From Clostridia bacterium (GTDB lineage Bacteria > Bacillota > Clostridia > Oscillospirales > CAG-272), in contig JAFTJE010000026.1 in the NCBI GenBank assembly GCA_017456545.1, positions 29,806 to 93,805 on the forward strand: DNA of 64,000 nt, given 5' to 3'. Below are positions 1 through 64,000 of this stretch, one piece after another. The notes under the pieces are model-generated. The model did not search any database and was not told the DNA's origin. It saw only the letters and a list, made by a program, of their open reading frames with translations. Position 1 is the stretch's first letter. Each line of letters begins with the position of its first letter. The position numbers were made by a program, and so were the translations under genes.

Positions 1-1820
1 ACTATATCCCCAACAGAAAGGGAGAGGGCTACGGAGTTTCCGAGCAGGCAGTAAATAAGCTTGCAGAAAAGGGAACAAAGCTTATAATAACAGTTGATAC
101 GGGAGTTACTGCTCATAAAGAGGTAGAAATTGCTAAGGGCTTTGGTATAGATACTGTAATTACCGACCATCATGAATGCCCTGCAACCCTACCGGATGCG
201 ATAGCGGTTATAAATCCCAAGAGGAGAGATTCGGAATATCCGTTCCAAAGCCTTGCCGGTGTAGGTGTTGTTTTCAAACTACTTTGTGCATTGGAATATT
301 TATTTACAGGGGACTCTCTTGTTGATTGTACAAGACGGATTGCCGATAGGTATGCAGATCTGACTGCTATCGGTACTATTGCCGATGTAATGCCTGTTAC
401 CGATGAAAACAGACTTATTATATCCTATGGATTGTTAAGAGCTGAGAATACAGACAAAATCGGTCTTTCAACACTTATAGACCTTTGCAGAAGTAATGAT
501 ACAAAGTCAAAGTCAAGGGTTAAAAGAAAGATCTCATCAGGCTTTGTTGGCTTTACTATTGCACCGAGAATTAATGCTGCAGGCAGAATATGCGACGCAT
601 CTATTGCTGTGGAGCTATTCCTTTCCAAAAACAGAACGGATGCCGAAAAATATGCACTTCAGCTATACGATATTAACAAGGACAGACAGCTGGAGGAAAA
701 CAGAATAGCTGACGAAGCCTTTGCGAAGATAGAGAAAAACGGTTATGACCACGGTGGGGTTATAATACTTGACAATGTGGATTGGAACCACGGAGTTATC
801 GGTATCGTTTCGTCGAGGGTAACGGAAAAATATTCCTTACCTTCTATCCTTGTTTCCTTTGAGGGAAATGATAATCCACTTGATGGAGAAGCCATAGGAA
901 AGGGCTCGGGAAGAAGTATAAGAGGAATGAACCTTGTAAATGCACTTTTGTCATGTAAGGATCTTTTGGAAAAATTCGGTGGTCATGAGCTTGCTGCAGG
1001 GCTTAGCATCAAGAGAAAAAATCTTGATGAGTTTCAGCGTAGAATGACAGAATATGCAAGAGCCTGCTTTAAGGGTGAGGAGCCAATCAGTACTCTTGAT
1101 ATAGACTGTATTCTCGGCGAAAAGGATATAAACCGTGACCTGGCTACGGAGATAACCTTGCTGGAGCCGTACGGAGTATCAAATCTTGTCCCCGTATTTG
1201 CAATGAAGGATGCAATTATAGAGGATATTATTCCCGTTGGAATGAACAGACATCTTAAGCTTACAGTTTCCAAAAACGGTGTAAGATTTACTGCTATGCA
1301 GTTCTGTGTTTCTTCCGACGAGTTTGGGTATGAAATAGGTGATGAGGTTGATATAGCCTTTAACCTTGAAATAAATGAATTTATGAATATGCGTACCGTT
1401 CAGCTTAATGTAAAGGACATTAAGAATGCTGATGGACCTGCAAAAAATCAAAGAGCAGGAGAGCTTGAATATAGCAAAATCTGGAACGGAGAATATATTG
1501 GAGATGTAGATATAGCTGTTCCTTCAAGGGAGGAATTCGCCTGTGTTTACAATACCCTTTTGAAGTCGGCAAGGGACGGAATATCAGGCTTTTCATATCT
1601 TAGATTACATAAGCTGATAAATGGTAAAAAGCAAGGTATCCATATAACCTATGCCAAGATAAAAATAATTATTAAGGTGTTCAGGGAACTCAATATTGCA
1701 AATATTGAGGAAACAGATGAATACAGCTTCCAATATCGCATAACCTATACAAAAACGAAAACGAGCCTTGATAAATCAAATATACTGAAGAGGCTTAAGT
1801 CAATTTATACAGCGAAATAA
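1..1820 (+). CDS. recJ: Single-stranded-DNA-specific exonuclease RecJ (5' end outside window)
   Basis: The frame is open from base 3, so the gene enters from the left and its start is missing. RecJ degrades single-stranded DNA 5'->3' in recombination and repair. The diagnostic DHH metal-binding motif is encoded at 165-173 within TDHHECP, and the DHHA1 signature GGHELAAGLSI follows around 985-1015. A long C-terminal region (from about 1080) fits the OB-fold and extra domain seen in clostridial RecJ. An internal TTG at 291 opens a shorter frame but would remove the DHH motif, so it is not the start. The gene ends 10 bases before rel and is probably co-transcribed with it. Confidence 0.95.
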   Translation, partial: YIPNRKGEGYGVSEQAVNKLAEKGTKLIITVDTGVTAHKEVEIAKGFGIDTVITDHHECPATLPDAIAVINPKRRDSEYPFQSLAGVGVVFKLLCALEYLFTGDSLVDCTRRIADRYADLTAIGTIADVMPVTDENRLIISYGLLRAENTDKIGLSTLIDLCRSNDTKSKSRVKRKISSGFVGFTIAPRINAAGRICDASIAVELFLSKNRTDAEKYALQLYDINKDRQLEENRIADEAFAKIEKNGYDHGGVIILDNVDWNHGVIGIVSSRVTEKYSLPSILVSFEGNDNPLDGEAIGKGSGRSIRGMNLVNALLSCKDLLEKFGGHELAAGLSIKRKNLDEFQRRMTEYARACFKGEEPISTLDIDCILGEKDINRDLATEITLLEPYGVSNLVPVFAMKDAIIEDIIPVGMNRHLKLTVSKNGVRFTAMQFCVSSDEFGYEIGDEVDIAFNLEINEFMNMRTVQLNVKDIKNADGPAKNQRAGELEYSKIWNGEYIGDVDIAVPSREEFACVYNTLLKSARDGISGFSYLRLHKLINGKKQGIHITYAKIKIIIKVFRELNIANIEETDEYSFQYRITYTKTKTSLDKSNILKRLKSIYTAK

Positions 1821-1830
1821 AGGAGTAACT

Positions 1831-4047
1831 ATGTTAGCGGAGGAATTGAGACCTATAGAGCAGCTGCTGTCTGCTATTGAAAGCAGTAATAAAAAGTATG
1901 ACCTTGAAAAAATTAAAAAGGCCTTTCTTTACGCTGATGAAATGCATAAGGGACAAATGCGTCAGAGTGGAGAGCCATATATTTCTCATCCCATTGCTGT
2001 CGCAGAGAGTGTTGTATCTCTGGGACTTGACACGGATTCGGTATGTGCCGCACTCTTGCATGATACGGTGGAGGACTGTCCTGAAAAAACTAATCTTGAT
2101 GCTATAAGACAGCTTTTCGGCAACGATGTTGCTTTGTTTGTTGATGGCGTTACAAAGATTAAATCAATTAATGTCGAGGACAAGGAAGAGACTCACATTG
2201 AGAATATCCGTAAAATGCTTCTTGCTATGTCCAAGGATATCAGAGTAATATTTATCAAGCTTTGTGACAGAATGCATAATATGCGTACGCTGTATGTTAA
2301 AAAGGACGCAAAAAGAAGAGTGACTGCCCTTGAGACTATGCATGTTTACGCCCCCCTTGCTCATCGCTTGGGTATGCAGAGAATTAAGCAGGAGCTTGAA
2401 AATACCGCACTTAAATATCTTGACCCTATAGGATACGATGAGGTCAAGGGAAATATAGATGATAAGTACGGAAAAAATGCAAACTTTATTGAGAATATTA
2501 AGAATCATGTGTCTGCAAAGCTGGAGGCAGCCAATATAAATTATAAGCTCAAGGGTCGTGTTAAAACAGTATACAGTGTATACCGTAAAATGTATAACCA
2601 GAACAAGAGCTTTGATGAAATATATGACTTTTATGCCCTCCGTATAATTGTAGATACAGAGCTGGAATGCTATACGGTCCTCGGACTTATACATGAAATG
2701 TATAAATCCGTTCCCGGCAGATTCAAGGACTATATTTCCACACCTAAGCCGAATATGTACCAGTCACTCCATACAACTGTAATCGGTAAGGACGGTATTC
2801 CCTTTGAGGTACAGATAAGAACAAGTGAGATGCACCATATAGCTGAGTACGGTATTGCCGCACACTGGAAATATAAGAGTGGAGAAAAAGCATCCGTAGA
2901 TATAGACAGAAAGCTCGACTGGATATCCAAGCTTATAGATACGGAAAATGAGGCAAGTGATCCGGATGAGTTTTTGCATGCCTTTAAGATAGATATCTTC
3001 CATGATGAAACCTTTGTGTTTACTCCTAAGGGAGATGTTATAGCTCTTCCTCTCGGTTCTACACTTATTGACTTTGCATATTCAATTCATACAGGTGTAG
3101 GTAATAAAATGATAGGTGCAAAGATAAACGGAAGAATAGCACCCATTGATTCCGAGCCTAAGAACGGAGATATAGTTGAGGTAATTACCTCTAATTCTGC
3201 AAAAGGACCCAGCCGTGACTGGCTTAACATTGTTAAGACAAGTGAAGCAAGGAACAAGATCAAGCAGTGGTTCAAAAAGGAAAAGAGACAGGAGAATATC
3301 CAGGTTGGTAGGAACGAAATTGAAAAAATGTTCAACCGAAAGAGGATGAACTGCTCTGATACAGAAAGAGAAGAGATAGTTACAGCCGTTGCCAAAAAAT
3401 TGGGAATGGCAGATGCCAATGACTTATATAACGGTCTTGGCTATGGAGGACTTTCTTATACAAAAATAGAGGCTAAGCTTACTGATGAATATGACAGAAA
3501 CTATAAGAAAGAGCCTGTAAAGGAGTCAGTTATAGAGCCTACTACTAATGCTGCTGTTAAGAGACGCAAGTCCAACGGTGGAGTTATTGTTGACGGTGAG
3601 GAGGGCTGTGCTGTTAAGTTTGCTAAGTGCTGCAATCCATTGCCCGGAGAGGAAATAATCGGATTCATTACTAAGGGATACGGTATATCTATCCATAAGG
3701 CTGATTGTCCCAATATAAGCTCTGCATATGCAAATGAGGAAAATGTTGATAGATTTGTTAAGGCAGAATGGGATGTACCCGTAAGCGGACATTCAAGCTC
3801 AACCTTTGAGTCTGCAATACAGATTTTTGTTACAAACCGTATATCTATTCTTGCTGATATTTCCGTGGCTCTTGCCGAAATGAAGGTAGATATAGTATCC
3901 ATTAATACAAAGAATGTTGAGGGTGCCTCAATAATCAATATGGTTATCTCCTGCAAGAATATAGAGCATTTTAACTCAATTATTTCAAGAGTAAGAAACA
4001 TCAAGGATGTTATCAGAGTGTCGAGAGTGGTAGGTGCATCGGTATGA
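1831..4047 (+). CDS. relA: Bifunctional (p)ppGpp synthetase/hydrolase, Rel/SpoT family
   Basis: Makes and hydrolyses the alarmone (p)ppGpp in the stringent response. The 738-residue length matches full-length Rel. The N-terminal HD hydrolase domain has its His-Asp at residues 77-78 (HDTVED), followed by the synthetase domain (about 230-350), a TGS domain near 395-455 (ETFVFTPKGDVIALPLGSTLIDFAY), and a C-terminal ACT domain from about 660. Both catalytic halves look intact. The start follows AAAGGAG. It overlaps dtd by 4 bases (ATGA), the usual clostridial rel-dtd arrangement. Confidence 0.96.
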   Translation: MLAEELRPIEQLLSAIESSNKKYDLEKIKKAFLYADEMHKGQMRQSGEPYISHPIAVAESVVSLGLDTDSVCAALLHDTVEDCPEKTNLDAIRQLFGNDVALFVDGVTKIKSINVEDKEETHIENIRKMLLAMSKDIRVIFIKLCDRMHNMRTLYVKKDAKRRVTALETMHVYAPLAHRLGMQRIKQELENTALKYLDPIGYDEVKGNIDDKYGKNANFIENIKNHVSAKLEAANINYKLKGRVKTVYSVYRKMYNQNKSFDEIYDFYALRIIVDTELECYTVLGLIHEMYKSVPGRFKDYISTPKPNMYQSLHTTVIGKDGIPFEVQIRTSEMHHIAEYGIAAHWKYKSGEKASVDIDRKLDWISKLIDTENEASDPDEFLHAFKIDIFHDETFVFTPKGDVIALPLGSTLIDFAYSIHTGVGNKMIGAKINGRIAPIDSEPKNGDIVEVITSNSAKGPSRDWLNIVKTSEARNKIKQWFKKEKRQENIQVGRNEIEKMFNRKRMNCSDTEREEIVTAVAKKLGMADANDLYNGLGYGGLSYTKIEAKLTDEYDRNYKKEPVKESVIEPTTNAAVKRRKSNGGVIVDGEEGCAVKFAKCCNPLPGEEIIGFITKGYGISIHKADCPNISSAYANEENVDRFVKAEWDVPVSGHSSSTFESAIQIFVTNRISILADISVALAEMKVDIVSINTKNVEGASIINMVISCKNIEHFNSIISRVRNIKDVIRVSRVVGASV

Positions 4048-4490
4048 TAGCTGTACTTCAGAGAGTCAGCCACGCTTCTGTCACTGTAGACAGTGAGGTA
4101 TGTGGTAAAATAGATAACGGGCTTCTTATATTGCTCGGAGTAAAAAACGGAGACGCCGAGAGGGACGCTATGCTTTTAGCTGATAAAATCAGTAAGCTCA
4201 GGATTTTTTCCGATGATAACGGAAAGATGAATCTCAGCGTCATGGATGTTAACGGAGGGGTGCTTGTTATATCCAATTTCACCCTTCTTGCAAATTATAA
4301 AAAAGGTAACAGACCTGATTATATGAATGGAGCAAAGCCCGACGAGGCTAATCGCCTGTATGAGTATTTTTGCGACTATATATCCACTCTTGTACCTACA
4401 CAGAAGGGAATATTCGGTGCAGATATGAAGGTAGAGCTTTTGAACGACGGTCCTGTTACAATTGTAATGGATAGTGAAGTGTTGAAATGA
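4044..4490 (+). CDS. dtd: D-aminoacyl-tRNA deacylase
   Basis: Frees tRNAs mischarged with D-amino acids or glycine. At 148 residues it has the family length. The N terminus MIAVLQRVSHASVTVD is typical, the SQxT-type motif appears as SNFTLLANYKKGNRPDY, and the C-terminal Gly-Pro motif is present as NDGPVTIV. Start and stop overlap its neighbours by 4 bases on both sides, so it is translationally coupled between rel and hemZ. Confidence 0.95.
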   Translation: MIAVLQRVSHASVTVDSEVCGKIDNGLLILLGVKNGDAERDAMLLADKISKLRIFSDDNGKMNLSVMDVNGGVLVISNFTLLANYKKGNRPDYMNGAKPDEANRLYEYFCDYISTLVPTQKGIFGADMKVELLNDGPVTIVMDSEVLK

Positions 4491-5950
4491 AGCTTAATTT
4501 GAACGGTAACATAAACAGAATCTATGTTCAGTCCCTTTGCATGATTTTTTATCACGGAGTAAAATTTCCGGAGGGTGATGAAAATACAGACGGACTTGAA
4601 TTGACTGTTACACTCACACAAAATGAAAATACAGTACACTGTACAGCCTTGTTAACGGCTGATAATAATATGGCAGATACCGTATCCACAGATAGCTTTT
4701 CTGATAAAGAAAGTGAGGACAGGACAAATAAAATTGTTGTGGGACAGGCTGTATATAATGTATGCTCGGAAATGACGGGGCGTACATCGGGCTATGGAAT
4801 ATTAACCGGTATCCGTCCATCCAAGGTTACAGCAGAGCTCCTATCCTTCCACAGTGAAGAAGAGACCTTAAGTATACTTACGGACAGATATCTTGTTTCA
4901 AAGGAAAAGGCAGAGCTTTGTATTACGGTAGCCAAGAACGAAACAGAAATATTAAGAGAAACTGACGACTCCCGATGCAGCGTATACATTTCTATTCCGT
5001 TCTGCCCCTCAAGATGTAATTATTGCTCATTTATATCTTTTGCGGGAAAAAAGCTTTTTTCACTGATACCGGATTATGTCAAACGGCTCTGCGAGGACAT
5101 CAGGGAAACATTCTCACTGATAGAGGAATGCGGTCTTTCAGTATCCTGTATTTATATAGGTGGTGGAACACCTACTGTTCTTGAGCCTAATCAGCTTGAA
5201 TATATGCTTTCAACAGTGGCACAGTGCGTTGATGTAACTAAGCTTGAGGAGTATACCTTAGAGGGCGGAAGACCCGACACTATTACCGAGGAAAAGCTCA
5301 GGATAGCAAAGGAACTGGGAATTACCAGGATAAGCGTAAATCCACAGACCCTAAATGACTTTGTTCTTGAAAAAATAGGAAGAAGGCATACGGTAGAGGA
5401 GTTTTTGAAGGCTTACGAAAAAGTCAAGGCATGTGGAATCAAGAATGTGAATACCGATCTTATTGCCGGTCTTGACGGAGACACTGTTGACAGCTTCAAA
5501 AAAACTATTGACAGTATTATTGCTCTTGATCCGGATAATATAACCGTGCATAGCTTTTCCGTAAAGAATGCGTCACAGATAAGAGTCGATGATAAGGATA
5601 TATATATAAAGGGCTTCAGTGAGGCAAGAGACAGTGTAGAATACTCTATAGACAGGCTTTGCAAAAACGGTTACATACCGTACTATATGTACAGGCAGAA
5701 AAATACTGTTGACAATCTTGAAAATGTCGGTTATGCCAAAAAAGGCTCCTTTGGACTTTATAATGTATATATGATGTCAGATGCCCATACAGTGTTCGGC
5801 ATTGGGGCAGGTGCAACCACAAAGCTGGTTAAGCATATAAACGGTAAAGCAGAAATTAAACGCATATTTTCCTACAAATATCCATATGAATATCTCAAAG
5901 AAAAGAGAAGTGCAGATAAGACTGTAAGGGAGTTTTTTGAAAGGAGATAA
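4487..5950 (+). CDS. hemZ: Oxygen-independent coproporphyrinogen dehydrogenase-like radical SAM protein HemZ
   Basis: Radical SAM enzyme of the HemN/HemZ family, 487 residues. The [4Fe-4S] cluster motif CPSRCNYC sits at Cys173, Cys177 and Cys180, followed by the glycine-rich IYIGGGTPT and the EGGRPDTIT strand usual for HemZ. The roughly 170-residue N-terminal extension before the radical SAM core separates HemZ from HemN/HemW. No other haem-synthesis gene is visible here, so the substrate is assigned by family only. It overlaps dtd by 4 bases. Confidence 0.9.
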   Translation: MKLNLNGNINRIYVQSLCMIFYHGVKFPEGDENTDGLELTVTLTQNENTVHCTALLTADNNMADTVSTDSFSDKESEDRTNKIVVGQAVYNVCSEMTGRTSGYGILTGIRPSKVTAELLSFHSEEETLSILTDRYLVSKEKAELCITVAKNETEILRETDDSRCSVYISIPFCPSRCNYCSFISFAGKKLFSLIPDYVKRLCEDIRETFSLIEECGLSVSCIYIGGGTPTVLEPNQLEYMLSTVAQCVDVTKLEEYTLEGGRPDTITEEKLRIAKELGITRISVNPQTLNDFVLEKIGRRHTVEEFLKAYEKVKACGIKNVNTDLIAGLDGDTVDSFKKTIDSIIALDPDNITVHSFSVKNASQIRVDDKDIYIKGFSEARDSVEYSIDRLCKNGYIPYYMYRQKNTVDNLENVGYAKKGSFGLYNVYMMSDAHTVFGIGAGATTKLVKHINGKAEIKRIFSYKYPYEYLKEKRSADKTVREFFERR

Positions 5951-5952
5951 AA

Positions 5953-6858
5953 ATGAAACATATAAATATTTCATTTAAGAACGAGGAAGATAAAAAAAGC
6001 TTTGTTCAGGAATGCGAGAAAAATTTTCATAATTATCTTAAAGAAATTTCCGATACCGTAGTGGGAAAAAATACAGATATAGTACTTTTATCCGGACCCA
6101 CCTGCTCGGGTAAAACAACTCTTGCAAACAAAATTATACATGACTTTACAAAAAAGGGTAAGGATGTTAAGGTCATATCCATAGATGATTTTTTTATGGA
6201 AAGGAACGATTCCCGTACTGTAGAGGAGGGTAAAAAAATAGATTATGATTCTATTGAGGCTCTTGATTTCCAATTATTGAAATGCTGTATCGGTGACCTT
6301 TATAAAAACGGTGAGATAGATGTACCTATTTATGATTTTGTATCTCAGAAGAGAGTGGGCTTTAACCACTATAAAATTGAGAAGGATACAGTAGTCCTTT
6401 TTGAGGGCATACAGGCTGTATATCCCGAAATTACAGCCCTTTTTGAAGGATATGATTATATAGGAATCTTCACTAATGTTGAAGAGGATGTATGTGTAAA
6501 CGGGGTGCATTTTTCAAGAGATGATATACGACTTTCCCGTAGAATAGTACGAGATAGAAAGTTCAGAGGGGCGAGTGCTGATTTTTCTCTTTACCTGTGG
6601 GAAACGGTAAGAGAAAACGAGGACAAAAATATTTACCCCAATAAAAATATTTGTAAGATACAGATGAATTCTTTTCTCGATTACGAATTATTCGTAATCA
6701 AAAAATATATAATAGAAGTACTGAGTGATGTGGAGCCAAGCAGTAGATTTTATCCTAAGGCTTTTGAAATGTGTGAAAAGTATAAGTCACTTGATGAAAT
6801 AAGCTTTGACTATGTGCCGGGCAACTCTCTCTACACAGAATTTCTTGGTAAAAAATAA
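5953..6858 (+). CDS. Nucleoside (uridine) kinase-family protein
   Basis: P-loop kinase of the uridine kinase/phosphoribulokinase family. Walker A is GPTCSGKTT around residues 49-57, and the switch-like DDFFMERNDS and nucleotide-binding region FEGIQAVYPEI follow. At 301 residues it is longer than Udk (about 210), with about 45 extra residues before the P-loop, as in clostridial copies that sit next to hemZ. Start ATG follows AAAGGAG, two bases after the hemZ stop. The substrate could be uridine/cytidine or another small molecule. Confidence 0.82.
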   Translation: MKHINISFKNEEDKKSFVQECEKNFHNYLKEISDTVVGKNTDIVLLSGPTCSGKTTLANKIIHDFTKKGKDVKVISIDDFFMERNDSRTVEEGKKIDYDSIEALDFQLLKCCIGDLYKNGEIDVPIYDFVSQKRVGFNHYKIEKDTVVLFEGIQAVYPEITALFEGYDYIGIFTNVEEDVCVNGVHFSRDDIRLSRRIVRDRKFRGASADFSLYLWETVRENEDKNIYPNKNICKIQMNSFLDYELFVIKKYIIEVLSDVEPSSRFYPKAFEMCEKYKSLDEISFDYVPGNSLYTEFLGKK

Positions 6859-6869
6859 GAGGAAAGATT

Positions 6870-8501
6870 TTGAACAATACAGTCAATACCCAAAAAAGAA
6901 GTTCAAAAAATCTGTTTTTTTCAGGTGTATTGATTCTAACAATAGCCAATATTCTTGTTAAAAGTGTTGGTCTTATATCCAAAATCGCATTAAACAGAGT
7001 AGTTGGCAGCATAGGTGCAGGTTATTATAGCTCAGCCTATGAAATATACGCCTTTTTATATGTTATTTCAACAGCAGGCTTGCCGGTCGCCATCTCTATA
7101 ATGGTATCAAAGGCAAGGGCGAGAGGTAGCTTAGAGGAAGTAAACAAAATATTTAATATATCATTCAAAGTATTTTCGACCGTGGGGCTTGCATTAACAG
7201 GCCTCATGGTTATTTTTTCAGATGCAATAGCCCAGCTTATGGGTGCTCCGGAAACATCTGTATGTATTAGGACGATTGCACCAACATTACTTTTTATTTG
7301 TATAAGTAGCTGTATAAGGGGGTATTTTCAGGGATATCAGCTAATGGGTCCGACTGCCGTATCACAGCTTATAGAAGCAGTGTGTAAGGTGGCGATAGGT
7401 ATTTCCCTTGCTTTTTTTGCAAAAAGCAGAGGATACAGTGACCATATAGTTGCATCATATACAGTATTTGGTGTAACTGTCGGAGTGTTTTTGGGTATGG
7501 TTTACCTCTATGTAAAAAAACACAGATTTAAGGAACATGAGTATTTTGATACCGTTGATGATACGAGTAACAGCAGCTCACGATTTTTGATTAGGAATCT
7601 GATGCGTATTGCAATACCTATAACCATCAGCTCGTCTGTTTTATCTCTTACTACAATTCTTGATACATTTATGATACAAAACAGGCTTTTGGATTTCGGC
7701 ATGGATATAACAACAATACGAGTATACTACGGAGATTATACATCCCTTGTAATATCTATGTTTAATTTACCAACAATTCTTATATATCCAATTGCCAATG
7801 CTCTTGTTCCTATGATATCTGCATCGACAGAATCAGGGGATTCAACCGGAGCAGAGAGAATGCGGGAGCTTGGAATCAGGCTTGTAAGTATTATTTCCAT
7901 TCCTTGTGCAATGGGTATGTCGGTTTTTTCATTCCCGATACTCAGGCTTTTAATGTTTAAGCAGGACTCGGTTTATAGGGCATCACCGTGGTTGTCAATA
8001 TCGGCTATTTCTGTGTTTTTTCTTGGTATAATTGCCATAACCAATGCCTATCTCAATTCGGAAGGAAAACAAGGATTACCGATAATATCTATGTTATGTG
8101 GTTCTTCAGTGAAGCTATTGGTAAGCTATTTTCTCATCGGGAAAATAGGAATTATAGGTGCTCCGATAGGTACGCTTTTATGCTATGCAACAGCCTCATT
8201 TATTAATTTATATTTTGTACTGCGTCATATTGGGAAGCTTCCAAGTCCTATGGATGCATTGGTAATGCCCTTTTCCTGTGCAGCAATATGTATAGGAGCT
8301 GCTGTTGCTGTGTATACCGTTACCGAAAATTATTTACCATCATCTCTTGTAACACTTATAGCAATACTTGTCGCATCACTGGTATATTTTATAACAGTTA
8401 TAAAATCGGGTACAGTAGCAAGGGAAGAAATACATTTTTTACCATCAGGTAAAAAAATAATTCGATTGCTTGAAAAATTTTATATTTTAAGAAAAAAATA
8501 G
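6870..8501 (+). CDS. Polysaccharide biosynthesis / SpoVB-YabM-type flippase (MATE/MurJ superfamily)
   Basis: Integral membrane protein of 543 residues with about 14 hydrophobic segments, starting at FFSGVLILTIANILVKSVGL. This matches the MOP-superfamily exporters SpoVB/YabM that flip lipid-linked precursors. The start is TTG at 6870 with GAGGAAAG upstream. Its position just before hup-rqcP-yabP-yabQ matches the spore-gene neighbourhood of Bacillus (yabM-mazG-yabO-yabP-yabQ), supporting a role in cell-wall or spore-cortex precursor transport. Exact substrate not determinable. Confidence 0.85.
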   Translation: MNNTVNTQKRSSKNLFFSGVLILTIANILVKSVGLISKIALNRVVGSIGAGYYSSAYEIYAFLYVISTAGLPVAISIMVSKARARGSLEEVNKIFNISFKVFSTVGLALTGLMVIFSDAIAQLMGAPETSVCIRTIAPTLLFICISSCIRGYFQGYQLMGPTAVSQLIEAVCKVAIGISLAFFAKSRGYSDHIVASYTVFGVTVGVFLGMVYLYVKKHRFKEHEYFDTVDDTSNSSSRFLIRNLMRIAIPITISSSVLSLTTILDTFMIQNRLLDFGMDITTIRVYYGDYTSLVISMFNLPTILIYPIANALVPMISASTESGDSTGAERMRELGIRLVSIISIPCAMGMSVFSFPILRLLMFKQDSVYRASPWLSISAISVFFLGIIAITNAYLNSEGKQGLPIISMLCGSSVKLLVSYFLIGKIGIIGAPIGTLLCYATASFINLYFVLRHIGKLPSPMDALVMPFSCAAICIGAAVAVYTVTENYLPSSLVTLIAILVASLVYFITVIKSGTVAREEIHFLPSGKKIIRLLEKFYILRKK

Positions 8502-8561
8502 GCAATATGTCCAAAAAATATTACAAAAAATGAAAAAAATTGAAAAAATTACACAAAATAC

Positions 8562-8590
8562 TTGCATTTTATTTTGCCGAGTGATATAAT
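8562..8590 (+). promoter_or_regulatory. Sigma-A-type promoter of hup
   Basis: TTGCAT (8562-8567), 17-bp spacer, TATAAT (8585-8590) with an extended TG motif (GTGATATAAT). It lies 42 bases before the hup start. Confidence 0.75.
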
Positions 8591-8632
8591 ATAAATGAAA
8601 ATAAGAATATAAAAGAAATGAGGAATACTCCA

Positions 8633-8908
8633 ATGAACAAAACAGATCTTATCGAATTTGTTATAAAAGAAACCGAGCTTAAGAGAAAGGATGCCACATC
8701 AGCTGTAGAAGCAGTTATTGCAGGCATGGAAAAGGCACTTGTTGAGGGCGACAAGGTTCAGATTATTGGTTTTGGTACATTTGAGACAAAGGTACAGGCA
8801 GCAAGAGAGGGTCGTAATCCTGCAACAGGAGAGTCTATTCAGATTCCTGAATCTAAAACAGTTAAGTTTTCTGCTGGTAAGGCACTTAAGGATAAGGTTA
8901 ACGCTTAA
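8633..8908 (+). CDS. hup: HU-family DNA-binding protein
   Basis: Histone-like DNA-bending protein of 91 residues. MNKTDLIEFVIKETELKRKD and the arm region GFGTFETKVQAAREGRNPATG are classic HU. The ATG at 8633 is chosen over 8618 because AGGA at 8621 gives a proper ribosome site and the product then has the standard HU N terminus. It has its own promoter and a downstream hairpin, so it is a separate unit inserted between the flippase and rqcP. Confidence 0.95.
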   Translation: MNKTDLIEFVIKETELKRKDATSAVEAVIAGMEKALVEGDKVQIIGFGTFETKVQAAREGRNPATGESIQIPESKTVKFSAGKALKDKVNA

Positions 8909-8923
8909 TTAAAATTGAATATA

Positions 8924-8960
8924 AAATCAGGCTGTGTTGGTTTACGCAGCCTGTTTTGAT
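8924..8960 (+). terminator. Terminator-like hairpin after hup
   Basis: CAGGCTG pairs with CAGCCTG and is followed by a short TTTT run. The T tract is weak, so part of the transcription may read into rqcP. Confidence 0.55.
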
Positions 8961-8971
8961 GTGGTGATATT

Positions 8972-9217
8972 ATGAGAATAGATAAATTTTTGAAGGTTTC
9001 AAGAATTATAAAAAGACGCACTGTGGCAAATGACGCCTGCGATGCTGCCCATGTTTCCGTTAACGGTAAAACCGTTAAGGCTTCCTACGATGTTAAGGAA
9101 GGGGATATTGTTGAAATAACCTTTGGCTCAAAAAAGCTTAAAATAAGAGTTCTTGATGTTCGTGATGTTGTCAGAAAAAATGATGCACAAGAATTGTATG
9201 AGGTAGTGTCCGAGTAA
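8972..9217 (+). CDS. rqcP: S4-domain RNA-binding protein RqcP (YabO)
   Basis: Small S4-fold protein of 81 residues (MRIDKFLKVSRIIKRRTVANDACDA...HVSVNGKTV). RqcP works with RqcH in bacterial ribosome-associated quality control, stabilising tRNA in the obstructed 50S during C-terminal alanine tailing. Length, the N-terminal MRIDKFLK motif and its place beside yabP/yabQ identify it. Start after GTGGTGAT. Its stop lies inside a terminator hairpin. Confidence 0.9.
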   Translation: MRIDKFLKVSRIIKRRTVANDACDAAHVSVNGKTVKASYDVKEGDIVEITFGSKKLKIRVLDVRDVVRKNDAQELYEVVSE

Positions 9218-9235
9218 TAATCTCGGACACTTTTT
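9206..9235 (+). terminator. Rho-independent terminator at the end of rqcP
   Basis: GTGTCCGAG / CTCGGACAC stem with a 7-base loop and a T5 tail. The left arm is part of the rqcP coding sequence. Confidence 0.85.
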
Positions 9236-9277
9236 CATATATTTACATGGCAGGATTCTTTGCATATGGAGGTTTTT

Positions 9278-9556
9278 ATGGAAGAAATCAGAGAGGTCCT
9301 TAATCACGATGTGACAATAACATCAAGAAAGAAAATACAAATGACGGGAATCAGTGATGTTTTAAGCTTTGATGACGGACAAATAATGGCACAAAACTCA
9401 GATTCAGATGTATCCATAGAAGGGGAAGGGCTAAAGATTGAAAAATTTGACTCGTCAAGTGGTATGCTTACCGTAAACGGAAAAATCAACGGATTATACT
9501 ATTATGGGTCTGTCCCACAGAAAAAGAAAAAATCTATTACAGGTCTTTTCAAATGA
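9278..9556 (+). CDS. yabP: Sporulation protein YabP
   Basis: 92 residues. MEEIREVLNHDVTITSRKKIQMTG and a C-terminal YYYGS fit YabP, a small beta-rich protein needed for spore cortex formation in Bacillus. The ATG at 9278 is preceded by GGAGG at 9268, so the upstream in-frame TTG at 9260 is not needed. It follows the rqcP terminator and precedes yabQ by 7 bases, forming a two-gene sporulation unit. Confidence 0.85.
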   Translation: MEEIREVLNHDVTITSRKKIQMTGISDVLSFDDGQIMAQNSDSDVSIEGEGLKIEKFDSSSGMLTVNGKINGLYYYGSVPQKKKKSITGLFK

Positions 9557-9563
9557 GGTGAAA

Positions 9564-10136
9564 ATGGGAGTATCCTTTTTGCATCAGCTGTCTGTCAGCT
9601 ACCATTCTGTGATACTGGGATTTTATCTTGGAATAATATATGATATAGTAAGGATTATCAGATGCTTTTTCGGTGTCAGATATAGGTGCGTAATAAAAAG
9701 GTTTGATAAGCTATGGCTCAAAAGCGAGGAAAAAAAGCTTAACAGGGTATATGAATCTCTTTTGATGGGGATTACTGATATACTGTTTTTTATAATTATT
9801 GCATGTATTATGGCATCATTTATTTATAGCGTGAACAGTGGAAATGTCAGGTGGTATATATATTTATTTGCCTTTGCCGGGTTTCTTATATATTACCTTA
9901 CGCTTGGTAAAATCATAATTTCCTTATCTTCACTGATAGTAAGAACAGTAAAAAAAGTATTTAGGATATTTATTATGTGTATGCTGTCTCCGTTTTTGCC
10001 CTTCAAAATACTGTATGGTAAAGCTATAAAAGCTATGCACAATCAAATCCGTGCAAGAAGAAGAGTTAAGCTCCCGGATGCAGAAGAGATTAAAAAGAGA
10101 ACAGTGCTTTTACAATATGGGAAAAATATTAAATAG
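9564..10136 (+). CDS. yabQ: Spore cortex biosynthesis protein YabQ
   Basis: Membrane protein of 190 residues with hydrophobic segments (VILGFYLGIIYDIVRIIRCFF, ITDILFFIIIACIMASFIY, a third near WYIYLFAFAGFLIYYLT) and a basic tail. YabQ localises to the forespore membrane and is needed for the cortex. The start is ATG 9564 after GAGGTG; the earlier in-frame ATG at 9504 lies inside yabP without a ribosome site. divIC, which usually follows yabQ, is absent. Confidence 0.85.
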   Translation: MGVSFLHQLSVSYHSVILGFYLGIIYDIVRIIRCFFGVRYRCVIKRFDKLWLKSEEKKLNRVYESLLMGITDILFFIIIACIMASFIYSVNSGNVRWYIYLFAFAGFLIYYLTLGKIIISLSSLIVRTVKKVFRIFIMCMLSPFLPFKILYGKAIKAMHNQIRARRRVKLPDAEEIKKRTVLLQYGKNIK

Positions 10137-10138
10137 TC

Positions 10139-10164
10139 AAACGGGAGCATTCTCCCGTTTTTTT
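10139..10164 (+). terminator. Terminator after yabQ
   Basis: AAACGGGAG / CTCCCGTTT stem, 4-base loop, T7 run. It lies between the convergent yabQ and the DUF6514-like gene. Confidence 0.85.
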
Positions 10165-10408
10165 AATTATGATATATTAAAAAATCCGATATTGCCTCTT
10201 CTATATGTATTGGAGACAAATTCATACTATTGCAAAGTGTGGCAAAATCCACAAGACTCGATTTATCTGTCGATATATTTGGGATTCTGATTATTTCCTT
10301 TGCTGCAGCAGCATCACATTGCGATAAAACGGATATTCCGTATACAGTTATTATTTTCCCCTCGATAGTGATAATTTCCTCATTCACTGTATATTCAAAA
10401 GCTTCCAT
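10163..10408 (-). CDS. Small conserved clostridial protein (DUF6514-like)
   Basis: 81 residues, no membrane segment or signal. It has a two-strand N-terminal motif (EAFEYTVNEEIITIEGKIITVYGI) followed by a helical part rich in short hydrophobic repeats. It resembles the small clostridial DUF6514 family, function unknown. GGGAG lies 8 bases before the ATG on the minus strand, supporting translation. It converges on yabQ and its stop touches that gene's terminator. Confidence 0.6.
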   Translation of the reverse strand: MEAFEYTVNEEIITIEGKIITVYGISVLSQCDAAAAKEIIRIPNISTDKSSLVDFATLCNSMNLSPIHIEEAISDFLIYHN

Positions 10409-10583
10409 AGTTGACTCCCGCTTGATTTTGTAAATATGTCATAAATCATTTATACATTATTTTGCTTTATAATTGCTGTGAAATTTGCGTAAGCCCTTGA
10501 AAATAAAGGAATATCGACTTCAAAAGCCAAAATTTTGATATGAATTAAAAAATATTATTTCAAAATAGAAAAATAAAATATAA

Positions 10584-10612
10584 TTGCAAATAAAAAGTAA
10601 GTATGTTATAAT
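10584..10612 (+). promoter_or_regulatory. Promoter of the GH30 gene
   Basis: TTGCAA (10584-10589), 17-bp spacer, TATAAT (10607-10612), 39 bases before the start. Confidence 0.7.
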
Positions 10613-10651
10613 TATCATAGATTATTAAAAAGGATGGCAAAGGAGCTATAT

Positions 10652-11923
10652 ATGATAATTTCAACAACCGAAAAAAATAAATGGCAAAAGGGTAAAACAA
10701 CCTCAAGGGACGGTATTAAAATATCCTTTGGAGATGAAAAGCAGAATATCCGTGGCTTCGGTACATGCTTTAGTGAGCTTGGTGCTATTGCATTAAATAA
10801 GCTTTCTTCCAAAGACAAAAAAGAGCTCCTTGATGAGCTTTTTACAGAAGAAGGTGCAAACTTTAACTATTGCAGAACACCAATAGGAGCAAGTGATTTT
10901 GCAACTGATTTCTATTCATATAATGAAGCAGACGGCGACTATGAGATGAAAAATTTTTCAGTTGAAAGAGATGAAAAATATCTTCTTCCTTTGATTAGGG
11001 AGGCTCTGTACCGTCAGAAGGATATGCAGATGTTTGCATCTCCTTGGTGTCCACCTCTTTGGCTTAAAACCATTAAGGTCTACAGCAATGGTATATTCAA
11101 TGCTACCCCTGAGAATTTTAAGGCGTATGCGTTGTATTTCAAAAAATATGTGGAGGCATATCACAGCAAGGGCATTCCGATTATACATATTCATCCTCAG
11201 AATGAGCCCTGCAGTAATCAGGTATTTCCATCCTGTGTATGGAGTGGAGAAATGCTCACACGCTTTATCGGAGACTATCTTGGAGAGGCTTTGGAGGGTA
11301 CCGGAGTAGATATATTCTACGGAACCGTAAACGGTCCTGAGGGAGACCAAAGATGGACTAAAACGAGATATCATCAGTATCTCGGATATGCAATGCAGGA
11401 TGAAAAGGCAAGAAAGTATATAAAGGGTGTAGGATACCAGTGGGCAGGTAAAATGGCTCTCGGGGCAACACATGATGATTATCCTGAGCTTGAGCTTATA
11501 CAGACAGAGTCTGAGTGTGGAATAGGAGATAACTCCTGGGCACAGATGATGTATATTTTTGAGATGATGCGTATGTATATAAGAGAAGGTGCCTCTGCTT
11601 ATGTATATTGGAATATTGCCCTTGAGGGAGACAGCTCAAGCACTTGGGGCTGGAAACAGAACTCCCTTATTCATGTACAGGGTAATAAAGCAACTTTGAC
11701 ACCTGAATTTTATCTTATGAAGCATGTTTCTCATTTTGTAAAAAGAGGAGCAAGATTTGTTGAATCCAAGGGAGAATTTTCTTCAAATACCTTAGCATTT
11801 GTTAATCCCAACGGAGGCAGAGTATTGTTTGTTGCTAATCCCTATGAAACTGAGAAGATTGTAACAGTCGATGATAAATCCTACATATTACCTCCAAGAT
11901 CTCTTAACACAATAACCTTATAA
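10652..11923 (+). CDS. Glycoside hydrolase family 30 protein (beta-glucosidase/glucosylceramidase-like)
   Basis: Retaining glycosidase of the GH30 clan-A TIM barrel with a C-terminal beta domain, 423 residues. The N-terminal GFGTCFSELGA matches the GH30 start, the acid/base Glu is E185 in HPQNEPC, and the nucleophile is E286 in IQTESECG. There is no signal peptide, so it probably acts in the cytoplasm on imported oligosaccharides or glycosides. The ATG at 10652 follows AAAGGAG; an in-frame ATG at 10634 lacks a ribosome site. Specificity (beta-glucosidase, beta-xylosidase or beta-1,6-glucanase) cannot be decided by eye. Confidence 0.88.
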   Translation: MIISTTEKNKWQKGKTTSRDGIKISFGDEKQNIRGFGTCFSELGAIALNKLSSKDKKELLDELFTEEGANFNYCRTPIGASDFATDFYSYNEADGDYEMKNFSVERDEKYLLPLIREALYRQKDMQMFASPWCPPLWLKTIKVYSNGIFNATPENFKAYALYFKKYVEAYHSKGIPIIHIHPQNEPCSNQVFPSCVWSGEMLTRFIGDYLGEALEGTGVDIFYGTVNGPEGDQRWTKTRYHQYLGYAMQDEKARKYIKGVGYQWAGKMALGATHDDYPELELIQTESECGIGDNSWAQMMYIFEMMRMYIREGASAYVYWNIALEGDSSSTWGWKQNSLIHVQGNKATLTPEFYLMKHVSHFVKRGARFVESKGEFSSNTLAFVNPNGGRVLFVANPYETEKIVTVDDKSYILPPRSLNTITL

Positions 11924-11927
11924 AAGC

Positions 11928-11957
11928 AAGAACCGTCTTGATAAGACGGTTCTTTTA
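11928..11957 (+). terminator. Terminator after the GH30 gene
   Basis: AAGAACCGTCTT / AAGACGGTTCTT stem with a 3-base loop and a short T run. Confidence 0.8.
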
Positions 11958-11983
11958 CTTTATATTAAGATTCGGCTAAGCCG

Positions 11984-12889
11984 TTAATCACCCTTTATCA
12001 AATTCCAAGTAGCGTGAAAATCAGGATTAACCACAGCCTCACCGGTTGAACAAAGCTTATATTCTCCCGGCCGGGCTCTCTTTGTAGAGCTTAAATCCGG
12101 TGGAAGGGTTAATTCCGTACCGTTTGGCTGTTTAATACGGATAAAACTGTCATTTGCTTCAGTAACTACTCCGTAAAATTGTTTTTGCTCAATTAACTCA
12201 TTATCTTTTGTGAAGTATGTAATGCCAACCAAAAGAAGCTTTCCCAATAGCTCTTCGTAGGTGATCTGTTTTTCGTAGGCTTCGTTATATTCTTTTCGTG
12301 CCTCGTACAAATACATTCCGAAATCCTCATACATATCAGGAATATCGTATACAGTTTTACCGGTTTGCTCGGAAATATGTTTCCAACACTCACCGGGATG
12401 CTCTTTGTCAAAGGTGTCCCAGGCTGTTAGAAGCGAATCGGTTTTTTTGATATTAAAGCTATTTAAGAAATTATGATATTTTTCAGTATGCTGTGTATAT
12501 ATCGTCATCACATTGTATTTTCCAAACAGAATTTCCTCGTGTGATGTATGCCCACCTATTCCAAAGGTGTTAAGACCGTCCTTGATAAGAAAACCGCTCA
12601 GTGCATCAATACATTGGCATGCCTCATCATCATTCAGTCCGTCTATGTAGTATATGTCGTTATCGTTAATGTTGTAGAGAAGCTTTGATTCTGTAAGGCT
12701 GTCCTCCATCTTACACGGTAGCTCCAAAATGAAAAATAAAGGCTCGTTGTGTGATTTTATAAAGTTCTTCATCATATCGGGTACCTTAGATGCATTTACA
12801 TTTGCGTATATTGCATTTTCCTTTTCCTCGTATTCCTCAAAAAGCTTTTCAGGAAAGGGAACCTTACAGCATTTTTTTAATTCTATCAT
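11984..12889 (-). CDS. Conserved protein of unknown function
   Basis: 301 residues, soluble, acidic, not recognised. The N-terminal half contains FFILELPCKMEDSL and YYIDGLNDDEACQCIDALS. The C-terminal 60 residues form a beta-rich stretch (GVVTEANDSFIRIKQPNGTELTLPPDLSS) that could be a small barrel. The start ATG at 12889 follows a perfect AGGAGG; the upstream in-frame codons to 12973 lack a ribosome site. It is a single-gene unit between the GH30 terminator and the glnA terminator. I cannot assign a function. Confidence 0.7.
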   Translation of the reverse strand: MIELKKCCKVPFPEKLFEEYEEKENAIYANVNASKVPDMMKNFIKSHNEPLFFILELPCKMEDSLTESKLLYNINDNDIYYIDGLNDDEACQCIDALSGFLIKDGLNTFGIGGHTSHEEILFGKYNVMTIYTQHTEKYHNFLNSFNIKKTDSLLTAWDTFDKEHPGECWKHISEQTGKTVYDIPDMYEDFGMYLYEARKEYNEAYEKQITYEELLGKLLLVGITYFTKDNELIEQKQFYGVVTEANDSFIRIKQPNGTELTLPPDLSSTKRARPGEYKLCSTGEAVVNPDFHATWNLIKGD

Positions 12890-12964
12890 AAGAGGCCTCC
12901 TAAAAGTTACTATATGAATTATATCATAGCGATGTTGAATTTTCAAGTAAGCTATAAATAATGA

Positions 12965-12994
12965 AAGCACCAATCAGAGGTATGATTGGTGCTT
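12965..12994 (-). terminator. Terminator of glnA
   Basis: AAGCACCAATCA / TGATTGGTGCTT, a perfect 12-bp stem with a 6-base loop, just past the glnA stop on the minus strand. The T tail is short. Confidence 0.7.
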
Positions 12995-13025
12995 CCGTAA
13001 TTAATGTGGATAATTTATTGCAAAA

Positions 13026-14450
13026 TTAAAGATTATAGTATCTGTCGAATTCAGCAGGGTGTGGAATCTTGGAAAGCTCACTGCATTCAGCACGCTTGGA
13101 TTTGATAAAGTTCTTGAGCAGCTCCTCGGGGAATACTCCACCGGCTGTGAGGTAATCGTGGTCAGCCTCGAGAGCATCAAGAGCCTCGGGAAGAGAGGTG
13201 GGAAGCTGTGTGAGCTTTGCCTTCTCCTCATCACTCAAATGAAAGAGATTCATATCATAGGGTCCCCAACCGTTAGCATGAGGATCTATTTTATTCTTAA
13301 CACCGTCAAGACCTGCCATAAGAATTGCCGCATAGCAGAAATAAGGGTTACATGTAGCATCAGGGTTGCGAAGCTCGAAGCGACGCTTTTCAGGACTCTT
13401 TGCGTATGCAGGGATACGGATAACCGCACTACGGTTGGATGTTGCATAACCAACGGTAACAGGGGCCTCAAAGCCGGGAACAAGACGCTTAAAGGAGTTG
13501 GTGCTTGGGTTGGTAATAGCACAAAGAGAAGCAATGTGCTTAAGAAGACCACCCATAAAGTAGTGTGCTGTTTCACTTAAATGTGCATATCCGTTGTCGT
13601 CGGAGAATACGGGCTCCCCATCCTTGAGAAGAAGCATATGGACATGCATTCCACTTCCTGCCTCACCGTAAATAGGCTTAGGCATAAATGTAGCGGTCTT
13701 GCCATATTTAAGTGCTGTGTTGTGGATGATATATTTAATCATCATAGTTGCGTCTGCCATAGTGGACATTTTACCGAGCTGAGGTTCAATTTCAAACTGA
13801 CCGGATGCCGCAACCTCAGGGTGGTGGTAATTTATTTCAATACCCATATCCTTCATAAGCAGACACATTTCGCTTCTTGCCTCATATGCCTTGTCAAAGG
13901 GCTTTGCAATATGGTAAGCCTTCTGCTTAGGTACAACACAACCAAATCCTTCTGAAGCACTGTTCCAATAGGATTGCTGTGTATCAAGGGAAACTCCGAT
14001 GCTGTTGGGCTGAACCTCCCAGCCAACATTGTCGAAGAGATAAAATTCAAACTCGGGGAGAATAAGCATTGTATCAGCCACACCACAGTCCTGCATATAT
14101 TTTTCAGCTGCAAGAACAATATTACGGGGGTACTGTGCAAGAGGCTTGTTTTCAGGACTTGCTATAACCATAGCATTACCTGTCATAGAAAGAGTAGGAA
14201 TATCACAGAAGGGGTCAATAACCGCTGTATCGAGGTCGGGTATAAACACCATATCACTCTTTTCAACTACTGCATAGCCGTAGTTCGAGGCATCAAATCC
14301 GATTCCACTTTTAACAGTGTCCTCAGAAAAGTTTTCAGCAGGTATGGTAACATGTCTGAACTGACCGTTGATGTCAACCATTTTGAAGTCAACCATTTTG
14401 ATTCCGTTTTCTTTAATAAGTGCCAGGATTTCCTCAACATTTTTTGCCAT
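13026..14450 (-). CDS. glnA: Type I glutamine synthetase
   Basis: ATP-dependent synthesis of glutamine from glutamate and ammonia. It has 474 residues. Motifs include the N-terminal beta-grasp region (FKMVDINGQFRHVTIP), the metal-binding EFEFYLF, GSGMHVHMLL, NRSAVIRIPAY and the C-terminal FELRNPDATCNPY. The ATG at 14450 follows GGAGGA; the in-frame TTG at 14465 is inside that ribosome site and is not the start. Together with gdhA in this window it covers ammonia assimilation. Confidence 0.96.
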   Translation of the reverse strand: MAKNVEEILALIKENGIKMVDFKMVDINGQFRHVTIPAENFSEDTVKSGIGFDASNYGYAVVEKSDMVFIPDLDTAVIDPFCDIPTLSMTGNAMVIASPENKPLAQYPRNIVLAAEKYMQDCGVADTMLILPEFEFYLFDNVGWEVQPNSIGVSLDTQQSYWNSASEGFGCVVPKQKAYHIAKPFDKAYEARSEMCLLMKDMGIEINYHHPEVAASGQFEIEPQLGKMSTMADATMMIKYIIHNTALKYGKTATFMPKPIYGEAGSGMHVHMLLLKDGEPVFSDDNGYAHLSETAHYFMGGLLKHIASLCAITNPSTNSFKRLVPGFEAPVTVGYATSNRSAVIRIPAYAKSPEKRRFELRNPDATCNPYFCYAAILMAGLDGVKNKIDPHANGWGPYDMNLFHLSDEEKAKLTQLPTSLPEALDALEADHDYLTAGGVFPEELLKNFIKSKRAECSELSKIPHPAEFDRYYNL

Positions 14451-14481
14451 AAAGCATTCCTCCAAAAAAATTTATATAATA

Positions 14482-14510
14482 ATTATAACAAAATATTCTT
14501 TTTTCGTCAA
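14482..14510 (-). promoter_or_regulatory. glnA promoter
   Basis: On the minus strand TTGACG (14510-14505), 17-bp spacer, TATAAT (14487-14482), 32 bases before the glnA start. Confidence 0.75.
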
Positions 14511-14559
14511 TACTTGACAGACAATTATTATGTTTATGAGGCATTAAAGCAACTTTTAA

Positions 14560-14588
14560 TTGATTTGAAAAGAAAAATATGGTAGAAT
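14560..14588 (+). promoter_or_regulatory. Promoter of the cyclase-family gene
   Basis: TTGATT (14560-14565), 17-bp spacer, TAGAAT (14583-14588), 26 bases before the start. Confidence 0.6.
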
Positions 14589-14613
14589 AATAAAAAAGTC
14601 ATATGGAGGAGAA

Positions 14614-15219
14614 ATGAAAATATACGATATTTCGCAAGAGGTATTCTCCTGCAGGATATATCCGGGTGATCCCAAGCCTACCGAAAATAAGGTTTTATCT
14701 ATAGAAAAGGGAGATGTATGCAACCTTACCGAATTTTCTATGTGTGCTCATAACGGTACTCACATTGACGCACCGTACCATTTTATAAATAAAGGAAAAA
14801 CTGTTGATAAGCTTGAACTTAACAGGACAGTAGGCTATGCGTATGTTGTGGCTTTTGACGGTGAAATTACCGGATGTGATGCTGAATATATTATAAGTAA
14901 AGCAAGATGTGTCTATAAAGATGCGTGGCATAGGATATTAATAAAGGGGAAAGGCATAGTTACAGAGGAGGCTGCAACTATATTTGCAGAGCAGGGCATA
15001 TATCTGATAGGCAGCGAGTCCCAATCCATCGGACCGGAGGATGCTCCTGCTATGATACACAACATTCTTTTGAGTAAGGATATTGTACTTCTTGAGGGCA
15101 TATGCTTAGAAAAAGTAAAAGAAGGGGTATATATTCTTTCCTCGGCACCGCTTAATCTCGCAGGCTGTGACGGCTCTCCCTGTCGTGCAATACTTATAGA
15201 TATGGAACAGGATTTATAA
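14614..15219 (+). CDS. Cyclase family protein (kynurenine formamidase-like metal hydrolase)
   Basis: 201 residues of the putative cyclase family that includes arylformamidase KynB. The metal motif HxGTHxDxPxH is complete at His46-His56 (HNGTHIDAPYH), and a second conserved region (GSESQSIGPEDAPAMIH) carries later active-site residues. No tryptophan-catabolism gene is nearby, so the true substrate is open. Start after GGAGGAG. It precedes a nitroreductase by 47 bases, possibly one unit. Confidence 0.85.
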   Translation: MKIYDISQEVFSCRIYPGDPKPTENKVLSIEKGDVCNLTEFSMCAHNGTHIDAPYHFINKGKTVDKLELNRTVGYAYVVAFDGEITGCDAEYIISKARCVYKDAWHRILIKGKGIVTEEAATIFAEQGIYLIGSESQSIGPEDAPAMIHNILLSKDIVLLEGICLEKVKEGVYILSSAPLNLAGCDGSPCRAILIDMEQDL

Positions 15220-15266
15220 AAACGACAAATTGTACTTAATTATGTGTACATAGATAGGAGATAAAT

Positions 15267-15797
15267 ATGAATTTTACCGAAATAGCAGAAGCACGGCAAT
15301 CCTGCCGTAATTATAATTCAGACCGTATCGTGGAGACGGAAAAGCTTGAGAAAATATTGGCCTCTGCACGCCTTGCCCCCTCTGCGTGTAACGGTCAGCC
15401 ATATCATATAACCCTTTGTACAGAGGAAACAGCGAAAAGTGTTGCTAAGGCAGTGCAGGGTATGGGAATGAACAAATTTACAAATGATGCCCCTGTAATG
15501 CTTGTAATATCGGAAAAGCCCTATGTTCCATCGGCAGCACTTGGTGCAAAGGTTAAGAAAAACGATTACCGTTCGATTGATATCGGTATTCTATCTGCAT
15601 ATATCACGGCTGAGGCTACTGCTCAAGGGCTTGGCACCTGTATTCTCGGATGGTTGGACGATGAGGAAATACGCAAGATTTGTGATTTGGACGGCACTGT
15701 TCGTTTGGTTATTTCTATGGGCTATCCAAAGGATGATGATAAGCTTCGGGAAAAGAAACGGAAAAGTATAGATAAGCTTGTTAAAGTAATGAAATAA
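15267..15797 (+). CDS. Nitroreductase family protein
   Basis: FMN-dependent oxidoreductase fold, 176 residues. The N-terminal EARQSCRNYNSDRIV and the SARLAPSACNGQPYH motif bind FMN phosphate, and the C-terminal GYPKDD is typical. Short members like this one are NAD(P)H:flavin or nitro-compound reductases. Start after AGGAG. The substrate cannot be named. Confidence 0.9.
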   Translation: MNFTEIAEARQSCRNYNSDRIVETEKLEKILASARLAPSACNGQPYHITLCTEETAKSVAKAVQGMGMNKFTNDAPVMLVISEKPYVPSAALGAKVKKNDYRSIDIGILSAYITAEATAQGLGTCILGWLDDEEIRKICDLDGTVRLVISMGYPKDDDKLREKKRKSIDKLVKVMK

Positions 15798-15872
15798 TTT
15801 TATTAGATTTATATTGATTGCAAGAAATGAGTAATTATTTTGCGATATTTACCTTTTCTTTTTAGCATAATT

Positions 15873-15913
15873 AAAAACCTCCTATGGTGTAATAAAACCA
15901 TAGGAGGTTTTTT
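15873..15913. terminator. Bidirectional terminator between convergent genes
   Basis: ACCTCCTATGGT / ACCATAGGAGGT stem, 8-base loop, flanked by A and T runs on both sides. It serves the nitroreductase gene (plus) and the membrane-protein gene (minus). Confidence 0.85.
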
Positions 15914-15941
15914 GAATGGTTCACTTCATTTGTATTGTTTT

Positions 15942-16463
15942 TTATATACCGTATGTGCCTGTTAACGGGTCCTTAAAAATTCCTATTTCCGGTGTGGCAA
16001 AGGTAAAAACAATGAATAAAACAGCTATAACGCAGAGTAAACATATCGGAAGCCTTGGATCATTACAGGCTGTTGTCTCATTATGAAATTGCAGCGTCTC
16101 ATAAATATATACAATCGCCGATGAAATAAAGAATATTGCAATATTAAACCAATCGGGAGAAGGTCCGATTACACCGTTGTATGTGTAAAAAATAACCGGA
16201 ATCAGTATAAGACCCAACAGAATTCCTTTTAGCTTTACGCACCAGAATTCTTTTCTGTCACGGAAGAAAAGGCTTTGTATGACAGCAAAGATAAACATAG
16301 GCCAGAATAGAAGCTTCATATGCTCCCATGTGGATTCATTAACTCCGGAGAATGGAGCAACCCAAATTGATTGAGTCCAATCATATAAAAAATGTAATAT
16401 TGTTCCAACAAGAGAAGTAACTGCAAAGCCAACTAATTGCCATAAATCAACGGATCTTTTCAT
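15942..16463 (-). CDS. Four-to-five-helix membrane protein (DUF6512-like)
   Basis: 173 residues with hydrophobic segments near LVGFAVTSLVGTILHFLY, LLFWPMFIFAVIQSLFF, GILLGLILIPVIFYTY, FNIAIFFISSAIVYIY and LLCVIAVLFIVFTF. The pattern GVNESTWEHMKLLFWP after the first helix is strongly conserved in a small clostridial membrane family that I associate with DUF6512. Function unknown. GAGGTG precedes the start on the minus strand. Confidence 0.7.
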   Translation of the reverse strand: MKRSVDLWQLVGFAVTSLVGTILHFLYDWTQSIWVAPFSGVNESTWEHMKLLFWPMFIFAVIQSLFFRDRKEFWCVKLKGILLGLILIPVIFYTYNGVIGPSPDWFNIAIFFISSAIVYIYETLQFHNETTACNDPRLPICLLCVIAVLFIVFTFATPEIGIFKDPLTGTYGI

Positions 16464-16563
16464 AATTTCACCTCGTTAATATATATTAAAGTTTATTCAA
16501 ACTAAGTATTTTTTATTCTTAGCCTGTTATTTGTTATTGAAGGTTTTATTAAAAGCTAACAAC

Positions 16564-16592
16564 AAAAAGGCGTCTGAATAATCAGCGCCTTC
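16564..16592 (-). terminator. Terminator of the DUF1540 gene
   Basis: AAGGCG / CGCCTT with inner CTGA / TCAG pairing and a 4-base loop. The A5 run on the plus strand gives the T5 tail on the minus strand. Confidence 0.8.
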
Positions 16593-16630
16593 TTGCTCAT
16601 AATGAATTATGAAAAGGAGAAAAAGAAAAT

Positions 16631-16822
16631 TTATCTCTCACAATTACCCTTGGAGCAATTGTCGAGAACGAAGGATTCGCAGTCTACACATTGGCAAACT
16701 GTAGGGTTACATTCATGTGTGCCGACATTAATTTTATCAAGAACACAATAGTCAGAAGTTTTGTTGTGGTTGGCACAGGATTTTACAGTGCAGTGGATGC
16801 TGTGGTTAGGTTTCTTTTCCAT
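16631..16822 (-). CDS. DUF1540 cysteine-rich protein
   Basis: 63 residues with seven cysteines in the DUF1540 pattern (IHCTVKSCANHN...YCVLDKINVGTHECNPTVCQCVDCESF), probably a small metal-binding or disulfide protein that is common in spore-formers. The ATG at 16822 has GGAGAG upstream; the earlier in-frame ATG at 16834 is part of the ribosome site. Monocistronic, with its own terminator. Role unknown. Confidence 0.85.
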   Translation of the reverse strand: MEKKPNHSIHCTVKSCANHNKTSDYCVLDKINVGTHECNPTVCQCVDCESFVLDNCSKGNCER

Positions 16823-17065
16823 AAAACTCTCCATGAAAGTGTATTGAAATCATATGATTTCATATATATTTTTACCCCCAAAAAAGATTTTTATACATTA
16901 TTTATTAAACATCTGAACGACTTGTAAAATCTATGTTATAATAAAGTCATAAAAGAAGATTTTATAGATTTTTTTATAAAATACAAAATCTGCTTAACCG
17001 TTTTTTAGTATTAGCGACTATATAATCAAAGGGCCCTTGAAAAATCACAGAAAGGAATGGACGGT

Positions 17066-18628
17066 ATGGATAGAATAAAGCTTGATATGCTCATTACCGA
17101 AAATATGAAGTCTATTTTTGGATTTGCTTTAACAAGACTTGCTAATGTACAGAAGGCAGAGGAATTATCCAGTGATATAATATATCAGATAATAAGATCT
17201 TCTTCTAATCTTAAAAATGAAGAAAGCTTTTACGCATTTATGTGGAAAATAGCAGAGAATACATATAAAACATATCTTAGAAAGTGCACTAAGCCTACTA
17301 ATAATGCTGTAGAGCTTGATGAAAATACTCTTGGTGAGTCTGAGTCTATCATAGATGATATGATAAATAAGGAAGAAATCAACCTTTTAAGAAGAGAGCT
17401 TTCCTTACTTTCGAGTAATTACAGAAAAGCCACGGTTTTATTCTATATAGAAGAATATTCCTGTTCTGAAATTGCAAAAATTCTTGACATCAGTACGGAA
17501 ATGGTAAAATATTATCTGTTCCGTGCAAGAAAAATTATAAGAGAGGGAATGAAAATGGATAGATTATTCGGAGAAAAAAGCTATAACCCCGTAACATTTG
17601 AAATAGACTTTTGGGGAAATAAAGCAGGTGATGATAAGGAGTATATGGATTTTCAAAATAGAAAAATTAAAGGAAATATACTTCTTGCAGCTTATTATAC
17701 ACCGGTTACAATACAGCAGCTTAGCGTCGAGCTTGGAGTAGCAGTAACATACCTTGAGGATGAGATAAAGCTCCTTATAGAAAGACAGTATCTTGTATGT
17801 AATAATGACAAGTATATAACTAATATTCCGATTTTTACCTGTGAATGTGAGGAGAGCATCCGTCAGAAGGTAAAAAAGCTCACAAAGGAAGCTGTATGCG
17901 AGCTTATAAATGTTGAGGATGAATTTATGGACAAGCACGGAAATAAATTTGAAAATGAAAATCAGATTAAATGGAATAAAATATTTTTAGCGTTGCATTA
18001 TACACTTGCAAATAATGAAAATAAAACCGGTAAGCTGCCCGAAAAGGGACCCTACTCCTTAGTAAACGGAGGAGGAGGAAAGGGAATAGTATGGGGTAGA
18101 TGTATAGATAACTCTCCTAAGCAAGATTCAGACCGTATTCAGGGAATATATAACGGTTGTCCCTCAAATGATAAAAGAGGCTCGGTTATTGCAATGAATT
18201 TTTGCCAGAATCTTAACATTCAACAATTCTCGTGGAATTTTGTAGATCCAATAGTTGCAACTGCACTTGATTGCTTTGAATACTTGCCTGAAGAGTGGAA
18301 AAAGCTTCTTGATAATTATGGCTATGAAAAGAACGGTAAAGCAAATTTTCCCGTATATACCTATGAAGAGTATAAGGAATTGAAAACGGTTCTTGAAAAG
18401 AGCATAGCCATTCTTGATAGCTTGAGTGAAAAGGTCATAAAGATATCGTCAGATATAACAGCGGATTTTGCACCTGCACACATTAAGGAATATGCAGAAT
18501 ATGTGGGTGCATTTATACATAGTCTTGATATCGCACAGGATGTAGTAACTGAGCTTTATGAGCAGAAATACTTAAAGCCCTTAGAAGGTGATTTTAAGCC
18601 TGCTATGTGTGTTGTTAAATCCAAATAA
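17066..18628 (+). CDS. ECF-like sigma-70 family factor with long C-terminal extension
   Basis: 520 residues. Residues about 5-75 form sigma region 2 (ITENMKSIFGFALTRLANVQKAEELSSD), and about 110-160 region 4 with a helix-turn-helix (CSEIAKILDISTEMVKYYLFRARK). About residues 190-250 look like a winged helix (ILLAAYYTPVTIQQLSVELGVAVTYLEDEI). The remaining 270 residues are an unassigned soluble domain. The ATG at 17066 suits AAGGA at 17051 better than the ATG at 17057. The C-terminal part may sense a signal directly, since no anti-sigma gene follows. Closely related in layout to the next gene. Confidence 0.8.
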   Translation: MDRIKLDMLITENMKSIFGFALTRLANVQKAEELSSDIIYQIIRSSSNLKNEESFYAFMWKIAENTYKTYLRKCTKPTNNAVELDENTLGESESIIDDMINKEEINLLRRELSLLSSNYRKATVLFYIEEYSCSEIAKILDISTEMVKYYLFRARKIIREGMKMDRLFGEKSYNPVTFEIDFWGNKAGDDKEYMDFQNRKIKGNILLAAYYTPVTIQQLSVELGVAVTYLEDEIKLLIERQYLVCNNDKYITNIPIFTCECEESIRQKVKKLTKEAVCELINVEDEFMDKHGNKFENENQIKWNKIFLALHYTLANNENKTGKLPEKGPYSLVNGGGGKGIVWGRCIDNSPKQDSDRIQGIYNGCPSNDKRGSVIAMNFCQNLNIQQFSWNFVDPIVATALDCFEYLPEEWKKLLDNYGYEKNGKANFPVYTYEEYKELKTVLEKSIAILDSLSEKVIKISSDITADFAPAHIKEYAEYVGAFIHSLDIAQDVVTELYEQKYLKPLEGDFKPAMCVVKSK

Positions 18629-18631
18629 TAT

Positions 18632-18665
18632 AAAAAAGAACGCCAAGTAAATGGCGTTCTTTTTA
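18632..18665 (+). terminator. Terminator between the two sigma-factor genes
   Basis: AAAAAGAACGCCA / TGGCGTTCTTTTT stem with a 6-base loop and T run. Confidence 0.88.
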
Positions 18666-18784
18666 TGTTGTAGTAGAATAAACAGTAAAAATATGATAGA
18701 ATTAAAAAAATGTTGGATTTTATGTGAATCAAATACGAATTTTACGACTTATTGGTTGAAAGCTTTCAAAAAGAGGTCTCAAAA

Positions 18785-19723
18785 ATGAAAAACGAAATTA
18801 CAAAATATGTAGAATATCTGTTTAATCTTGCCTTGAAGAAATGTGGCGATGTAAATGATGCGGAGGATATAACACAGGAAACGCTTCTTGCAGCTTTTCA
18901 ATTTATTAACAGGGGTGGAAATATTACAAATGTGAAGTATTGGCTTACCACGGTTCTGTCAAATAAATGGAACGAGACTTTGCGTAAAAGATATAAGCTA
19001 CCGATTGTTAGCGTGGATGTTATATCGGATAATGATGATTACTATGAGGAAGAATCAGTAGATAGACCGACGGCAGAGCAAATAAGGCGTGAGGTGGCAT
19101 ATTTGGCAAGGCTGCAAAGGGAGGTTATAGTCAAGCACTATCTTGAAGGAATGAAGGTACAGGATATTGCCGATGAATTAGGTGTACCGAAAGGAACGGT
19201 GTTGTCCCGTCTTTCCTCGGGCAGAGAACAGATGAAGAAAGGATTAGATTCTATGGAACAGTATGAAAAGCAGAGCTATATTCCCGAACGCCTGGAGGTG
19301 GGCTGTGCGGGAAGGCCCGGATTTAATGAGGAGCCTTGGTCACTTGTTGAAGGTGATTTGGTAAAGCAAAATATTTTGATTATTGCTTATAACAAGCCCT
19401 TAACTGTGGTTGAAATAGCAAAGGCGTTGGGAATACCTACCCCATATATCGAAAACGCTGTTGAGGATTTGGTGCGATGTCAGCTTATGGTAAAGCAGGG
19501 TAATAAGTTTTTTACAGATTTTATGATATCTACTCCTGCCGAAAGGGCCGGAAAGCTGGATAAACAGCTTGAATTTGCAAATGAGCAGTATAATTCCGTG
19601 TGGAAGCTGATAAAAGAGCTTTTTTGCGAAATAGAAGGATTCGGATGGTATGAAAATTTGTCGGAAAAACAGAAAACGGATATTAAATATTATGCTTTAA
19701 TCAATGTTCTCGTAAGAGGATAG
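18785..19723 (+). CDS. ECF-like sigma-70 family factor, paralogue of the preceding one, ended by an in-frame TAG
   Basis: 312 residues as read to the TAG at 19721-19723. Sigma region 2 (YLFNLALKKCGDVNDAEDITQETLLAAF), region 4 (VQDIADELGVPKGTVLSRLSSGREQMKKG) and the winged helix (QNILIIAYNKPLTVVEIAKALGIPTPYIENAVEDL) are all present and match the upstream paralogue in order. The reading frame continues past the TAG for another 232 codons without a stop, matching the paralogue's C-terminal region, so this is the N-terminal part of a gene cut by a nonsense codon. Start ATG at 18785 after AAGAGG. DNA-binding parts could still be made. Confidence 0.75.
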   Translation: MKNEITKYVEYLFNLALKKCGDVNDAEDITQETLLAAFQFINRGGNITNVKYWLTTVLSNKWNETLRKRYKLPIVSVDVISDNDDYYEEESVDRPTAEQIRREVAYLARLQREVIVKHYLEGMKVQDIADELGVPKGTVLSRLSSGREQMKKGLDSMEQYEKQSYIPERLEVGCAGRPGFNEEPWSLVEGDLVKQNILIIAYNKPLTVVEIAKALGIPTPYIENAVEDLVRCQLMVKQGNKFFTDFMISTPAERAGKLDKQLEFANEQYNSVWKLIKELFCEIEGFGWYENLSEKQKTDIKYYALINVLVRG

Positions 19724-20422
19724 AGCATTTCCTTAAGTCGATTTGTAGATACTAAGGAAATTTATCCGGACAGGCCCGATGGTGGAAAATGGGTAGCACA
19801 GGGAACACGCTATGAAAATGATTTCAGTTGGGAAGGTCATCCCGCCTCTAAGTATCATTTTGGTGGGGAAAGACGCGTAATATGGGATAATTTCTTAGGA
19901 AGTAAATCAGTGGAGCTTCATGTATATGATACTCAGCCTGATTTGAATAAGTATGAGCACGGGCCTGTTGAAATTCACGATAATGATTTGTGTAAAATGC
20001 TTTACATAATACACAAGGAAATTCCCTTTGAAAATACGGGCTTTAATTTGAGATATTTGGAGGATATTCCTCATCTTGAATCCTGTGGTATTATCAACTA
20101 TGAAAATGAAAAGGCAAGAGTAGCAATTCCCGTAATAAGCAAGGCTCAGTTTTCTGAGCTGCGTAATTTAAGTATGTCATATATGATAAAGCTTGCGAAT
20201 TTAATTGAAAATCCCTTGAGAAGTATTTTGCCAAGCCTTAAATTGGGTATTCCTTCTCACCTTGAGGAAAGAGTAGCAGAATTTAGAAAATATGTTTTAT
20301 TTGCTTTTCCTATGGCAATTATAAAAAAGGCAATAGAAAACGGAGATTTCCTTGTTGACTGTGGGTATAAATCTATCCCTATGGTATTAGTGGTTGAGGA
20401 GCCCGATGGCGTGATTCGATAA
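19724..20422 (+). pseudogene. C-terminal remainder of the interrupted sigma-factor paralogue
   Basis: Same frame as 18785-19723, directly after the TAG, 232 codons to a TAA. It reads SISLSRFVDTKEIYP, then RPDGGKWVAQGTRYENDFSW and onward. It aligns in layout with the C-terminal region of the 17066-18628 product (gap-rich but collinear), which argues against it being an independent gene. The first in-frame start candidate (GTG at 19910) has no ribosome site. Either a recent nonsense mutation, a base-call error, or amber readthrough; TAG is an ordinary stop in neighbouring genes (for example yabQ and the HIT gene). Confidence 0.7.
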
Positions 20423-20423
20423 A

Positions 20424-20464
20424 TAAACACCGAGAAAGCGTGTGCTTTCTCGGTATTTATTTTA
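20424..20464 (+). terminator. Terminator after the interrupted sigma gene
   Basis: ACCGAGAAAGC / GCTTTCTCGGT stem with GTGT loop, followed by a T-rich tail. Confidence 0.85.
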
Positions 20465-20530
20465 TTAGCAACCAATCATTGCTCGACAAAATAAGTAAAA
20501 GATGCTATACTGTATTTGGGTGGTGATAAT

Positions 20531-21226
20531 ATGTTTGATACAAAAAAATTCGGAGGGTATCTGTCAAGGCTTCGCAAAAAAGCCGATATGACCCAGTCAG
20601 AGCTTGCAGACAAGCTATATCTTACAAGACAGGCTATTTCAAGATATGAGCTTGGTGATAGCTTTCCCGATATAAGTATTTTAGTAAATATTGCCGATAT
20701 ATTCGGTGTAACCCTCGATGAACTTATAAATTCGGGTGAGCCTACACACGCTGAGTCGAAAATACTGGAAAGTATTGCTGACGGAAAAACAGAGCCTATC
20801 GCTAATGATATAAGGGATATAATCGGTATAGCTCCATTGTTAAAGCCCAGTGTTCTCGGTAAATTATCGGATAGTCTTATAAAGCAAGGAATAGACATAT
20901 CGGGTGTTGTAGAGCTTGCCGAATATCTTAATGATGAAAATGTAATTAAAATGCTTGAGAATGTAAGTCTTGATAAGGTTGATGATATGCTTTTGGAAAA
21001 GCTTATGCCAATACTTGACAGCAAATCCAAAACTAAGATATTTCAAAAAATTCTCGATGGAGAAATGGATTATAGATTTTTGAGCATTCTTATAGAATAT
21101 GCAGACTACTTTACAAGTCAGGTTGAGGCTGCAGTAGTAGAAGGCGTTTTACCCTGGGATGCCCTTGACCTTATGAGAAACGGAATAATTAAAGCATGGG
21201 AAAAACGACAGAAAAATACTGTTTAA
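20531..21226 (+). CDS. XRE-family transcriptional regulator with C-terminal domain
   Basis: 231 residues. The N-terminal 65 residues are a Cro/C1-type helix-turn-helix (LRKKADMTQSELADKLYLTRQAISRYELGDSFP). The remaining 165 residues are helical with repeated short units (ELAEYLNDENVIKMLENVSLDKVDDMLLEKLMPILDSKSK), an unassigned sensor or dimerisation region. The ATG at 20531 follows GGTGGTGA. A promoter-like TCGACA-17-TATACT lies about 25 bases upstream. Monocistronic; target unknown. Confidence 0.85.
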   Translation: MFDTKKFGGYLSRLRKKADMTQSELADKLYLTRQAISRYELGDSFPDISILVNIADIFGVTLDELINSGEPTHAESKILESIADGKTEPIANDIRDIIGIAPLLKPSVLGKLSDSLIKQGIDISGVVELAEYLNDENVIKMLENVSLDKVDDMLLEKLMPILDSKSKTKIFQKILDGEMDYRFLSILIEYADYFTSQVEAAVVEGVLPWDALDLMRNGIIKAWEKRQKNTV

Positions 21227-21315
21227 CAGATGCAAAAGGCTTATACTCCTATTCATGGCATAAGTTTAATTTAATAAAGTGGATGGGTATAATGAATGAT
21301 ATAAAAGCAAAACAC

Positions 21316-21352
21316 AAAAACCGTAATGATTGAAAAATCAATACGGTTTTTA
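21316..21352 (+). terminator. Terminator before the GH92 gene
   Basis: AAACCGTAATGATT / AATCAATACGGTTT stem (one mismatch) with a 4-base loop and T run, ending the XRE regulator transcript. Confidence 0.75.
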
Positions 21353-21405
21353 CATTTTTGATAAGTGTGTTGAAAAATTAAATAGTACTTTACCACTTGT
21401 ATAAA

Positions 21406-21434
21406 TTGACACAAGAAAATATTTGTGATAAAAT
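21406..21434 (+). promoter_or_regulatory. GH92 promoter
   Basis: TTGACA (21406-21411), 17-bp spacer, TAAAAT (21429-21434) with the extended GTGA before the -10. Confidence 0.75.
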
Positions 21435-21463
21435 AACCATATAAACCTTATAAGGAGCTTATT

Positions 21464-23662
21464 ATGGATAGAGCAAGATATATAGATCCGATGATAGGAA
21501 CGGTGGGAGACGAGCAGGATACAAGTATGCACGGTGGTGGAAAAACCCATCCGGGAGCTTGTACACCAGGTGGAATGGTACAGCTTTCCCCCGACACTGT
21601 AACAGGTGGAGATAACGGTACGGGATATAACTACTGTCAGAATACAATAGAGGGCTTCAGTTTTAACCATATGAGTGGTATCGGCTGGTACGGTGACCTT
21701 GGAAATATACAGATAATGCCAATCGTCGGACAAACAGATTTGAGAAGTGGCTCTAATGAAGAGGTGCCTTTTGTTAAAGGGAAAAAAGGTTGGAGGTCGG
21801 AATTTTCTCACGAAAGAGAGCAGGCAAGTGCAGGATATTATTCTGTTTTTCTTGACAGATACGGAATCACAGCAGAGGCAACTGCAACGGAGAGAACGGG
21901 TATTTTAAGACTTACATATCCAGAGAATAATAAGGCAGGAATAATATTTAATTTTTCCAGACGAATAGCAGGACACGCAGATTTTGAAAGCATAAAAATT
22001 ATAGACAATAAGCATATAGAAGGTCATATCCATTGCACTCCAAATGGTGGGGGATTCGGTAGAGGAGCAGGAGGAATAGGCTATGAGCTTTATTTCTATA
22101 TGGAGCTTTCAACACCTATGGCAGAGACCGTATTTTTCTCGAATGAAGAACATTTAGACAAACGCCTAAATGAATTTGAAGGGGAAGATGTAGGTTTACT
22201 TGCTTACTTTGATAAAGATAAAAACGACCAAATTACTGTAAAATGTGCCGTTTCTTATGTAGATTTAGAGGGAGCAAGGCTTAATTTCCATAAGGAATGC
22301 GAAAATATTGATTTTGACAGTGCCCATATGGAGACAGCTGAAAAATGGAATAAAGCATTGGAATGTGTGGATGTAGAGGGAAACAACGAAACTGACAAAA
22401 CCATTTTTTACACTTGTCTATATCGTTCCTTGCTTGACCCGAGAACATCTATGGATGCAGACGGTAGATACAGAACAGCTGATGGAAAAATCAAAAGTGC
22501 AGATTACACCCACAGAACAATGTTCAGTGGGTGGGATGTATACAGAAGTGAATTTCCATTACTGACAATTATACGCCCCGATATGGTAAACGACGAAATA
22601 AATTCACTTTTGAATATAGCCCTGTCAAATAATTCATCGTTTCCGAGATGGGAGCTTATGGGCATTGATTCGGGATGTATGGTGGGAGACCCCGGACTTA
22701 TTGTTTTTGCTGATTCATTCCTGAAGGGAATTAAAAGCTACGATGTGGATAAAGCATATGAGATTTGTTTGGCTTCATCAAAATGTGCCAATGAGCTTTA
22801 CGGTAAGCCCTTCGTATTAAAGCGTCCATACAGTGAAAAATACCGTAGTGATGCATATGTACCCGGATGCATAAGCGAAACCCTTGAATTTCTCCTTGCC
22901 GATTATTGTATGTACAGGCTTGCTGCGAAGCTTGGAAGAAAAGAGGATGCAGATTATTTCCTTGAAAGAGTAAGCTCTTACAAAAATAATTTTAATCCCA
23001 TTACCGGATTTATGGGTGCAAGAAACGAAAATGGCGATTTTGCTCCTGTAAAGGATGAGTACGATACCTACGGATGTGTTGAGAGTAATATATTCCAGCA
23101 ATCCTGGTTTGTTCCTTATGATGTTATAGGACTTTGCGATATGATGGGTAAGGAAAGAGCAATATCCTTACTCGAAAAGCTGTTCAGTCAGGCTGATTTT
23201 GGTGCTCTGTGGAACGAAAATTATAATCACTCAAATGAGCCCTGTCATAATATTACTCATTATTTCAATATACTCGGCTTGCCGAGGCGTACTCAGTATT
23301 GGACAAGGAGAGTTCAAAAGGAGGCATATAGACTCGGTGCTTTTGGATTTTGCGGTAACGAGGATGTGGGTCAGCTTTCTGCCTGGTATGTATTATCTGC
23401 TCTTGGCTTTGCTCAGGTTTGCCCTGCAAATGAGGAATACTATATTAATACGCCCTTATTCAAAAAAGCTAAAATTACCCTTGACCCAGAGTATCATAGC
23501 TGCAAGGTAGCTGATACACTTGAAATAGAGTGCGACAAGGATCCCTTGGATTATCCATATATTGCTGAAATGTACCATAACGGTATAAGGCTCGACAGAT
23601 ATTATCTGAGATATAGCGAAATAACGGCAGGTGGAAAGCTTGAATTTAAGTTAACAAAATAA
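21464..23662 (+). CDS. Glycoside hydrolase family 92 (alpha-mannosidase-type)
   Basis: 732 residues. The GH92 opening (YIDPMIGTVGDEQDTSMHGGG, then GKTHPGACTPGGMVQLSPDT) and FNHMSGIGWYGDLGNIQIMP are diagnostic, as are MFSGWDVYRSEFPLLTIIRP and the C-terminal GFCGNEDVGQLSAWYVLSALG. GH92 enzymes are Ca-dependent inverting exo-alpha-mannosidases. There is no signal peptide, unlike most Bacteroides members, so it likely trims mannosides that have been imported. AAGGAG precedes the ATG. Confidence 0.93.
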   Translation: MDRARYIDPMIGTVGDEQDTSMHGGGKTHPGACTPGGMVQLSPDTVTGGDNGTGYNYCQNTIEGFSFNHMSGIGWYGDLGNIQIMPIVGQTDLRSGSNEEVPFVKGKKGWRSEFSHEREQASAGYYSVFLDRYGITAEATATERTGILRLTYPENNKAGIIFNFSRRIAGHADFESIKIIDNKHIEGHIHCTPNGGGFGRGAGGIGYELYFYMELSTPMAETVFFSNEEHLDKRLNEFEGEDVGLLAYFDKDKNDQITVKCAVSYVDLEGARLNFHKECENIDFDSAHMETAEKWNKALECVDVEGNNETDKTIFYTCLYRSLLDPRTSMDADGRYRTADGKIKSADYTHRTMFSGWDVYRSEFPLLTIIRPDMVNDEINSLLNIALSNNSSFPRWELMGIDSGCMVGDPGLIVFADSFLKGIKSYDVDKAYEICLASSKCANELYGKPFVLKRPYSEKYRSDAYVPGCISETLEFLLADYCMYRLAAKLGRKEDADYFLERVSSYKNNFNPITGFMGARNENGDFAPVKDEYDTYGCVESNIFQQSWFVPYDVIGLCDMMGKERAISLLEKLFSQADFGALWNENYNHSNEPCHNITHYFNILGLPRRTQYWTRRVQKEAYRLGAFGFCGNEDVGQLSAWYVLSALGFAQVCPANEEYYINTPLFKKAKITLDPEYHSCKVADTLEIECDKDPLDYPYIAEMYHNGIRLDRYYLRYSEITAGGKLEFKLTK

Positions 23663-23690
23663 AAAGGTTGTCCCTACGACAACCTTTTTA
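23663..23690. terminator. Bidirectional terminator after the GH92 gene
   Basis: AAAGGTTGTC / GACAACCTTT stem with 5-base loop, A run on one side and T run on the other. It ends both GH92 (plus) and the small minus-strand gene. Confidence 0.85.
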
Positions 23691-23691
23691 T

Positions 23692-23862
23692 TTATTCAAT
23701 TACAGTGTATTCGAGCATTTCGTAGTGAAGCTTAGTACCGATATCTATGCCTTCGGGCAAGAGAGCCATGGCTATAAAAAGCTCTTCACCGTCTGCTGTA
23801 TTTTCAAGAGTGGCATAATCTCCTTCAATTTTTTTAACTATGTAATCTATAGGTCCAAACAT
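23692..23862 (-). CDS. Small acidic protein (DUF3006-like)
   Basis: 56 residues, not in most ORF lists because of its size. It begins MFGPIDYIVKKIEGDYATLE and ends LLPEGIDIGTKLHYEMLEYTVIE. The pattern 'IEGDYATLEN...LLPEGIDIGTKL' fits small DUF3006-type proteins, which form a short beta-barrel. GGAG lies 8 bases before the ATG on the minus strand. Function unknown. Confidence 0.65.
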   Translation of the reverse strand: MFGPIDYIVKKIEGDYATLENTADGEELFIAMALLPEGIDIGTKLHYEMLEYTVIE

Positions 23863-23975
23863 AAATTTTCTCCTGTGATTTTTTTATATTTTATCATATA
23901 GGCAGCATTTTTTCAATAGTTAAGATTTAATATAAAAAAATAGGCAATATATATGTATTTTTTATGGAAAATTTA

Positions 23976-24004
23976 TTGACAAGAAAAATGCATTGTGATA
24001 AAAT
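23976..24004 (+). promoter_or_regulatory. gdhA promoter
   Basis: TTGACA (23976-23981), 17-bp spacer, TAAAAT (23999-24004) in GTGATAAAAT. About 97 bases of untranslated leader follow. Confidence 0.75.
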
Positions 24005-24101
24005 ATGAAAATAAAATGCAAGTAGCAAAATTACACTCATTACATTTTATAAATTTAGAAAGCAAAATTAACTTTCAATCTTTTTAAGGAAGGTATTAAA
24101 A

Positions 24102-25454
24102 ATGAGTTTTAAGAATCAGTATCTTAATGAGCTTATGGAACGCGTTATCAGGAGAAACGCTAATGAGCCCGAATTTCACCAGACAGTAAGGGAGGTTCTC
24201 GAGTCCATCGAGCCCGTAATTGAAAAGCGTCCCGACTATATCACAAGTGGTGTTCTTGAGAGAATGGTAGAGCCTGAAAGAATTATTAAGTTCAGAGTTC
24301 CGTGGGTTGACGACAACGGTAATGTACAGGTTAACCGTGGCTTCAGAATCCAGTTTAACAGTGCTATCGGTCCTTACAAGGGCGGTCTCCGTTTCCATCC
24401 CTCCGTATATGAAGGAATTATTAAGTTCCTTGGCTTTGAGCAGACATTTAAGAACTCTCTTACATCCCTCCCCATGGGTGGCGGTAAGGGTGGCTCCGAC
24501 TTTGACCCCCAGGGTAAGAGTGACGGAGAGGTTATGCGTTTCTGCCAGAGCTTTATGACAGAGCTTGCTAAGTACATAGGTGCAGACTGTGATGTACCTG
24601 CCGGTGATATCGGTGTTGGTGCAAGAGAGGTTGGTTATCTCTTCGGTCAGTATAAGAGACTCCGTAACGAGTTTACAGGCGTTTTGACAGGTAAGGGTAT
24701 TCCTTACGGCGGTTCACTTATCCGTCCCGAGGCAACAGGCTTCGGTGCTGTATACTATACAGTAGAAATGCTTAAGTATTTTAAGGATGATATCAAGGGT
24801 AAGACCTTTGCAATCTCCGGCTTCGGTAATGTTGCTTGGGGTACTGTAAAGAAGGTAAATGAGCTTGGTGGTAAGGTAATTACAATCTCCGGTCCCGACG
24901 GCTACATCTACGATCCCGATGGAATCAGCACAGAGGAAAAGGTTAACTATATGCTTGAGATGCGTGCTTCCTGCCGTAACAGAGTTCAGGACTACGCAGA
25001 TAAGTTCGGCGTTGAGTTCTTCCCCGGTCAGAAGCCTTGGGGCGTAAAGGCAGACATTATTATGCCTTGTGCTACACAGAATGAGGTTGGTATGGCTGAG
25101 GCTGAAAAGATTGTTGCTAACGGAATCAAGTATTATGTTGAGGTTTCCAATATGCCTACAACAAATGAGGCTATTGCATACCTTAAAGCTAACGGCGTTA
25201 TCGTAGCTCCCTCTAAGGCAGTTAACGCAGGTGGTGTTGCAGTTTCCGGTCTTGAAATGTCCCAGAACTCTATGAGATACAGCTGGACAGCAGAAGAGGT
25301 TGATGCTAAGCTTAAGATGATTATGGCTAACATCTTCGCTAACTCCATCAAGGCAGCTCACGACTATAACCTTGGCGATGACCTTGTTGCAGGTGCTAAT
25401 ATCGCAGGCTTTATCAAGGTTGCAGAGGCTATGAAGGCTCAGGGCGTTTGCTAA
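24102..25454 (+). CDS. gdhA: NADP-specific glutamate dehydrogenase
   Basis: Hexameric GDH that joins ammonia to 2-oxoglutarate, 450 residues. PYKGGLRFHPSVYEGIIKFLGFEQTFKNSL contains the substrate Lys, PMGGGKGGSDFDPQGKS the catalytic region, and FAISGFGNVAWG the Rossmann dinucleotide site. Codon use is strongly biased (all glutamines seen are CAG), as in highly expressed genes. It has its own promoter and terminator. With glnA it forms the nitrogen-assimilation pair of the window. Confidence 0.96.
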   Translation: MSFKNQYLNELMERVIRRNANEPEFHQTVREVLESIEPVIEKRPDYITSGVLERMVEPERIIKFRVPWVDDNGNVQVNRGFRIQFNSAIGPYKGGLRFHPSVYEGIIKFLGFEQTFKNSLTSLPMGGGKGGSDFDPQGKSDGEVMRFCQSFMTELAKYIGADCDVPAGDIGVGAREVGYLFGQYKRLRNEFTGVLTGKGIPYGGSLIRPEATGFGAVYYTVEMLKYFKDDIKGKTFAISGFGNVAWGTVKKVNELGGKVITISGPDGYIYDPDGISTEEKVNYMLEMRASCRNRVQDYADKFGVEFFPGQKPWGVKADIIMPCATQNEVGMAEAEKIVANGIKYYVEVSNMPTTNEAIAYLKANGVIVAPSKAVNAGGVAVSGLEMSQNSMRYSWTAEEVDAKLKMIMANIFANSIKAAHDYNLGDDLVAGANIAGFIKVAEAMKAQGVC

Positions 25455-25479
25455 TTTCCAAAATATAAAATATAATGAA

Positions 25480-25520
25480 AATACACCTCAAAAGGGAATC
25501 TTTTGGGGTGTATTATTTTT
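25480..25520. terminator. Terminator shared by gdhA and the convergent XRE gene
   Basis: AATACACCTCAAAAG / CTTTTGGGGTGTATT stem (one wobble), 5-base loop, T6 tail on the plus strand. Confidence 0.85.
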
Positions 25521-25719
25521 TATCGCTTCTTCCAATAAAATAATCTGCTGTAACCTTATAAAAGTCGCATAATTTTATTAAATCATCAATTTTTAATTCG
25601 GCTCTTCCGTCCTCTATATGACTATATCCTTGCTGTGATTTATTTATGATAGTACCAACCTGCTTTTGAGTAAGGTCGTTATCCTCTCTTAAATTCCTCA
25701 TTCTTGTTCTGTAATTCAT
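25513..25719 (-). CDS. Small XRE-family repressor
   Basis: 68 residues, essentially one Cro/C1 helix-turn-helix (MRNLREDNDLTQKQVGTIINKSQQGYSHIEDGRAELKIDDLIKL). The ATG at 25719 follows GGAGA; the in-frame TTG at 25737 does not have a ribosome site. It is divergent from a lipoprotein gene whose promoter carries two near-identical palindromes, which makes this protein the likely repressor of the pair. Its stop lies inside the shared terminator. Confidence 0.88.
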   Translation of the reverse strand: MNYRTRMRNLREDNDLTQKQVGTIINKSQQGYSHIEDGRAELKIDDLIKLCDFYKVTADYFIGRSDKK

Positions 25720-25761
25720 ATTAGTCTCCATTTGCAAATATTATTATTAAAATATTACATT

Positions 25762-25776
25762 ACTCATAAAATGAGT
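25762..25776. promoter_or_regulatory. Operator palindrome 1
   Basis: ACTCAT-AAA-ATGAGT, a perfect 6-3-6 palindrome just upstream of the lipoprotein -35 element. Confidence 0.65.
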
Positions 25777-25777
25777 G

Positions 25778-25806
25778 TTGACAAATACTCAAAGATTGAG
25801 TATAAT
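25778..25806 (+). promoter_or_regulatory. Consensus promoter of the lipoprotein gene
   Basis: TTGACA (25778-25783), 17-bp spacer, TATAAT (25801-25806): perfect match to the sigma-A consensus. A promoter this strong usually needs a repressor. Confidence 0.85.
25787..25801. promoter_or_regulatory. Operator palindrome 2
   Basis: ACTCAA-AGA-TTGAGT, 6-3-6, inside the -35/-10 spacer and touching the -10. Its centre is 25 bp from that of palindrome 1. Confidence 0.7.
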
Positions 25807-25840
25807 TAGAGTATATATGTGAGAAAATTTGGAGGACAAT

Positions 25841-26737
25841 ATGAATAAGCGAAAAATAATTAAAAGAGTAACAGCTATGCTATTGATTTTTGTAGTTGTT
25901 ATTGGTGGAATAGCATGTGGAAATACATCGGACACAACAACCACAACAATGCAAGACCCAAATAACAACAATCAAAATCAAAACCAATATTCTGAATTTA
26001 TTAATTATATATGGAATAACGAATCTTTCAAAAACGAGGATCCCAGCAAAACTAAACCTCACCCTTATCAATTCCTTGAAGAAGAAGGTTACGACATCTC
26101 TCAAATTAAAAATGGAAACTTGAAATGTTTTACCAGTAGTTTTGTAAAAGACACTGAGCCAAACAATCTTTACTTAACAGTTAGAGTTGAAACTAAAGCA
26201 GATGCTCCATATTACACAAACTATCTTTTAAAATACACTTTAACAGACAAAGAAATGAAAGATTATTTAAAGTTACACAATGGTTTTTATGTTGAAGCCT
26301 TGCTTGCAAACCAAGCAATTGATATGCTTAAAAATCCTGAAGTTGTTAATGAAAGCAGAATAACTGTTGAAGCTTATGATGGCCTCCTTAAAGCATTTAA
26401 AAAAGATGAGTTCGTTTCAAATCTCCTTAATGGTGATAATGTTAGTGAATTTATTTTGTTAGATATCAATAAAACAGATTGGACTTTTAATGTTTTATTA
26501 TTAGGAGAATTTAGAATTGGCAACTACATGACAAATTCTTCTTACATAGCAGAAGCAACAGTTTCTGAAGGAAGTGAATTTATTAGAATAGATAACAATG
26601 GAGTTTTATACAAACCAACAAATTCCATATGGTTGAAAGAAGAACTTAACACAGCAACTGCCGAAAAATCTAAAATGATTCAAACAGACACAACTAACAA
26701 CCATTACAATTCTTTAAGAAATGAATTAAACAAATAA
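25841..26737 (+). CDS. Putative lipoprotein of unknown function, foreign codon use
   Basis: 298 residues. The N terminus MNKRKIIKRVTAMLLIFVVV is a basic-hydrophobic signal ending in GGIACGN, a lipobox-like site with Cys as the likely acylated residue (weak at -3). A Thr/Asn/Gln linker (TTTTTMQDPNNNNQNQNQ) follows, then an unrecognised soluble domain. The ATG at 25841 follows GGAGGA. All eight glutamines I located use CAA, whereas gdhA next door uses CAG, so the gene looks recently acquired. It is probably controlled by the divergent XRE protein. Confidence 0.7.
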   Translation: MNKRKIIKRVTAMLLIFVVVIGGIACGNTSDTTTTTMQDPNNNNQNQNQYSEFINYIWNNESFKNEDPSKTKPHPYQFLEEEGYDISQIKNGNLKCFTSSFVKDTEPNNLYLTVRVETKADAPYYTNYLLKYTLTDKEMKDYLKLHNGFYVEALLANQAIDMLKNPEVVNESRITVEAYDGLLKAFKKDEFVSNLLNGDNVSEFILLDINKTDWTFNVLLLGEFRIGNYMTNSSYIAEATVSEGSEFIRIDNNGVLYKPTNSIWLKEELNTATAEKSKMIQTDTTNNHYNSLRNELNK

Positions 26738-26742
26738 ACTTT

Positions 26743-26816
26743 AAAAAGAACGAATTAATGATATGCACCTCCAAAAGTGTCTGACTTTTGTGTTTACTTC
26801 ATAATCGTTCTTTTTT
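26743..26816 (+). terminator. Large structured terminator after the lipoprotein gene
   Basis: AAAAAGAACGA pairs with TCGTTCTTTTT across about 50 bases, with ATTA/TAAT extending the stem and an inner AAAAGT / ACTTTT hairpin. A T-rich tail follows. The inner part resembles the end of an IS3-type element (see findings). Confidence 0.6.
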
Positions 26817-26913
26817 ATTTATTAAATTTATTTAATAATTTTCTTAAAAAGTATTCAATTTATTGCATTTATATGGTAGAATGTACTTGAATTTTAATTA
26901 CATGGAGGTAATT

Positions 26914-28044
26914 ATGGAAAAGGTAAGATACGGTATTATAGGCGTGGGCACACAGGGTGGCTATTATCTTAACGGACTCTTTATGTCCGGTAAGGCGGAA
27001 AACTGTGAAATTACAGCCCTTTGCGATATTGATGATAATAAGCTTGAGGCATTAAAAAAGGATTTTGCAGGCAAGGATATCCATTTCTACAAAGACTACA
27101 AAGAAATGATTTTAAGCGGTGATGTTGACGCCGTTATGATAGAGGTTCCTCACTATCTTCATCCGGAAATCAGCATTTTTGCCCTTGAGCACGGTGTGAA
27201 TGTTCTTTGCGAGAAGCCTGCAGGAGTTTATACAAAGCAGGTTAAGGAAATGAATGCTGCTGCTGAAAAATCGGATAAAATTTTTACAATTATGTTCAAC
27301 CAGAGAACTAACTGTGTATACAGAAAAATGCGTGAAATCGTAACAGGTGGAGAAATCGGTAATGTACGCCGTGTAAACTGGATTATTACCAACTGGTACA
27401 GACCCCAGGCATACTATAACAGCTCCTCCTGGAGAGCAACCTGGGAGGGTGAGGGTGGAGGCGTTCTTATGAATCAGTGTCCCCATCAGCTCGACCTTAT
27501 TCAGTGGGTTATCGGTATGATGCCATCAAGGATTCGTTCCTTTATGAGCTTTGGTAAGTATCATAAGATTGAGGTTGAGGATGAGGTTACATCCTACCTC
27601 GAATATGAAAACGGTGCAACAGGCGTATTTATAACCACAACTGCTGAGTGTGGAGGAACTAACCGTTTTGAGGTTGTAGGTGATAAGGGTAAGTTGGTTT
27701 GTGAGAACGACAAGCTGACTCTTACTAAGCTTGCTATGAGTGAAGGCGAATTCAGTGCTACCAATGATGTTATGTTTGCAGAGCCTGAAAAGACAATCTC
27801 CGAGGTGGAAACAGATGGCTCCAACCTTCAGCATATTGGTATTATCAATAACTTTACAAACGCTATCCTTGGTAAGGAAAAGCTTTTTGTAGACGGTAAA
27901 GAGGGTATTAACGGAGTACAGATTATGGACGCTATGCTTCTTTCCGGCTTTTTAGGTGGTAAGGAGGTATCTCTCCCTATTGATGATGATTTATTCCTTT
28001 CCGAGCTTAATAAAAAAATAGAAGAGGCAAGAAAAGAGGCGTAA
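26914..28044 (+). CDS. Gfo/Idh/MocA family oxidoreductase
   Basis: 376 residues. The N-terminal Rossmann fold (YGIIGVGTQGGYYLNGL) is followed by the catalytic-lysine motif CEKPAGVY and the C-terminal alpha/beta dimerisation domain (WEGEGGGVLMNQCPHQLDLIQWVIG). The family oxidises or reduces sugars and polyols with NAD(P). The ATG at 26914 follows GGAGG at 26904; the in-frame upstream ATG at 26863 does not. First gene of a three-gene sugar unit. Confidence 0.92.
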   Translation: MEKVRYGIIGVGTQGGYYLNGLFMSGKAENCEITALCDIDDNKLEALKKDFAGKDIHFYKDYKEMILSGDVDAVMIEVPHYLHPEISIFALEHGVNVLCEKPAGVYTKQVKEMNAAAEKSDKIFTIMFNQRTNCVYRKMREIVTGGEIGNVRRVNWIITNWYRPQAYYNSSSWRATWEGEGGGVLMNQCPHQLDLIQWVIGMMPSRIRSFMSFGKYHKIEVEDEVTSYLEYENGATGVFITTTAECGGTNRFEVVGDKGKLVCENDKLTLTKLAMSEGEFSATNDVMFAEPEKTISEVETDGSNLQHIGIINNFTNAILGKEKLFVDGKEGINGVQIMDAMLLSGFLGGKEVSLPIDDDLFLSELNKKIEEARKEA

Positions 28045-28045
28045 A

Positions 28046-29020
28046 ATGAAAAGTGCGATTATTGGACTTGGCGTTATAGCCGAGGTCCACATAGAGGTAC
28101 TTAAAAATATAGGTGCAGATATTACCTGTGTATGCGATATAGATATGGATAAAGCAGAAGAATTTGTTTCTGCTCATAACATAAAATGTAAAATCTATAC
28201 CGATTACAAGGAAATGCTTGATAATGAGAGAATAGATATTGTACATATTTGCACGCCTCATTATCTGCACGCAGAAATGTGTGTCTTTGCTCTTAACAGG
28301 GATATAAATGTTCTTTGTGAAAAGCCACTCTGCATTAAAAAAGAAGAAATAGAAGAAATCTGCAATGCTGTGATAAATTCAAAGGCTCAGCTTGGCGTAT
28401 GCTTGCAGAACCGTTATACTAACATCAATATGTATGTTAAGGAGCTTGTTTCTAAGGAAAAGGTTATAGACGGCTTTGGAGCAGTGCTTTGGTGCAGAGA
28501 TAAGAATTACTACGAAAGTGCAGATTGGAGAGGCAAATGGGCTACCGAGGGTGGTGGTGCAGTAATAAATCAGGCACTCCACACCTTAGATTTGCTCCAG
28601 TGGTTCTGTGGTATGCCTCAATCAGTAAACGGCAGCATTTTTAATGTTAACCACGATTATATAGAGGTTGAGGATAGTGCAAGAGCAAGATTTGTTTATG
28701 ATAAAGGCGTGTTTGAATTTTACGCATCTGTATCTCATAATCAAGATTTTGCAATACAGATAATGCTTATTACAGAGGATAAAAGGATTGTAATAACCGA
28801 TAAAAATCTGATAGTAAACGGACAGTCTATGGCATTTGAAACCATTAAAACGCAGAATGTCAAGGAATGCTACGGCAACGGTCATATGAATCTTATTGCA
28901 GATTTTTATGACTGTGTAAAAAATAACAGGCATTTTGAAATTGATGCTTTCGAGGGCTCAAAGGTTATTAAGCTTACTCTCGGAATTTATGAATCAAAGG
29001 GAAAAACCATTGAATTATAG
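28046..29020 (+). CDS. Gfo/Idh/MocA family oxidoreductase (second copy)
   Basis: 324 residues, starting one base after the previous stop. Rossmann motif SAIIGLGVIAEVHIEVL, catalytic CEKPLCIKK, and WATEGGGAVINQALHTLDLLQWFCG parallel the upstream protein, so the two are divergent paralogues. Such pairs can catalyse the oxidation and re-reduction steps of a keto-sugar route. Substrate unknown. Confidence 0.92.
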   Translation: MKSAIIGLGVIAEVHIEVLKNIGADITCVCDIDMDKAEEFVSAHNIKCKIYTDYKEMLDNERIDIVHICTPHYLHAEMCVFALNRDINVLCEKPLCIKKEEIEEICNAVINSKAQLGVCLQNRYTNINMYVKELVSKEKVIDGFGAVLWCRDKNYYESADWRGKWATEGGGAVINQALHTLDLLQWFCGMPQSVNGSIFNVNHDYIEVEDSARARFVYDKGVFEFYASVSHNQDFAIQIMLITEDKRIVITDKNLIVNGQSMAFETIKTQNVKECYGNGHMNLIADFYDCVKNNRHFEIDAFEGSKVIKLTLGIYESKGKTIEL

Positions 29021-29028
29021 GTGATATT

Positions 29029-30657
29029 ATGAATAATTGTGTTATGCTTTGTGCCTTCGCAGACGAGGCAGATAAGCTTATAGTAAATCAGATAGATGCA
29101 CTTAAAGGCAATAAAATAGATTTTCTTGAAATCCGTGGAGTTGACGGTACCAATATAGCAGATATTACTGTGGAAAAGGCAAAGGAGCTTAAAGAGCTTT
29201 TTGACAAAAACAGTATTAAGGTATGGTCAATTGGCTCACCTATTGGAAAATGTAATATTAATGACGATTTTGCCGTAGAGCTTAAAAGATTCGAGCATGT
29301 GCTTGAAATAGCCGTTGTCCTCGGTGCAGAAAATATAAGAATTTTCAGCTTCTACGGAACAAACGGTGAGGAGCAGTATGAAAATGAGGTTATATCCCGT
29401 CTTAAGGAATTTGCTTCCTTGGCGAAGGAAAAGAATGTAACCCTCTGCCACGAAAACGAAAAGGATATTTTTGGCGAACAGACAGAAAATTGTGTAAGAA
29501 TACATAGAGCTATTCCGGAAATCAAGGCTGTGTTTGACCCTGCTAATTTTGTACAGGCAAATGTAGACCCAATAGAGGCATGGGAAGAGCTTAAGCCTTA
29601 TGTAAAATACTTACATATAAAGGATGCTGATTCAGAAGGCAAAAATGTTGTTGCCGGTGACGGCATAGGAAAGCTTGGAGAAATTATAAAAGCTTTTTCC
29701 AAGCAGGGGGGTGGAGTAATTACCCTTGAACCCCATCTTGTAAGCTTTGTTGGTCTTAATGCTCTTGAAAAGGACGGTAAGACTGATAAAAATGTTGGTG
29801 GAATATCCTTCGCTAATGACAGAGAGGCATTTGATACCGATGTAACAGCGGTAAGAAAAATTTTGGACACCTACGGTGTAAAGGAGAATACAAAAGTGAA
29901 AATCGGAGCACAGTTATATACTGTAAGGGAGTATATGCAGACTAAGAAGAATCTGGCAGCTACCCTTAAGAAAATTGCTGATATGGGCTATAAGTATGTT
30001 CAGGTATCCGGAACATGTAAATTCAGTGCAAGATGGATGGACAAGCAGCTTAAGAAAAACGGTCTTATCTGTCCCTTGACACATTATGACCGTAATAAAA
30101 TATATAAGAAGACAGAGCAGACTATTAAGAAGCATAAGAGATTCGGTTGTGATCATATCGGTATAGGCTACGCACCTCTTGACAGCAGAGAGCATTTTGA
30201 CGAGTTTTATGAGTCTGCTTATCCTGCAGCTATGAAGATAAGAGATAACGGTATGCAGCTTATGTACCATAACCATAATTTTGAGTTTGAAAACAAGATT
30301 GGTGACGAGTACATAATGGATGTATTATGCCGTGAATTTGCTCCCGAGGAGCTTGGAGTTACTCTCGATGTATATTGGGCTAAATTTGCCGGTAGAGATC
30401 CCGTAGAGGAAATCTTGAAAATAGGCAAGAGAATTTCCTGTGCTCACTTGAAGGACCTTGTAGAATGTGAGGATGGAACAAAGAGGTTCGGTTATATCGG
30501 CGAGGGCGTTCTTGACTTTGATAAGATTATTGAGGCTCTCGAATCGGTAGGAACAGAATACGCCTTTGTAGAGCAGGATGACTGCTACGGGGCAGATCCC
30601 TTTGACTGTCTTAAGAAGAGCTACGATTACTTAAAATCAAAAGGCTACAATATATAA
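29029..30657 (+). CDS. Tandem sugar phosphate isomerase/epimerase (two xylose-isomerase-like TIM barrels)
   Basis: 542 residues made of two AP-endonuclease-2/xylose-isomerase-like TIM barrels. Barrel 1 runs about 1-285 (CHENEKDIFG, FDPANFVQA, YLHIKDAD, LEPH). Barrel 2 starts at about residue 290 (VKIGAQLYTVREYMQ) and has MYHNHNFEFE, TLDVYWAKFAG, CAHLKDL and EQDD. Metal-binding Glu, Asp and His residues are visible in both. It ends the three-gene unit with the two oxidoreductases. Such enzymes are normally single-barrel, about 270 residues. Confidence 0.88.
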   Translation: MNNCVMLCAFADEADKLIVNQIDALKGNKIDFLEIRGVDGTNIADITVEKAKELKELFDKNSIKVWSIGSPIGKCNINDDFAVELKRFEHVLEIAVVLGAENIRIFSFYGTNGEEQYENEVISRLKEFASLAKEKNVTLCHENEKDIFGEQTENCVRIHRAIPEIKAVFDPANFVQANVDPIEAWEELKPYVKYLHIKDADSEGKNVVAGDGIGKLGEIIKAFSKQGGGVITLEPHLVSFVGLNALEKDGKTDKNVGGISFANDREAFDTDVTAVRKILDTYGVKENTKVKIGAQLYTVREYMQTKKNLAATLKKIADMGYKYVQVSGTCKFSARWMDKQLKKNGLICPLTHYDRNKIYKKTEQTIKKHKRFGCDHIGIGYAPLDSREHFDEFYESAYPAAMKIRDNGMQLMYHNHNFEFENKIGDEYIMDVLCREFAPEELGVTLDVYWAKFAGRDPVEEILKIGKRISCAHLKDLVECEDGTKRFGYIGEGVLDFDKIIEALESVGTEYAFVEQDDCYGADPFDCLKKSYDYLKSKGYNI

Positions 30658-30662
30658 AATAT

Positions 30663-30692
30663 AAAATCCGATGCGTTTCGCATCGGATTTTT
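30663..30692. terminator. Bidirectional terminator between the sugar unit and clpX
   Basis: AAAATCCGATGCG / CGCATCGGATTTT, a perfect 13-bp stem with a TTT loop. Confidence 0.9.
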
Positions 30693-30695
30693 ATG

Positions 30696-31952
30696 TTAAA
30701 TAATATATTCCGGCTCGGCCCTTTCGGTTATACATTTTTCTGTAATAATAACCTTTTTAATATCCTTACGGGAGGGAATTTCATACATAATGTCGTTCAT
30801 AATTTCCTCCATAATGGAACGAAGACCTCTTGCACCGGTTTTACGGTCAATAGATTTTTCGGCTACTGCCTTAAGTGCGGATTCATCAAAATCTATTTCC
30901 ACATTATCCATCTCAAAAAGCTTCTTATACTGCTTAATAATAGAGTTTTTAGGCTCTTTGAGTATTTTTACGAGAGCATCCTTATCAAGATTTTCAAGAC
31001 CGCATATAACGGGAAGTCTGCCTACAAGCTCGGGGATAAGACCGTATTTAACTATATCATGGGCTGTAACATCCTCATATATTTTGGTGTCGTCTTCGTC
31101 CTTCTTGCTCTTGACATCACCACCAAAGCCCATTAACTGCTTACCCTTACGAGCCTTAACAATATCCTTGAGACCGTCAAAGGCACCACCACATATAAAG
31201 AGTATATTTTCTGTGTTGATTTTTATAAATTCCTGGTTTGGATGCTTTCTTCCACCTTGGGGAGGAACATTCGAGACAGTGCCCTCAAGAATTTTAAGGA
31301 GAGCCTGCTGTACACCCTCACCGGAAACATCACGGGTAATGGAACGGTTTTCACTTTTTCTTGAAATCTTATCAATTTCGTCTATATATATAATACCTTT
31401 TTCCGCCTTGTTGACATCAAAGTCTGCAGCCTGTATAAGACGGAGGAGAATATTCTCGACATCCTCACCTACATAACCGGCCTCGGTAAGAGTTGTAGCA
31501 TCGGCGATAGCAAATGGAACCTTTAATGCTTTTGCAAGAGTTTGAGCAAGATATGTCTTGCCGACGCCTGTAGGCCCAAGAAGGAGAACATTACTTTTCT
31601 GGATATCTACATCGTGATTTCCTTCTCCCTTAGCCTTTTCCTCGTTATAGAGAATCCTCTTATAATGATTATATATTGCAACGCTTAAGGTCTTTTTTGC
31701 CTTATCCTGACCGATTACATATTCGTCAAGCATTTCCTTGATTTCTATGGGGGTAGGAAGAGTTGAAAGAGTAATTTTATCCTCGTTTTCCAAATTTTTC
31801 TCCTGCTCTACGGAATTATATTCATCTATTATCATAGAGCAGGTAGTGGCACATTCGTCACAAATATAAGCCTTTCCGTCGGGGGCAGGAATAAGTATTT
31901 CTACCTGGTCCTCATTCCTTCCGCAAAAGGAGCATTTTCTTTTATCATTCAT
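30696..31952 (-). CDS. clpX: ATP-dependent Clp protease ATP-binding subunit ClpX
   Basis: AAA+ unfoldase that feeds ClpP. The N-terminal zinc-binding domain is CSFCGRN...[10 protein letters not shown], Walker A is [11 protein letters not shown], Walker B is [10 protein letters not shown], and the pore and RKH-type loops ([27 protein letters not shown]) are intact. It has 418 residues, full length. It lies one base after clpP in the order tig-clpP-clpX, all minus strand. Confidence 0.96.
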
Positions 31953-31953
31953 A

Positions 31954-32537
31954 TCAGTCTCTCTTGCTAATTACCTTATCTACAAGTCCGTATTCCATAG
32001 CAGACTGTGCACTCATAAAGTTATCTCTTTCTGTATCTCTTTCAATAACATCAAGGGGCTGATTTGTATTGCTTGCCAATATCTTATTAAGTGTTTCTCT
32101 TGTTTTTAAGATGTGATCAGCGTGAATCTTAATATCGGTAGCCTGGCCCTTAGCACCTCCAAGAGGCTGATGAATCATAATTTCGCTGTTGGGAAGAGCA
32201 AAACGCTTACCCTTTGCACCACTGGAGAGTAAGAAGGCACCCATGCTTGCCGCCATACCGATACAAATAGTGGAAACATCGCACTTGATATAATTCATGG
32301 TGTCGTAAATAGCCATTCCGGCACTAACACTTCCTCCGGGGCTGTTAATATATAAATTAATATCCTTATCGGGGTCCTGAGCCTCAAGGAAGAGAAGCTG
32401 TGCTACAACCAGTGATGCTGTTGTATCGTTTACCTCATCACAAGGAAAACTATTCTGTCCTCTAAAAGTCTTGAATAAATATCGTAGGACCTTTCACCTC
32501 TGTTGGTTTGCTCTACGACCATAGGAACATATGCCAT
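31954..32537 (-). pseudogene. clpP: ClpP protease subunit with a single-base frameshift near 32440
   Basis: The serine protease partner of ClpX. From ATG 32537 (after AAGGAGG) the reading starts correctly as [20 protein letters not shown] and continues to DRIVFL, then meets a TGA-like shift and a TAA after 35 codons. Inserting one base near 32440-32446 restores [20 protein letters not shown] and the rest of ClpP, including catalytic Ser ([11 protein letters not shown]) and His (IMIHQPLGG), to a 194-residue protein. The total of 584 bases is one short of a multiple of three. Everything else is conserved, so an assembly or base-call error is as likely as a true mutation. Confidence 0.85.
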
Positions 32538-32563
32538 ATATAAATCCTCCTTTTTATTCGAAA

Positions 32564-32595
32564 TTACCGCTGCATATCAGAATAGGCAGCGGTAA
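32564..32595 (-). terminator. Hairpin between tig and clpP
   Basis: TTACCGCTGC / GCAGCGGTAA perfect stem with a 12-base loop. The T tail on the minus strand is poor (AATTTCG), so it may be a partial terminator or processing site. Confidence 0.6.
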
Positions 32596-32613
32596 AATCA
32601 AATGATATTATAA

Positions 32614-33897
32614 TTATTTGGTTGTGATATCGGCGTTTTCCTTAACGAAGTCAACAGCCTTCTTGACGCAGATGTCAGCCTTAACTGCATCAGCCTCAAC
32701 AAACTTCTTGATTTCATCAGCAGACATATTATATGCCTTAGCCATATTTTCATATTCAGCACTGATTTCGTCGTCGGATGCTGTGATACCCTCAAGCTCA
32801 ACAATCTTTTCGAGTGCAAGTCGAGTCTTAACCTGTCTTTCTGCCATGGGCTTGAACTGCTCACGGAGGGATTCAAGTGTAAGACCTGTGTACTTAAAGT
32901 ATGTGTTAAGATCGAGACCCTGCATTCTGAGTCTGGAATCATAATCACGAACGAAGTTTTCTGTTTCGCTTTCAAACATAGCTGCGGGAATTTCTGCCTC
33001 AAGGTTAGCAATCAATGCGTCAATAATCTGACCCTCTACTGCGTTCTCAGCTTCCTTTTCATATCTCTTTTCAATTTTAGCCTTAACATCAGCCTTGTAT
33101 TCATCAAGTGTATCAAATTCGCTTACATCCTTTGCAAATTCGTCGTCAAGAGCAGGGAGCTCATTGAACTTGATAGCGTGGAGAACGATTTTGAATACTG
33201 CCTCCTTACCTGCAAGCTCAGCTGCATGGTACTCGGCAGGGAATGTAACATTTACATCGAAGTGGTCTCCAACATTGTGACCGATAATCTGCTCCTCAAA
33301 GCCGGGGATAAAAGAACCGGAGCCGATTGTAAGGTTGTAGTTTTCACTTTTACCACCCTCAAATGCTACGCCGTCTACATAACCGTCAAAGTCAATAACA
33401 GTAATATCACCGTTTTCAACTGCACGGCCTTCAACATCAACAACACGGGAGTTGCGAGCACGAGCCTGTTCAATATCGGCATTTACATCCTCGTCTGTAA
33501 CAGCCTTAACTTCCTTTTCAACCTTTATACCCTTATAATCCTTAACAGAAACCTCAGGCTTTACATAGAACTTAGCCTTAAGTACAACACCGTTATCGTC
33601 AATAGTAACGATATCGAACTCAGGACGGCTAACTACTGTAAGACCTGCTTCCTTAATTGCTGCCTCATAAGCATCAGGAATAATCTCGTTTACAGCATCT
33701 TCATAGAATACGCCCTTACCGTATCTGCTTTCGATAATTGATCTGGGAGCCTTACCCTTTCTGAAGCCGGGGATATTGATGTTTTTAACTTCCTTGCGGT
33801 ATACCTTTTCAATTGCTGCTTCAAAGGTAGCCTTGTCTACATCAAATTCGATTTCATAAAGATTTGTTTCAACCTTTGTAGTGTTCTTCAAAGACAT
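32614..33897 (-). CDS. tig: Trigger factor
   Basis: Ribosome-bound chaperone and peptidyl-prolyl isomerase, 427 residues. The ribosome-binding signature is NIPGFRKGKAPRSIIESRYGKGVFYEDAVNEI, the FKBP-type domain runs about 150-245 (GDITVIDFDGYVDGVAFEGGKSENY), and the helical C-terminal arms follow. GGAGG precedes the start. A promoter lies 50-75 bases upstream. Long plus-strand frames across this gene are codon shadows. Confidence 0.96.
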   Translation of the reverse strand: MSLKNTTKVETNLYEIEFDVDKATFEAAIEKVYRKEVKNINIPGFRKGKAPRSIIESRYGKGVFYEDAVNEIIPDAYEAAIKEAGLTVVSRPEFDIVTIDDNGVVLKAKFYVKPEVSVKDYKGIKVEKEVKAVTDEDVNADIEQARARNSRVVDVEGRAVENGDITVIDFDGYVDGVAFEGGKSENYNLTIGSGSFIPGFEEQIIGHNVGDHFDVNVTFPAEYHAAELAGKEAVFKIVLHAIKFNELPALDDEFAKDVSEFDTLDEYKADVKAKIEKRYEKEAENAVEGQIIDALIANLEAEIPAAMFESETENFVRDYDSRLRMQGLDLNTYFKYTGLTLESLREQFKPMAERQVKTRLALEKIVELEGITASDDEISAEYENMAKAYNMSADEIKKFVEADAVKADICVKKAVDFVKENADITTK

Positions 33898-33944
33898 TTT
33901 TAATTTCCTCCGAAAAGTATATTCGTTATTTTTTATTCTAACAT

Positions 33945-33973
33945 ATTATATATAAACAAACTTGAAATGTCAA
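33945..33973 (-). promoter_or_regulatory. tig promoter
   Basis: On the minus strand TTGACA (33973-33968), 17-bp spacer, TATAAT (33950-33945). Confidence 0.75.
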
Positions 33974-34005
33974 TATTATTTTCGAAATTCCTTAGAAACA
34001 AATTT

Positions 34006-34728
34006 TCATTCGGCAATGAGTTGAGGAATGAAATTGAGATAATCTCCCGAAATCAGGGTAAATCGTACTCCCTTGTATTCGGTTGTCTGCGGAATTGCGT
34101 ATATTCCATGAATATGACCGAAGAAACAACGCTTAATATCATATGCAGTCAATATTTCTACCATTTCTTCACAAATGAATGAACCAAATACAGGAGGAAA
34201 GTGAAGAAATACAAGAATTTCCTTACTTCTGTCGGGACATAATTTAATCGCCTCTTCAATGCTCATTTTAAGTCGTGAAGATTCACGAAGGACAATTTTC
34301 TGATATTCTGCATCCTTGTTGTTGGCATTCTGCATCTTTTCGTCTATGTACCAGCCCCTTGTTCCGCAAATGATAAAATTTTCCACTTCATACGCATTGT
34401 TAAATAGAAAATCTATATTGTTAAATCCGTTTTCAAGTATGAATTTACGGTTTTTTGACATTGTTCCCCACCAATAATCGTGGTTTCCTTTTCCAATAAG
34501 CTTTTTTCCGGGCAGGGAATTGATAAATTCAAAATCTGCCTTAGCTTCATTAAGATCAATAGCCCAAGAGATATCTCCCGGTATTATTACGGTGTCATCG
34601 TCACTAACAATGGCACGCCAATATTTTTCTATTTTACTTACATAATTCTGCCATCTTGCACCGAATATATCCATAGGCTTATTTACAGATATAGGCAGGT
34701 GCAGATCTGCCATTGTGAATACAGACAT
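34006..34728 (-). CDS. Metallophosphoesterase family protein
   Basis: 240 residues. Metal-binding motifs of the calcineurin-like phosphoesterase fold are present: ADLHLP, PGDISWAIDL, GKGNHDYWW and FFGHIHG. The ATG at 34728 follows AAAGGAGG; the in-frame TTG at 34743 belongs to the end of the upstream gene. It is the last gene of the minus-strand lepB-rbgA-rnhB-yraN-dipeptidase run. Substrate not known. Confidence 0.88.
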   Translation of the reverse strand: MSVFTMADLHLPISVNKPMDIFGARWQNYVSKIEKYWRAIVSDDDTVIIPGDISWAIDLNEAKADFEFINSLPGKKLIGKGNHDYWWGTMSKNRKFILENGFNNIDFLFNNAYEVENFIICGTRGWYIDEKMQNANNKDAEYQKIVLRESSRLKMSIEEAIKLCPDRSKEILVFLHFPPVFGSFICEEMVEILTAYDIKRCFFGHIHGIYAIPQTTEYKGVRFTLISGDYLNFIPQLIAE

Positions 34729-34739
34729 ATGACCTCCTT

Positions 34740-35639
34740 TCAACTTATTCCTTTGAAAAAGCTATAAGCATTTTCATAGAATATTTTTTCGGATACTCTG
34801 TATCCGAATTTTTTTACAGATTCGTTAAAGAGTAACGGGATATCAGATATATTTTTTATCCCGTTTGGAAGCGTAGATACACCGTCAAAATCACATCCTA
34901 AGCAAATAGAATCCTCGCCGTTTAGTGACAGGTAATGCTCTATGTGGTTGAGTATATGATGAATATCTGCATTGCCGTCCTCGGTAAGATGCTGTGGGCA
35001 CAGGCTTATGCCAACAAGTCCACCAAGGCTCATAATTTGCAAAAAGTTTTCATCCCTTAAATTTCTATCGTGCTTACAAACAGTATATGAATTTGAGTGT
35101 GAAGCAATAATTGTCTTGCTATATTTCCTTGCAAGCTGTGTGACCTGATGCATAACAGACAGAGATGCATGAGATATATCGGGTATGATACCGAGTTCAA
35201 AGCACCTTTTTACAACATCAATTCCAAAAGGAGTCAGAGCATTATCGGTATTCCATCCACCACCAATACAGCTTGTATCACGCCAACACAGGGTAAGTAT
35301 TTTAACTCCGTCACTGTATAGTGTATCAAGCCTTGAAATATCGTTGTTTAATAGCCTTGCATCCTCGACTGCCAGGATAAATTTTTCCTTGTAAATATTT
35401 TTGAAATCCTTTACAAAATCAATTCCTTGCTTTTTGGCGTAGCTTACAGTGCTTTTGTATCTCTCGTATGCCTCCTCTGAAGAAAGACTGTTGTCACTCC
35501 ATATTGCCAACACCTGTCTATAGGGTGAAATACCCGTGCATTTGTCAAGTGATATATGGAGAGGAGCAGAGGAAAACGAAAAATTACCGAGATACAATTC
35601 ACTTAAGGTATCGCAATGTAAATCGAATAAAGGAATCAT
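34740..35639 (-). CDS. Membrane dipeptidase-family (M19) peptidase
   Basis: 299 residues of the renal-dipeptidase family. The zinc-binding FDLHCDTLSELY near the N terminus, DISHASLSVMHQV, ASHSNSYTVCKHDRNL and LGCDFDGV are all M19 motifs. There is no signal peptide, so it is cytoplasmic, like other bacterial members that cleave dipeptides. GAGGT precedes the start. Confidence 0.9.
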   Translation of the reverse strand: MIPLFDLHCDTLSELYLGNFSFSSAPLHISLDKCTGISPYRQVLAIWSDNSLSSEEAYERYKSTVSYAKKQGIDFVKDFKNIYKEKFILAVEDARLLNNDISRLDTLYSDGVKILTLCWRDTSCIGGGWNTDNALTPFGIDVVKRCFELGIIPDISHASLSVMHQVTQLARKYSKTIIASHSNSYTVCKHDRNLRDENFLQIMSLGGLVGISLCPQHLTEDGNADIHHILNHIEHYLSLNGEDSICLGCDFDGVSTLPNGIKNISDIPLLFNESVKKFGYRVSEKIFYENAYSFFKGIS

Positions 35640-35640
35640 A

Positions 35641-36036
35641 TTACCTCGTTATTGCATTTTCAATGTAATTAATTTGGTCTGTTTTTAATCGGTTTCCCTT
35701 TTGAAATACAAGTATTTCGCATACATCTATGCGAATTTGTCTGTTTTTATATTTTTCGGGCAAGGATCTTGTATAGGAATTGGCAAAGTGAATCAGATTG
35801 CTTTTCTTGTCCCTGTTCACTGCTGACCCCGGCCTTACAGGATTTTTTAAGTCCGATCGCCTTGTTTTTACTTCAACAAAGAGAATATGGGTTTTATTAA
35901 TAGCGATAACATCTGCTTCCAAATGTCCGATTTTAGAGTTTCTTTCTAATATTTTGTACCCGTTTCTTTTAAGTAATCTCGTACATTTGGATTCTCCGAA
36001 TTTGCCAACCGTACTTGATGTAATCATTTTAGTCAT
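35641..36036 (-). CDS. YraN family (UPF0102) endonuclease-like protein
   Basis: 131 residues. [23 protein letters not shown] and [22 protein letters not shown] fit the YraN restriction-endonuclease-like fold with the D...EVK catalytic pattern. It usually follows rnhB, as here (8-base overlap). Function in vivo not established. Confidence 0.9.
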
Positions 36037-36631
36037 TGTTTAAGAATTTTAAGAAGCTGGGACGGTGAACAGGGGAGGGACCGTACTTTCTCAGTGCCTC
36101 CATATGTACCTTTGTGCCATATCCCTTGTGCTTTCCGAAGCCGTATTCGGGATATTCCTTATCATAATCATAGCATAGACGGTCTCTTGTGACCTTTGCA
36201 AGTATAGATGCTGCAGCGATAGAAGGAACCTTGGCATCTCCACCTACTACGGTTTTTGTGGGAATGCAAAATCCTCGAGAGCAATTTCCGTCTATGAGTG
36301 CAAAATCAGCCTTTATACTTAATCCTTCAATGGCTCTCTTCATTGCGAGCATTGCCGCATTAAGTATATTGACCTCTTCAATTTCTTCAACCGATGCTGA
36401 TGCAACACAGTAGGCAAGTGCTTTTTCCGTGATAACATCATATAATTTTTCTCGCTTTTTTTCTGATAGCTTTTTAGAGTCATCAAGTCCGTCAATAACC
36501 GTGTCTGGGGGGAGAATACATGCAGCAGCGACTACAGGACCCATAAGAGGACCTCTGCCTGCTTCGTCAACACCGCATATTATTTTTATCTCATCGGTTA
36601 AAAAGTCTTTTTCATAATCGTAATTAAGCAT
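36029..36631 (-). CDS. rnhB: Ribonuclease HII
   Basis: Removes ribonucleotides from [22 protein letters not shown] carries the first catalytic Asp-Glu, LIDGN the next Asp, and [18 protein letters not shown] the C-terminal motif. 200 residues. It overlaps rbgA upstream and yraN downstream by 8 bases each. Confidence 0.96.
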
Positions 36632-37502
36632 TTATATCCTCCGGACTTTCCAATGATATATTACCTATTTTTGCATTTCTGTACTCTTCAAGTAAAGTAT
36701 TTGCAGTGCGTTCGTAGTTAACCTCGCCACCGGAAATAAGAAAGCCTCGCTTTCTGCCTATTAGTTCAAAAATCTCGTGATTCATTTCACAGGCATCAAG
36801 CTCCTCTTTTTTAATCTTATATCTTGTCATAAGCTGCTCCGGAGCTATTTTTTTAAGCCTTTCACACAAGAGAACTGCAATATACTCCACATCAAGGATG
36901 GCGTCTTTAATTGCTCCTGTAATGGCTAAGTTTTCACCAACCCTTTTTTCCTCAAACTTAGGCCAGAGAACACCCGGCATATCCATAAGGTCAAGTCCTA
37001 CGGTAGTGGGTATCCATTGCTTGTTTAATGTAACACCCGGGCGATTTTCCACTTTAGCTTTTTTAGCACCGCAGAGCTTATTTATGAGCGAGGATTTACC
37101 GACATTGGGTATGCCGACAAACATTGCCTTGATTTTCCTACCACCCATACCCTTTTCTTCATAGCGTTTGAGCTTATCTGACATAATATCTCTTACAGCC
37201 TGAGCAAGCTGAGAAAAGCCTTCACCACTGATACAGTCCACACTAATGGCATATTTATTGTGGGATTTATAAAATTCTATCCATTTTTTGGTAGTTGATT
37301 TATCGGCAATTGATGCTTTATTCAACACAGTCAAGCAGGGCTTATCGCCTATTATTTTTGCAATTTCCGGGTTTTTGGAGCTATAGGGAATACGGGCGTC
37401 GAGTATCTCAACGATTATATCAACCTCTTTAAGGTTTTCCGCAATTAATCTGCGGGTTTTTGCCATATGCCCCGGAAACCATTGAATTATATCTGATTGC
37501 AT
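36624..37502 (-). CDS. rbgA: Ribosome biogenesis GTPase RbgA (YlqF)
   Basis: Circularly permuted GTPase needed for late 50S assembly, 292 residues. G4 (LNKAS) comes before G1 ([14 protein letters not shown]) and G3 (DMPGV), as in the permuted YlqF/YawG group. [16 protein letters not shown] at the N terminus is diagnostic. It sits between lepB and rnhB, a conserved Firmicutes order. Confidence 0.95.
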
Positions 37503-37522
37503 ATATATTGTCCTTTTCTTAA

Positions 37523-38134
37523 TTATAGAGCTCCTCTACGGGAGAATGGAGATATTCTGTATACTGCCTTGCCTACGATATTATTTTCGTTTATAAACCC
37601 TATTTCAGCAATACGGCTGTCTGCAGAGTTAAGTCTGTTATCGCCCATTACAAATACATGCCCCTCTGGAACAGTAGCTGTAAAAATTCCTGTTATCGGA
37701 TCATAGCTTCCACCCTCGGTCTGGGGAATACGGGAGGCAATACCAAATTGATAATATGCGTAATCCTCGTCAAGAAGAACGCCGTCTACATATACACTTC
37801 TTGTAAGCATATTAATTTGAATTGTCTGACCCTCGGTTGCAATTACACGCTTTACAAGAGGAATATTGTAATTTTCATAATTTCCGTGGATAACCACAAT
37901 GTCACCGTTTTCCGGCTCATAGGTAAAAAATGGGTTTACTACTATAACATAATCTCCGTCCTGCAGAGTATTGTTCATAGAGTTACCGGATACGATGCTT
38001 AATCTTGCTACAAACAAAAAAATAAACACTACACACGCAAGGGCAATTACAAAGGATTCTGCCACCTCAAGAAAATTGGCATATAACCCCTTATATTTCT
38101 TTTCTTCATTTGCTTTATTTTCCAATTCTATCAC
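37523..38134 (-). CDS. lepB: Signal peptidase I
   Basis: Membrane-bound Ser-Lys protease that removes signal peptides, 203 residues. One N-terminal membrane segment (FVIALACVVFIFLFVARLSI) is followed by the catalytic Ser box SGNSMNNTLQDGDYVIV, the Lys box PLVKRVIATEGQ and the GDNRLNSADSR box. It leads the minus-strand operon lepB-rbgA-rnhB-yraN and is divergent from rplS, its usual co-directional neighbour. Confidence 0.95.
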   Translation of the reverse strand: MIELENKANEEKKYKGLYANFLEVAESFVIALACVVFIFLFVARLSIVSGNSMNNTLQDGDYVIVVNPFFTYEPENGDIVVIHGNYENYNIPLVKRVIATEGQTIQINMLTRSVYVDGVLLDEDYAYYQFGIASRIPQTEGGSYDPITGIFTATVPEGHVFVMGDNRLNSADSRIAEIGFINENNIVGKAVYRISPFSRRGAL

Positions 38135-38307
38135 CTCATAAATTAAGTGTTACAGATTATTTTACCACAAAAAAAATATTTTAACAATACCTTTTGATAT
38201 AAAAAAGTGCTATGATATAAAATAATAGTGATTTTGCATAAAAGAGGAAGTGTTCAGAAGTATAATTTGTACCTAAAAAATAATTATAAAAAATATTGAA
38301 AAAACTA

Positions 38308-38336
38308 TTGCAATTTGATTTGCCTTGTGATATAAT
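38308..38336 (+). promoter_or_regulatory. rplS promoter
   Basis: TTGCAA (38308-38313), 17-bp spacer, TATAAT (38331-38336) with GTGA before the -10. Confidence 0.75.
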
Positions 38337-38344
38337 CTTCGCAA

Positions 38345-38417
38345 GTGTGTAATTTTACACCAACGGGATGGTCCGCTACATGCTCTGTATGAACATCCTA
38401 TGATTAAATGGAGGACC
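38345..38417 (+). promoter_or_regulatory. Structured leader of rplS, possible L19 autoregulatory element
   Basis: GTGTAA/TTACAC forms a hairpin at 38347-38360. Then GGATG (38366-38370) pairs with CATCC (38394-38398), with TACA/TGTA inside. GGTCC (38370-38374) could instead pair with GGACC (38413-38417), which overlaps the ribosome site. A known L19 leader exists in Firmicutes; a match to it has not been tested here. Confidence 0.5.
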
Positions 38418-38422
38418 GAAAA

Positions 38423-38764
38423 ATGGATAAGATCGGATCATTTGTAAACGAGCAGCTTAAGACAGAAGTACCCCAGTTTTCAATCGGTGACACTATAAAG
38501 GTTCACAATTTGATTAAGGAAGGTACAAGAGAGAGAATTCAGATTTTTGAAGGAACAGTTATTGCAAGACACGGTGGTGGCATTTCTGCTACATTTACTG
38601 TAAGACGCGTTGCTTACGGTTGTGGTGTTGAAAAGACTTTCCCTCTTCACTCCCCCAATGTTGCAAAGGTTGAGGTAGTAAGAGTTGGTAAGGTTAGAAG
38701 AGCAAAGCTTTATTACCTTCGCGACAGAGTTGGTAAGGCTTCCAAGGTTAAGGAACTTATCTAA
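38423..38764 (+). CDS. rplS: 50S ribosomal protein L19
   Basis: 113 residues. [56 protein letters not shown] and the C-terminal [25 protein letters not shown] are canonical L19. The ATG at 38423 follows GGAGG at 38410; the in-frame ATG at 38408 overlaps this ribosome site. It stands alone with its own promoter, leader and terminator. Confidence 0.97.
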
Positions 38765-38779
38765 TTCACAAATTAAAGA

Positions 38780-38819
38780 AAATATCTCCGCTGATTATAG
38801 GCGGAGATTTTCTTTTTTT
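38780..38819 (+). terminator. rplS terminator
   Basis: ATCTCCGC / GCGGAGAT stem with a 9-base loop and long T run. It abuts the convergent membrane-protein gene. Confidence 0.85.
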
Positions 38820-39258
38820 ATCCGTGCCTTCTTCTTTTTTTATTTTTACATTTTATTCTTTGCATCATCAGTGAAATAATAAAGCTTATCAAAATAACAC
38901 CGAGTCTTAAAAGTATATTTTGAACTCCTGTATCTGATTTTTCAAAAAATAACGAGATTAAATATGTAAAAATAAAAATAAATGCTCCAAAAACAGAGCC
39001 ACCTAAGAGACCCATTGTAGGGGAACTCTTTGTTAATATAAATGTTGTTATTGCTGTGGAAAGATAAAGAGAGAGAATACCGCAAAGGTCTATCTTTGAT
39101 TTTGAGTCTTCTGTCCTATAGAAAATAAAGCTTAAAAGAAAAATCATAAATAAGGATATAATACAGAACACGGGGATAAATAAAAGACATTTTTTAAGTA
39201 TGTAAAGGAAGGATATGTCATTTTGTTCACTGACTCGTTTTTTGTGTTTAGTGTGCAT
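38818..39258 (-). CDS. Membrane protein next to yajC (TIGR04086-like)
   Basis: 146 residues, four hydrophobic segments (CLLFIPVFCIISLFMIFLLS, LCGILSLYLSTAITTFIL, GLLGGSVFGAFIFIFTYLIS, NILLRLGVILISFIISLMM) and a basic tail. It resembles the clostridial TIGR04086 membrane family that often sits beside yajC. The ATG at 39258 follows GAGG. That ribosome site lies inside a strong hairpin (39263-39306). Function unknown. Confidence 0.7.
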   Translation of the reverse strand: MHTKHKKRVSEQNDISFLYILKKCLLFIPVFCIISLFMIFLLSFIFYRTEDSKSKIDLCGILSLYLSTAITTFILTKSSPTMGLLGGSVFGAFIFIFTYLISLFFEKSDTGVQNILLRLGVILISFIISLMMQRIKCKNKKRRRHG

Positions 39259-39262
39259 ATAA

Positions 39263-39306
39263 AAACCTCGCAAAATACTTTTTAGTAAAGTATATTTGCG
39301 AGGTTT
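39263..39306 (-). terminator. Hairpin after yajC that contains the ribosome site of the next gene
   Basis: A near-perfect inverted repeat (arms 39263-39281 and 39287-39306, one unpaired base, 5-base loop) followed on the minus strand by T5. It looks like the yajC terminator, but the right arm contains the GCGAGG ribosome site for the 38818-39258 gene, whose start is 5 bases downstream of the stem. Confidence 0.75.
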
Positions 39307-39320
39307 GATAATTATGAAGA

Positions 39321-39836
39321 TTATTTTTCTTCCTTATCGGTGATTTCCTCAGGCTTGTTATCCTCAGCCTTCTTATCCTCAGCCTTCTTATCCTCAGCCT
39401 TCTTATCTTCAGCCTTCTTGTCTTCAACCTTCTTATTTTCAGACTTTTTATCCTCAACGATTTCAGCCTGCTCGATTTTGCCGGAGCTCTTCTCGTTAGA
39501 GGTAGCGGGAGTAACCTCGCCTCTCTTCATAGCAGCACTTACATCAACAGAACGAACGGCAGTCTTAAGAAATCTGATTTTTGTACCTGCCTTACTTGTC
39601 TCGATAACAATAGTATCCTCCTTGATGCTTACAATTTCACCAACGATACCGCCAATTGTTGTTATTTCATCGCCTACCTCGAGACCGTCACGCATCTTTG
39701 TAGCCTCACGCTCCTGCTTCTTATTGGATCTGTACATAAAATAGAATACAACAACTATAAGAGCTATCATAATGATGGTAACCCATCCACTGCCACCTTC
39801 AGCTGCGGCAAAAAGTGCTAAAACATTATTAAACAC
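39321..39836 (-). CDS. yajC: Preprotein translocase subunit YajC with a repetitive charged tail
   Basis: Single-pass membrane accessory of SecDF. The hydrophobic segment WVTIIMIALIVVVFYFMYR and the cytoplasmic RDGLEVGDEITTIGGIVGEIVSIKEDTIVIET are classic YajC. The start is GTG at 39836 with GGAGG upstream. The core ends near residue 110; about 60 residues of Lys/Glu/Asp-rich tail follow, built from near-identical KAEDK units encoded by a 15-bp tandem repeat. Confidence 0.93.
   Translation of the reverse strand: MFNNVLALFAAAEGGSGWVTIIMIALIVVVFYFMYRSNKKQEREATKMRDGLEVGDEITTIGGIVGEIVSIKEDTIVIETSKAGTKIRFLKTAVRSVDVSAAMKRGEVTPATSNEKSSGKIEQAEIVEDKKSENKKVEDKKAEDKKAEDKKAEDKKAEDNKPEEITDKEEK
39361..39450. 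repeat. 15-bp tandem repeat inside yajC
   Basis: Six units of TCCTCAGCCTTCTTA (plus-strand reading); the first three are identical and the others degenerate. The unit is a multiple of three, so copy-number change keeps the frame. It encodes the KAEDK tail. Confidence 0.9.
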
Positions 39837-39962
39837 TGTAAATATACCTCCATAAAATAATTTTCTAAAACATTATAACCTATTAAAATAGTTTTGGCAA
39901 TACTTTACACAAAAATTAACAAAAAATTTTTATATTTGAAAGAAAAGTGTTTATGTATTACA

Positions 39963-39991
39963 TTGAAATAAAGCTTATGTTATGATAAAAT
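39963..39991 (+). promoter_or_regulatory. Promoter of the rluA-family gene
   Basis: TTGAAA (39963-39968), 17-bp spacer, TAAAAT (39986-39991). The -10 ends only 7 bases before the ATG, so transcription should start at or next to the start codon. Confidence 0.7.
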
Positions 39992-39998
39992 ATAAAAT

Positions 39999-40883
39999 AT
40001 GAAGATCATAATAGATGAAAAGTGGAACGGAAAAATCCTTAAGGATTATATGACAAAGGAGCTGTCGCTGTCTTCAAGAATGATAAAATCACTTAAAAAG
40101 CTTGATACGGGAATACTTATTAACGGAAGGAGAGTATTTGTTAATATACGCTTGAAAAAAGGTGATATTCTTGAGCTTGATTATACAGACCACGAAGATG
40201 ATGTTAATGAATATCTTATAAAAACAGATATTCCCATAAATATAGTCTACGAGGATGAAAATATTACCATAGTAAATAAAAGTGCAAATATGCCTACCCA
40301 TCAATCGATAAATCATCACACTGATACTCTTGCCAATGCTTTGGCATACAGATATAGGAACAGACCTTATGTGTTTAGGGCTATAAATCGACTTGATAAA
40401 AATACAAGTGGTATCGTAGTTACTGCAAATAATAGATTTTTTGCGGATTTTTTATGTGCAAAGCTGAAAAACGGTGATTTTATTAAAGAGTATATAGCTA
40501 TTGTTGAAGGAAAGATTGAATGTCCGGGACAGGTATGTGCTCCTATCAAAAGATGCGAGAATACTATTATGCTGCGTGAGGTATGTGAAAACGGAGAATA
40601 TGCATTGACCGAGTATACTCCTATTATGTACTGTGATGAAATCACTGTGCTAAAGGTCCGTCCGATAACAGGGAGAACACATCAAATAAGAGTACATATG
40701 AAGTATATTGGACATCCTATTGTCGGAGATGATTTATACAATACAGAAAGTCCTTTTATCAGTAGACAAGCCCTACATGCGTATAAATTAAGTATAAATG
40801 GAGTTGGAGAATATGTTGCTCCAATTCCTAATGATATGGATAAATTAATTCGGAGATATTTTGAAGGCTATGAAATTTTTTAA
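39999..40883 (+). CDS. RluA family pseudouridine synthase
   Basis: 294 residues. The N-terminal S4 domain (SLSSRMIKSLKKLDTGILINGRRV) is followed by the catalytic-Asp motif in FRAINRLDKNTSGIVV and by the C-terminal GRTHQIRVHMKYIGHPIVGD. It modifies uridines in rRNA or tRNA; the exact site cannot be told. No ribosome site precedes the ATG, and the promoter spacing predicts a leaderless mRNA. The gene overlaps the next by 23 bases. Confidence 0.92.
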   Translation: MKIIIDEKWNGKILKDYMTKELSLSSRMIKSLKKLDTGILINGRRVFVNIRLKKGDILELDYTDHEDDVNEYLIKTDIPINIVYEDENITIVNKSANMPTHQSINHHTDTLANALAYRYRNRPYVFRAINRLDKNTSGIVVTANNRFFADFLCAKLKNGDFIKEYIAIVEGKIECPGQVCAPIKRCENTIMLREVCENGEYALTEYTPIMYCDEITVLKVRPITGRTHQIRVHMKYIGHPIVGDDLYNTESPFISRQALHAYKLSINGVGEYVAPIPNDMDKLIRRYFEGYEIF

Positions 40884-41979
40884 TAAGGTAAAAGAATATG
40901 TCCCCAGGTGGGCACTGATAATATTTGCTTTAACATTTATAAGTGGAATTATGCTCGTAATAGAGAAGTATTCTGTTGGATTTGCCGATTTTGTAAATGA
41001 TGTATTGAGCAGACCGGTAAGACCTATAATGGCGTGGCTTACTGCGTGGCTTCCTATATCACTGGCAGAAATTTTAATAATTATATCCCCATTCTGGATA
41101 GGATTTTTGATTTATCTGGCTTATAAAAAAGCAAAGCAAGGAATAAAGCAGACTGTCAGATATATATCATTTCTTTTGTGTATAATTTGCTTCATATTTA
41201 TCAGCTTTGTATGGACCTATTCAAGTGGTTACTATAATACAAAATTAGATACAAAGCTTGGATTTAATAAGGTAAATATAGGTAAGACAGAATTATATGA
41301 AACCTCTGTATGGCTTTCCGAAAAATTGAATAGCTTGGCAGATGATGTAAGCTACGGAGAAAATAATGCGTCCTACACCGATATGTCATATGACGAACTT
41401 AGCAAGGATATATATCATGCCTATTCTAAGGTATCGTCGCAATATGGAATTATTCATAATTTTCCATCGAGAATAAAGCCTATTATGTTAAGCGAACCTA
41501 TGACATATACACATATTTCAGGCGTGTATACATTTATGACAGGAGAGTCAAATCTTAATGTCAACTATCCGGACTTCATAGTTGTATCCTCTTTGGCACA
41601 TGAATTTGCTCATCAAAGGGGTATAGCCAGAGAAGAGGAGGCAAATTTTGTTTCATTTCTTGTATGTACATCTTCGGATGATCCTTTTATTCAATACAGT
41701 GGATATCTTGATGTGTTTTTAACAGTTTCCGATCATTTGTTTGACGCTGACCCTGATTTGTACTTCCAAGTAATTAACAGTCTTGACATCAGGATAAGAA
41801 AGGATATGAAAAGCTACAGCGAGTTTTTCGATAAGTACAGGGATTCTAAGGCATCCGATGTGGCAGGCTCTGTAAATGACAAATTTTTACAGGCAAACGG
41901 ACAGGAAAACGGTACAAAAAGCTACGGAATGGTAACCGACTTATGTGTTGCGTATTATTATGATTTGATTAAGGAGTGA
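40861..41979 (+). CDS. DUF3810 membrane protein with zinc-peptidase-like HEFAH motif
   Basis: 372 residues. Three N-terminal membrane segments (ALIIFALTFISGIMLVIEKY, SLAEILIIISPFWIGFLIYL, FLLCIICFIFISFVWTY) precede an outer domain with HEFAHQRG (His247, His251 with the TTG start) followed by EEEANFVSFL, a pattern like gluzincin-type metalloproteases. Start could be TTG 40861 or ATG 40870; ribosome-site spacing is poor for both. Overlaps the upstream gene. Enzyme activity is not demonstrated for the family. Confidence 0.78.
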   Translation: MKAMKFFNKVKEYVPRWALIIFALTFISGIMLVIEKYSVGFADFVNDVLSRPVRPIMAWLTAWLPISLAEILIIISPFWIGFLIYLAYKKAKQGIKQTVRYISFLLCIICFIFISFVWTYSSGYYNTKLDTKLGFNKVNIGKTELYETSVWLSEKLNSLADDVSYGENNASYTDMSYDELSKDIYHAYSKVSSQYGIIHNFPSRIKPIMLSEPMTYTHISGVYTFMTGESNLNVNYPDFIVVSSLAHEFAHQRGIAREEEANFVSFLVCTSSDDPFIQYSGYLDVFLTVSDHLFDADPDLYFQVINSLDIRIRKDMKSYSEFFDKYRDSKASDVAGSVNDKFLQANGQENGTKSYGMVTDLCVAYYYDLIKE

Positions 41980-42036
41980 GAAACTTTTACATTCCCTGCG
42001 AATATAATAAACTAAAAAATTATATTCGAGGGACAG

Positions 42037-43287
42037 ATGGAAAAAATATTTGTTCAAGGTGGAGAAAAGCTGTACGGAACAGTAAAAATAAGTGGAATGA
42101 AAAATTCCGCATTACCCATAATTTTTTCGACAATTTTGGTAAAAGGGGAGAGTGTACTCGAAAATATACCTATTGTAAGCGATGTTCATAATGCTTTAAG
42201 TATATTATCTCAGATGGGAGCTACTGTAAAGTATGAGGACCTTCATACAGTAAGAATAAAAACGGAAAATATTGATCCGAACAGCCTGAATATGGAGCTT
42301 ATATCAAAAATGCGGGCATCAAGCTATCTGATGGGTACACTTCTTGCAGTTTTTGGAAAGGTAATGATGGCATATCCGGGGGGATGTAATTTTGGACAGA
42401 GACCTATTGATGAGCATCTTAAGGGATTTACTAAAATGGGTGCAAAATGTAAAGAATCTGACGGATATGTAGAAATTACCACAGATAAAAAATTAAAAAA
42501 CGGTAAAATAACTCTTGACAAAATTTCTGTAGGTGCTACAATAAATATGATACTGGCATCCGTTCTCACCGAAGGGAAAACAATCATATGTAATACAGCG
42601 ATGGAGCCTCATATAGATGATACTATATGCTTTCTCAATAAATGCGGTGCTAATATCAAACGGGTAGGAAATACTATTCATATTCGAGGAGTAGACCGAT
42701 TAAAGGGTGTCAGATACAGTATATTTCCCGACACAATTGAGGCACTTACATATATATCGTGTGTAGGAGCTACCAAAGGCGTGATAGAGTTAAAAAATAT
42801 ACGGACAGAGCATCTGTCAAGTATACTACCACTCTTTGAATATATGGGTATGGATATTACCGACTTTGGCAATGATACCTTAAATATCAGGTCCTCAATA
42901 CAGCTCTGCGGAGCACATGTAAGAACAGCACCATATCCCGGCTTCCCAACGGATTTTCATCCACAGTTTTCATCATTGCTGTGCTACACAAACGGTGGTG
43001 GTAGCGTTGATGAAACTATCTTTCCCGGAAGATTTGCTTATGTTAATGAACTCAAAAAAATGGGAGGGCGTGTCGATAAAACCAATAGTCAGGTATTTAT
43101 TATGCCATCTGAGCTTATAGGCACAGAGACTTGTGCTACTGATTTAAGAGCAGGAGCTGCACTTATTGTTGCTTCTCTTGGAGCAAAGGGAGTAAGCACG
43201 GTAAACAATGTAGGATTTATTCTTCGCGGATATGAGGATATCGTTGGCAAGCTTTCATCGCTTGGTGCGATAATAAAAGTAATATAA
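42037..43287 (+). CDS. murA: UDP-N-acetylglucosamine 1-carboxyvinyltransferase
   Basis: First committed step of peptidoglycan synthesis. 416 residues. The Lys-Asn pair is in SGMKNSALP, the catalytic Cys117 lies in PGGCNFGQRPID (the residue targeted by fosfomycin), and the C-terminal ATDLRAGAALIVASL is typical. Many clostridia carry two murA copies, and this may be either. No strong ribosome site; GAGGGACAG precedes the ATG. Confidence 0.94.
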   Translation: MEKIFVQGGEKLYGTVKISGMKNSALPIIFSTILVKGESVLENIPIVSDVHNALSILSQMGATVKYEDLHTVRIKTENIDPNSLNMELISKMRASSYLMGTLLAVFGKVMMAYPGGCNFGQRPIDEHLKGFTKMGAKCKESDGYVEITTDKKLKNGKITLDKISVGATINMILASVLTEGKTIICNTAMEPHIDDTICFLNKCGANIKRVGNTIHIRGVDRLKGVRYSIFPDTIEALTYISCVGATKGVIELKNIRTEHLSSILPLFEYMGMDITDFGNDTLNIRSSIQLCGAHVRTAPYPGFPTDFHPQFSSLLCYTNGGGSVDETIFPGRFAYVNELKKMGGRVDKTNSQVFIMPSELIGTETCATDLRAGAALIVASLGAKGVSTVNNVGFILRGYEDIVGKLSSLGAIIKVI

Positions 43288-43304
43288 GAAAAGGAGATAT
43301 AAAA

Positions 43305-43508
43305 ATGACAGTAACTAAAAAGACAGTAATCGGAGATGTTCTTGACTTTAATCCCGAAACAGCACAGTTCTTTTTTGAAATTGGAATGCATTGTCTTGGT
43401 TGCCCACACTCCAGAGGTGAGGCAATAGAGGATGCTTGTGCAGTTCACGGTACTGATGCAGATGCTCTTGTAAAGAAGCTTAATGACTTTTTGTCAAACG
43501 CAAAATGA
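43305..43508 (+). CDS. DUF1858 domain protein
   Basis: 67 residues. VTKKTVIGDVLDFNPETAQFFFEIGMHCLGCPHSRGEAIEDACAVHG matches DUF1858, a small helical domain with a CxxC pair often fused to redox or hybrid-cluster proteins and here stand-alone. AAGGAG precedes the start. Overlaps trmK by 4 bases. Confidence 0.9.
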   Translation: MTVTKKTVIGDVLDFNPETAQFFFEIGMHCLGCPHSRGEAIEDACAVHGTDADALVKKLNDFLSNAK

Positions 43509-44179
43509 GAGAAATTACTTTAAGTAAGAGACTCAGCGCCGCAGCGTCACTTGTGCGTAGCGGCGCCATTTGTGCAGATATAGGAACTGACCATGCATAT
43601 ATTCCTATCAGCCTTGTTTCAGAAAACAGAGTAACTCACGCTATTGCATCGGATGTTAATGAAGGTCCTATACGGATAGCTAAGGAAAATATCAAAAGCT
43701 GTGGGTTAGAGGATAAAATTACTGTGACCGTTGCAAACGGACTTGATGGAATTGAAAAGTATTCTCCCACCGATATTTTAATTTGTGGAATGGGTGGAGA
43801 GCTGATAGTTAAGATTCTAAATGCATCTGAGTACATAAAAAAACAGGGTGTCAGATTAATTTTACAGCCGATGACATCTGTCAAGGAGTTAAGAGAATAT
43901 CTTAAAAACGGATTTAATATTATAGAAGAAATTATTGTTCTTGATTCAAACAAGCTATACCAGATTATCTGTGCAGAGTATGACGGAAATAAAAGAGAAT
44001 ATACTGATGCAGAGCTTGAGCTGGGTAAAATAAATATAGCAAAAAAAGAGCCATTATTTTATGAACTGCACAAAAGGCTTGTAGAAAAAAGAAAGAAAAG
44101 ATTAAACGGACTTATGGAGGGAGGATATCCCACTGAGTGCGTTGAAACGGAAATAAAAGAATTGGAGAGTATTATATGA
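43505..44179 (+). CDS. trmK: tRNA (adenine(22)-N1)-methyltransferase TrmK
   Basis: SAM-dependent methyltransferase, 224 residues. SKRLSAAASLV, CADIGTDHAYIPISLV (SAM motif I), IASDVNEGPI and ILICGMGGELIVKIL match the TrmK/YqfN family. It overlaps both neighbours by 4 bases; the trmK-nif3 pair is conserved in Firmicutes. Confidence 0.93.
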   Translation: MREITLSKRLSAAASLVRSGAICADIGTDHAYIPISLVSENRVTHAIASDVNEGPIRIAKENIKSCGLEDKITVTVANGLDGIEKYSPTDILICGMGGELIVKILNASEYIKKQGVRLILQPMTSVKELREYLKNGFNIIEEIIVLDSNKLYQIICAEYDGNKREYTDAELELGKINIAKKEPLFYELHKRLVEKRKKRLNGLMEGGYPTECVETEIKELESII

Positions 44180-44946
44180 CCTTCCTTGAGCTTTATAGTA
44201 AATTGGACGAGAGATTTCCTAAGAGCCTGAGCTGTGAGTGGGATAATGATGGAATTATGTGTATGCCTGCTCCCGACAGACAGGTTAAAAAGGTGCTGAT
44301 TTCCTTAGATATCACCGAGGATGTGGTTGATTTTGCTATTGAAAACAGATTTGATACCATTGTTTCTCACCATCCTCTTGTATTTCATTCTCAAAAATCC
44401 TTAAGTGTAGAGAATTATACACAGAGAAAGCTTATCAAACTTGTAAAGGCAAATATAAATGCAATGTCCTTCCACACTCGTCTTGATGCTGCAACGGACG
44501 GTGTAAACGATGTTCTAAGCAATTTAGTGCACTTATATAATGCAGAGGTTGATAGCATTGACCCCATTGGTAGAGTAGCTTCTATCCGGGAGTCGGAAAA
44601 TGATGTTACATTACCTGAATTTGCCAAATGGGTAAAGCTCTGCCTTAATTCTCCATGTGTATTTTATAGTGGTAACAGAGTGGTTAAAAAGGTGTACATA
44701 TGTGGTGGAGACGGTAAGGATATGATACCTGCTGCTATAGCTAACGGAGCCGATACCTTACTTACAGGAAGGGCGAGCTATAATACTATGATTGACGCTA
44801 AGGATATGGGTCTTAATATTATTGAGGCGGGACATTATTATACGGAAAATCCTGTTTGCATAGCACTTGAGAATTATATTTCTTCCCTGGATAACTCCGT
44901 TAAAATTGAAAAAATTGAGTCAAATAATATACAAATCATTAAATAA
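44176..44946 (+). CDS. Nif3-like dinuclear metal centre protein (YqfO family)
   Basis: 256 residues. CEWDNDGIM, ISLDITEDVVDFAIE, IVSHHPLVFH (metal-binding His pair) and MSFHTRLDAATDGVNDVLS fit the Nif3/DUF34 family, a toroidal hexamer with two metals per site. It lacks the long insert seen in some Bacillus members. Biological role is unsettled. Confidence 0.92.
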   Translation: MTFLELYSKLDERFPKSLSCEWDNDGIMCMPAPDRQVKKVLISLDITEDVVDFAIENRFDTIVSHHPLVFHSQKSLSVENYTQRKLIKLVKANINAMSFHTRLDAATDGVNDVLSNLVHLYNAEVDSIDPIGRVASIRESENDVTLPEFAKWVKLCLNSPCVFYSGNRVVKKVYICGGDGKDMIPAAIANGADTLLTGRASYNTMIDAKDMGLNIIEAGHYYTENPVCIALENYISSLDNSVKIEKIESNNIQIIK

Positions 44947-45013
44947 TTTTTGATTTTTTTCAAAATTACCTATTACATTTTCTCAAAAATTTATGTTAAA
45001 ATATAGGTACAAT

Positions 45014-45058
45014 AAGTAGTTTACAGCGTATAGACATACTGTTGTAGACTACTTTTTT
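45014..45058 (+). terminator. Terminator hairpin in the carD leader (possible attenuator)
   Basis: A 12-bp outer stem (45014-45025 with 45043-45054, one G-U) and an inner GTAT-agac-ATAC hairpin, followed by T6. A promoter-like TTACAT/TAAAAT (-10 at 44997-45002) places it at the very 5' end of the carD mRNA. Confidence 0.65.
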
Positions 45059-45072
45059 ATGAGGTGAGAGAA

Positions 45073-45579
45073 ATGTATAAAGTAGGTACAACAGTAATAT
45101 ATGGCTCTGAGGGTGCTTGCAAAATTTCTGAAATTACGGATAATTTCTTTGAAAATTCCGATAATAAGCGTTTATATTATGTCTTAATTCCTGTTAAAGG
45201 TGATGGAAGAATTTTTGTTCCATGTGATAATGAAATACTTGTTGCGAGAATGAAAAAGGTGTTGTCTCCACAGGAAATTAGGGAGCTTATAAGTATTGAT
45301 ATACCCGAAATAGAATGGATTGCAGATAATAGGCAGCGTAACAGGGCATACAAGGAGATGCTCCGGTCCTACGACAGATTAAAAATACTTGCATTAGCCA
45401 AGCTGTTATACCGAATTAAATGTAATACAACGGATAAAAGACGCCTTTATGTATCCGATGAGGAAATACTGAAAAAAGCAATTAAATTACTGCATGAGGA
45501 ATTTTCGTTAGTGTTAAAAATCGAGCTTGACGAGGTAATGCCATATATATTTGGGAATATTACCTGTGAAATAAAATAA
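45073..45579 (+). CDS. CarD family transcriptional regulator
   Basis: 168 residues. The N-terminal RNA-polymerase-interaction domain (YKVGTTVIYGSEGACKISEI...YYVLIPVKGDGRIFVPCDN) is followed by a helical DNA-binding region. CarD/CdnL proteins bind the polymerase beta subunit and stabilise open complexes. The ATG at 45073 follows GAGGTGA; the GTG at 45064 is within that site. Confidence 0.9.
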   Translation: MYKVGTTVIYGSEGACKISEITDNFFENSDNKRLYYVLIPVKGDGRIFVPCDNEILVARMKKVLSPQEIRELISIDIPEIEWIADNRQRNRAYKEMLRSYDRLKILALAKLLYRIKCNTTDKRRLYVSDEEILKKAIKLLHEEFSLVLKIELDEVMPYIFGNITCEIK

Positions 45580-45639
45580 TAATTAAGTCTGTATTTACCA
45601 AAATTGCTTTGGTTATATACAGACTTTTGTTTTTTTCTA

Positions 45640-45670
45640 TTGACATTGACGCAGCGTCAAGTGATATAAT
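45640..45670 (+). promoter_or_regulatory. MerR-type promoter with 19-bp spacer
   Basis: TTGACA (45640-45645) and TATAAT (45665-45670) are separated by 19 bp, the elongated spacing typical of MerR-activated promoters. The spacer contains a perfect palindrome. Confidence 0.85.
45646..45660. promoter_or_regulatory. MerR operator palindrome
   Basis: TTGACGC-A-GCGTCAA, perfect 7-1-7 dyad inside the promoter spacer, 28 bases before the merR-type gene. Confidence 0.85.
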
Positions 45671-45687
45671 AAAAGAGAGGTGATGTA

Positions 45688-46377
45688 ATGGATAATAAAC
45701 TTTATGATATAAATGAGGTTTGCAGGCTATTAGATACAACATCGAGAACATTAAGATTCTATGAAGAAAAAGGAATTATAAGCAGTACAAAGGTTCCTTT
45801 TAATTCTCGTAGACATTATTCAGAGGAGCAGGTTGACCATATTCGAAATATAATGGTTTTGCGAGCTTTAGGTTTGCCGATTAAATTTTTATTAGAATAT
45901 CGGACAGAAAACAGAGATGTTAAAGACATTATATTGGAAAGAAAAGCTGAAATATATGCATTATTAGAAAAGAAAAACAAAGAGCTTATTATGCTTGTTG
46001 AGGCATTAGAAAAGATAGAGTCGGGTGGAGATATCTTCAACATTGATAAAACTATGCAAAATATGAGTGCACACTACAGTGAATTAGTTGAAAGCTGCAC
46101 TAAGCTATTTGTAGAAGGTAAAATAAAAGAACTATATAAGTTTTTTAGTAAAAAAATGGAAGCGTACCGTCCTATTTCGTCTTTTGAAATTATTAGAGAT
46201 GATGTCTTAAAGCCAATTGGTAGCTTTGTATCATACGGTAAAATAGAGATTGACAAAGTATGTGATAATATATATTATCAAAAATTGTATTATGAAAAAA
46301 TGGGATTAGAGGTTAAATATATATTCATAAATGATAAAATAGGTGGATTTTGGCTTAATTATTTTGAATTGAGGTAA
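45688..46377 (+). CDS. MerR-family regulator with DUF3887-like C-terminal domain
   Basis: 229 residues. Residues 5-75 are a MerR winged helix (DINEVCRLLDTTSRTLRFYEEKGII...YSEEQVDHIRNIMVLRALGL), and about 75-115 a coiled-coil dimerisation helix. Residues about 128-225 resemble the NTF2-like DUF3887 domain and match the N-terminal domain of the next gene's lipoprotein. It probably autoregulates through the 19-bp-spacer promoter just upstream. GAGGTGAT precedes the ATG. It is followed by three cell-envelope genes spaced -4 to 4 bases. Confidence 0.85.
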   Translation: MDNKLYDINEVCRLLDTTSRTLRFYEEKGIISSTKVPFNSRRHYSEEQVDHIRNIMVLRALGLPIKFLLEYRTENRDVKDIILERKAEIYALLEKKNKELIMLVEALEKIESGGDIFNIDKTMQNMSAHYSELVESCTKLFVEGKIKELYKFFSKKMEAYRPISSFEIIRDDVLKPIGSFVSYGKIEIDKVCDNIYYQKLYYEKMGLEVKYIFINDKIGGFWLNYFELR

Positions 46378-46381
46378 GGAA

Positions 46382-47689
46382 ATGAAATTTAATGTTATTA
46401 TTGTACATATTCTGATTTTTATTCTTTCTTTTTCGCTTATTTCTTGTGGTTCCGATACTACTGAAACCACAGTCGAATCCAATATGGAAATGGTTGTACC
46501 CGAGACAAATAATGAGCTTTTTGACTTAATTTTGAATAGTATAGAAAACAAATCATTTGATAATCTTTACGGCTATGCATCTAAGGAAATATGTAGTATA
46601 ATGCATAAAGAAGCATTTATAGAAATTTTTGAAGATATTTTAAGAATATCGGGAGATCTAAAAAGTATATCTGATGAAAGCAGTACAACAGATGAGGGTG
46701 TAGAAAGCTTTTTTGCTAAATTACATTTCAAAAATATAGATTTGGAATTGTATGTTAAGATAAAGGATATAAAAATCTACGCAATTAACTATAACATAAT
46801 GTTTAACCGTACCTTTGAAATTGAATATACAGATAATATCATAGAAAGATATTTCATTTTGGAAAATGACGGATATAACTTAAACGCAGTTTACACATAT
46901 ATTAATGATGGGAATGAGCATCCTGCTGTATTACTTATACCCGGCTCGGGCCAGTGTAATTATAATGAAACTATAGGTGTGCATAAGCCGTTTGAGGATA
47001 TTGCATTGGGACTTGCAAAAGAAGGAGTATGCTCGTTAAGAATAGATAAAAGAACCCTAAATTATGCTTCATCTTTTAAGCTAACAGACGGCTTGGATGA
47101 AGAGTACATAGGAGATTTCAATAAGGCTATAGATTATTTAAGAGATAATAATGATGGCGATATTTATTTGTTGGGGCATTCTCTCGGTGGACAGATAGCA
47201 GTTGAGCTTGCTACTATAAACAGTGATATACAGGGTATAGTATTACTAAATAGCTCAGCAAGACATTTAGCAGATATAATGATGGATCAATATATTTGTG
47301 CCGATCCCAGAAACAGCGATATTTACATTCAATATTCTAACATAATAAAGGAAATGAACACTTCGACTGCAAAGGGATATTATTATTATGGTGCTACCGA
47401 TTATTATTGGGCGTCGTATAATACACTAAATACACTTGATGGTATTAGAGAATTTGATGGGAGTATATTGATTATCAACAGTACATTCGATAAACAAAGC
47501 TTTTCTTCGGATATTGAATTGTGGGAAAATAGTTTGATAGAGCAGGATAATGTAATTATTCAGATCTATAATGATATTAGTCATTATGGATACAAAATCG
47601 ATACAAGTAATATAATCTCCTTATATAATAAATCAGAATTCCCGGAAGAAATAATAGATAATATATCGGTTTTTTGTAAAGGAAAATGA
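46382..47689 (+). CDS. Lipoprotein with DUF3887-like domain and alpha/beta hydrolase
   Basis: 435 residues. A signal peptide ends in the lipobox LISCG, so the protein should be anchored outside the membrane. Residues about 40-140 form a DUF3887-like domain. From about 175 an alpha/beta hydrolase follows (LLIPGSGQCNYNET, then the nucleophile elbow GHSLGG with Ser267, and a C-terminal ISHYGYK with the likely His). Starts 4 bases after the MerR gene. The substrate is unknown; this architecture is known in bacterial esterase-like proteins. Confidence 0.82.
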   Translation: MKFNVIIVHILIFILSFSLISCGSDTTETTVESNMEMVVPETNNELFDLILNSIENKSFDNLYGYASKEICSIMHKEAFIEIFEDILRISGDLKSISDESSTTDEGVESFFAKLHFKNIDLELYVKIKDIKIYAINYNIMFNRTFEIEYTDNIIERYFILENDGYNLNAVYTYINDGNEHPAVLLIPGSGQCNYNETIGVHKPFEDIALGLAKEGVCSLRIDKRTLNYASSFKLTDGLDEEYIGDFNKAIDYLRDNNDGDIYLLGHSLGGQIAVELATINSDIQGIVLLNSSARHLADIMMDQYICADPRNSDIYIQYSNIIKEMNTSTAKGYYYYGATDYYWASYNTLNTLDGIREFDGSILIINSTFDKQSFSSDIELWENSLIEQDNVIIQIYNDISHYGYKIDTSNIISLYNKSEFPEEIIDNISVFCKGK

Positions 47690-47693
47690 AAAA

Positions 47694-48008
47694 ATGAAAA
47701 AATATATAGTATTGTTTATAATTATGTCATCTGTAATGCTGACCTCGTGTCAGGTAAACATTGGTGAGAGTACATTTTATGTACACTGGCTTGTAATTGC
47801 AATTCCTGTATTTATTTTACTCTTATTAGTGGGACTTCCCCTTGGAAGAATAAAGTATTATTGCCCAAACTGTAAGAAAACATTTTACACAAGCTGGATT
47901 AAGTGCGTATTCTCAGTGCACATAAATAATGAGAGAGCCTTGAAATGTCCTCACTGTAAAAAAATAAGCATGTGCTATCCTTCTAATAATCAGGAGAATA
48001 AAAAATGA
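47694..48008 (+). CDS. Small lipoprotein-like membrane protein with zinc ribbon
   Basis: 104 residues. The N-terminal segment MKKYIVLFIIMSSVMLTSCQ has a lipobox (LTSC); a second membrane segment follows (WLVIAIPVFILLLLVGLPLG). The C-terminal part has two CxxC pairs (YYCPNCKKTFYTSW and LKCPHCKKIS), a zinc-ribbon-like pattern. Either a lipoprotein or a two-helix membrane protein. Part of the MerR-led operon; overlaps the next gene by 4 bases. Confidence 0.65.
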   Translation: MKKYIVLFIIMSSVMLTSCQVNIGESTFYVHWLVIAIPVFILLLLVGLPLGRIKYYCPNCKKTFYTSWIKCVFSVHINNERALKCPHCKKISMCYPSNNQENKK

Positions 48009-48370
48009 TTTATGCCATTTATATTATGATTACATTAGCTGTAAACATTATTTTGGCAGTAGCTTTTAACTCAAGCTTAAACATATCATTTATTCCTGTG
48101 TTATTTGCTGTATTTATGATTTTTATAAGTATATATCAGCAACATAATAGGCATAAAGGAGATTTTAATATTAACAATTTTTCCGATTTATCCGAAAAGG
48201 AATGGGAAAATGTGTCGGTTTATATATCACGGTCCTTTATTATTTTTACACCCTTTAATTTTCCGTTGATATTTTTCTTTAACATATATGTTAAAATAAT
48301 AATTACAGTCTGTATAGTGATTTTAGCATTTATCGGAGGTCCGATTATTTATAAAATAAAAAACCGCTGA
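48005..48370 (+). CDS. Small membrane protein, unknown function
   Basis: 121 residues with four hydrophobic segments (IYIMITLAVNIILAVAF, SFIPVLFAVFMIFISIY, FIIFTPFNFPLIFFFNIYV, IIITVCIVILAFIGGPIIY). A central SDLSEKEWENVSVYISRSF loop is charged. It recalls DUF1648/SdpI-like accessory membrane proteins only loosely. Last gene of the MerR-led operon, ending inside a terminator. Confidence 0.6.
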   Translation: MIYAIYIMITLAVNIILAVAFNSSLNISFIPVLFAVFMIFISIYQQHNRHKGDFNINNFSDLSEKEWENVSVYISRSFIIFTPFNFPLIFFFNIYVKIIITVCIVILAFIGGPIIYKIKNR

Positions 48371-48384
48371 AAAGCGGTTTTATT
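48358..48384. terminator. Terminator between the MerR operon and the FkbM gene
   Basis: AAAACCGCT / AGCGGTTTT stem with a 4-base loop; A and T runs make it bidirectional. Confidence 0.88.
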
Positions 48385-49474
48385 TTATTGCATATAAATT
48401 TAAGTCCCAGGCGGGAATATAGGGGAATCTGCGTAAATAAAGCTTATATTCGGGATGAATACTCTTTACAAGGGAAGGGAGGAGATACATATCTTCATTT
48501 CTGTGATACAGAGATACAAGCAGATCCGGCTGGGATGCTTTTATTATTTTTTCACTTCCCATTATTGCCTCATATTCTGAACCCTCTACATCGTATTTTA
48601 TAAAATCAACAGCTTCCACTATGCTGTCGAGTCTTCTTGCCTCGATGGGAATTACCTTTGATTTATGGGAGTTTGTACCGTTCTTGGAGGAATTTCTGTT
48701 TCCTGAGGAAATAAATTCAACTGTTTCATTTTTATCAAAGGAAGCGTAGTTGAAGGGAAGCACGGTTGCTCTTGATTCTGATTCTGCATAGGCTGAGAGC
48801 TTCTTGAAATTACGGATATCCGGCTCAAAAGCATATATTTTTTCTAAATTAGGGCAGTAATTAAGGTACGAACGGACTGTATCGCCGTTATATGCTCCTA
48901 AATCGGCGTATATTTTATAAATATCGCATTTTAATAGCTCTTTATTTACATTTTCCTCTATATCCTCGGTTGCTTTAAGATACTTTAGCTTACCTGTGAG
49001 CTTATATCTTATTATATTATCGAAAATAAGCTTGGATTTTTCATCAGCCATCATTTCTCTGGCATAGTACAGGTCAGATAAATGAAGGTCAAAAAATTCC
49101 TCAGTAAATAGCTCTCCATTGCATACCGGAACATCGGGAGCATAAAATTCGTGCTGTTCATCAAGCTCATACATTATATTCATAACATCGGGAAGGCGTG
49201 AGCCAAAGGAAAGTATGATAATTATATCTTTTCCGTATTTTTCGCAAGCCTCGGAGTAGGAAATAACTCTTTTTCCACGATATAAATGACCACGGACAAA
49301 GCCGTCACTCGCAAATACATCCTTGTATTCAATTCCGAATTTTTCAAAATATCCGATTATTTTATCGGCACCGTTACCCATTCCATATATAAGAATGGGT
49401 TTGCTTGTACTTTTTAAGTGGGTCCATAAATCGCATTTTAATTCGTCAAATATGTGATTTTTATAATTTATCAT
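48380..49474 (-). CDS. FkbM family methyltransferase with N-terminal Rossmann-like domain
   Basis: 364 residues. Residues about 25-110 form a nucleotide-binding-like domain (PILIYGMGNGADKIIGYFEKFGIEY). The C-terminal FkbM methyltransferase starts near 190 (IYADLGAYNGDTVRSYL, IYAFEPDIRNFKKL, RLDSIVEAVDFIKYDVEGSEYEAIMG). Such two-domain proteins usually occur in glycan or surface polysaccharide modification. It stands alone here. AAGGA precedes the start. Confidence 0.88.
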   Translation of the reverse strand: MINYKNHIFDELKCDLWTHLKSTSKPILIYGMGNGADKIIGYFEKFGIEYKDVFASDGFVRGHLYRGKRVISYSEACEKYGKDIIIILSFGSRLPDVMNIMYELDEQHEFYAPDVPVCNGELFTEEFFDLHLSDLYYAREMMADEKSKLIFDNIIRYKLTGKLKYLKATEDIEENVNKELLKCDIYKIYADLGAYNGDTVRSYLNYCPNLEKIYAFEPDIRNFKKLSAYAESESRATVLPFNYASFDKNETVEFISSGNRNSSKNGTNSHKSKVIPIEARRLDSIVEAVDFIKYDVEGSEYEAIMGSEKIIKASQPDLLVSLYHRNEDMYLLPSLVKSIHPEYKLYLRRFPYIPAWDLNLYAIK

Positions 49475-49483
49475 ATAGTTTCC

Positions 49484-49512
49484 TTGATTTTACATTTAGA
49501 TTTTGATATAAT
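49484..49512 (+). promoter_or_regulatory. Promoter of the HIT gene
   Basis: TTGATT (49484-49489), 17-bp spacer, TATAAT (49507-49512) with TGA before it. Confidence 0.7.
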
Positions 49513-49563
49513 AACACTGTAAATAATTATACAATATAAATAACGAAAGGTCAAGGTAAAACT

Positions 49564-49902
49564 ATGGATTGTATTTTTTGTAAAATAGCAGAGGGAACAA
49601 TTCCTTCGAATAAGGTATATGAGGACGAGAGAATAATTGCCTTTTATGACCTGAATCCACAGGCAAAGGTTCATGTGCTTGTAATACCGAAGCTCCATAT
49701 AGCATGTGCGGATGAAATAAATGCTGATAACAGTGGAGAAATTGCTTATATCTTTGAGAAAATCCCTCAAATCGCAAGAAAAGCAGGAATTACCAACGGT
49801 TACAGAATAATCTCAAATTGCGGAGATGACGGATGTCAGAGTGTTAAGCATCTTCATTTTCATATAATCGGAGGCGAAAAGCTTTCTGAAAAAATGGCAT
49901 AG
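49564..49902 (+). CDS. HIT (histidine triad) family nucleotide-binding protein
   Basis: 112 residues. CIFCKIAEGTIPSNKVYEDERIIAFYDLNPQAKVHVLVIPK and the triad HLHFHIIGG are diagnostic of HINT-type purine nucleoside phosphoramidases. Monocistronic with its own promoter and terminator. Confidence 0.95.
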   Translation: MDCIFCKIAEGTIPSNKVYEDERIIAFYDLNPQAKVHVLVIPKLHIACADEINADNSGEIAYIFEKIPQIARKAGITNGYRIISNCGDDGCQSVKHLHFHIIGGEKLSEKMA

Positions 49903-49908
49903 TAAAAG

Positions 49909-49940
49909 CCGAACAGAGAATAGACTCTGTTCGGTTTTCT
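49909..49940 (+). terminator. Terminator after the HIT gene
   Basis: CCGAACAGAG / CTCTGTTCGG stem, 6-base loop, T-rich tail. Confidence 0.88.
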
Positions 49941-49966
49941 TGTGTGGATAATGTGTTTCCCTTCAA

Positions 49967-50740
49967 TTATATTTGTTTTTTTATGCTTTGTAATGCTGTT
50001 TTTTCCAGACGAGATACCTGAGCTTGTGAAATACCTATTTCATTGGCTATTTCACTTTGGGTTTTACCGGCATAGAAACGCATATTGATAATTTTTTTCT
50101 CTCTTTCATTAAGCTTTTTTATTGCTTCCTTTATGGCTATATCCTCTATCCAGGCTTCTTCATCTGCCGAGGAATCCCTTAATTGATCTATTACATAAAT
50201 AGAATCCTCAGAATCGCTATATACAGGATCATACAGGGAAACGGGCTCTGTAATAGCCTCTAATGCACATACTACATCTTCCTTTTTTTCCTTCAACTCA
50301 TTTGCTATTTCCTCAACAGTAGGCTCTCTGTCCCATTCAGAGGTTAAATTTTCCTTTACCTGTAATGCCTTATATGCCAAATCTCGGACTGATCTGCTTA
50401 CTCGAATCATATTGTAATCACGCAAAAACCGTTTAATTTCTCCTATTATCATTGGTACAGCATATGTGGAAAATTTTACATCTAAAAGGATGTTAAAATT
50501 GTCTATAGCTTTGACTAATCCGATACAACCGATTTGAAAAAGGTCATCCATATTCTCGTTTCTGCTTGAAAATCTTTGTACAATAGAGAGGACTAATCTT
50601 AGATTGCCTTCTATCAATTCCTTCCTCGCTTTTATATCTCCGTTTTTGCTTTTTATGAGAAGTTCTTTTTTTTCTTTATCGGAAATTGTTTTTAGCTCGG
50701 ATGTATTCACACCAGTTATTTCAACCTTGTTATAGTACAT
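49967..50740 (-). CDS. sigG: RNA polymerase sporulation sigma factor SigG
   Basis: 257 residues. The N-terminal KVEITGVNTSEL motif is the part of sigma-G involved in control in the forespore. Region 2 (NLRLVLSIVQRFSSRNENMDDLFQIGCIGLVKAIDNF), region 3 and region 4 (SQAQVSRLEKTALQSIKKQI) follow. The ATG at 50740 is preceded by a G-rich ribosome site. sigE and spoIIGA, its usual upstream neighbours, are not present. Confidence 0.93.
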   Translation of the reverse strand: MYYNKVEITGVNTSELKTISDKEKKELLIKSKNGDIKARKELIEGNLRLVLSIVQRFSSRNENMDDLFQIGCIGLVKAIDNFNILLDVKFSTYAVPMIIGEIKRFLRDYNMIRVSRSVRDLAYKALQVKENLTSEWDREPTVEEIANELKEKKEDVVCALEAITEPVSLYDPVYSDSEDSIYVIDQLRDSSADEEAWIEDIAIKEAIKKLNEREKKIINMRFYAGKTQSEIANEIGISQAQVSRLEKTALQSIKKQI

Positions 50741-50926
50741 TTTTATCCCCCCGATTTTTGTATCAATTATTGACAAGGGGGATTTTTATTATACAAATTT
50801 AACTTTTCCAATTTATTCATTTTAGTGTAAAAACTATAAAATAATCGACACTTGTAGGCACTTTTTTTGATTTTTATAAGACTTTTAAGGGGACTTTTGT
50901 TAAATAGAATTATTTTTATAAAACTA

Positions 50927-50955
50927 TTGAAATTATCTTTTATATATGGTAAAAT
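50927..50955 (+). promoter_or_regulatory. icd promoter
   Basis: TTGAAA (50927-50932), 17-bp spacer, TAAAAT (50950-50955). Confidence 0.7.
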
Positions 50956-51015
50956 ATACCCGTCATAAAAAGGCGTGTTGTTTTTACAAAAATTTATAGT
51001 TCGGAGGTATTGAAC

Positions 51016-52233
51016 ATGGAAAAAATAAAAATGACCACTCCTCTTGTTGAAATGGACGGAGACGAAATGACCAGAATTATCTGGCAGATGATTAAGGACG
51101 AGCTTCTTTATCCCTTCGTTGATCTCAAGACAGAATATTATGACCTGGGTCTTCCCGAAAGAGAAAAGACAAAGGACCAGGTTACTTTTGATGCTGCATA
51201 CGCTAACCAGAAGTACGGAGTAAGCGTAAAGTGTGCAACAATTACACCTAACAAGCAGAGAGTTGAAGAGTATAATCTTACAGAAATGTGGAAGAGCCCC
51301 AACGGTACTATCCGTGCTATTCTTGACGGTACAGTATTCCGTGCTCCTATTCTTATTGACTCAATCAAGCCTGCTGTACGCAACTGGAAAAAGCCTATTA
51401 CAATTGCCCGTCATGCATATGGTGATGTATACAAGGCAACAGAGTACAGAGTGCCCGAGGAGGGTAAGGCTGAGCTTGTATTTACCGATAAAAACGGTAA
51501 GGAGAGCTTCCGTAAGACTATTTATGATTTTGAGTGCCCCGGAGTTCTTCAGGGACAGTATAACAAGGATGATTCTATCCGTTCCTTTGCTGACTCTTGT
51601 TTTAATTATGCTATAAATACAAAGCAGGACCTTTGGTTTGCTACAAAGGATACTATCTCAAAGCAGTATGACCAGACCTTCAAGCTTATTTTTAAGGAAA
51701 TCTATGATGCAGATTATAGGGAAAAGTTTGAAGAGCTTGGAATTGAATATTTCTATACACTTATTGACGATGCTGTAGCCCGTGTAATCCGTTCTGAGGG
51801 TGGATATATCTGGGCATGTAAGAATTATGACGGTGATGTTATGTCGGATATGGTATCTACAGCATTTGGCTCTCTTGCTATGATGACATCAGTTCTTGTG
51901 TCTCCTAACGGTCAGTATGAGTATGAGGCTGCTCACGGTACAGTAACAAGACATTATTATCGTTACCTTAAGGGAGAGGAAACATCTACTAACCCTATGG
52001 CTACGATTTTTGCATGGTCCGGTGCTCTTCGCAAGAGAGGAGAGTTTGACGGACTTTCCGACCTTGTATCCTTTGCAGATAAGCTTGAGGAGGCATGTAT
52101 CGACACACTTAATGACGGTATTATGACTAAGGACCTTGTTGGACTTGTTGAAAAGGGAACAAAGGCAACAGCCGTAAACACAATTGGCTTTATTAAGGCA
52201 ATTCGTGAAAGACTTGAAGCTAAATTGGCATAA
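51016..52233 (+). CDS. icd: NADP-dependent isocitrate dehydrogenase
   Basis: 405 residues of the eukaryote-like type ([84 protein letters not shown]). It makes 2-oxoglutarate and NADPH, the substrate for gdhA and glutamine synthetase in this window. The ATG at 51016 follows GGAGG; TTG at 51010 is within the spacing. Confidence 0.96.
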
Positions 52234-52240
52234 ATACATA

Positions 52241-52272
52241 AAAAATCGGGTTCGAATTTGAACCCGATTTTT
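52241..52272. terminator. Bidirectional terminator between icd and the activase gene
   Basis: AAAAATCGGGTTC / GAACCCGATTTTT perfect stem with a 6-base loop. Confidence 0.9.
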
Positions 52273-53098
52273 ACTTTATTAAATAATTAAGCTTTTGCAT
52301 TTTGTCATTTGTAGGAGTTCTGAACCTTATCAGCTCCAGGTTTATCGCTTCATATTTGTGCTCACCAAGGGAATGATATGGCAAAAGCTCTGTTTTTTTA
52401 GGATATCCGTACATTTCGTAGAAGCCTTTTAGCTCGTTAATTTCCTCTTCTGAATCATTTATACCGGATATTATGGGAACTCTTACCCAAATATCTTTAT
52501 CCGTTGCGAGAAGTGATTTTAAGTTATCAAGTATTAAAGAATTAGACACACCTGTATATTTTTTATGCACTGTGTTATTCATACTTTTTACATCATAGAT
52601 AAACAAATCGGTATAGGGAAGTATTTGTTCAAAGTGTGAGTATGGTATATATCCTGCAGTATCAACAGCAGTATGTATATTGTGCTCCTTACATTTTTGT
52701 AAAAGCTCGGTGAGAAAATCAACTTGAAGCATACATTCTCCACCGGAAAATGTTACGCCGCCATTTGAATTTTCATAATAAGGAATATCCTTTTTTATAA
52801 TTTCCATTATTTCATCTGATGTGTATTCCTTACCACACATGGCTTTTGCACCGTTTGGACACACCCTTGTGCACCTACCGCAGAGAATACAGGATTCTTT
52901 GCTTTCACAGAATTGCTTACAAATTCCACAAGATGTGCATTTACTTTTATAAAACATTATTTGAGGGTTGAAATCCCGACTTTCCGGATTGTGACACCAA
53001 GAGCATTTTAGGTTGCAACCTTTGAAAAATACGGTTGTCCTTATTCCGGGACCATTGACATAGGAGCCTCTTTGTATATCAAAAATAATTCCCGTCAT
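52271..53098 (-). CDS. Glycyl-radical enzyme activating protein (radical SAM)
   Basis: 275 residues. The radical SAM cluster is at Cys28, Cys32, Cys35 (FKGCNLKCSWCHNPES). A ferredoxin-like insert with eight Cys in two CxxCxxC...C sets (CTSCGICKQFC and CILCGRCTRVCP) places it with activases of non-PFL glycyl radical enzymes. GGVTFSGGECMLQ binds SAM. It overlaps the downstream end of the glycyl radical enzyme gene by 4 bases, so the two are translationally coupled. Confidence 0.93.
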   Translation of the reverse strand: MTGIIFDIQRGSYVNGPGIRTTVFFKGCNLKCSWCHNPESRDFNPQIMFYKSKCTSCGICKQFCESKESCILCGRCTRVCPNGAKAMCGKEYTSDEIMEIIKKDIPYYENSNGGVTFSGGECMLQVDFLTELLQKCKEHNIHTAVDTAGYIPYSHFEQILPYTDLFIYDVKSMNNTVHKKYTGVSNSLILDNLKSLLATDKDIWVRVPIISGINDSEEEINELKGFYEMYGYPKKTELLPYHSLGEHKYEAINLELIRFRTPTNDKMQKLNYLIK

Positions 53099-55212
53099 TT
53101 ATCTGTCCTCATAATAATATCGTTTTGTATGCTTTCATTCAAATTAACAAAATAGTCGGAAAAGCCACTTACTCTTACTCTAATATGCTTATATTTTTCG
53201 GGATTTTCCTTTGCGGCAATAAGCTCCTCCTTAGAAATATAGGTAAGCTGAAAATGAACGCCTCCGTTTCTAAAGTAGGTCTCGAAGGTGTTAACCAATT
53301 TACCGAATTGCTCATCATCCTCTACAAGCTTTCTATCAAGAGAAATATTCGTAACAGTGGAGCCACAGGCAATAAGATTTTTATGAGCTACAATAACAGA
53401 ATTAAGTAGGGCAGTAAGTCCGTTTCGATCCCGTCCCTCATTTTGTCCAACGCCGAATTTCATCATTTCACCCATATATCTACCGTCGGGGGTCGCAAGG
53501 GTATCCTCTCCGTACCATTTATAATGCTCATTATATCCGGCAAGGTCACCTACAAGCCATTGATAGCCAAAAATATTCTTCTTGCCGTTTATAAATCTGT
53601 ATAGGCTATCATAAAAAAGAGAGGTAATATAGTTTGACATACTGTCATCATTACCGAAAAAGTCAGTAGTGTTAAGTATTATTGTCCGATACATATCGAA
53701 GCCTTGCCAATTGGAGTGTAATGCATCTATTAGTGTTTTCATAGACATCAGCTTTTCATCAAATATATATTTTTTTACAACTATTAAGCTATCTATAACA
53801 TTGATTATACCCATAAGCGTTGGAGAAGCAATAGCAGTATTACATCCACCCTGTGTAATACTTTTGGCATTTTCGATACAATCACAGGCAAATAAGCTGG
53901 ATATATAGTTTATGTCCTTTGCTCTTATTTCATTGTATTTATTGTCATACTCGAATATTTTTTCTAAATCATCAAACAGTATACTTTCATAAATTCCATA
54001 GAATTCATCAAAGGATTTGCAATTTATTATTTTTTCATGATTTTTATGGAAAAGTGTTTCTATGGAATGTAGCAAATTACCTTTAGAATTACTTCCTGCC
54101 ATAGAGCCCAAAAATGCAGGTTCATTGCATCCAACCGTGGTGTAGGAGACAGCCTTTTCGAAGGGGATACCACAGATTTTGGTATAGCAGGCAATTCGCA
54201 TATCGTCATTGGTAAATGCAATTCGTTTGTTGGGGTCCTTCCTTTCACAGTTCATTATAAACCACAAGACATCCTTGGGTGTTTTACTCGTCCAACGAAA
54301 GGTAAGCTGTGGTATATAAGTTGGAAGCTCCATAAGGGATTCAACTATAAGCACCGAAAATTCATTAAATCCGTCGGTACCGTCCTCCAAATATCCTCCT
54401 ATGCAGAAGTGAGACTGTCCTCCTCTTGTGAAGTGAGGAGAGTTGATATGTGTGTAGGATTGAAGCATAAGAAAAAACTCCTGTAAATATTGCTTGGCTT
54501 CATCCCGTGTTAGTGTATCATTTTTAATATCATTGAAATAAAAGGGCGATAAGTATCTGTCAAGAGTTCCCACACTGTCCGGGTTGGCACTAAAGCAGAT
54601 ATACATTGTAAGTATCGCTTCATATAGATTTGACGGAGCATTTCTTGGAACCCGTAGCAGAGTGTTAGCAAGCTTTTCAAGATTATTTTTCTTAGTAGGA
54701 TCGCTGATGGATTTGGAAAATTCAAGTACTTTACAAGAGCATTTATCTGCCCATTTTATAATAGCTTTTGCGACATCTATAAGGCCGTTAAGAAACTCTG
54801 ATTCCTCGGGCTTATTATGTATGAGAAGAGAGGCGTCAATATCCTCTATAATTCCTTTTATGCCCTTTTTCAGCACTCGGCTGTAATCTCCCGTAGCATG
54901 CTGCCATTCCATAGTGGATAGATTTTCAATTTTCTTCAGATAGAAATTTTCAAGGGCAATAGCAGTATTTTTATGCCCACTACGATTAAAGGCATCGCCT
55001 ACCACACTCCCGTCAAAGCGAAAAATACCTGTGAACAGAGAATTCTCGGTAATAACAGGATTTTGGCAAAGGATATATTCACATAATCTTTTTACATTCA
55101 TTTGTTCCGTAGGGAGAAAATAGTCGTATCTGTCAAAATTAGGTTTTACTGTTTCAACATACATTTTACCGCTAAGGGTAAGAGCACATAATTTACTGAT
55201 TCTTTCGTTCAT
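53095..55212 (-). CDS. Glycyl radical enzyme of unassigned substrate
   Basis: 705 residues from the ATG at 55212, which follows GGAGA. An in-frame ATG at 55296 lacks a ribosome site. The thiyl-radical site is Cys362 with Glu364 (VGCNEPAF), and the glycyl radical loop is RVSGFSDYFVNLN with Gly about 683. Cys-x-Glu excludes pyruvate formate-lyase (Cys-Cys) and fits the eliminase/lyase group (diol dehydratase, choline lyase, HPAD types). However it is 80-150 residues shorter than those, and GCNEP replaces the common GCVEP. No microcompartment genes are next to it. Confidence 0.88.
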   Translation of the reverse strand: MNERISKLCALTLSGKMYVETVKPNFDRYDYFLPTEQMNVKRLCEYILCQNPVITENSLFTGIFRFDGSVVGDAFNRSGHKNTAIALENFYLKKIENLSTMEWQHATGDYSRVLKKGIKGIIEDIDASLLIHNKPEESEFLNGLIDVAKAIIKWADKCSCKVLEFSKSISDPTKKNNLEKLANTLLRVPRNAPSNLYEAILTMYICFSANPDSVGTLDRYLSPFYFNDIKNDTLTRDEAKQYLQEFFLMLQSYTHINSPHFTRGGQSHFCIGGYLEDGTDGFNEFSVLIVESLMELPTYIPQLTFRWTSKTPKDVLWFIMNCERKDPNKRIAFTNDDMRIACYTKICGIPFEKAVSYTTVGCNEPAFLGSMAGSNSKGNLLHSIETLFHKNHEKIINCKSFDEFYGIYESILFDDLEKIFEYDNKYNEIRAKDINYISSLFACDCIENAKSITQGGCNTAIASPTLMGIINVIDSLIVVKKYIFDEKLMSMKTLIDALHSNWQGFDMYRTIILNTTDFFGNDDSMSNYITSLFYDSLYRFINGKKNIFGYQWLVGDLAGYNEHYKWYGEDTLATPDGRYMGEMMKFGVGQNEGRDRNGLTALLNSVIVAHKNLIACGSTVTNISLDRKLVEDDEQFGKLVNTFETYFRNGGVHFQLTYISKEELIAAKENPEKYKHIRVRVSGFSDYFVNLNESIQNDIIMRTDK

Positions 55213-55244
55213 ATAATTCTCCGCACAATATGTAATATAGTTAT

Positions 55245-55273
55245 ATTTTACATACCGAAGATTATCTTGTAAA
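55245..55273 (-). promoter_or_regulatory. Promoter of the glycyl radical enzyme unit
   Basis: On the minus strand TTTACA (55273-55268), 17-bp spacer, TAAAAT (55250-55245), 32 bases before the ATG at 55212. Confidence 0.6.
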
Positions 55274-55312
55274 TGGGATAAATAATATTTTTGCATTTTT
55301 CGACACTAAATA

Positions 55313-55341
55313 TTGATTTTATAACAAGCTTGTCGTATAAT
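55313..55341 (+). promoter_or_regulatory. Promoter of the AraC-family gene
   Basis: TTGATT (55313-55318), 17-bp spacer, TATAAT (55336-55341). The spacer holds the palindrome ACAAGCTTGT (55324-55333). Confidence 0.7.
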
Positions 55342-55357
55342 TAAAAAGGGTGATAAT

Positions 55358-56131
55358 ATGAATAAGAATTTTATAATAACATCTATTGAGCAGGTTATAC
55401 TCGTTGGGAAGGAAAAATATAAGGAGAAAAATCTTCACTTTTCAAATAGCATACCGTTTAATGAAATAATATTTCATTTTTCAGGCTCGTCCATTGTATA
55501 TTTTGGAGAACAGAGCTTAAAAGTTAAGGAAAATACAGTTCGTTTTCTTCCCAAAGGAAAGGTATCTCGATATGATGTACATAGAGAGATACCCGGAGAA
55601 TGTATAGATGTCTTTTTCTCAACGGATAAACCAGTATCTGAAAATGCTTTTGTTTGGGAATCAGATAAAAAGGAGCAAATCGGAGCATTATTTCGAAAGC
55701 TGTTTATATGTTGGACATCCAAGTCTGACGGATATTATATGAAATGTATGTCATACCTATATAGAATAATAGCAGAAATACAGTCAATAGAATATGTGTC
55801 TATAGAACAGTATAATAAGATCACACCTGCGATAGATGAAATAAACAGAGAGTTCCTTAATAAAAGCTTATCAAGCTCTTATCTTGCAGAAATATGCGGC
55901 ATCAGTGAAACATATCTAAAGAAGCTATTTAACAAGAAGTTTGGGATTCCTCCTAAAAAATACATAATACAAAAGAAGATAGATTACGCATGCGAGCTGT
56001 TATTACTTAGACGCTATACCGTTACCGAAATTGCGGAAATGTGTAATTTTGGAGATGTATACTATTTCAGCAGACAGTTTAAGGAGTATATGGGTGTTTC
56101 CCCTTTGGAGTATATTAAAAGAGTTAGATAA
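55358..56131 (+). CDS. AraC family transcriptional regulator
   Basis: 257 residues. The N-terminal 150 residues look like a cupin-type sensor (FNEIIFHFSGSSIVYFGEQSLKVKENTVRFLPKG). The C-terminal 100 residues form the two helix-turn-helix AraC domain (LSSSYLAEICGISETYLKKLFNKKFG...TVTEIAEMCNFGDVYYFSRQFKEYMGVSPLEY). It is divergent from the glycyl radical enzyme unit, the usual arrangement for a substrate-responsive activator. Confidence 0.92.
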   Translation: MNKNFIITSIEQVILVGKEKYKEKNLHFSNSIPFNEIIFHFSGSSIVYFGEQSLKVKENTVRFLPKGKVSRYDVHREIPGECIDVFFSTDKPVSENAFVWESDKKEQIGALFRKLFICWTSKSDGYYMKCMSYLYRIIAEIQSIEYVSIEQYNKITPAIDEINREFLNKSLSSSYLAEICGISETYLKKLFNKKFGIPPKKYIIQKKIDYACELLLLRRYTVTEIAEMCNFGDVYYFSRQFKEYMGVSPLEYIKRVR

Positions 56132-56136
56132 TATAA

Positions 56137-56155
56137 TTTCAACCTCAGGTTGAAA
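56137..56155. promoter_or_regulatory. Palindrome between the araC-type and XRE genes
   Basis: TTTCAACC-TCA-GGTTGAAA, perfect 8-3-8 dyad without a T tract. A GTTGAA half-site recurs in the following promoter spacer. Possible operator. Confidence 0.5.
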
Positions 56156-56184
56156 ATAACGATAAAAACTCAACAAAAATACTA

Positions 56185-56213
56185 TTGAAAGTTGAATTTT
56201 TGGATGCTATAAT
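56185..56213 (+). promoter_or_regulatory. Promoter of the XRE gene
   Basis: TTGAAA (56185-56190), 17-bp spacer, TATAAT (56208-56213). Confidence 0.7.
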
Positions 56214-56256
56214 TATATCATAAGGTGGCCGCCTATTATACTCAAGGAGGAAAAAT

Positions 56257-57078
56257 ATGTTGGATCAAAAAATTTTTGGAGAAAAGTTGAAAAATCATAG
56301 AAAGATGCTGGGGTATACTCAGGAGGCAGTTGCCGATAAGCTTGAAGTATCTGCTCAAGCAGTTTCAAAATGGGAGTCCGGAGATTGCTTACCTGATTGT
56401 ATAAATTTGAAGGCAATAAGTGATTTGTATAAGATATCTGCTGATGTGCTTCTCGAAACAGAAAGCAACGGAGATGTGAAGGCGGTTTCGGATAAAATAG
56501 AGCAGATAGGTACAGAATTTATCTGGGCTAATGTGTCTAAATATGAAAATATACATTTGGAATTGGGAAATGACCTATTAAGCATGTGGAAGGGCTTGTA
56601 TTTTGCAGAGTGTGGCGATAAGGAAAAAAGTAAGGAAAGTAAAGAACAAGGAAATCTCAGAATTTGTGGCCCATTTGGTACAAAGATATGGGATGATGAG
56701 GGAATTATCTGTGTTATTAAGTCCGAATTTATAAGAAATATAGCTCCTTCATCTGACAGAAGCTATGATATATTAAGTGAGCTATGTACAAGGGAAGGAC
56801 AGCAAATTATAAGGGTGCTTTATCCTCACAAGCCTATCTCAAAGGACAAAATTATTGAAGAAACGGGAATTGAAATTCATAGACTAAATGAATTACTTCT
56901 TAAATTTACAGAGGGAAATATTATTGAATATATTTGCGATAACAGAGTTCATTTTTCCGAGTCGGGATATAAGCTTAACGGATGTTGTGGTATAGCAGCA
57001 TATATGATGGCTGCTACCCTTTATATACTTGATAAAAAACAGTATACAGTTAGTGAATATCTTTGTAATCCCGATTGA
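56257..57078 (+). CDS. XRE-family regulator with C-terminal winged-helix-like domain
   Basis: 273 residues. An N-terminal Cro/C1 helix-turn-helix (RKMLGYTQEAVADKLEVSAQAVSKWESGDCLPD) is followed by a middle region with WANVSKYENIHLELG and a C-terminal winged-helix-like part (QQIIRVLYPHKPISKDKIIEETGIEIHRLNELL). AAGGAGG precedes the ATG. The C-terminal domain may bind a ligand or a second DNA site. Its stop codon abuts the start of the next small XRE gene. Confidence 0.85.
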   Translation: MLDQKIFGEKLKNHRKMLGYTQEAVADKLEVSAQAVSKWESGDCLPDCINLKAISDLYKISADVLLETESNGDVKAVSDKIEQIGTEFIWANVSKYENIHLELGNDLLSMWKGLYFAECGDKEKSKESKEQGNLRICGPFGTKIWDDEGIICVIKSEFIRNIAPSSDRSYDILSELCTREGQQIIRVLYPHKPISKDKIIEETGIEIHRLNELLLKFTEGNIIEYICDNRVHFSESGYKLNGCCGIAAYMMAATLYILDKKQYTVSEYLCNPD

Positions 57079-57285
57079 ATGCTGTGTATAACTATTTCAT
57101 ATAGGATAAAGCAATACAGACGGGAGCATAAAATCTCGCAAGAACGATTTGGGGATATGGTTGGGGTATCGGCACAGGCTGTTTCAAAATGGGAAAGGCA
57201 ATTATCTTATCCCGATATAATGCTATGGCTAAGCTTATCTAAAATTCTTTCCTGTAATATAGAGGATTTCTTTGAAGAAATATAA
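57079..57285 (+). CDS. Small XRE-family protein
   Basis: 68 residues, a single helix-turn-helix (IKQYRREHKISQERFGDMVGVSAQAVSKWERQLSYP). Its ATG directly follows the preceding TGA with no clear ribosome site, so it would depend on translational coupling. The same HTH type as its neighbour suggests duplication. Weak evidence for expression; ATG could also be further in. Confidence 0.6.
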   Translation: MLCITISYRIKQYRREHKISQERFGDMVGVSAQAVSKWERQLSYPDIMLWLSLSKILSCNIEDFFEEI

Positions 57286-57286
57286 A

Positions 57287-57322
57287 AAAATCGGTTCAAG
57301 GTAAATACTTGAACCGATTTTT
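57287..57322 (+). terminator. Terminator after the XRE genes
   Basis: AAAATCGGTTCAAG / CTTGAACCGATTTT stem, 7-base loop, T5. Confidence 0.9.
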
Positions 57323-57468
57323 ATATCATAATTTGCCTCCAAATAAATTTTGCTTGTAAAAATTATAGGTTAGCAAATAATTTGCGTAAGTATAATAATC
57401 AAATTTCACTAATTGTGTCTTGAATTTGGTACATTAATAGTATTACTGAAAAAAATAACAAATATATA

Positions 57469-57498
57469 TTGACTTTATAAAACATTAAAGACTATAAT
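57469..57498 (+). promoter_or_regulatory. Candidate promoter of the cas operon
   Basis: TTGACT (57469-57474), 18-bp spacer, TATAAT (57493-57498). It would give a 5' leader of about 165 bases that runs antisense through the whole tracrRNA. Confidence 0.55.
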
Positions 57499-57518
57499 GT
57501 AAATAATGATATAGTCTT
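57488..57518. promoter_or_regulatory. Inverted repeat over the candidate cas promoter -10
   Basis: AAGACTATA (57488-57496) and TATAGTCTT (57510-57518), perfect 9-bp arms 13 bases apart. The left arm overlaps the -10 box. Possible operator, or a structure just past the tracrRNA terminator. Confidence 0.5.
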
Positions 57519-57634
57519 AAAAAAAAGCCTTCCGAAGAAAGCTTTTTTACACACGCTGTGTAATCGGCATAGCCGACGATTTGAGAAAATCTTTTATTTG
57601 AACTCGTAGTGTAATTTATAAGGGAATAAACTAC
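57519..57634 (-). ncRNA. tracrRNA of the type II-A system
   Basis: Read on the minus strand from a start near 57634. The anti-repeat (about 57630-57596) pairs with the CRISPR repeat: an upper stem of about 19 bp with one bulged U, an internal bulge, and a lower UUUGA stem. A short hairpin (CGGC-TAT-GCCG, 57565-57576) and ACAC/GTGT pairing follow, then a Rho-independent terminator at 57519-57548 (AAAAAAGC stem, TTCG loop, T8). Promoter and terminator positions predict about 116 nt. It is needed for crRNA maturation by RNase III and for Cas9 loading. Confidence 0.88.
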
Positions 57635-57640
57635 ACTAAC

Positions 57641-57669
57641 ATTATAATCCAAAAAGGAGATGTTGTCAA
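57641..57669 (-). promoter_or_regulatory. tracrRNA promoter
   Basis: On the minus strand TTGACA (57669-57664), 17-bp spacer, TATAAT (57646-57641): perfect consensus. It lies between the tracrRNA and the cas9 ATG at 57671, and its spacer contains the cas9 ribosome site AAAGGAGA. Confidence 0.88.
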
Positions 57670-57670
57670 T

Positions 57671-60600
57671 ATGAAAAATGAAAAATATTATGTGGGATTT
57701 GATATAGGTACCGATTCTGTTGGTTATGCAGTAACGGACGAGCAATATAATCTTTGCAAGTTTAGAGGAGAGCCAATGTGGGGAGTAAATATTTTTGAAG
57801 AGGCTCAGCTCGCTGTTGACCGTAGAAATTTTCGTGTAGCTCGTAGACGACTTGATCGTAGGCAACAACGAATTGATATGATAAGAGATATATTTGCTGA
57901 GGAAATTTATAAGGTTGATAAAAACTTTTATAAACGCTTAAAAGAAAGTTATTTATATCCTAATACAGCAGACGAAAAAGTCAGATTATTCGATTCTTAC
58001 GGAGAGCAAAGATCATATGACATAAAGTATCCGACTATTCATCATTTGATTTTTGAATTAATGCAGTCTAAGGATATTCATGATGTTAGACATATATACA
58101 TTGCTTGTGCTTGGCTTGTGGCACATAGAGGACATTTCCTTAGTGATGTCAGCAAAAATAACATTGAAGAAGTTACAGACTTCGGTGTATTATATAAAAA
58201 ACTTATAAATTATATCAAGCGAGACGGACGCATATTGCCATGGAACGATAATATCGATATAAATTTAATCTCTTCTACATTAAATAAAAAGACAGGAATC
58301 ACAAAAAAAGCAAAAGCACTTACAGAGGTTTTATTTAATGGAGAAAAGGCCCCTAAAGTAATTAATGATGAATATGAATTTAACTATGAATTATTAATTA
58401 AACTTTTATGTGGAGCTAAAGTTGGGTTAAAAGAACTTTTTGGCAGGGAAGAGTATGAAGATCTTGATGAAAAATCAATTATGCTTGGTATGGATGATGA
58501 TAAGCTTTCTGCAATTATGCAAAATATTGGCGAAGACGCAGATATTATCAGTATATTAAAATCAATATACGATTGGGCAATATTAATAGATGTCCTTAAA
58601 GGAAAAACTTCAATATCCGAAGCAAAAGTAGAAGTGTATGAACAACATAAACGGGATTTGAAATCTTTGAAATACTTTATAAAGAAATATTTACACGAGA
58701 AATATGATGAAATCTTTCGTTCTAAAACACAAAATAACAATTATGTTGCATATGTAGGAAAAAATAAAACAAAAAGTGAAGATATAAAGGTAAAAAAATC
58801 AAATAGCCAAGAAGACCTTTGTAAATACCTTCTTTCAATATTTAAGAATATATCTCCTGAAACAAATGATTTTGAAGAATATCAAAAAATTACCAATAGG
58901 TTGGAAATAAATGATTTTCTTCCCAAACAGGTAGATGGAGATAACCGTGTAATACCTTTTCAACTTTATTTGTATGAGTTAAATAAAATCCTTGATAATG
59001 CACAATCTTATTTACCCATTTTAAGTAAAGTGGATGAGAATGGTCTAACAGGTGTACAAAAAATTATTTCAGTATTTGAATTTAGAGTACCGTATTATGT
59101 AGGACCATTGAAGGAAAATCTTGAAAATAATAAAAAAATAAATTGTTGGATGAAGCGAAAGGCTGAAGGTAAGATATATCCATGGAATTTTAAGGATATG
59201 GTTGATCTTGACGCAAGTGAAGAATTGTTTATAAAAAGAATGACAAATTCTTGTACATATTTACCTGGAGAAGATGTTTTACCAAAAAATTCTCTTATAT
59301 ATTGTGCTTTTGAAGTGTTAAACGAAATAAATAAAATTAAGATTAACGGTGTTGATATATCTGTTGAGGCAAAGCAGGGTATATATGAAAATGTGTTTAT
59401 GCAATTCAATAAGGTTACACCCAAAAAAATAAAACATTTTCTTGTAGCTAACGGATATGCTTGCGAAGAAGATATAATATCCGGGTTGGATATTACAATA
59501 AAATCCTCTTTAATACCATTTAGGCTGTTCAGAAACCTTGTAGAAAAAGAATTATTATCATATTCGGATGTTGAAGCTATAATAAAACGGGCTACATATT
59601 CAGAAGATAAAGTAAGACTTTGCGAATGGTTGCATAAGGAATATCCAAAACTTCCTGATAATGAAATTAAATATATTTTAAGTATGAAATTTAAGGATTT
59701 TGGAAGATTATCCAGAAAACTTTTATGTTCTGTTGAGGGCACAAACAAACAAACCGGAGAAAGATTTACAATTTTAAGGGCAATGTGGGAAACAAATTAT
59801 AATTTTATGGAGTTGTGCTCAAATAAATTTACTTTCGCAGAGGAAATTGATAATTTCGTTAAAGTATATTATGACATTAATCCTAAAAAAATAACTGATA
59901 TTATGGACGATATGGGAGTGTCAAATGCTGTGAAGCGTCCAATTATTCGTACTCTTGATATTATAAAAGATGTGGTTAAGGTGAAAGGTAATGCACCGGA
60001 AATGATATTCATTGAGATGGCAAGGGGAACTATTGATAATCAAAAAGGTAAAAGAACCGATTCTCGACTGAAGCAAATTTGCGATTTATACAGTAAAATT
60101 GATACAGAAGAAGTTAGAGAATTGCAGACACAACTTGATGAACTTGGCGAAACTGTTCATAACAAACTTCAAAGTGATAAATTATTTTTGTATTTTATTC
60201 AACTTGGCAAGTGCCTATATACCGGAAAGCCGATTGATATTGAATCAATTATAAAAGGGGATGGTAAATTTAATATTGAGCATATATACCCTCGCAGTTT
60301 TGTTAAAGATGACAGTATAATTAATAATCTTATACTTGTTGATTCAAAAGCAAACGGTGATAAAAGCGATACATTTCCTATATCATCTCAAATACTGAAT
60401 AATATGAGTATGTATTGGGCGTATCTCAATAAAATTGGGCTATTGAGTGACGAAAAATTAAAAAGGTTATCTCGTAAGACTCCTTTTACAGATGATGAGA
60501 AATTTGAGTTTACAAATCGTCAACTTGTTGAAACTCGTCAGTCAACTAAGGCCATAGGTGCCTTGTTAAAAGAGATGTATCCAAATAGTGAGATAGTATA

Positions 60601-61762
60601 TGTAAAAGCAGGACTTATATCTGACTTCAGAGATGAGTTTAATATATTAAAATCAAGAACAGTAAATGACCTTCATCATGCTAAGGACGCTTATCTTAAT
60701 ATTGTTGTAGGTAATGTATGGCATCATAAATTCAGTAAACAATTTTGGAAAGCAGACAGTAATAATAATGCAAAACATGAAGTGGTATTTTCGAGAACTA
60801 TAAAATGTGGAGATAAAACAATTTGGAGAGGAGTAGAAGATAAAAACAGAATTGTTAATACAGTTAAGAAGAATACTCCTCGCTTAACAAAGTATGCATT
60901 TTGCAGAAAAGGAGGATTCTTTGATCAAAACCCGGTTTCCTCTGCAGAAGGACTTGTGTCGAGGAAAAAAACTTTGCCATCAGAAATTTATGGTGGATAT
61001 AATAAAACTACAGCATCATTTTTCGTTTTGGTAAAATACAAGGTTGGAAAAAAACAAGATATTTTTGTTATGCCAATTGAGTTGTTATATGCAGATAAAT
61101 TTGTCAACGATAATACTTTTGCGTTAGAGTACGCAAGGAAAACTATAGGTGGAGTCTTGGGTAAACCTGTTGATGAGATTGACTTTTTATTAAACAAACG
61201 GTTTATTAAGATTAATACGATTTTATCTTTGAATGGGTTGAATGTTTGTATAACAGGAAAATCAGGTGGAGGTCGCCAGTTGGGAGTATCTTTGTTGGAA
61301 TCATATAAAACATCTTTTGAAAATGAGTGTTATATCAAAAAACTTGAATCATTTGAAAACAAAAGAAGGAGAAATTCTAATATTATTTTGAGTGAAGCAT
61401 ATGACGGAATTTCAAAGGATAAAAATAACGAATTATACGATAATTTTATATCCAAATTCAACAAACCACCATTTATGTATCGACCTGCAAATCCAATTGA
61501 TACACTAATGAATAAAAAAGAAGAGTTTAAGAGGCTTTCTCCTGATAGACAGGTATCTGTTTTACTTCAAATTTTAGGATTGTTTGGAAGAGCACCGAGT
61601 GCTGATCTAACTGATATTGGAGGTGTAGCAAAAGCCGGAGCTGCTAAATTATCGTCCAATGTTTCAAATTGGAAGAAAAATTATACAGATGTTCGTATTA
61701 TTGATAAATCCTCTTCCGGGCTTTATGAAACAGTTTCTGAAAATATAATTAATCTATTATGA
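57671..61762 (+). CDS. cas9: CRISPR-associated endonuclease Cas9, type II-A
   Basis: RNA-guided DNA nuclease, 1363 residues, in the usual II-A range. RuvC-I has Asp11 (YYVGFDIGTDSVG). The Arg-rich bridge helix is RRNFRVARRRLDRRQQRIDMI. RuvC-II has Glu782 (PEMIFIEMARG). HNH has His871 (NIEHIYPRSF) and Asn895 (KANGDKSD). RuvC-III has His1002-His1003 and Asp1006 (HHAKDAYLN). All catalytic residues are present, so both strands should be cut. The PAM-interacting region is C-terminal and its PAM is not predictable by eye. The ribosome site AAAGGAGA overlaps the tracrRNA promoter. It overlaps cas1 by 4 bases. Confidence 0.97.
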   Translation: MKNEKYYVGFDIGTDSVGYAVTDEQYNLCKFRGEPMWGVNIFEEAQLAVDRRNFRVARRRLDRRQQRIDMIRDIFAEEIYKVDKNFYKRLKESYLYPNTADEKVRLFDSYGEQRSYDIKYPTIHHLIFELMQSKDIHDVRHIYIACAWLVAHRGHFLSDVSKNNIEEVTDFGVLYKKLINYIKRDGRILPWNDNIDINLISSTLNKKTGITKKAKALTEVLFNGEKAPKVINDEYEFNYELLIKLLCGAKVGLKELFGREEYEDLDEKSIMLGMDDDKLSAIMQNIGEDADIISILKSIYDWAILIDVLKGKTSISEAKVEVYEQHKRDLKSLKYFIKKYLHEKYDEIFRSKTQNNNYVAYVGKNKTKSEDIKVKKSNSQEDLCKYLLSIFKNISPETNDFEEYQKITNRLEINDFLPKQVDGDNRVIPFQLYLYELNKILDNAQSYLPILSKVDENGLTGVQKIISVFEFRVPYYVGPLKENLENNKKINCWMKRKAEGKIYPWNFKDMVDLDASEELFIKRMTNSCTYLPGEDVLPKNSLIYCAFEVLNEINKIKINGVDISVEAKQGIYENVFMQFNKVTPKKIKHFLVANGYACEEDIISGLDITIKSSLIPFRLFRNLVEKELLSYSDVEAIIKRATYSEDKVRLCEWLHKEYPKLPDNEIKYILSMKFKDFGRLSRKLLCSVEGTNKQTGERFTILRAMWETNYNFMELCSNKFTFAEEIDNFVKVYYDINPKKITDIMDDMGVSNAVKRPIIRTLDIIKDVVKVKGNAPEMIFIEMARGTIDNQKGKRTDSRLKQICDLYSKIDTEEVRELQTQLDELGETVHNKLQSDKLFLYFIQLGKCLYTGKPIDIESIIKGDGKFNIEHIYPRSFVKDDSIINNLILVDSKANGDKSDTFPISSQILNNMSMYWAYLNKIGLLSDEKLKRLSRKTPFTDDEKFEFTNRQLVETRQSTKAIGALLKEMYPNSEIVYVKAGLISDFRDEFNILKSRTVNDLHHAKDAYLNIVVGNVWHHKFSKQFWKADSNNNAKHEVVFSRTIKCGDKTIWRGVEDKNRIVNTVKKNTPRLTKYAFCRKGGFFDQNPVSSAEGLVSRKKTLPSEIYGGYNKTTASFFVLVKYKVGKKQDIFVMPIELLYADKFVNDNTFALEYARKTIGGVLGKPVDEIDFLLNKRFIKINTILSLNGLNVCITGKSGGGRQLGVSLLESYKTSFENECYIKKLESFENKRRRNSNIILSEAYDGISKDKNNELYDNFISKFNKPPFMYRPANPIDTLMNKKEEFKRLSPDRQVSVLLQILGLFGRAPSADLTDIGGVAKAGAAKLSSNVSNWKKNYTDVRIIDKSSSGLYETVSENIINLL

Positions 61763-62628
61763 GTTGGAGAACGGTTATAATTACTTCTCGTTGTAAATTG
61801 GATTATAAAATGGGATTTATGGTAGTTCGTGCCGAAGAAACTAAAAAAATATTTCTCGACGAAATTGCCATATTGCTCATTGAAAATCCGGCTGTTTCAT
61901 TTACAGGCTGTTTACTTGAAACTCTTATTGAGAAGAAGGTGCGTATCATATTTTGTGATGCAAAGCGTAATCCGAGTGCAGAGTTTGTTCCATATTATAA
62001 CTCGTACGACTGTTCTCGTAAAATCAAGGCACAAATGTCATGGATAGATGATCTAAAAGGAGAAGTATGGGCTAATATAGTAGCTGAAAAAATTAGAAAA
62101 CAAGCTGACCATTTGAATGATTTAGGTAAAACAAAAGAAACGGATTTATTAAGGTCATATCTTTATCAGATAGAGCCATATGATAAAAGTAATCGTGAAG
62201 GGCATGCTGCAAAGGTTTATTTTAACGCATTGTTTGGTATGGGTTTTACAAGAAGTGAGGAAAACATTATTAATTCAGCATTAAATTACGGATATAGTAT
62301 AATTCTATCTGTTTTCAATAGAGAAATAGTGTCGAATGGTTATTTGACTCAACTTGGTATTTTTCATGATAATATGTTTAATCATTTTAATTTAAGTTGT
62401 GACTTGATGGAACCGTTTCGTATATTAATTGACCGTAAAATTGTATCTATGAAACTTACTGAATTTTCAGTTGAGGAAAAACATCAATTGGTCAATACAT
62501 TGAATGATACGGTATATATTAATCAAACTAAACAAACCGTCATAAATGCTATTAAAATTTATTGTAGAAGTATATTTGATGCATTAAATGATAACGATCT
62601 TTCACTAATACAATTTTATTACATATGA
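61759..62628 (+). CDS. cas1: CRISPR-associated endonuclease Cas1
   Basis: Integrase of the spacer-acquisition complex, 289 residues. The metal-binding residues appear as Glu147 ([10 protein letters not shown]), His203 (GIFHDNMF) and Glu218 (CDLMEPFR). [19 protein letters not shown] is the typical type II N terminus. Overlaps of 4 bases with cas9 and cas2 show one operon. Confidence 0.96.
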
Positions 62629-62945
62629 GCTATAGATTTATGAGAGTATTGGTTTTTTTCGACCTTCCGACTGAAACACTTGAAGATAAACGGGGGTATA
62701 GAAAATTTAGAAAATTACTTATTAAAAACGGTTTTTTAATGATGCAAGAATCCGTATATTGCAGAATGTTATTAACACCAACTGCAGGTAAGACAGTTTT
62801 AGATATAATACGGAAAAACCGTCCTAAACATGGTATTGTTCAGGTAATGTCCATTACAGAAAAACAATTTGCCTCTATGGAATTTATTACAGGAGAAAAT
62901 CATAGTGAGGTTATAGATAACGATGAAAGGTTAATCATATTATGA
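62625..62945 (+). CDS. cas2: CRISPR-associated endoribonuclease Cas2
   Basis: 106 residues, ferredoxin-like fold. The conserved Asp is in [13 protein letters not shown], and [23 protein letters not shown] follows. It bridges Cas1 dimers in the adaptation complex. Overlaps cas1 and csn2 by 4 bases. Confidence 0.96.
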
Positions 62946-63607
62946 AATTAATTCATAAGCGTATGTCACATATTATTACATTTGAAGGTGGATATGTAAG
63001 TGAACTTGCAGTTGAAAATCGAAAAATGTTTTATGATATGGTTAATAACATAATAACTCAGATAGAAGGATTACATGGTGATTTTACATTATCTATAAAT
63101 AATCGTCCTGTTGAGTTTAGTAAGTATGCCGATGTGACATTACAATTTGCACCATTTTTGCTAAATAGAAAAAGTTTATTAAACAAGTTATGTAGTTTGT
63201 TGGAGCAAAGGGCAGCAAATCCGGATTTTTATATTGAAACAGCAAAATTACTTGGAACAATAGAATCGTATTTTCATGGGGTTGCTGAGGACTTACCGTT
63301 TGAAATAGATTGTGGAAAGATTGCCATTGGTCCAATAATTAAAGCACTTTCTCCACAAATTTCAGAAGATGATAAAACTGGTATAGAAAAGATATTTTCA
63401 TATATGGAATTAGTAAGAGAGCTTGATAAAGAAAGACTTTTTATAATGATTAATATGCGTTCATATTTTTCAGATTCTGATATGAATTGTTTTATTCAAA
63501 GTGCAACACTTCATGATTTCAAAGTCCTTTTGTTAGAAAGTGCATCTTATACAAAACTTAATAATGTAAAAAGATATATAATTGATGAAGATTTATGTGA
63601 ATTTTAA
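62942..63607 (+). CDS. csn2: Csn2, type II-A adaptation protein
   Basis: 221 residues. Csn2 is a tetrameric ring that binds DNA ends during spacer uptake and defines subtype II-A. The N terminus [33 protein letters not shown] and a C-terminal [35 protein letters not shown] match the family. The length is that of canonical short Csn2. It ends 95 bases before the first repeat. Confidence 0.93.
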
Positions 63608-63608
63608 C

Positions 63609-63637
63609 TTGATTTTGATATATTTTTATTATAAAAT
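63609..63637 (+). promoter_or_regulatory. Pre-crRNA promoter in the CRISPR leader
   Basis: TTGATT (63609-63614), 17-bp spacer, TAAAAT (63632-63637), 65 bases before the first repeat. It points into the array. Confidence 0.65.
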
Positions 63638-63685
63638 ATAAATAGAATCCCAGTACACTATTTTCAGCAATTCGTAGTATTGTTT

Positions 63686-63703
63686 CTCAAATATTGATTT
63701 GAG
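63686..63703 (+). promoter_or_regulatory. Leader-repeat junction dyad with leader-anchoring-like sequence
   Basis: CTCAAAT-ATTG-ATTTGAG, perfect 7-bp arms, the last G being the first base of repeat 1. ATTTGAG is the form of the leader-anchoring sequence known to guide Cas1-Cas2 in some streptococcal II-A systems. Confidence 0.65.
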
Positions 63704-64000
63704 TTTGAGAGTAGTGTAATTTTATAAGGGACTCAAACCAAAGCCCCCACGGCTCGGCGTGTTCATTCGTTTGAGAGTAGTGTAATTTTATAAGGGACTC
63801 AAACTTGTTTTAATTCTGTTACGGGTTTATCGTTGTTTGAGAGTAGTGTAATTTTATAAGGGACTCAAACTTAATTCACTAACCCTATTCACTCAATATA
63901 TGTTTGAGAGTAGTGTGATTTTATAAGGGACTCAAACAAGTATTAAAGCGAAGGCTATTATAACCGTGTTTGAGAGTAGTGTAATTTTATAAGGGACTCA
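63703..64000 (+). CRISPR. Type II-A CRISPR array, leader end (continues past window)
   Basis: 36-bp repeats at 63703-63738, 63769-63804, 63835-63870, 63902-63937 and a fifth from 63968 cut at the window end. Each begins GTTTGAGAGTAGTGT and ends AAGGGACTCAAAC; the termini GTTTGAG/CTCAAAC are inverted. Repeat 4 has G instead of A at position 16. Spacers are 30, 30, 31 and 30 bp. crRNA orientation is plus, the same as cas9, because the repeat pairs with the tracrRNA anti-repeat in that sense. The leader (63608-63702) lies beside csn2, so the spacers seen are the most recent. Confidence 0.98.

Follow-up and report, generated by a model that had tools for sequence, protein, structure and literature searches.

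In a clostridial type II-A CRISPR-Cas locus, the leader of the cas operon is predicted to enclose a tracrRNA gene that runs on the opposite strand and whose promoter is interlocked with the start of cas9. This interlocked layout, first proposed from the sequence of a single locus, proved to be real, conserved and tied to a clade of Cas9 proteins: the tracrRNA promoter was recovered in all 54 loci with an anti-repeat anchor, and its tight spacing to cas9 in all 24 members of that clade. We consider it probable that the nested, convergent cas9 and tracrRNA genes restrain one another through interference between polymerases and through antisense pairing. In the following, the window designates the whole stretch of 64,000 nucleotides that was analysed; it forms the end of a contig in a draft genome of 1.9 Mb (90.6 % complete, 43 contigs).

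Locus organisation and opposing promoters

Cas9, Cas1, Cas2 and Csn2 were encoded in one row of overlapping or adjacent genes (Table 1). All four proteins matched NCBIfam models above cut-off, which assigned the locus to type II-A, and the row was accompanied, as befits this type, by a repeat array and by a tracrRNA with an anti-repeat predicted to pair with that array's repeat. When the four complete spacers of the array were searched exactly against viral contigs in order to derive a PAM, none of them gave a match.

Two genes resembling HTH regulators were located at 56257-57285, directly upstream of the cas locus; by reading, the nearest relative, L008 (same genus, 93 % Cas9 identity over 563 residues), also carries the end of the second gene upstream of its cas9. 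The inverted repeat that follows this gene in the window displayed a T-rich 3' arm by reading and could insulate cas9 from upstream read-through. Its terminator-like appearance makes it probable that cas9 depends on its own promoter; a terminator scan of 57280-57760 returned no terminator, this inverted repeat included.

The putative tracrRNA promoter matched the consensus at all 12 positions. The pattern TTGACA-N17-TATAAT was counted 79 times across the genome of 1.9 Mb, while the same pattern read backwards did not occur at all, and none of 200 local shuffles reached the score of this site. A looser local scan was less striking, with seven promoter-like sites where shuffles gave 3.4 on average (sd 2.0). 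Only one base (57670) separated the minus-strand -35 hexamer from the cas9 ATG (57671). The original prediction had described a perfect consensus promoter on the minus strand, a cas9 ribosome site within its spacer and a -35 element ending one base from the ATG, and all of these coordinates were confirmed.

On the plus strand, the best promoter was the one upstream of the tracrRNA terminator, as had been proposed: it displayed 11 out of 12 consensus matches and its score was reached by none of 200 local shuffles. TTGACT-N18-TATAAT was found four times in the genome, against none for the backwards pattern. Positions 57461-57505 were 91 % identical in L008, the DNA flanking them on either side being only 60 % and 59 % identical. 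A more proximal plus promoter, between the tracrRNA and cas9, was not detected above shuffles in the window (p 0.58). The leader starting near 57505 would span the entire predicted tracrRNA, from its start near 57634 to the U tail templated by 57526-57519, so that the further claim of a cas9 leader fully antisense to the tracrRNA holds on prediction.

Table 1. Features of the cas9-tracrRNA region and of the adjoining cas genes (positions in the window)
Feature	Position	Strand	Remarks
Terminator-like inverted repeat after upstream HTH gene	57282..57326	+	19-nt arms, 95 % complementary
Predicted cas9 promoter	57469..57498	+	TTGACT-18-TATAAT; 11/12 matches; TTGACT 57469-57474, spacer 18, TATAAT 57493-57498; predicted start near 57505; convergent with tracrRNA promoter
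Predicted cas9 leader	57505..57670	+	about 166 nt; from promoter position
tracrRNA terminator	57519..57542	-	hairpin with UUCG loop 57542-57527, U8 tail 57526-57519
tracrRNA, predicted primary transcript	57519..57634	-	anti-repeat pairing with repeat, then hairpins and terminator
Anti-repeat	57597..57625	-	complement resembles CRISPR repeat at 63703 and following
tracrRNA 5' hairpin	57607..57638	-	repeat-like arm 57638-57626 pairs with distal anti-repeat 57619-57607
tracrRNA promoter	57641..57669	-	TTGACA-17-TATAAT; 12/12 consensus matches; -35 TTGACA 57669-57664, spacer 17, -10 TATAAT 57646-57641
cas9 Shine-Dalgarno	57655..57659	+	AGGAG; read from sequence; inside tracrRNA promoter spacer
cas9	57671..61762	+	1363 aa; TIGR01865, E 1.1e-243
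cas1	61759..62628	+	TIGR03639, E 1.5e-88
cas2	62625..62945	+	TIGR01573, E 2e-20
csn2	62942..63607	+	TIGR01866, E 1.9e-39
CRISPR array	63703..64000	+	five repeats visible, last one cut by window/contig end

Distribution of the layout among related loci

Searches of overlapping sets of 295, 29, 394 and 391 genomes yielded 55 loci with a Cas9 N-terminus. An anti-repeat anchor in the orientation of the window was present within 230 nt upstream of cas9 in 54 of them, L049 being the exception. The anchor was defined as at least 14 matches out of 21 letters; 42 of the 54 displayed 17 or more, while the remaining 12, with 14 to 16, rest on reading, wrong-strand matches having reached 15 in some loci. 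Matches with E above 1e-20 were left out (mostly other Cas9 types, and also L081, an N-terminal fragment of 38 residues with 61 % identity), as were fragments that lacked the N-terminus or had broken frames (L011, L012, L053, L054, L062 and L076 among them) and the duplicates L028 and L029; L077 and L078, being too short, did not enter the tree. On an E. coli plasmid, the sequence preceding cas9 reads like a cassette engineered for expression. Promoters were scored as significant at p<=0.05 against 200 dinucleotide shuffles per locus, and all counts given below come from related, hence not independent, loci.

The minus-strand promoter of the tracrRNA was significant in 54 out of 54 anchored loci. 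A plus promoter upstream of the tracrRNA was significant in 31 (median p 0.02), and one between the tracrRNA and the ATG in a single locus (mean p 0.48). Since plus promoters on the cas9 side of the tracrRNA thus stayed at chance, the antisense leader appears to be the best-supported source of cas9 mRNA. The enrichment concerned the 100 nt just upstream of the terminator (31/54), as compared with 5/54, 9/53, 7/53, 3/51, 3/51, 2/54, 10/54 and 1/54 in eight control intervals of the same length. The interval with 9/53 is the next one upstream on the plus strand and may contain real promoters; that with 10/54 covers the minus strand inside cas9 (+30 to +130), where conserved codons may be the cause. 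Weak minus-strand promoter-like sites were seen within cas9 (57671-57870 in the window, and in relatives), in several loci near +71 to +79; conserved codons are their probable cause, although a longer tracrRNA might, less probably, start there. The scanned stretch of 23 out of 54 loci contained no significant plus promoter, including L002 and L034 (63 % and 66 % Cas9 identity); L034 displayed a good one farther upstream.

In a Cas9 tree of 52 loci, the window fell into a clade of 24 with full support (100/100). All 24 members displayed an exact TTGACA, located at most two nt from the cas9 start, and 15 of them a significant plus promoter. The same tight spacing was encountered in six further loci, four of which were in the tree. 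The -35 element was found 73-83 nt from the anti-repeat anchor in 45 out of 54 loci, whether its spacing to the ATG was tight or loose. This distance being constant to the anti-repeat and not to the ATG, the -35 is best regarded as an element of the tracrRNA promoter. In the outgroup locus from Listeria (L086), the tracrRNA anchor was located 100 nt upstream of cas9 and the promoter was weaker (8.7); its upstream plus-strand stretch displayed no significant promoter (p 0.615).

The tracrRNA, its terminator and its 5' hairpin

The predicted pairing of the window's anti-repeat with the repeat of its own locus amounted to -30.7 kcal/mol, shuffled repeats averaging -11.0, and a DNA search found the tracrRNA as a single copy in the genome. 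Arrays were found in 13 out of 21 loci looked at, and in all 13 the anti-repeat outperformed shuffles at pairing with its own repeat, two of these repeats having been recovered in part only. Rfam returned seven matches for positions 57000-58000 of the window, all below gathering score, and nothing above gathering score in six relatives (L035, L010, L037, L066, L046 and L030).

The tracrRNA terminator was biased in its orientation. In the window, its core folded at -4.8 kcal/mol on the minus strand and -0.9 on the plus strand, followed by eight and six U (T6) out of eight, respectively. At least six U in the eight positions after the hairpin core were displayed by 48 out of 54 loci on the minus strand and by 13 on the plus strand; the minus strand was the richer in 48 loci, the plus strand in one, and five were equal. 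This bias towards the tracrRNA strand suggests that plus-strand transcripts should mostly read through, although the window is itself one of the 13 with such a plus-strand tail, and part of its plus transcripts could stop there.

The predicted 5' end of the tracrRNA folded back onto the distal part of its anti-repeat. In the window, this hairpin comprised 12 standard pairs and one G-U pair, nine of which were left when the RNA was taken from its predicted start at 57634 (z -5.0, -6.9 kcal/mol). Among the 54 loci, the corresponding z was below -1.5 in 39 (median -3.4). As a helix score of 12 was passed by 40 % of shuffles, stricter thresholds were applied; a score of at least 18 was reached by 24 of the 45 loci with enough sequence and by 1.2 % of shuffles. 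The distances between anchor and -35 fell into two groups, of 73-83 nt (45 loci) and 54-62 nt (nine loci: L030, L065, L067-L072 and L078). In the second group the hairpin was absent, the predicted RNA starting too near the anti-repeat to form one. This match between distance and hairpin makes the hairpin arm resemble a module of roughly 16-20 nt that was added. In L060, as read from the sequence, the hairpin was retained at positions where the anti-repeat no longer follows the complement of that locus's repeat.

G-U and A-C pairs were counted 25 and 19 times in the hairpin and displayed no clear bias, so that the structure is not assignable to the tracrRNA strand by that test. Minimum free energy folds favoured the minus version in 30 loci and the plus version in 14, with ten ties. 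The primary tracrRNA is predicted by folding to mask part of its own anti-repeat. The duplex with crRNA (-30.7 kcal/mol) being far more stable than the hairpin (-6.9), such masking could delay loading and not prevent it.

Proposed mutual control, rival readings and known systems

Folded together, leader and tracrRNA reached a predicted -194.1 kcal/mol, against -25.4 and -28.7 alone. Their pairing stopped about 20 nt short of the Shine-Dalgarno sequence. Upon pairing, the predicted accessibility of the latter decreased from 0.32 to 0.16 in the window and went from 0.29 to 0.33 in the nearest relative; over 30 tightly spaced loci, it averaged 0.50 in the free and 0.52 in the bound state. A general, direct block of translation by tracrRNA pairing was considered and is unsupported by this unchanged mean. 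As the tracrRNA starts about 20 nt before the Shine-Dalgarno sequence and mean accessibility does not change, we infer that control would act on transcription and RNA decay and not on ribosome binding.

The layout, its conservation, the terminator bias and the complementarity, all seen in the sequence and in the comparison, are consistent with the following mechanism. Transcription of cas9 would start from 57469-57498, just beyond the tracrRNA terminator, and proceed through the whole tracrRNA gene, while the tracrRNA would be transcribed in the opposite direction from the consensus promoter that holds the cas9 Shine-Dalgarno sequence in its spacer. Polymerases that are retained at the strong tracrRNA promoter, or depart from it, would obstruct those coming from the cas promoter, the passage of which would in turn clear the tracrRNA promoter. 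Leader and tracrRNA would then pair along their overlap and be cut, presumably by RNase III. As a result, tracrRNA would be plentiful, Cas9 low and steady in level, and the ratio of the two fixed. With nested and convergent genes, both products would limit each other in cis and Cas9 itself would not be needed.

A more ambitious version, which we regard as possible on balance but rather doubtful, is a Cas9-independent RNA homeostat. The cas9 leader, which would hold a sense copy of the anti-repeat, would serve as a decoy for the tracrRNA; the tracrRNA would silence or trim the leader together with RNase III; and the 5' repeat-mimic hairpin would mask the anti-repeat until opened by a true crRNA, or by the leader. 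If true, RNA pairing and opposing transcription alone would keep the amounts of Cas9 and tracrRNA, as well as the loading of crRNA, in balance, and this would apply to a broad group of Clostridia without tracr-L.

Slightly less likely still is a compact layout without regulation, in which shrinkage of the intergenic region pushed the tracrRNA promoter against the cas9 start and both RNAs are made without any mutual control that matters. Tight spacing would indeed follow from a near-constant distance between anti-repeat and promoter combined with a near ATG, and the unchanged mean accessibility of the Shine-Dalgarno sequence agrees with it. Against it, tight spacing was kept in every one of the 24 members of a deep clade, and the enrichment of plus promoters concerned the side of the tracrRNA away from cas9 and not the stretch between the two; these observations weaken this reading but are not decisive.

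That the palindromic -10 element ATTATAAT (57641-57648) fires both ways, giving a cas9 start near 57655 and a leader of about 16 nt, appears improbable. It does offer a perfect TATAAT on both strands, like the divergent bacterial promoters with symmetrical elements described in the excerpts of PMC12825309 and PMC10268837; unlike these bidirectional promoters, as far as the excerpts describe them, it displayed by reading no properly spaced -35 on the plus strand, and the scan for plus promoters between tracrRNA and ATG remained at chance (1/54). Moreover, transcription would then start inside the Shine-Dalgarno sequence.

The window locus shares several traits with the tracr-L system. The tracrRNA of Streptococcus pyogenes lies on the opposite strand upstream of cas9, and in tracr-L a 5' stretch of the tracrRNA pairs with the anti-repeat; the window locus, also of type II-A, is predicted to have both. 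According to the excerpts of PMC8616872 and PMC11417352, tracr-L directs Cas9 to the cas promoter by matching 11 nt adjacent to a PAM. A natural single-guide RNA of this kind, in which a longer tracrRNA started inside cas9 would direct Cas9 to its own promoter with the 5' hairpin as repeat-like linker, is most unlikely here: the hairpin does copy part of the repeat, a weak and bulged lower-stem partner was read about 10 nt before it in the window, and weak minus-strand promoter-like sites occurred at +30 to +130 of cas9 (p<=0.05 in 10/54 loci), but the best minus-strand site at +3 to +200 of the window's cas9 scored only 5.3, against 14.6 for the tracrRNA promoter, which leaves no strong second tracrRNA promoter upstream, the minus strand of 57800-57600 displayed no match of 10 or 11 nt to the cas9 promoter region (57330-57800), and there was no proximal cas promoter to repress (p 0.58 in the window, p<=0.05 in 1/54 loci). 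The suggestion that control resembles the S. pyogenes device without being identical to it stands as far as sequence tells, the window lacking the second tracrRNA promoter, the proximal cas promoter and the guide match; and the mutual control proposed for the window locus, unlike tracr-L, would need no Cas9.

Plasmid RNAI/RNAII exemplifies control by cis-antisense RNA. The window locus resembles such systems, and control by convergent promoters, in its complete complementarity, hairpins on both strands and opposing transcription, here read from sequence as complementary, overlapping predicted transcripts and face-to-face promoters. It differs from control of the RNAI/RNAII type in that the antisense RNA is an essential cofactor of the protein encoded by the sense RNA.

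The nearest precedent appears to be P2cas of group B Streptococcus, a distal cas promoter that, in the excerpts of PMC12216829, is sufficient alone where P1cas is deleted. According to the same excerpts, P1cas is subject to tracr-L autorepression in strains outside the CC-17 lineage and P2cas is controlled by CovR; an antisense RNA over the 3' end of the tracrRNA is described for S. agalactiae in those of PMC4448216. With a predicted distal promoter of the P2cas type at 57469-57498, and similar ones in 31 out of 54 loci, the window locus resembles a P2cas-only design. It differs from group B Streptococcus in that no sign of P1cas or tracr-L was found in the window and in the fusion of its tracrRNA promoter to the cas9 start region. 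A literature search, judged mainly from titles and the beginnings of abstracts and as such no proof of absence, returned no tracrRNA promoter embedded in a cas9 start region, no conservation of such a fusion and no masking hairpin at the 5' end of a tracrRNA.

How cells hold Cas9 below self-damaging levels is under active study. To our knowledge, its best worked-out answer is tracr-L in streptococci. The clostridial loci considered here displayed a conserved nested layout, the cas9 leader being opposed by an antisense RNA that is the cofactor of Cas9. None of the tested signs of tracr-L were seen in the window. The layout itself was confirmed at sequence level, and from it we infer a regulatory step between tracrRNA and cas9. 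The 5' hairpin is relevant to the design of guide RNAs from these Cas9 proteins, since part of the anti-repeat is predicted to be masked in the primary tracrRNA. In these bacteria, the two parts of Cas9, the message for the protein and its helper RNA, may restrain each other directly.
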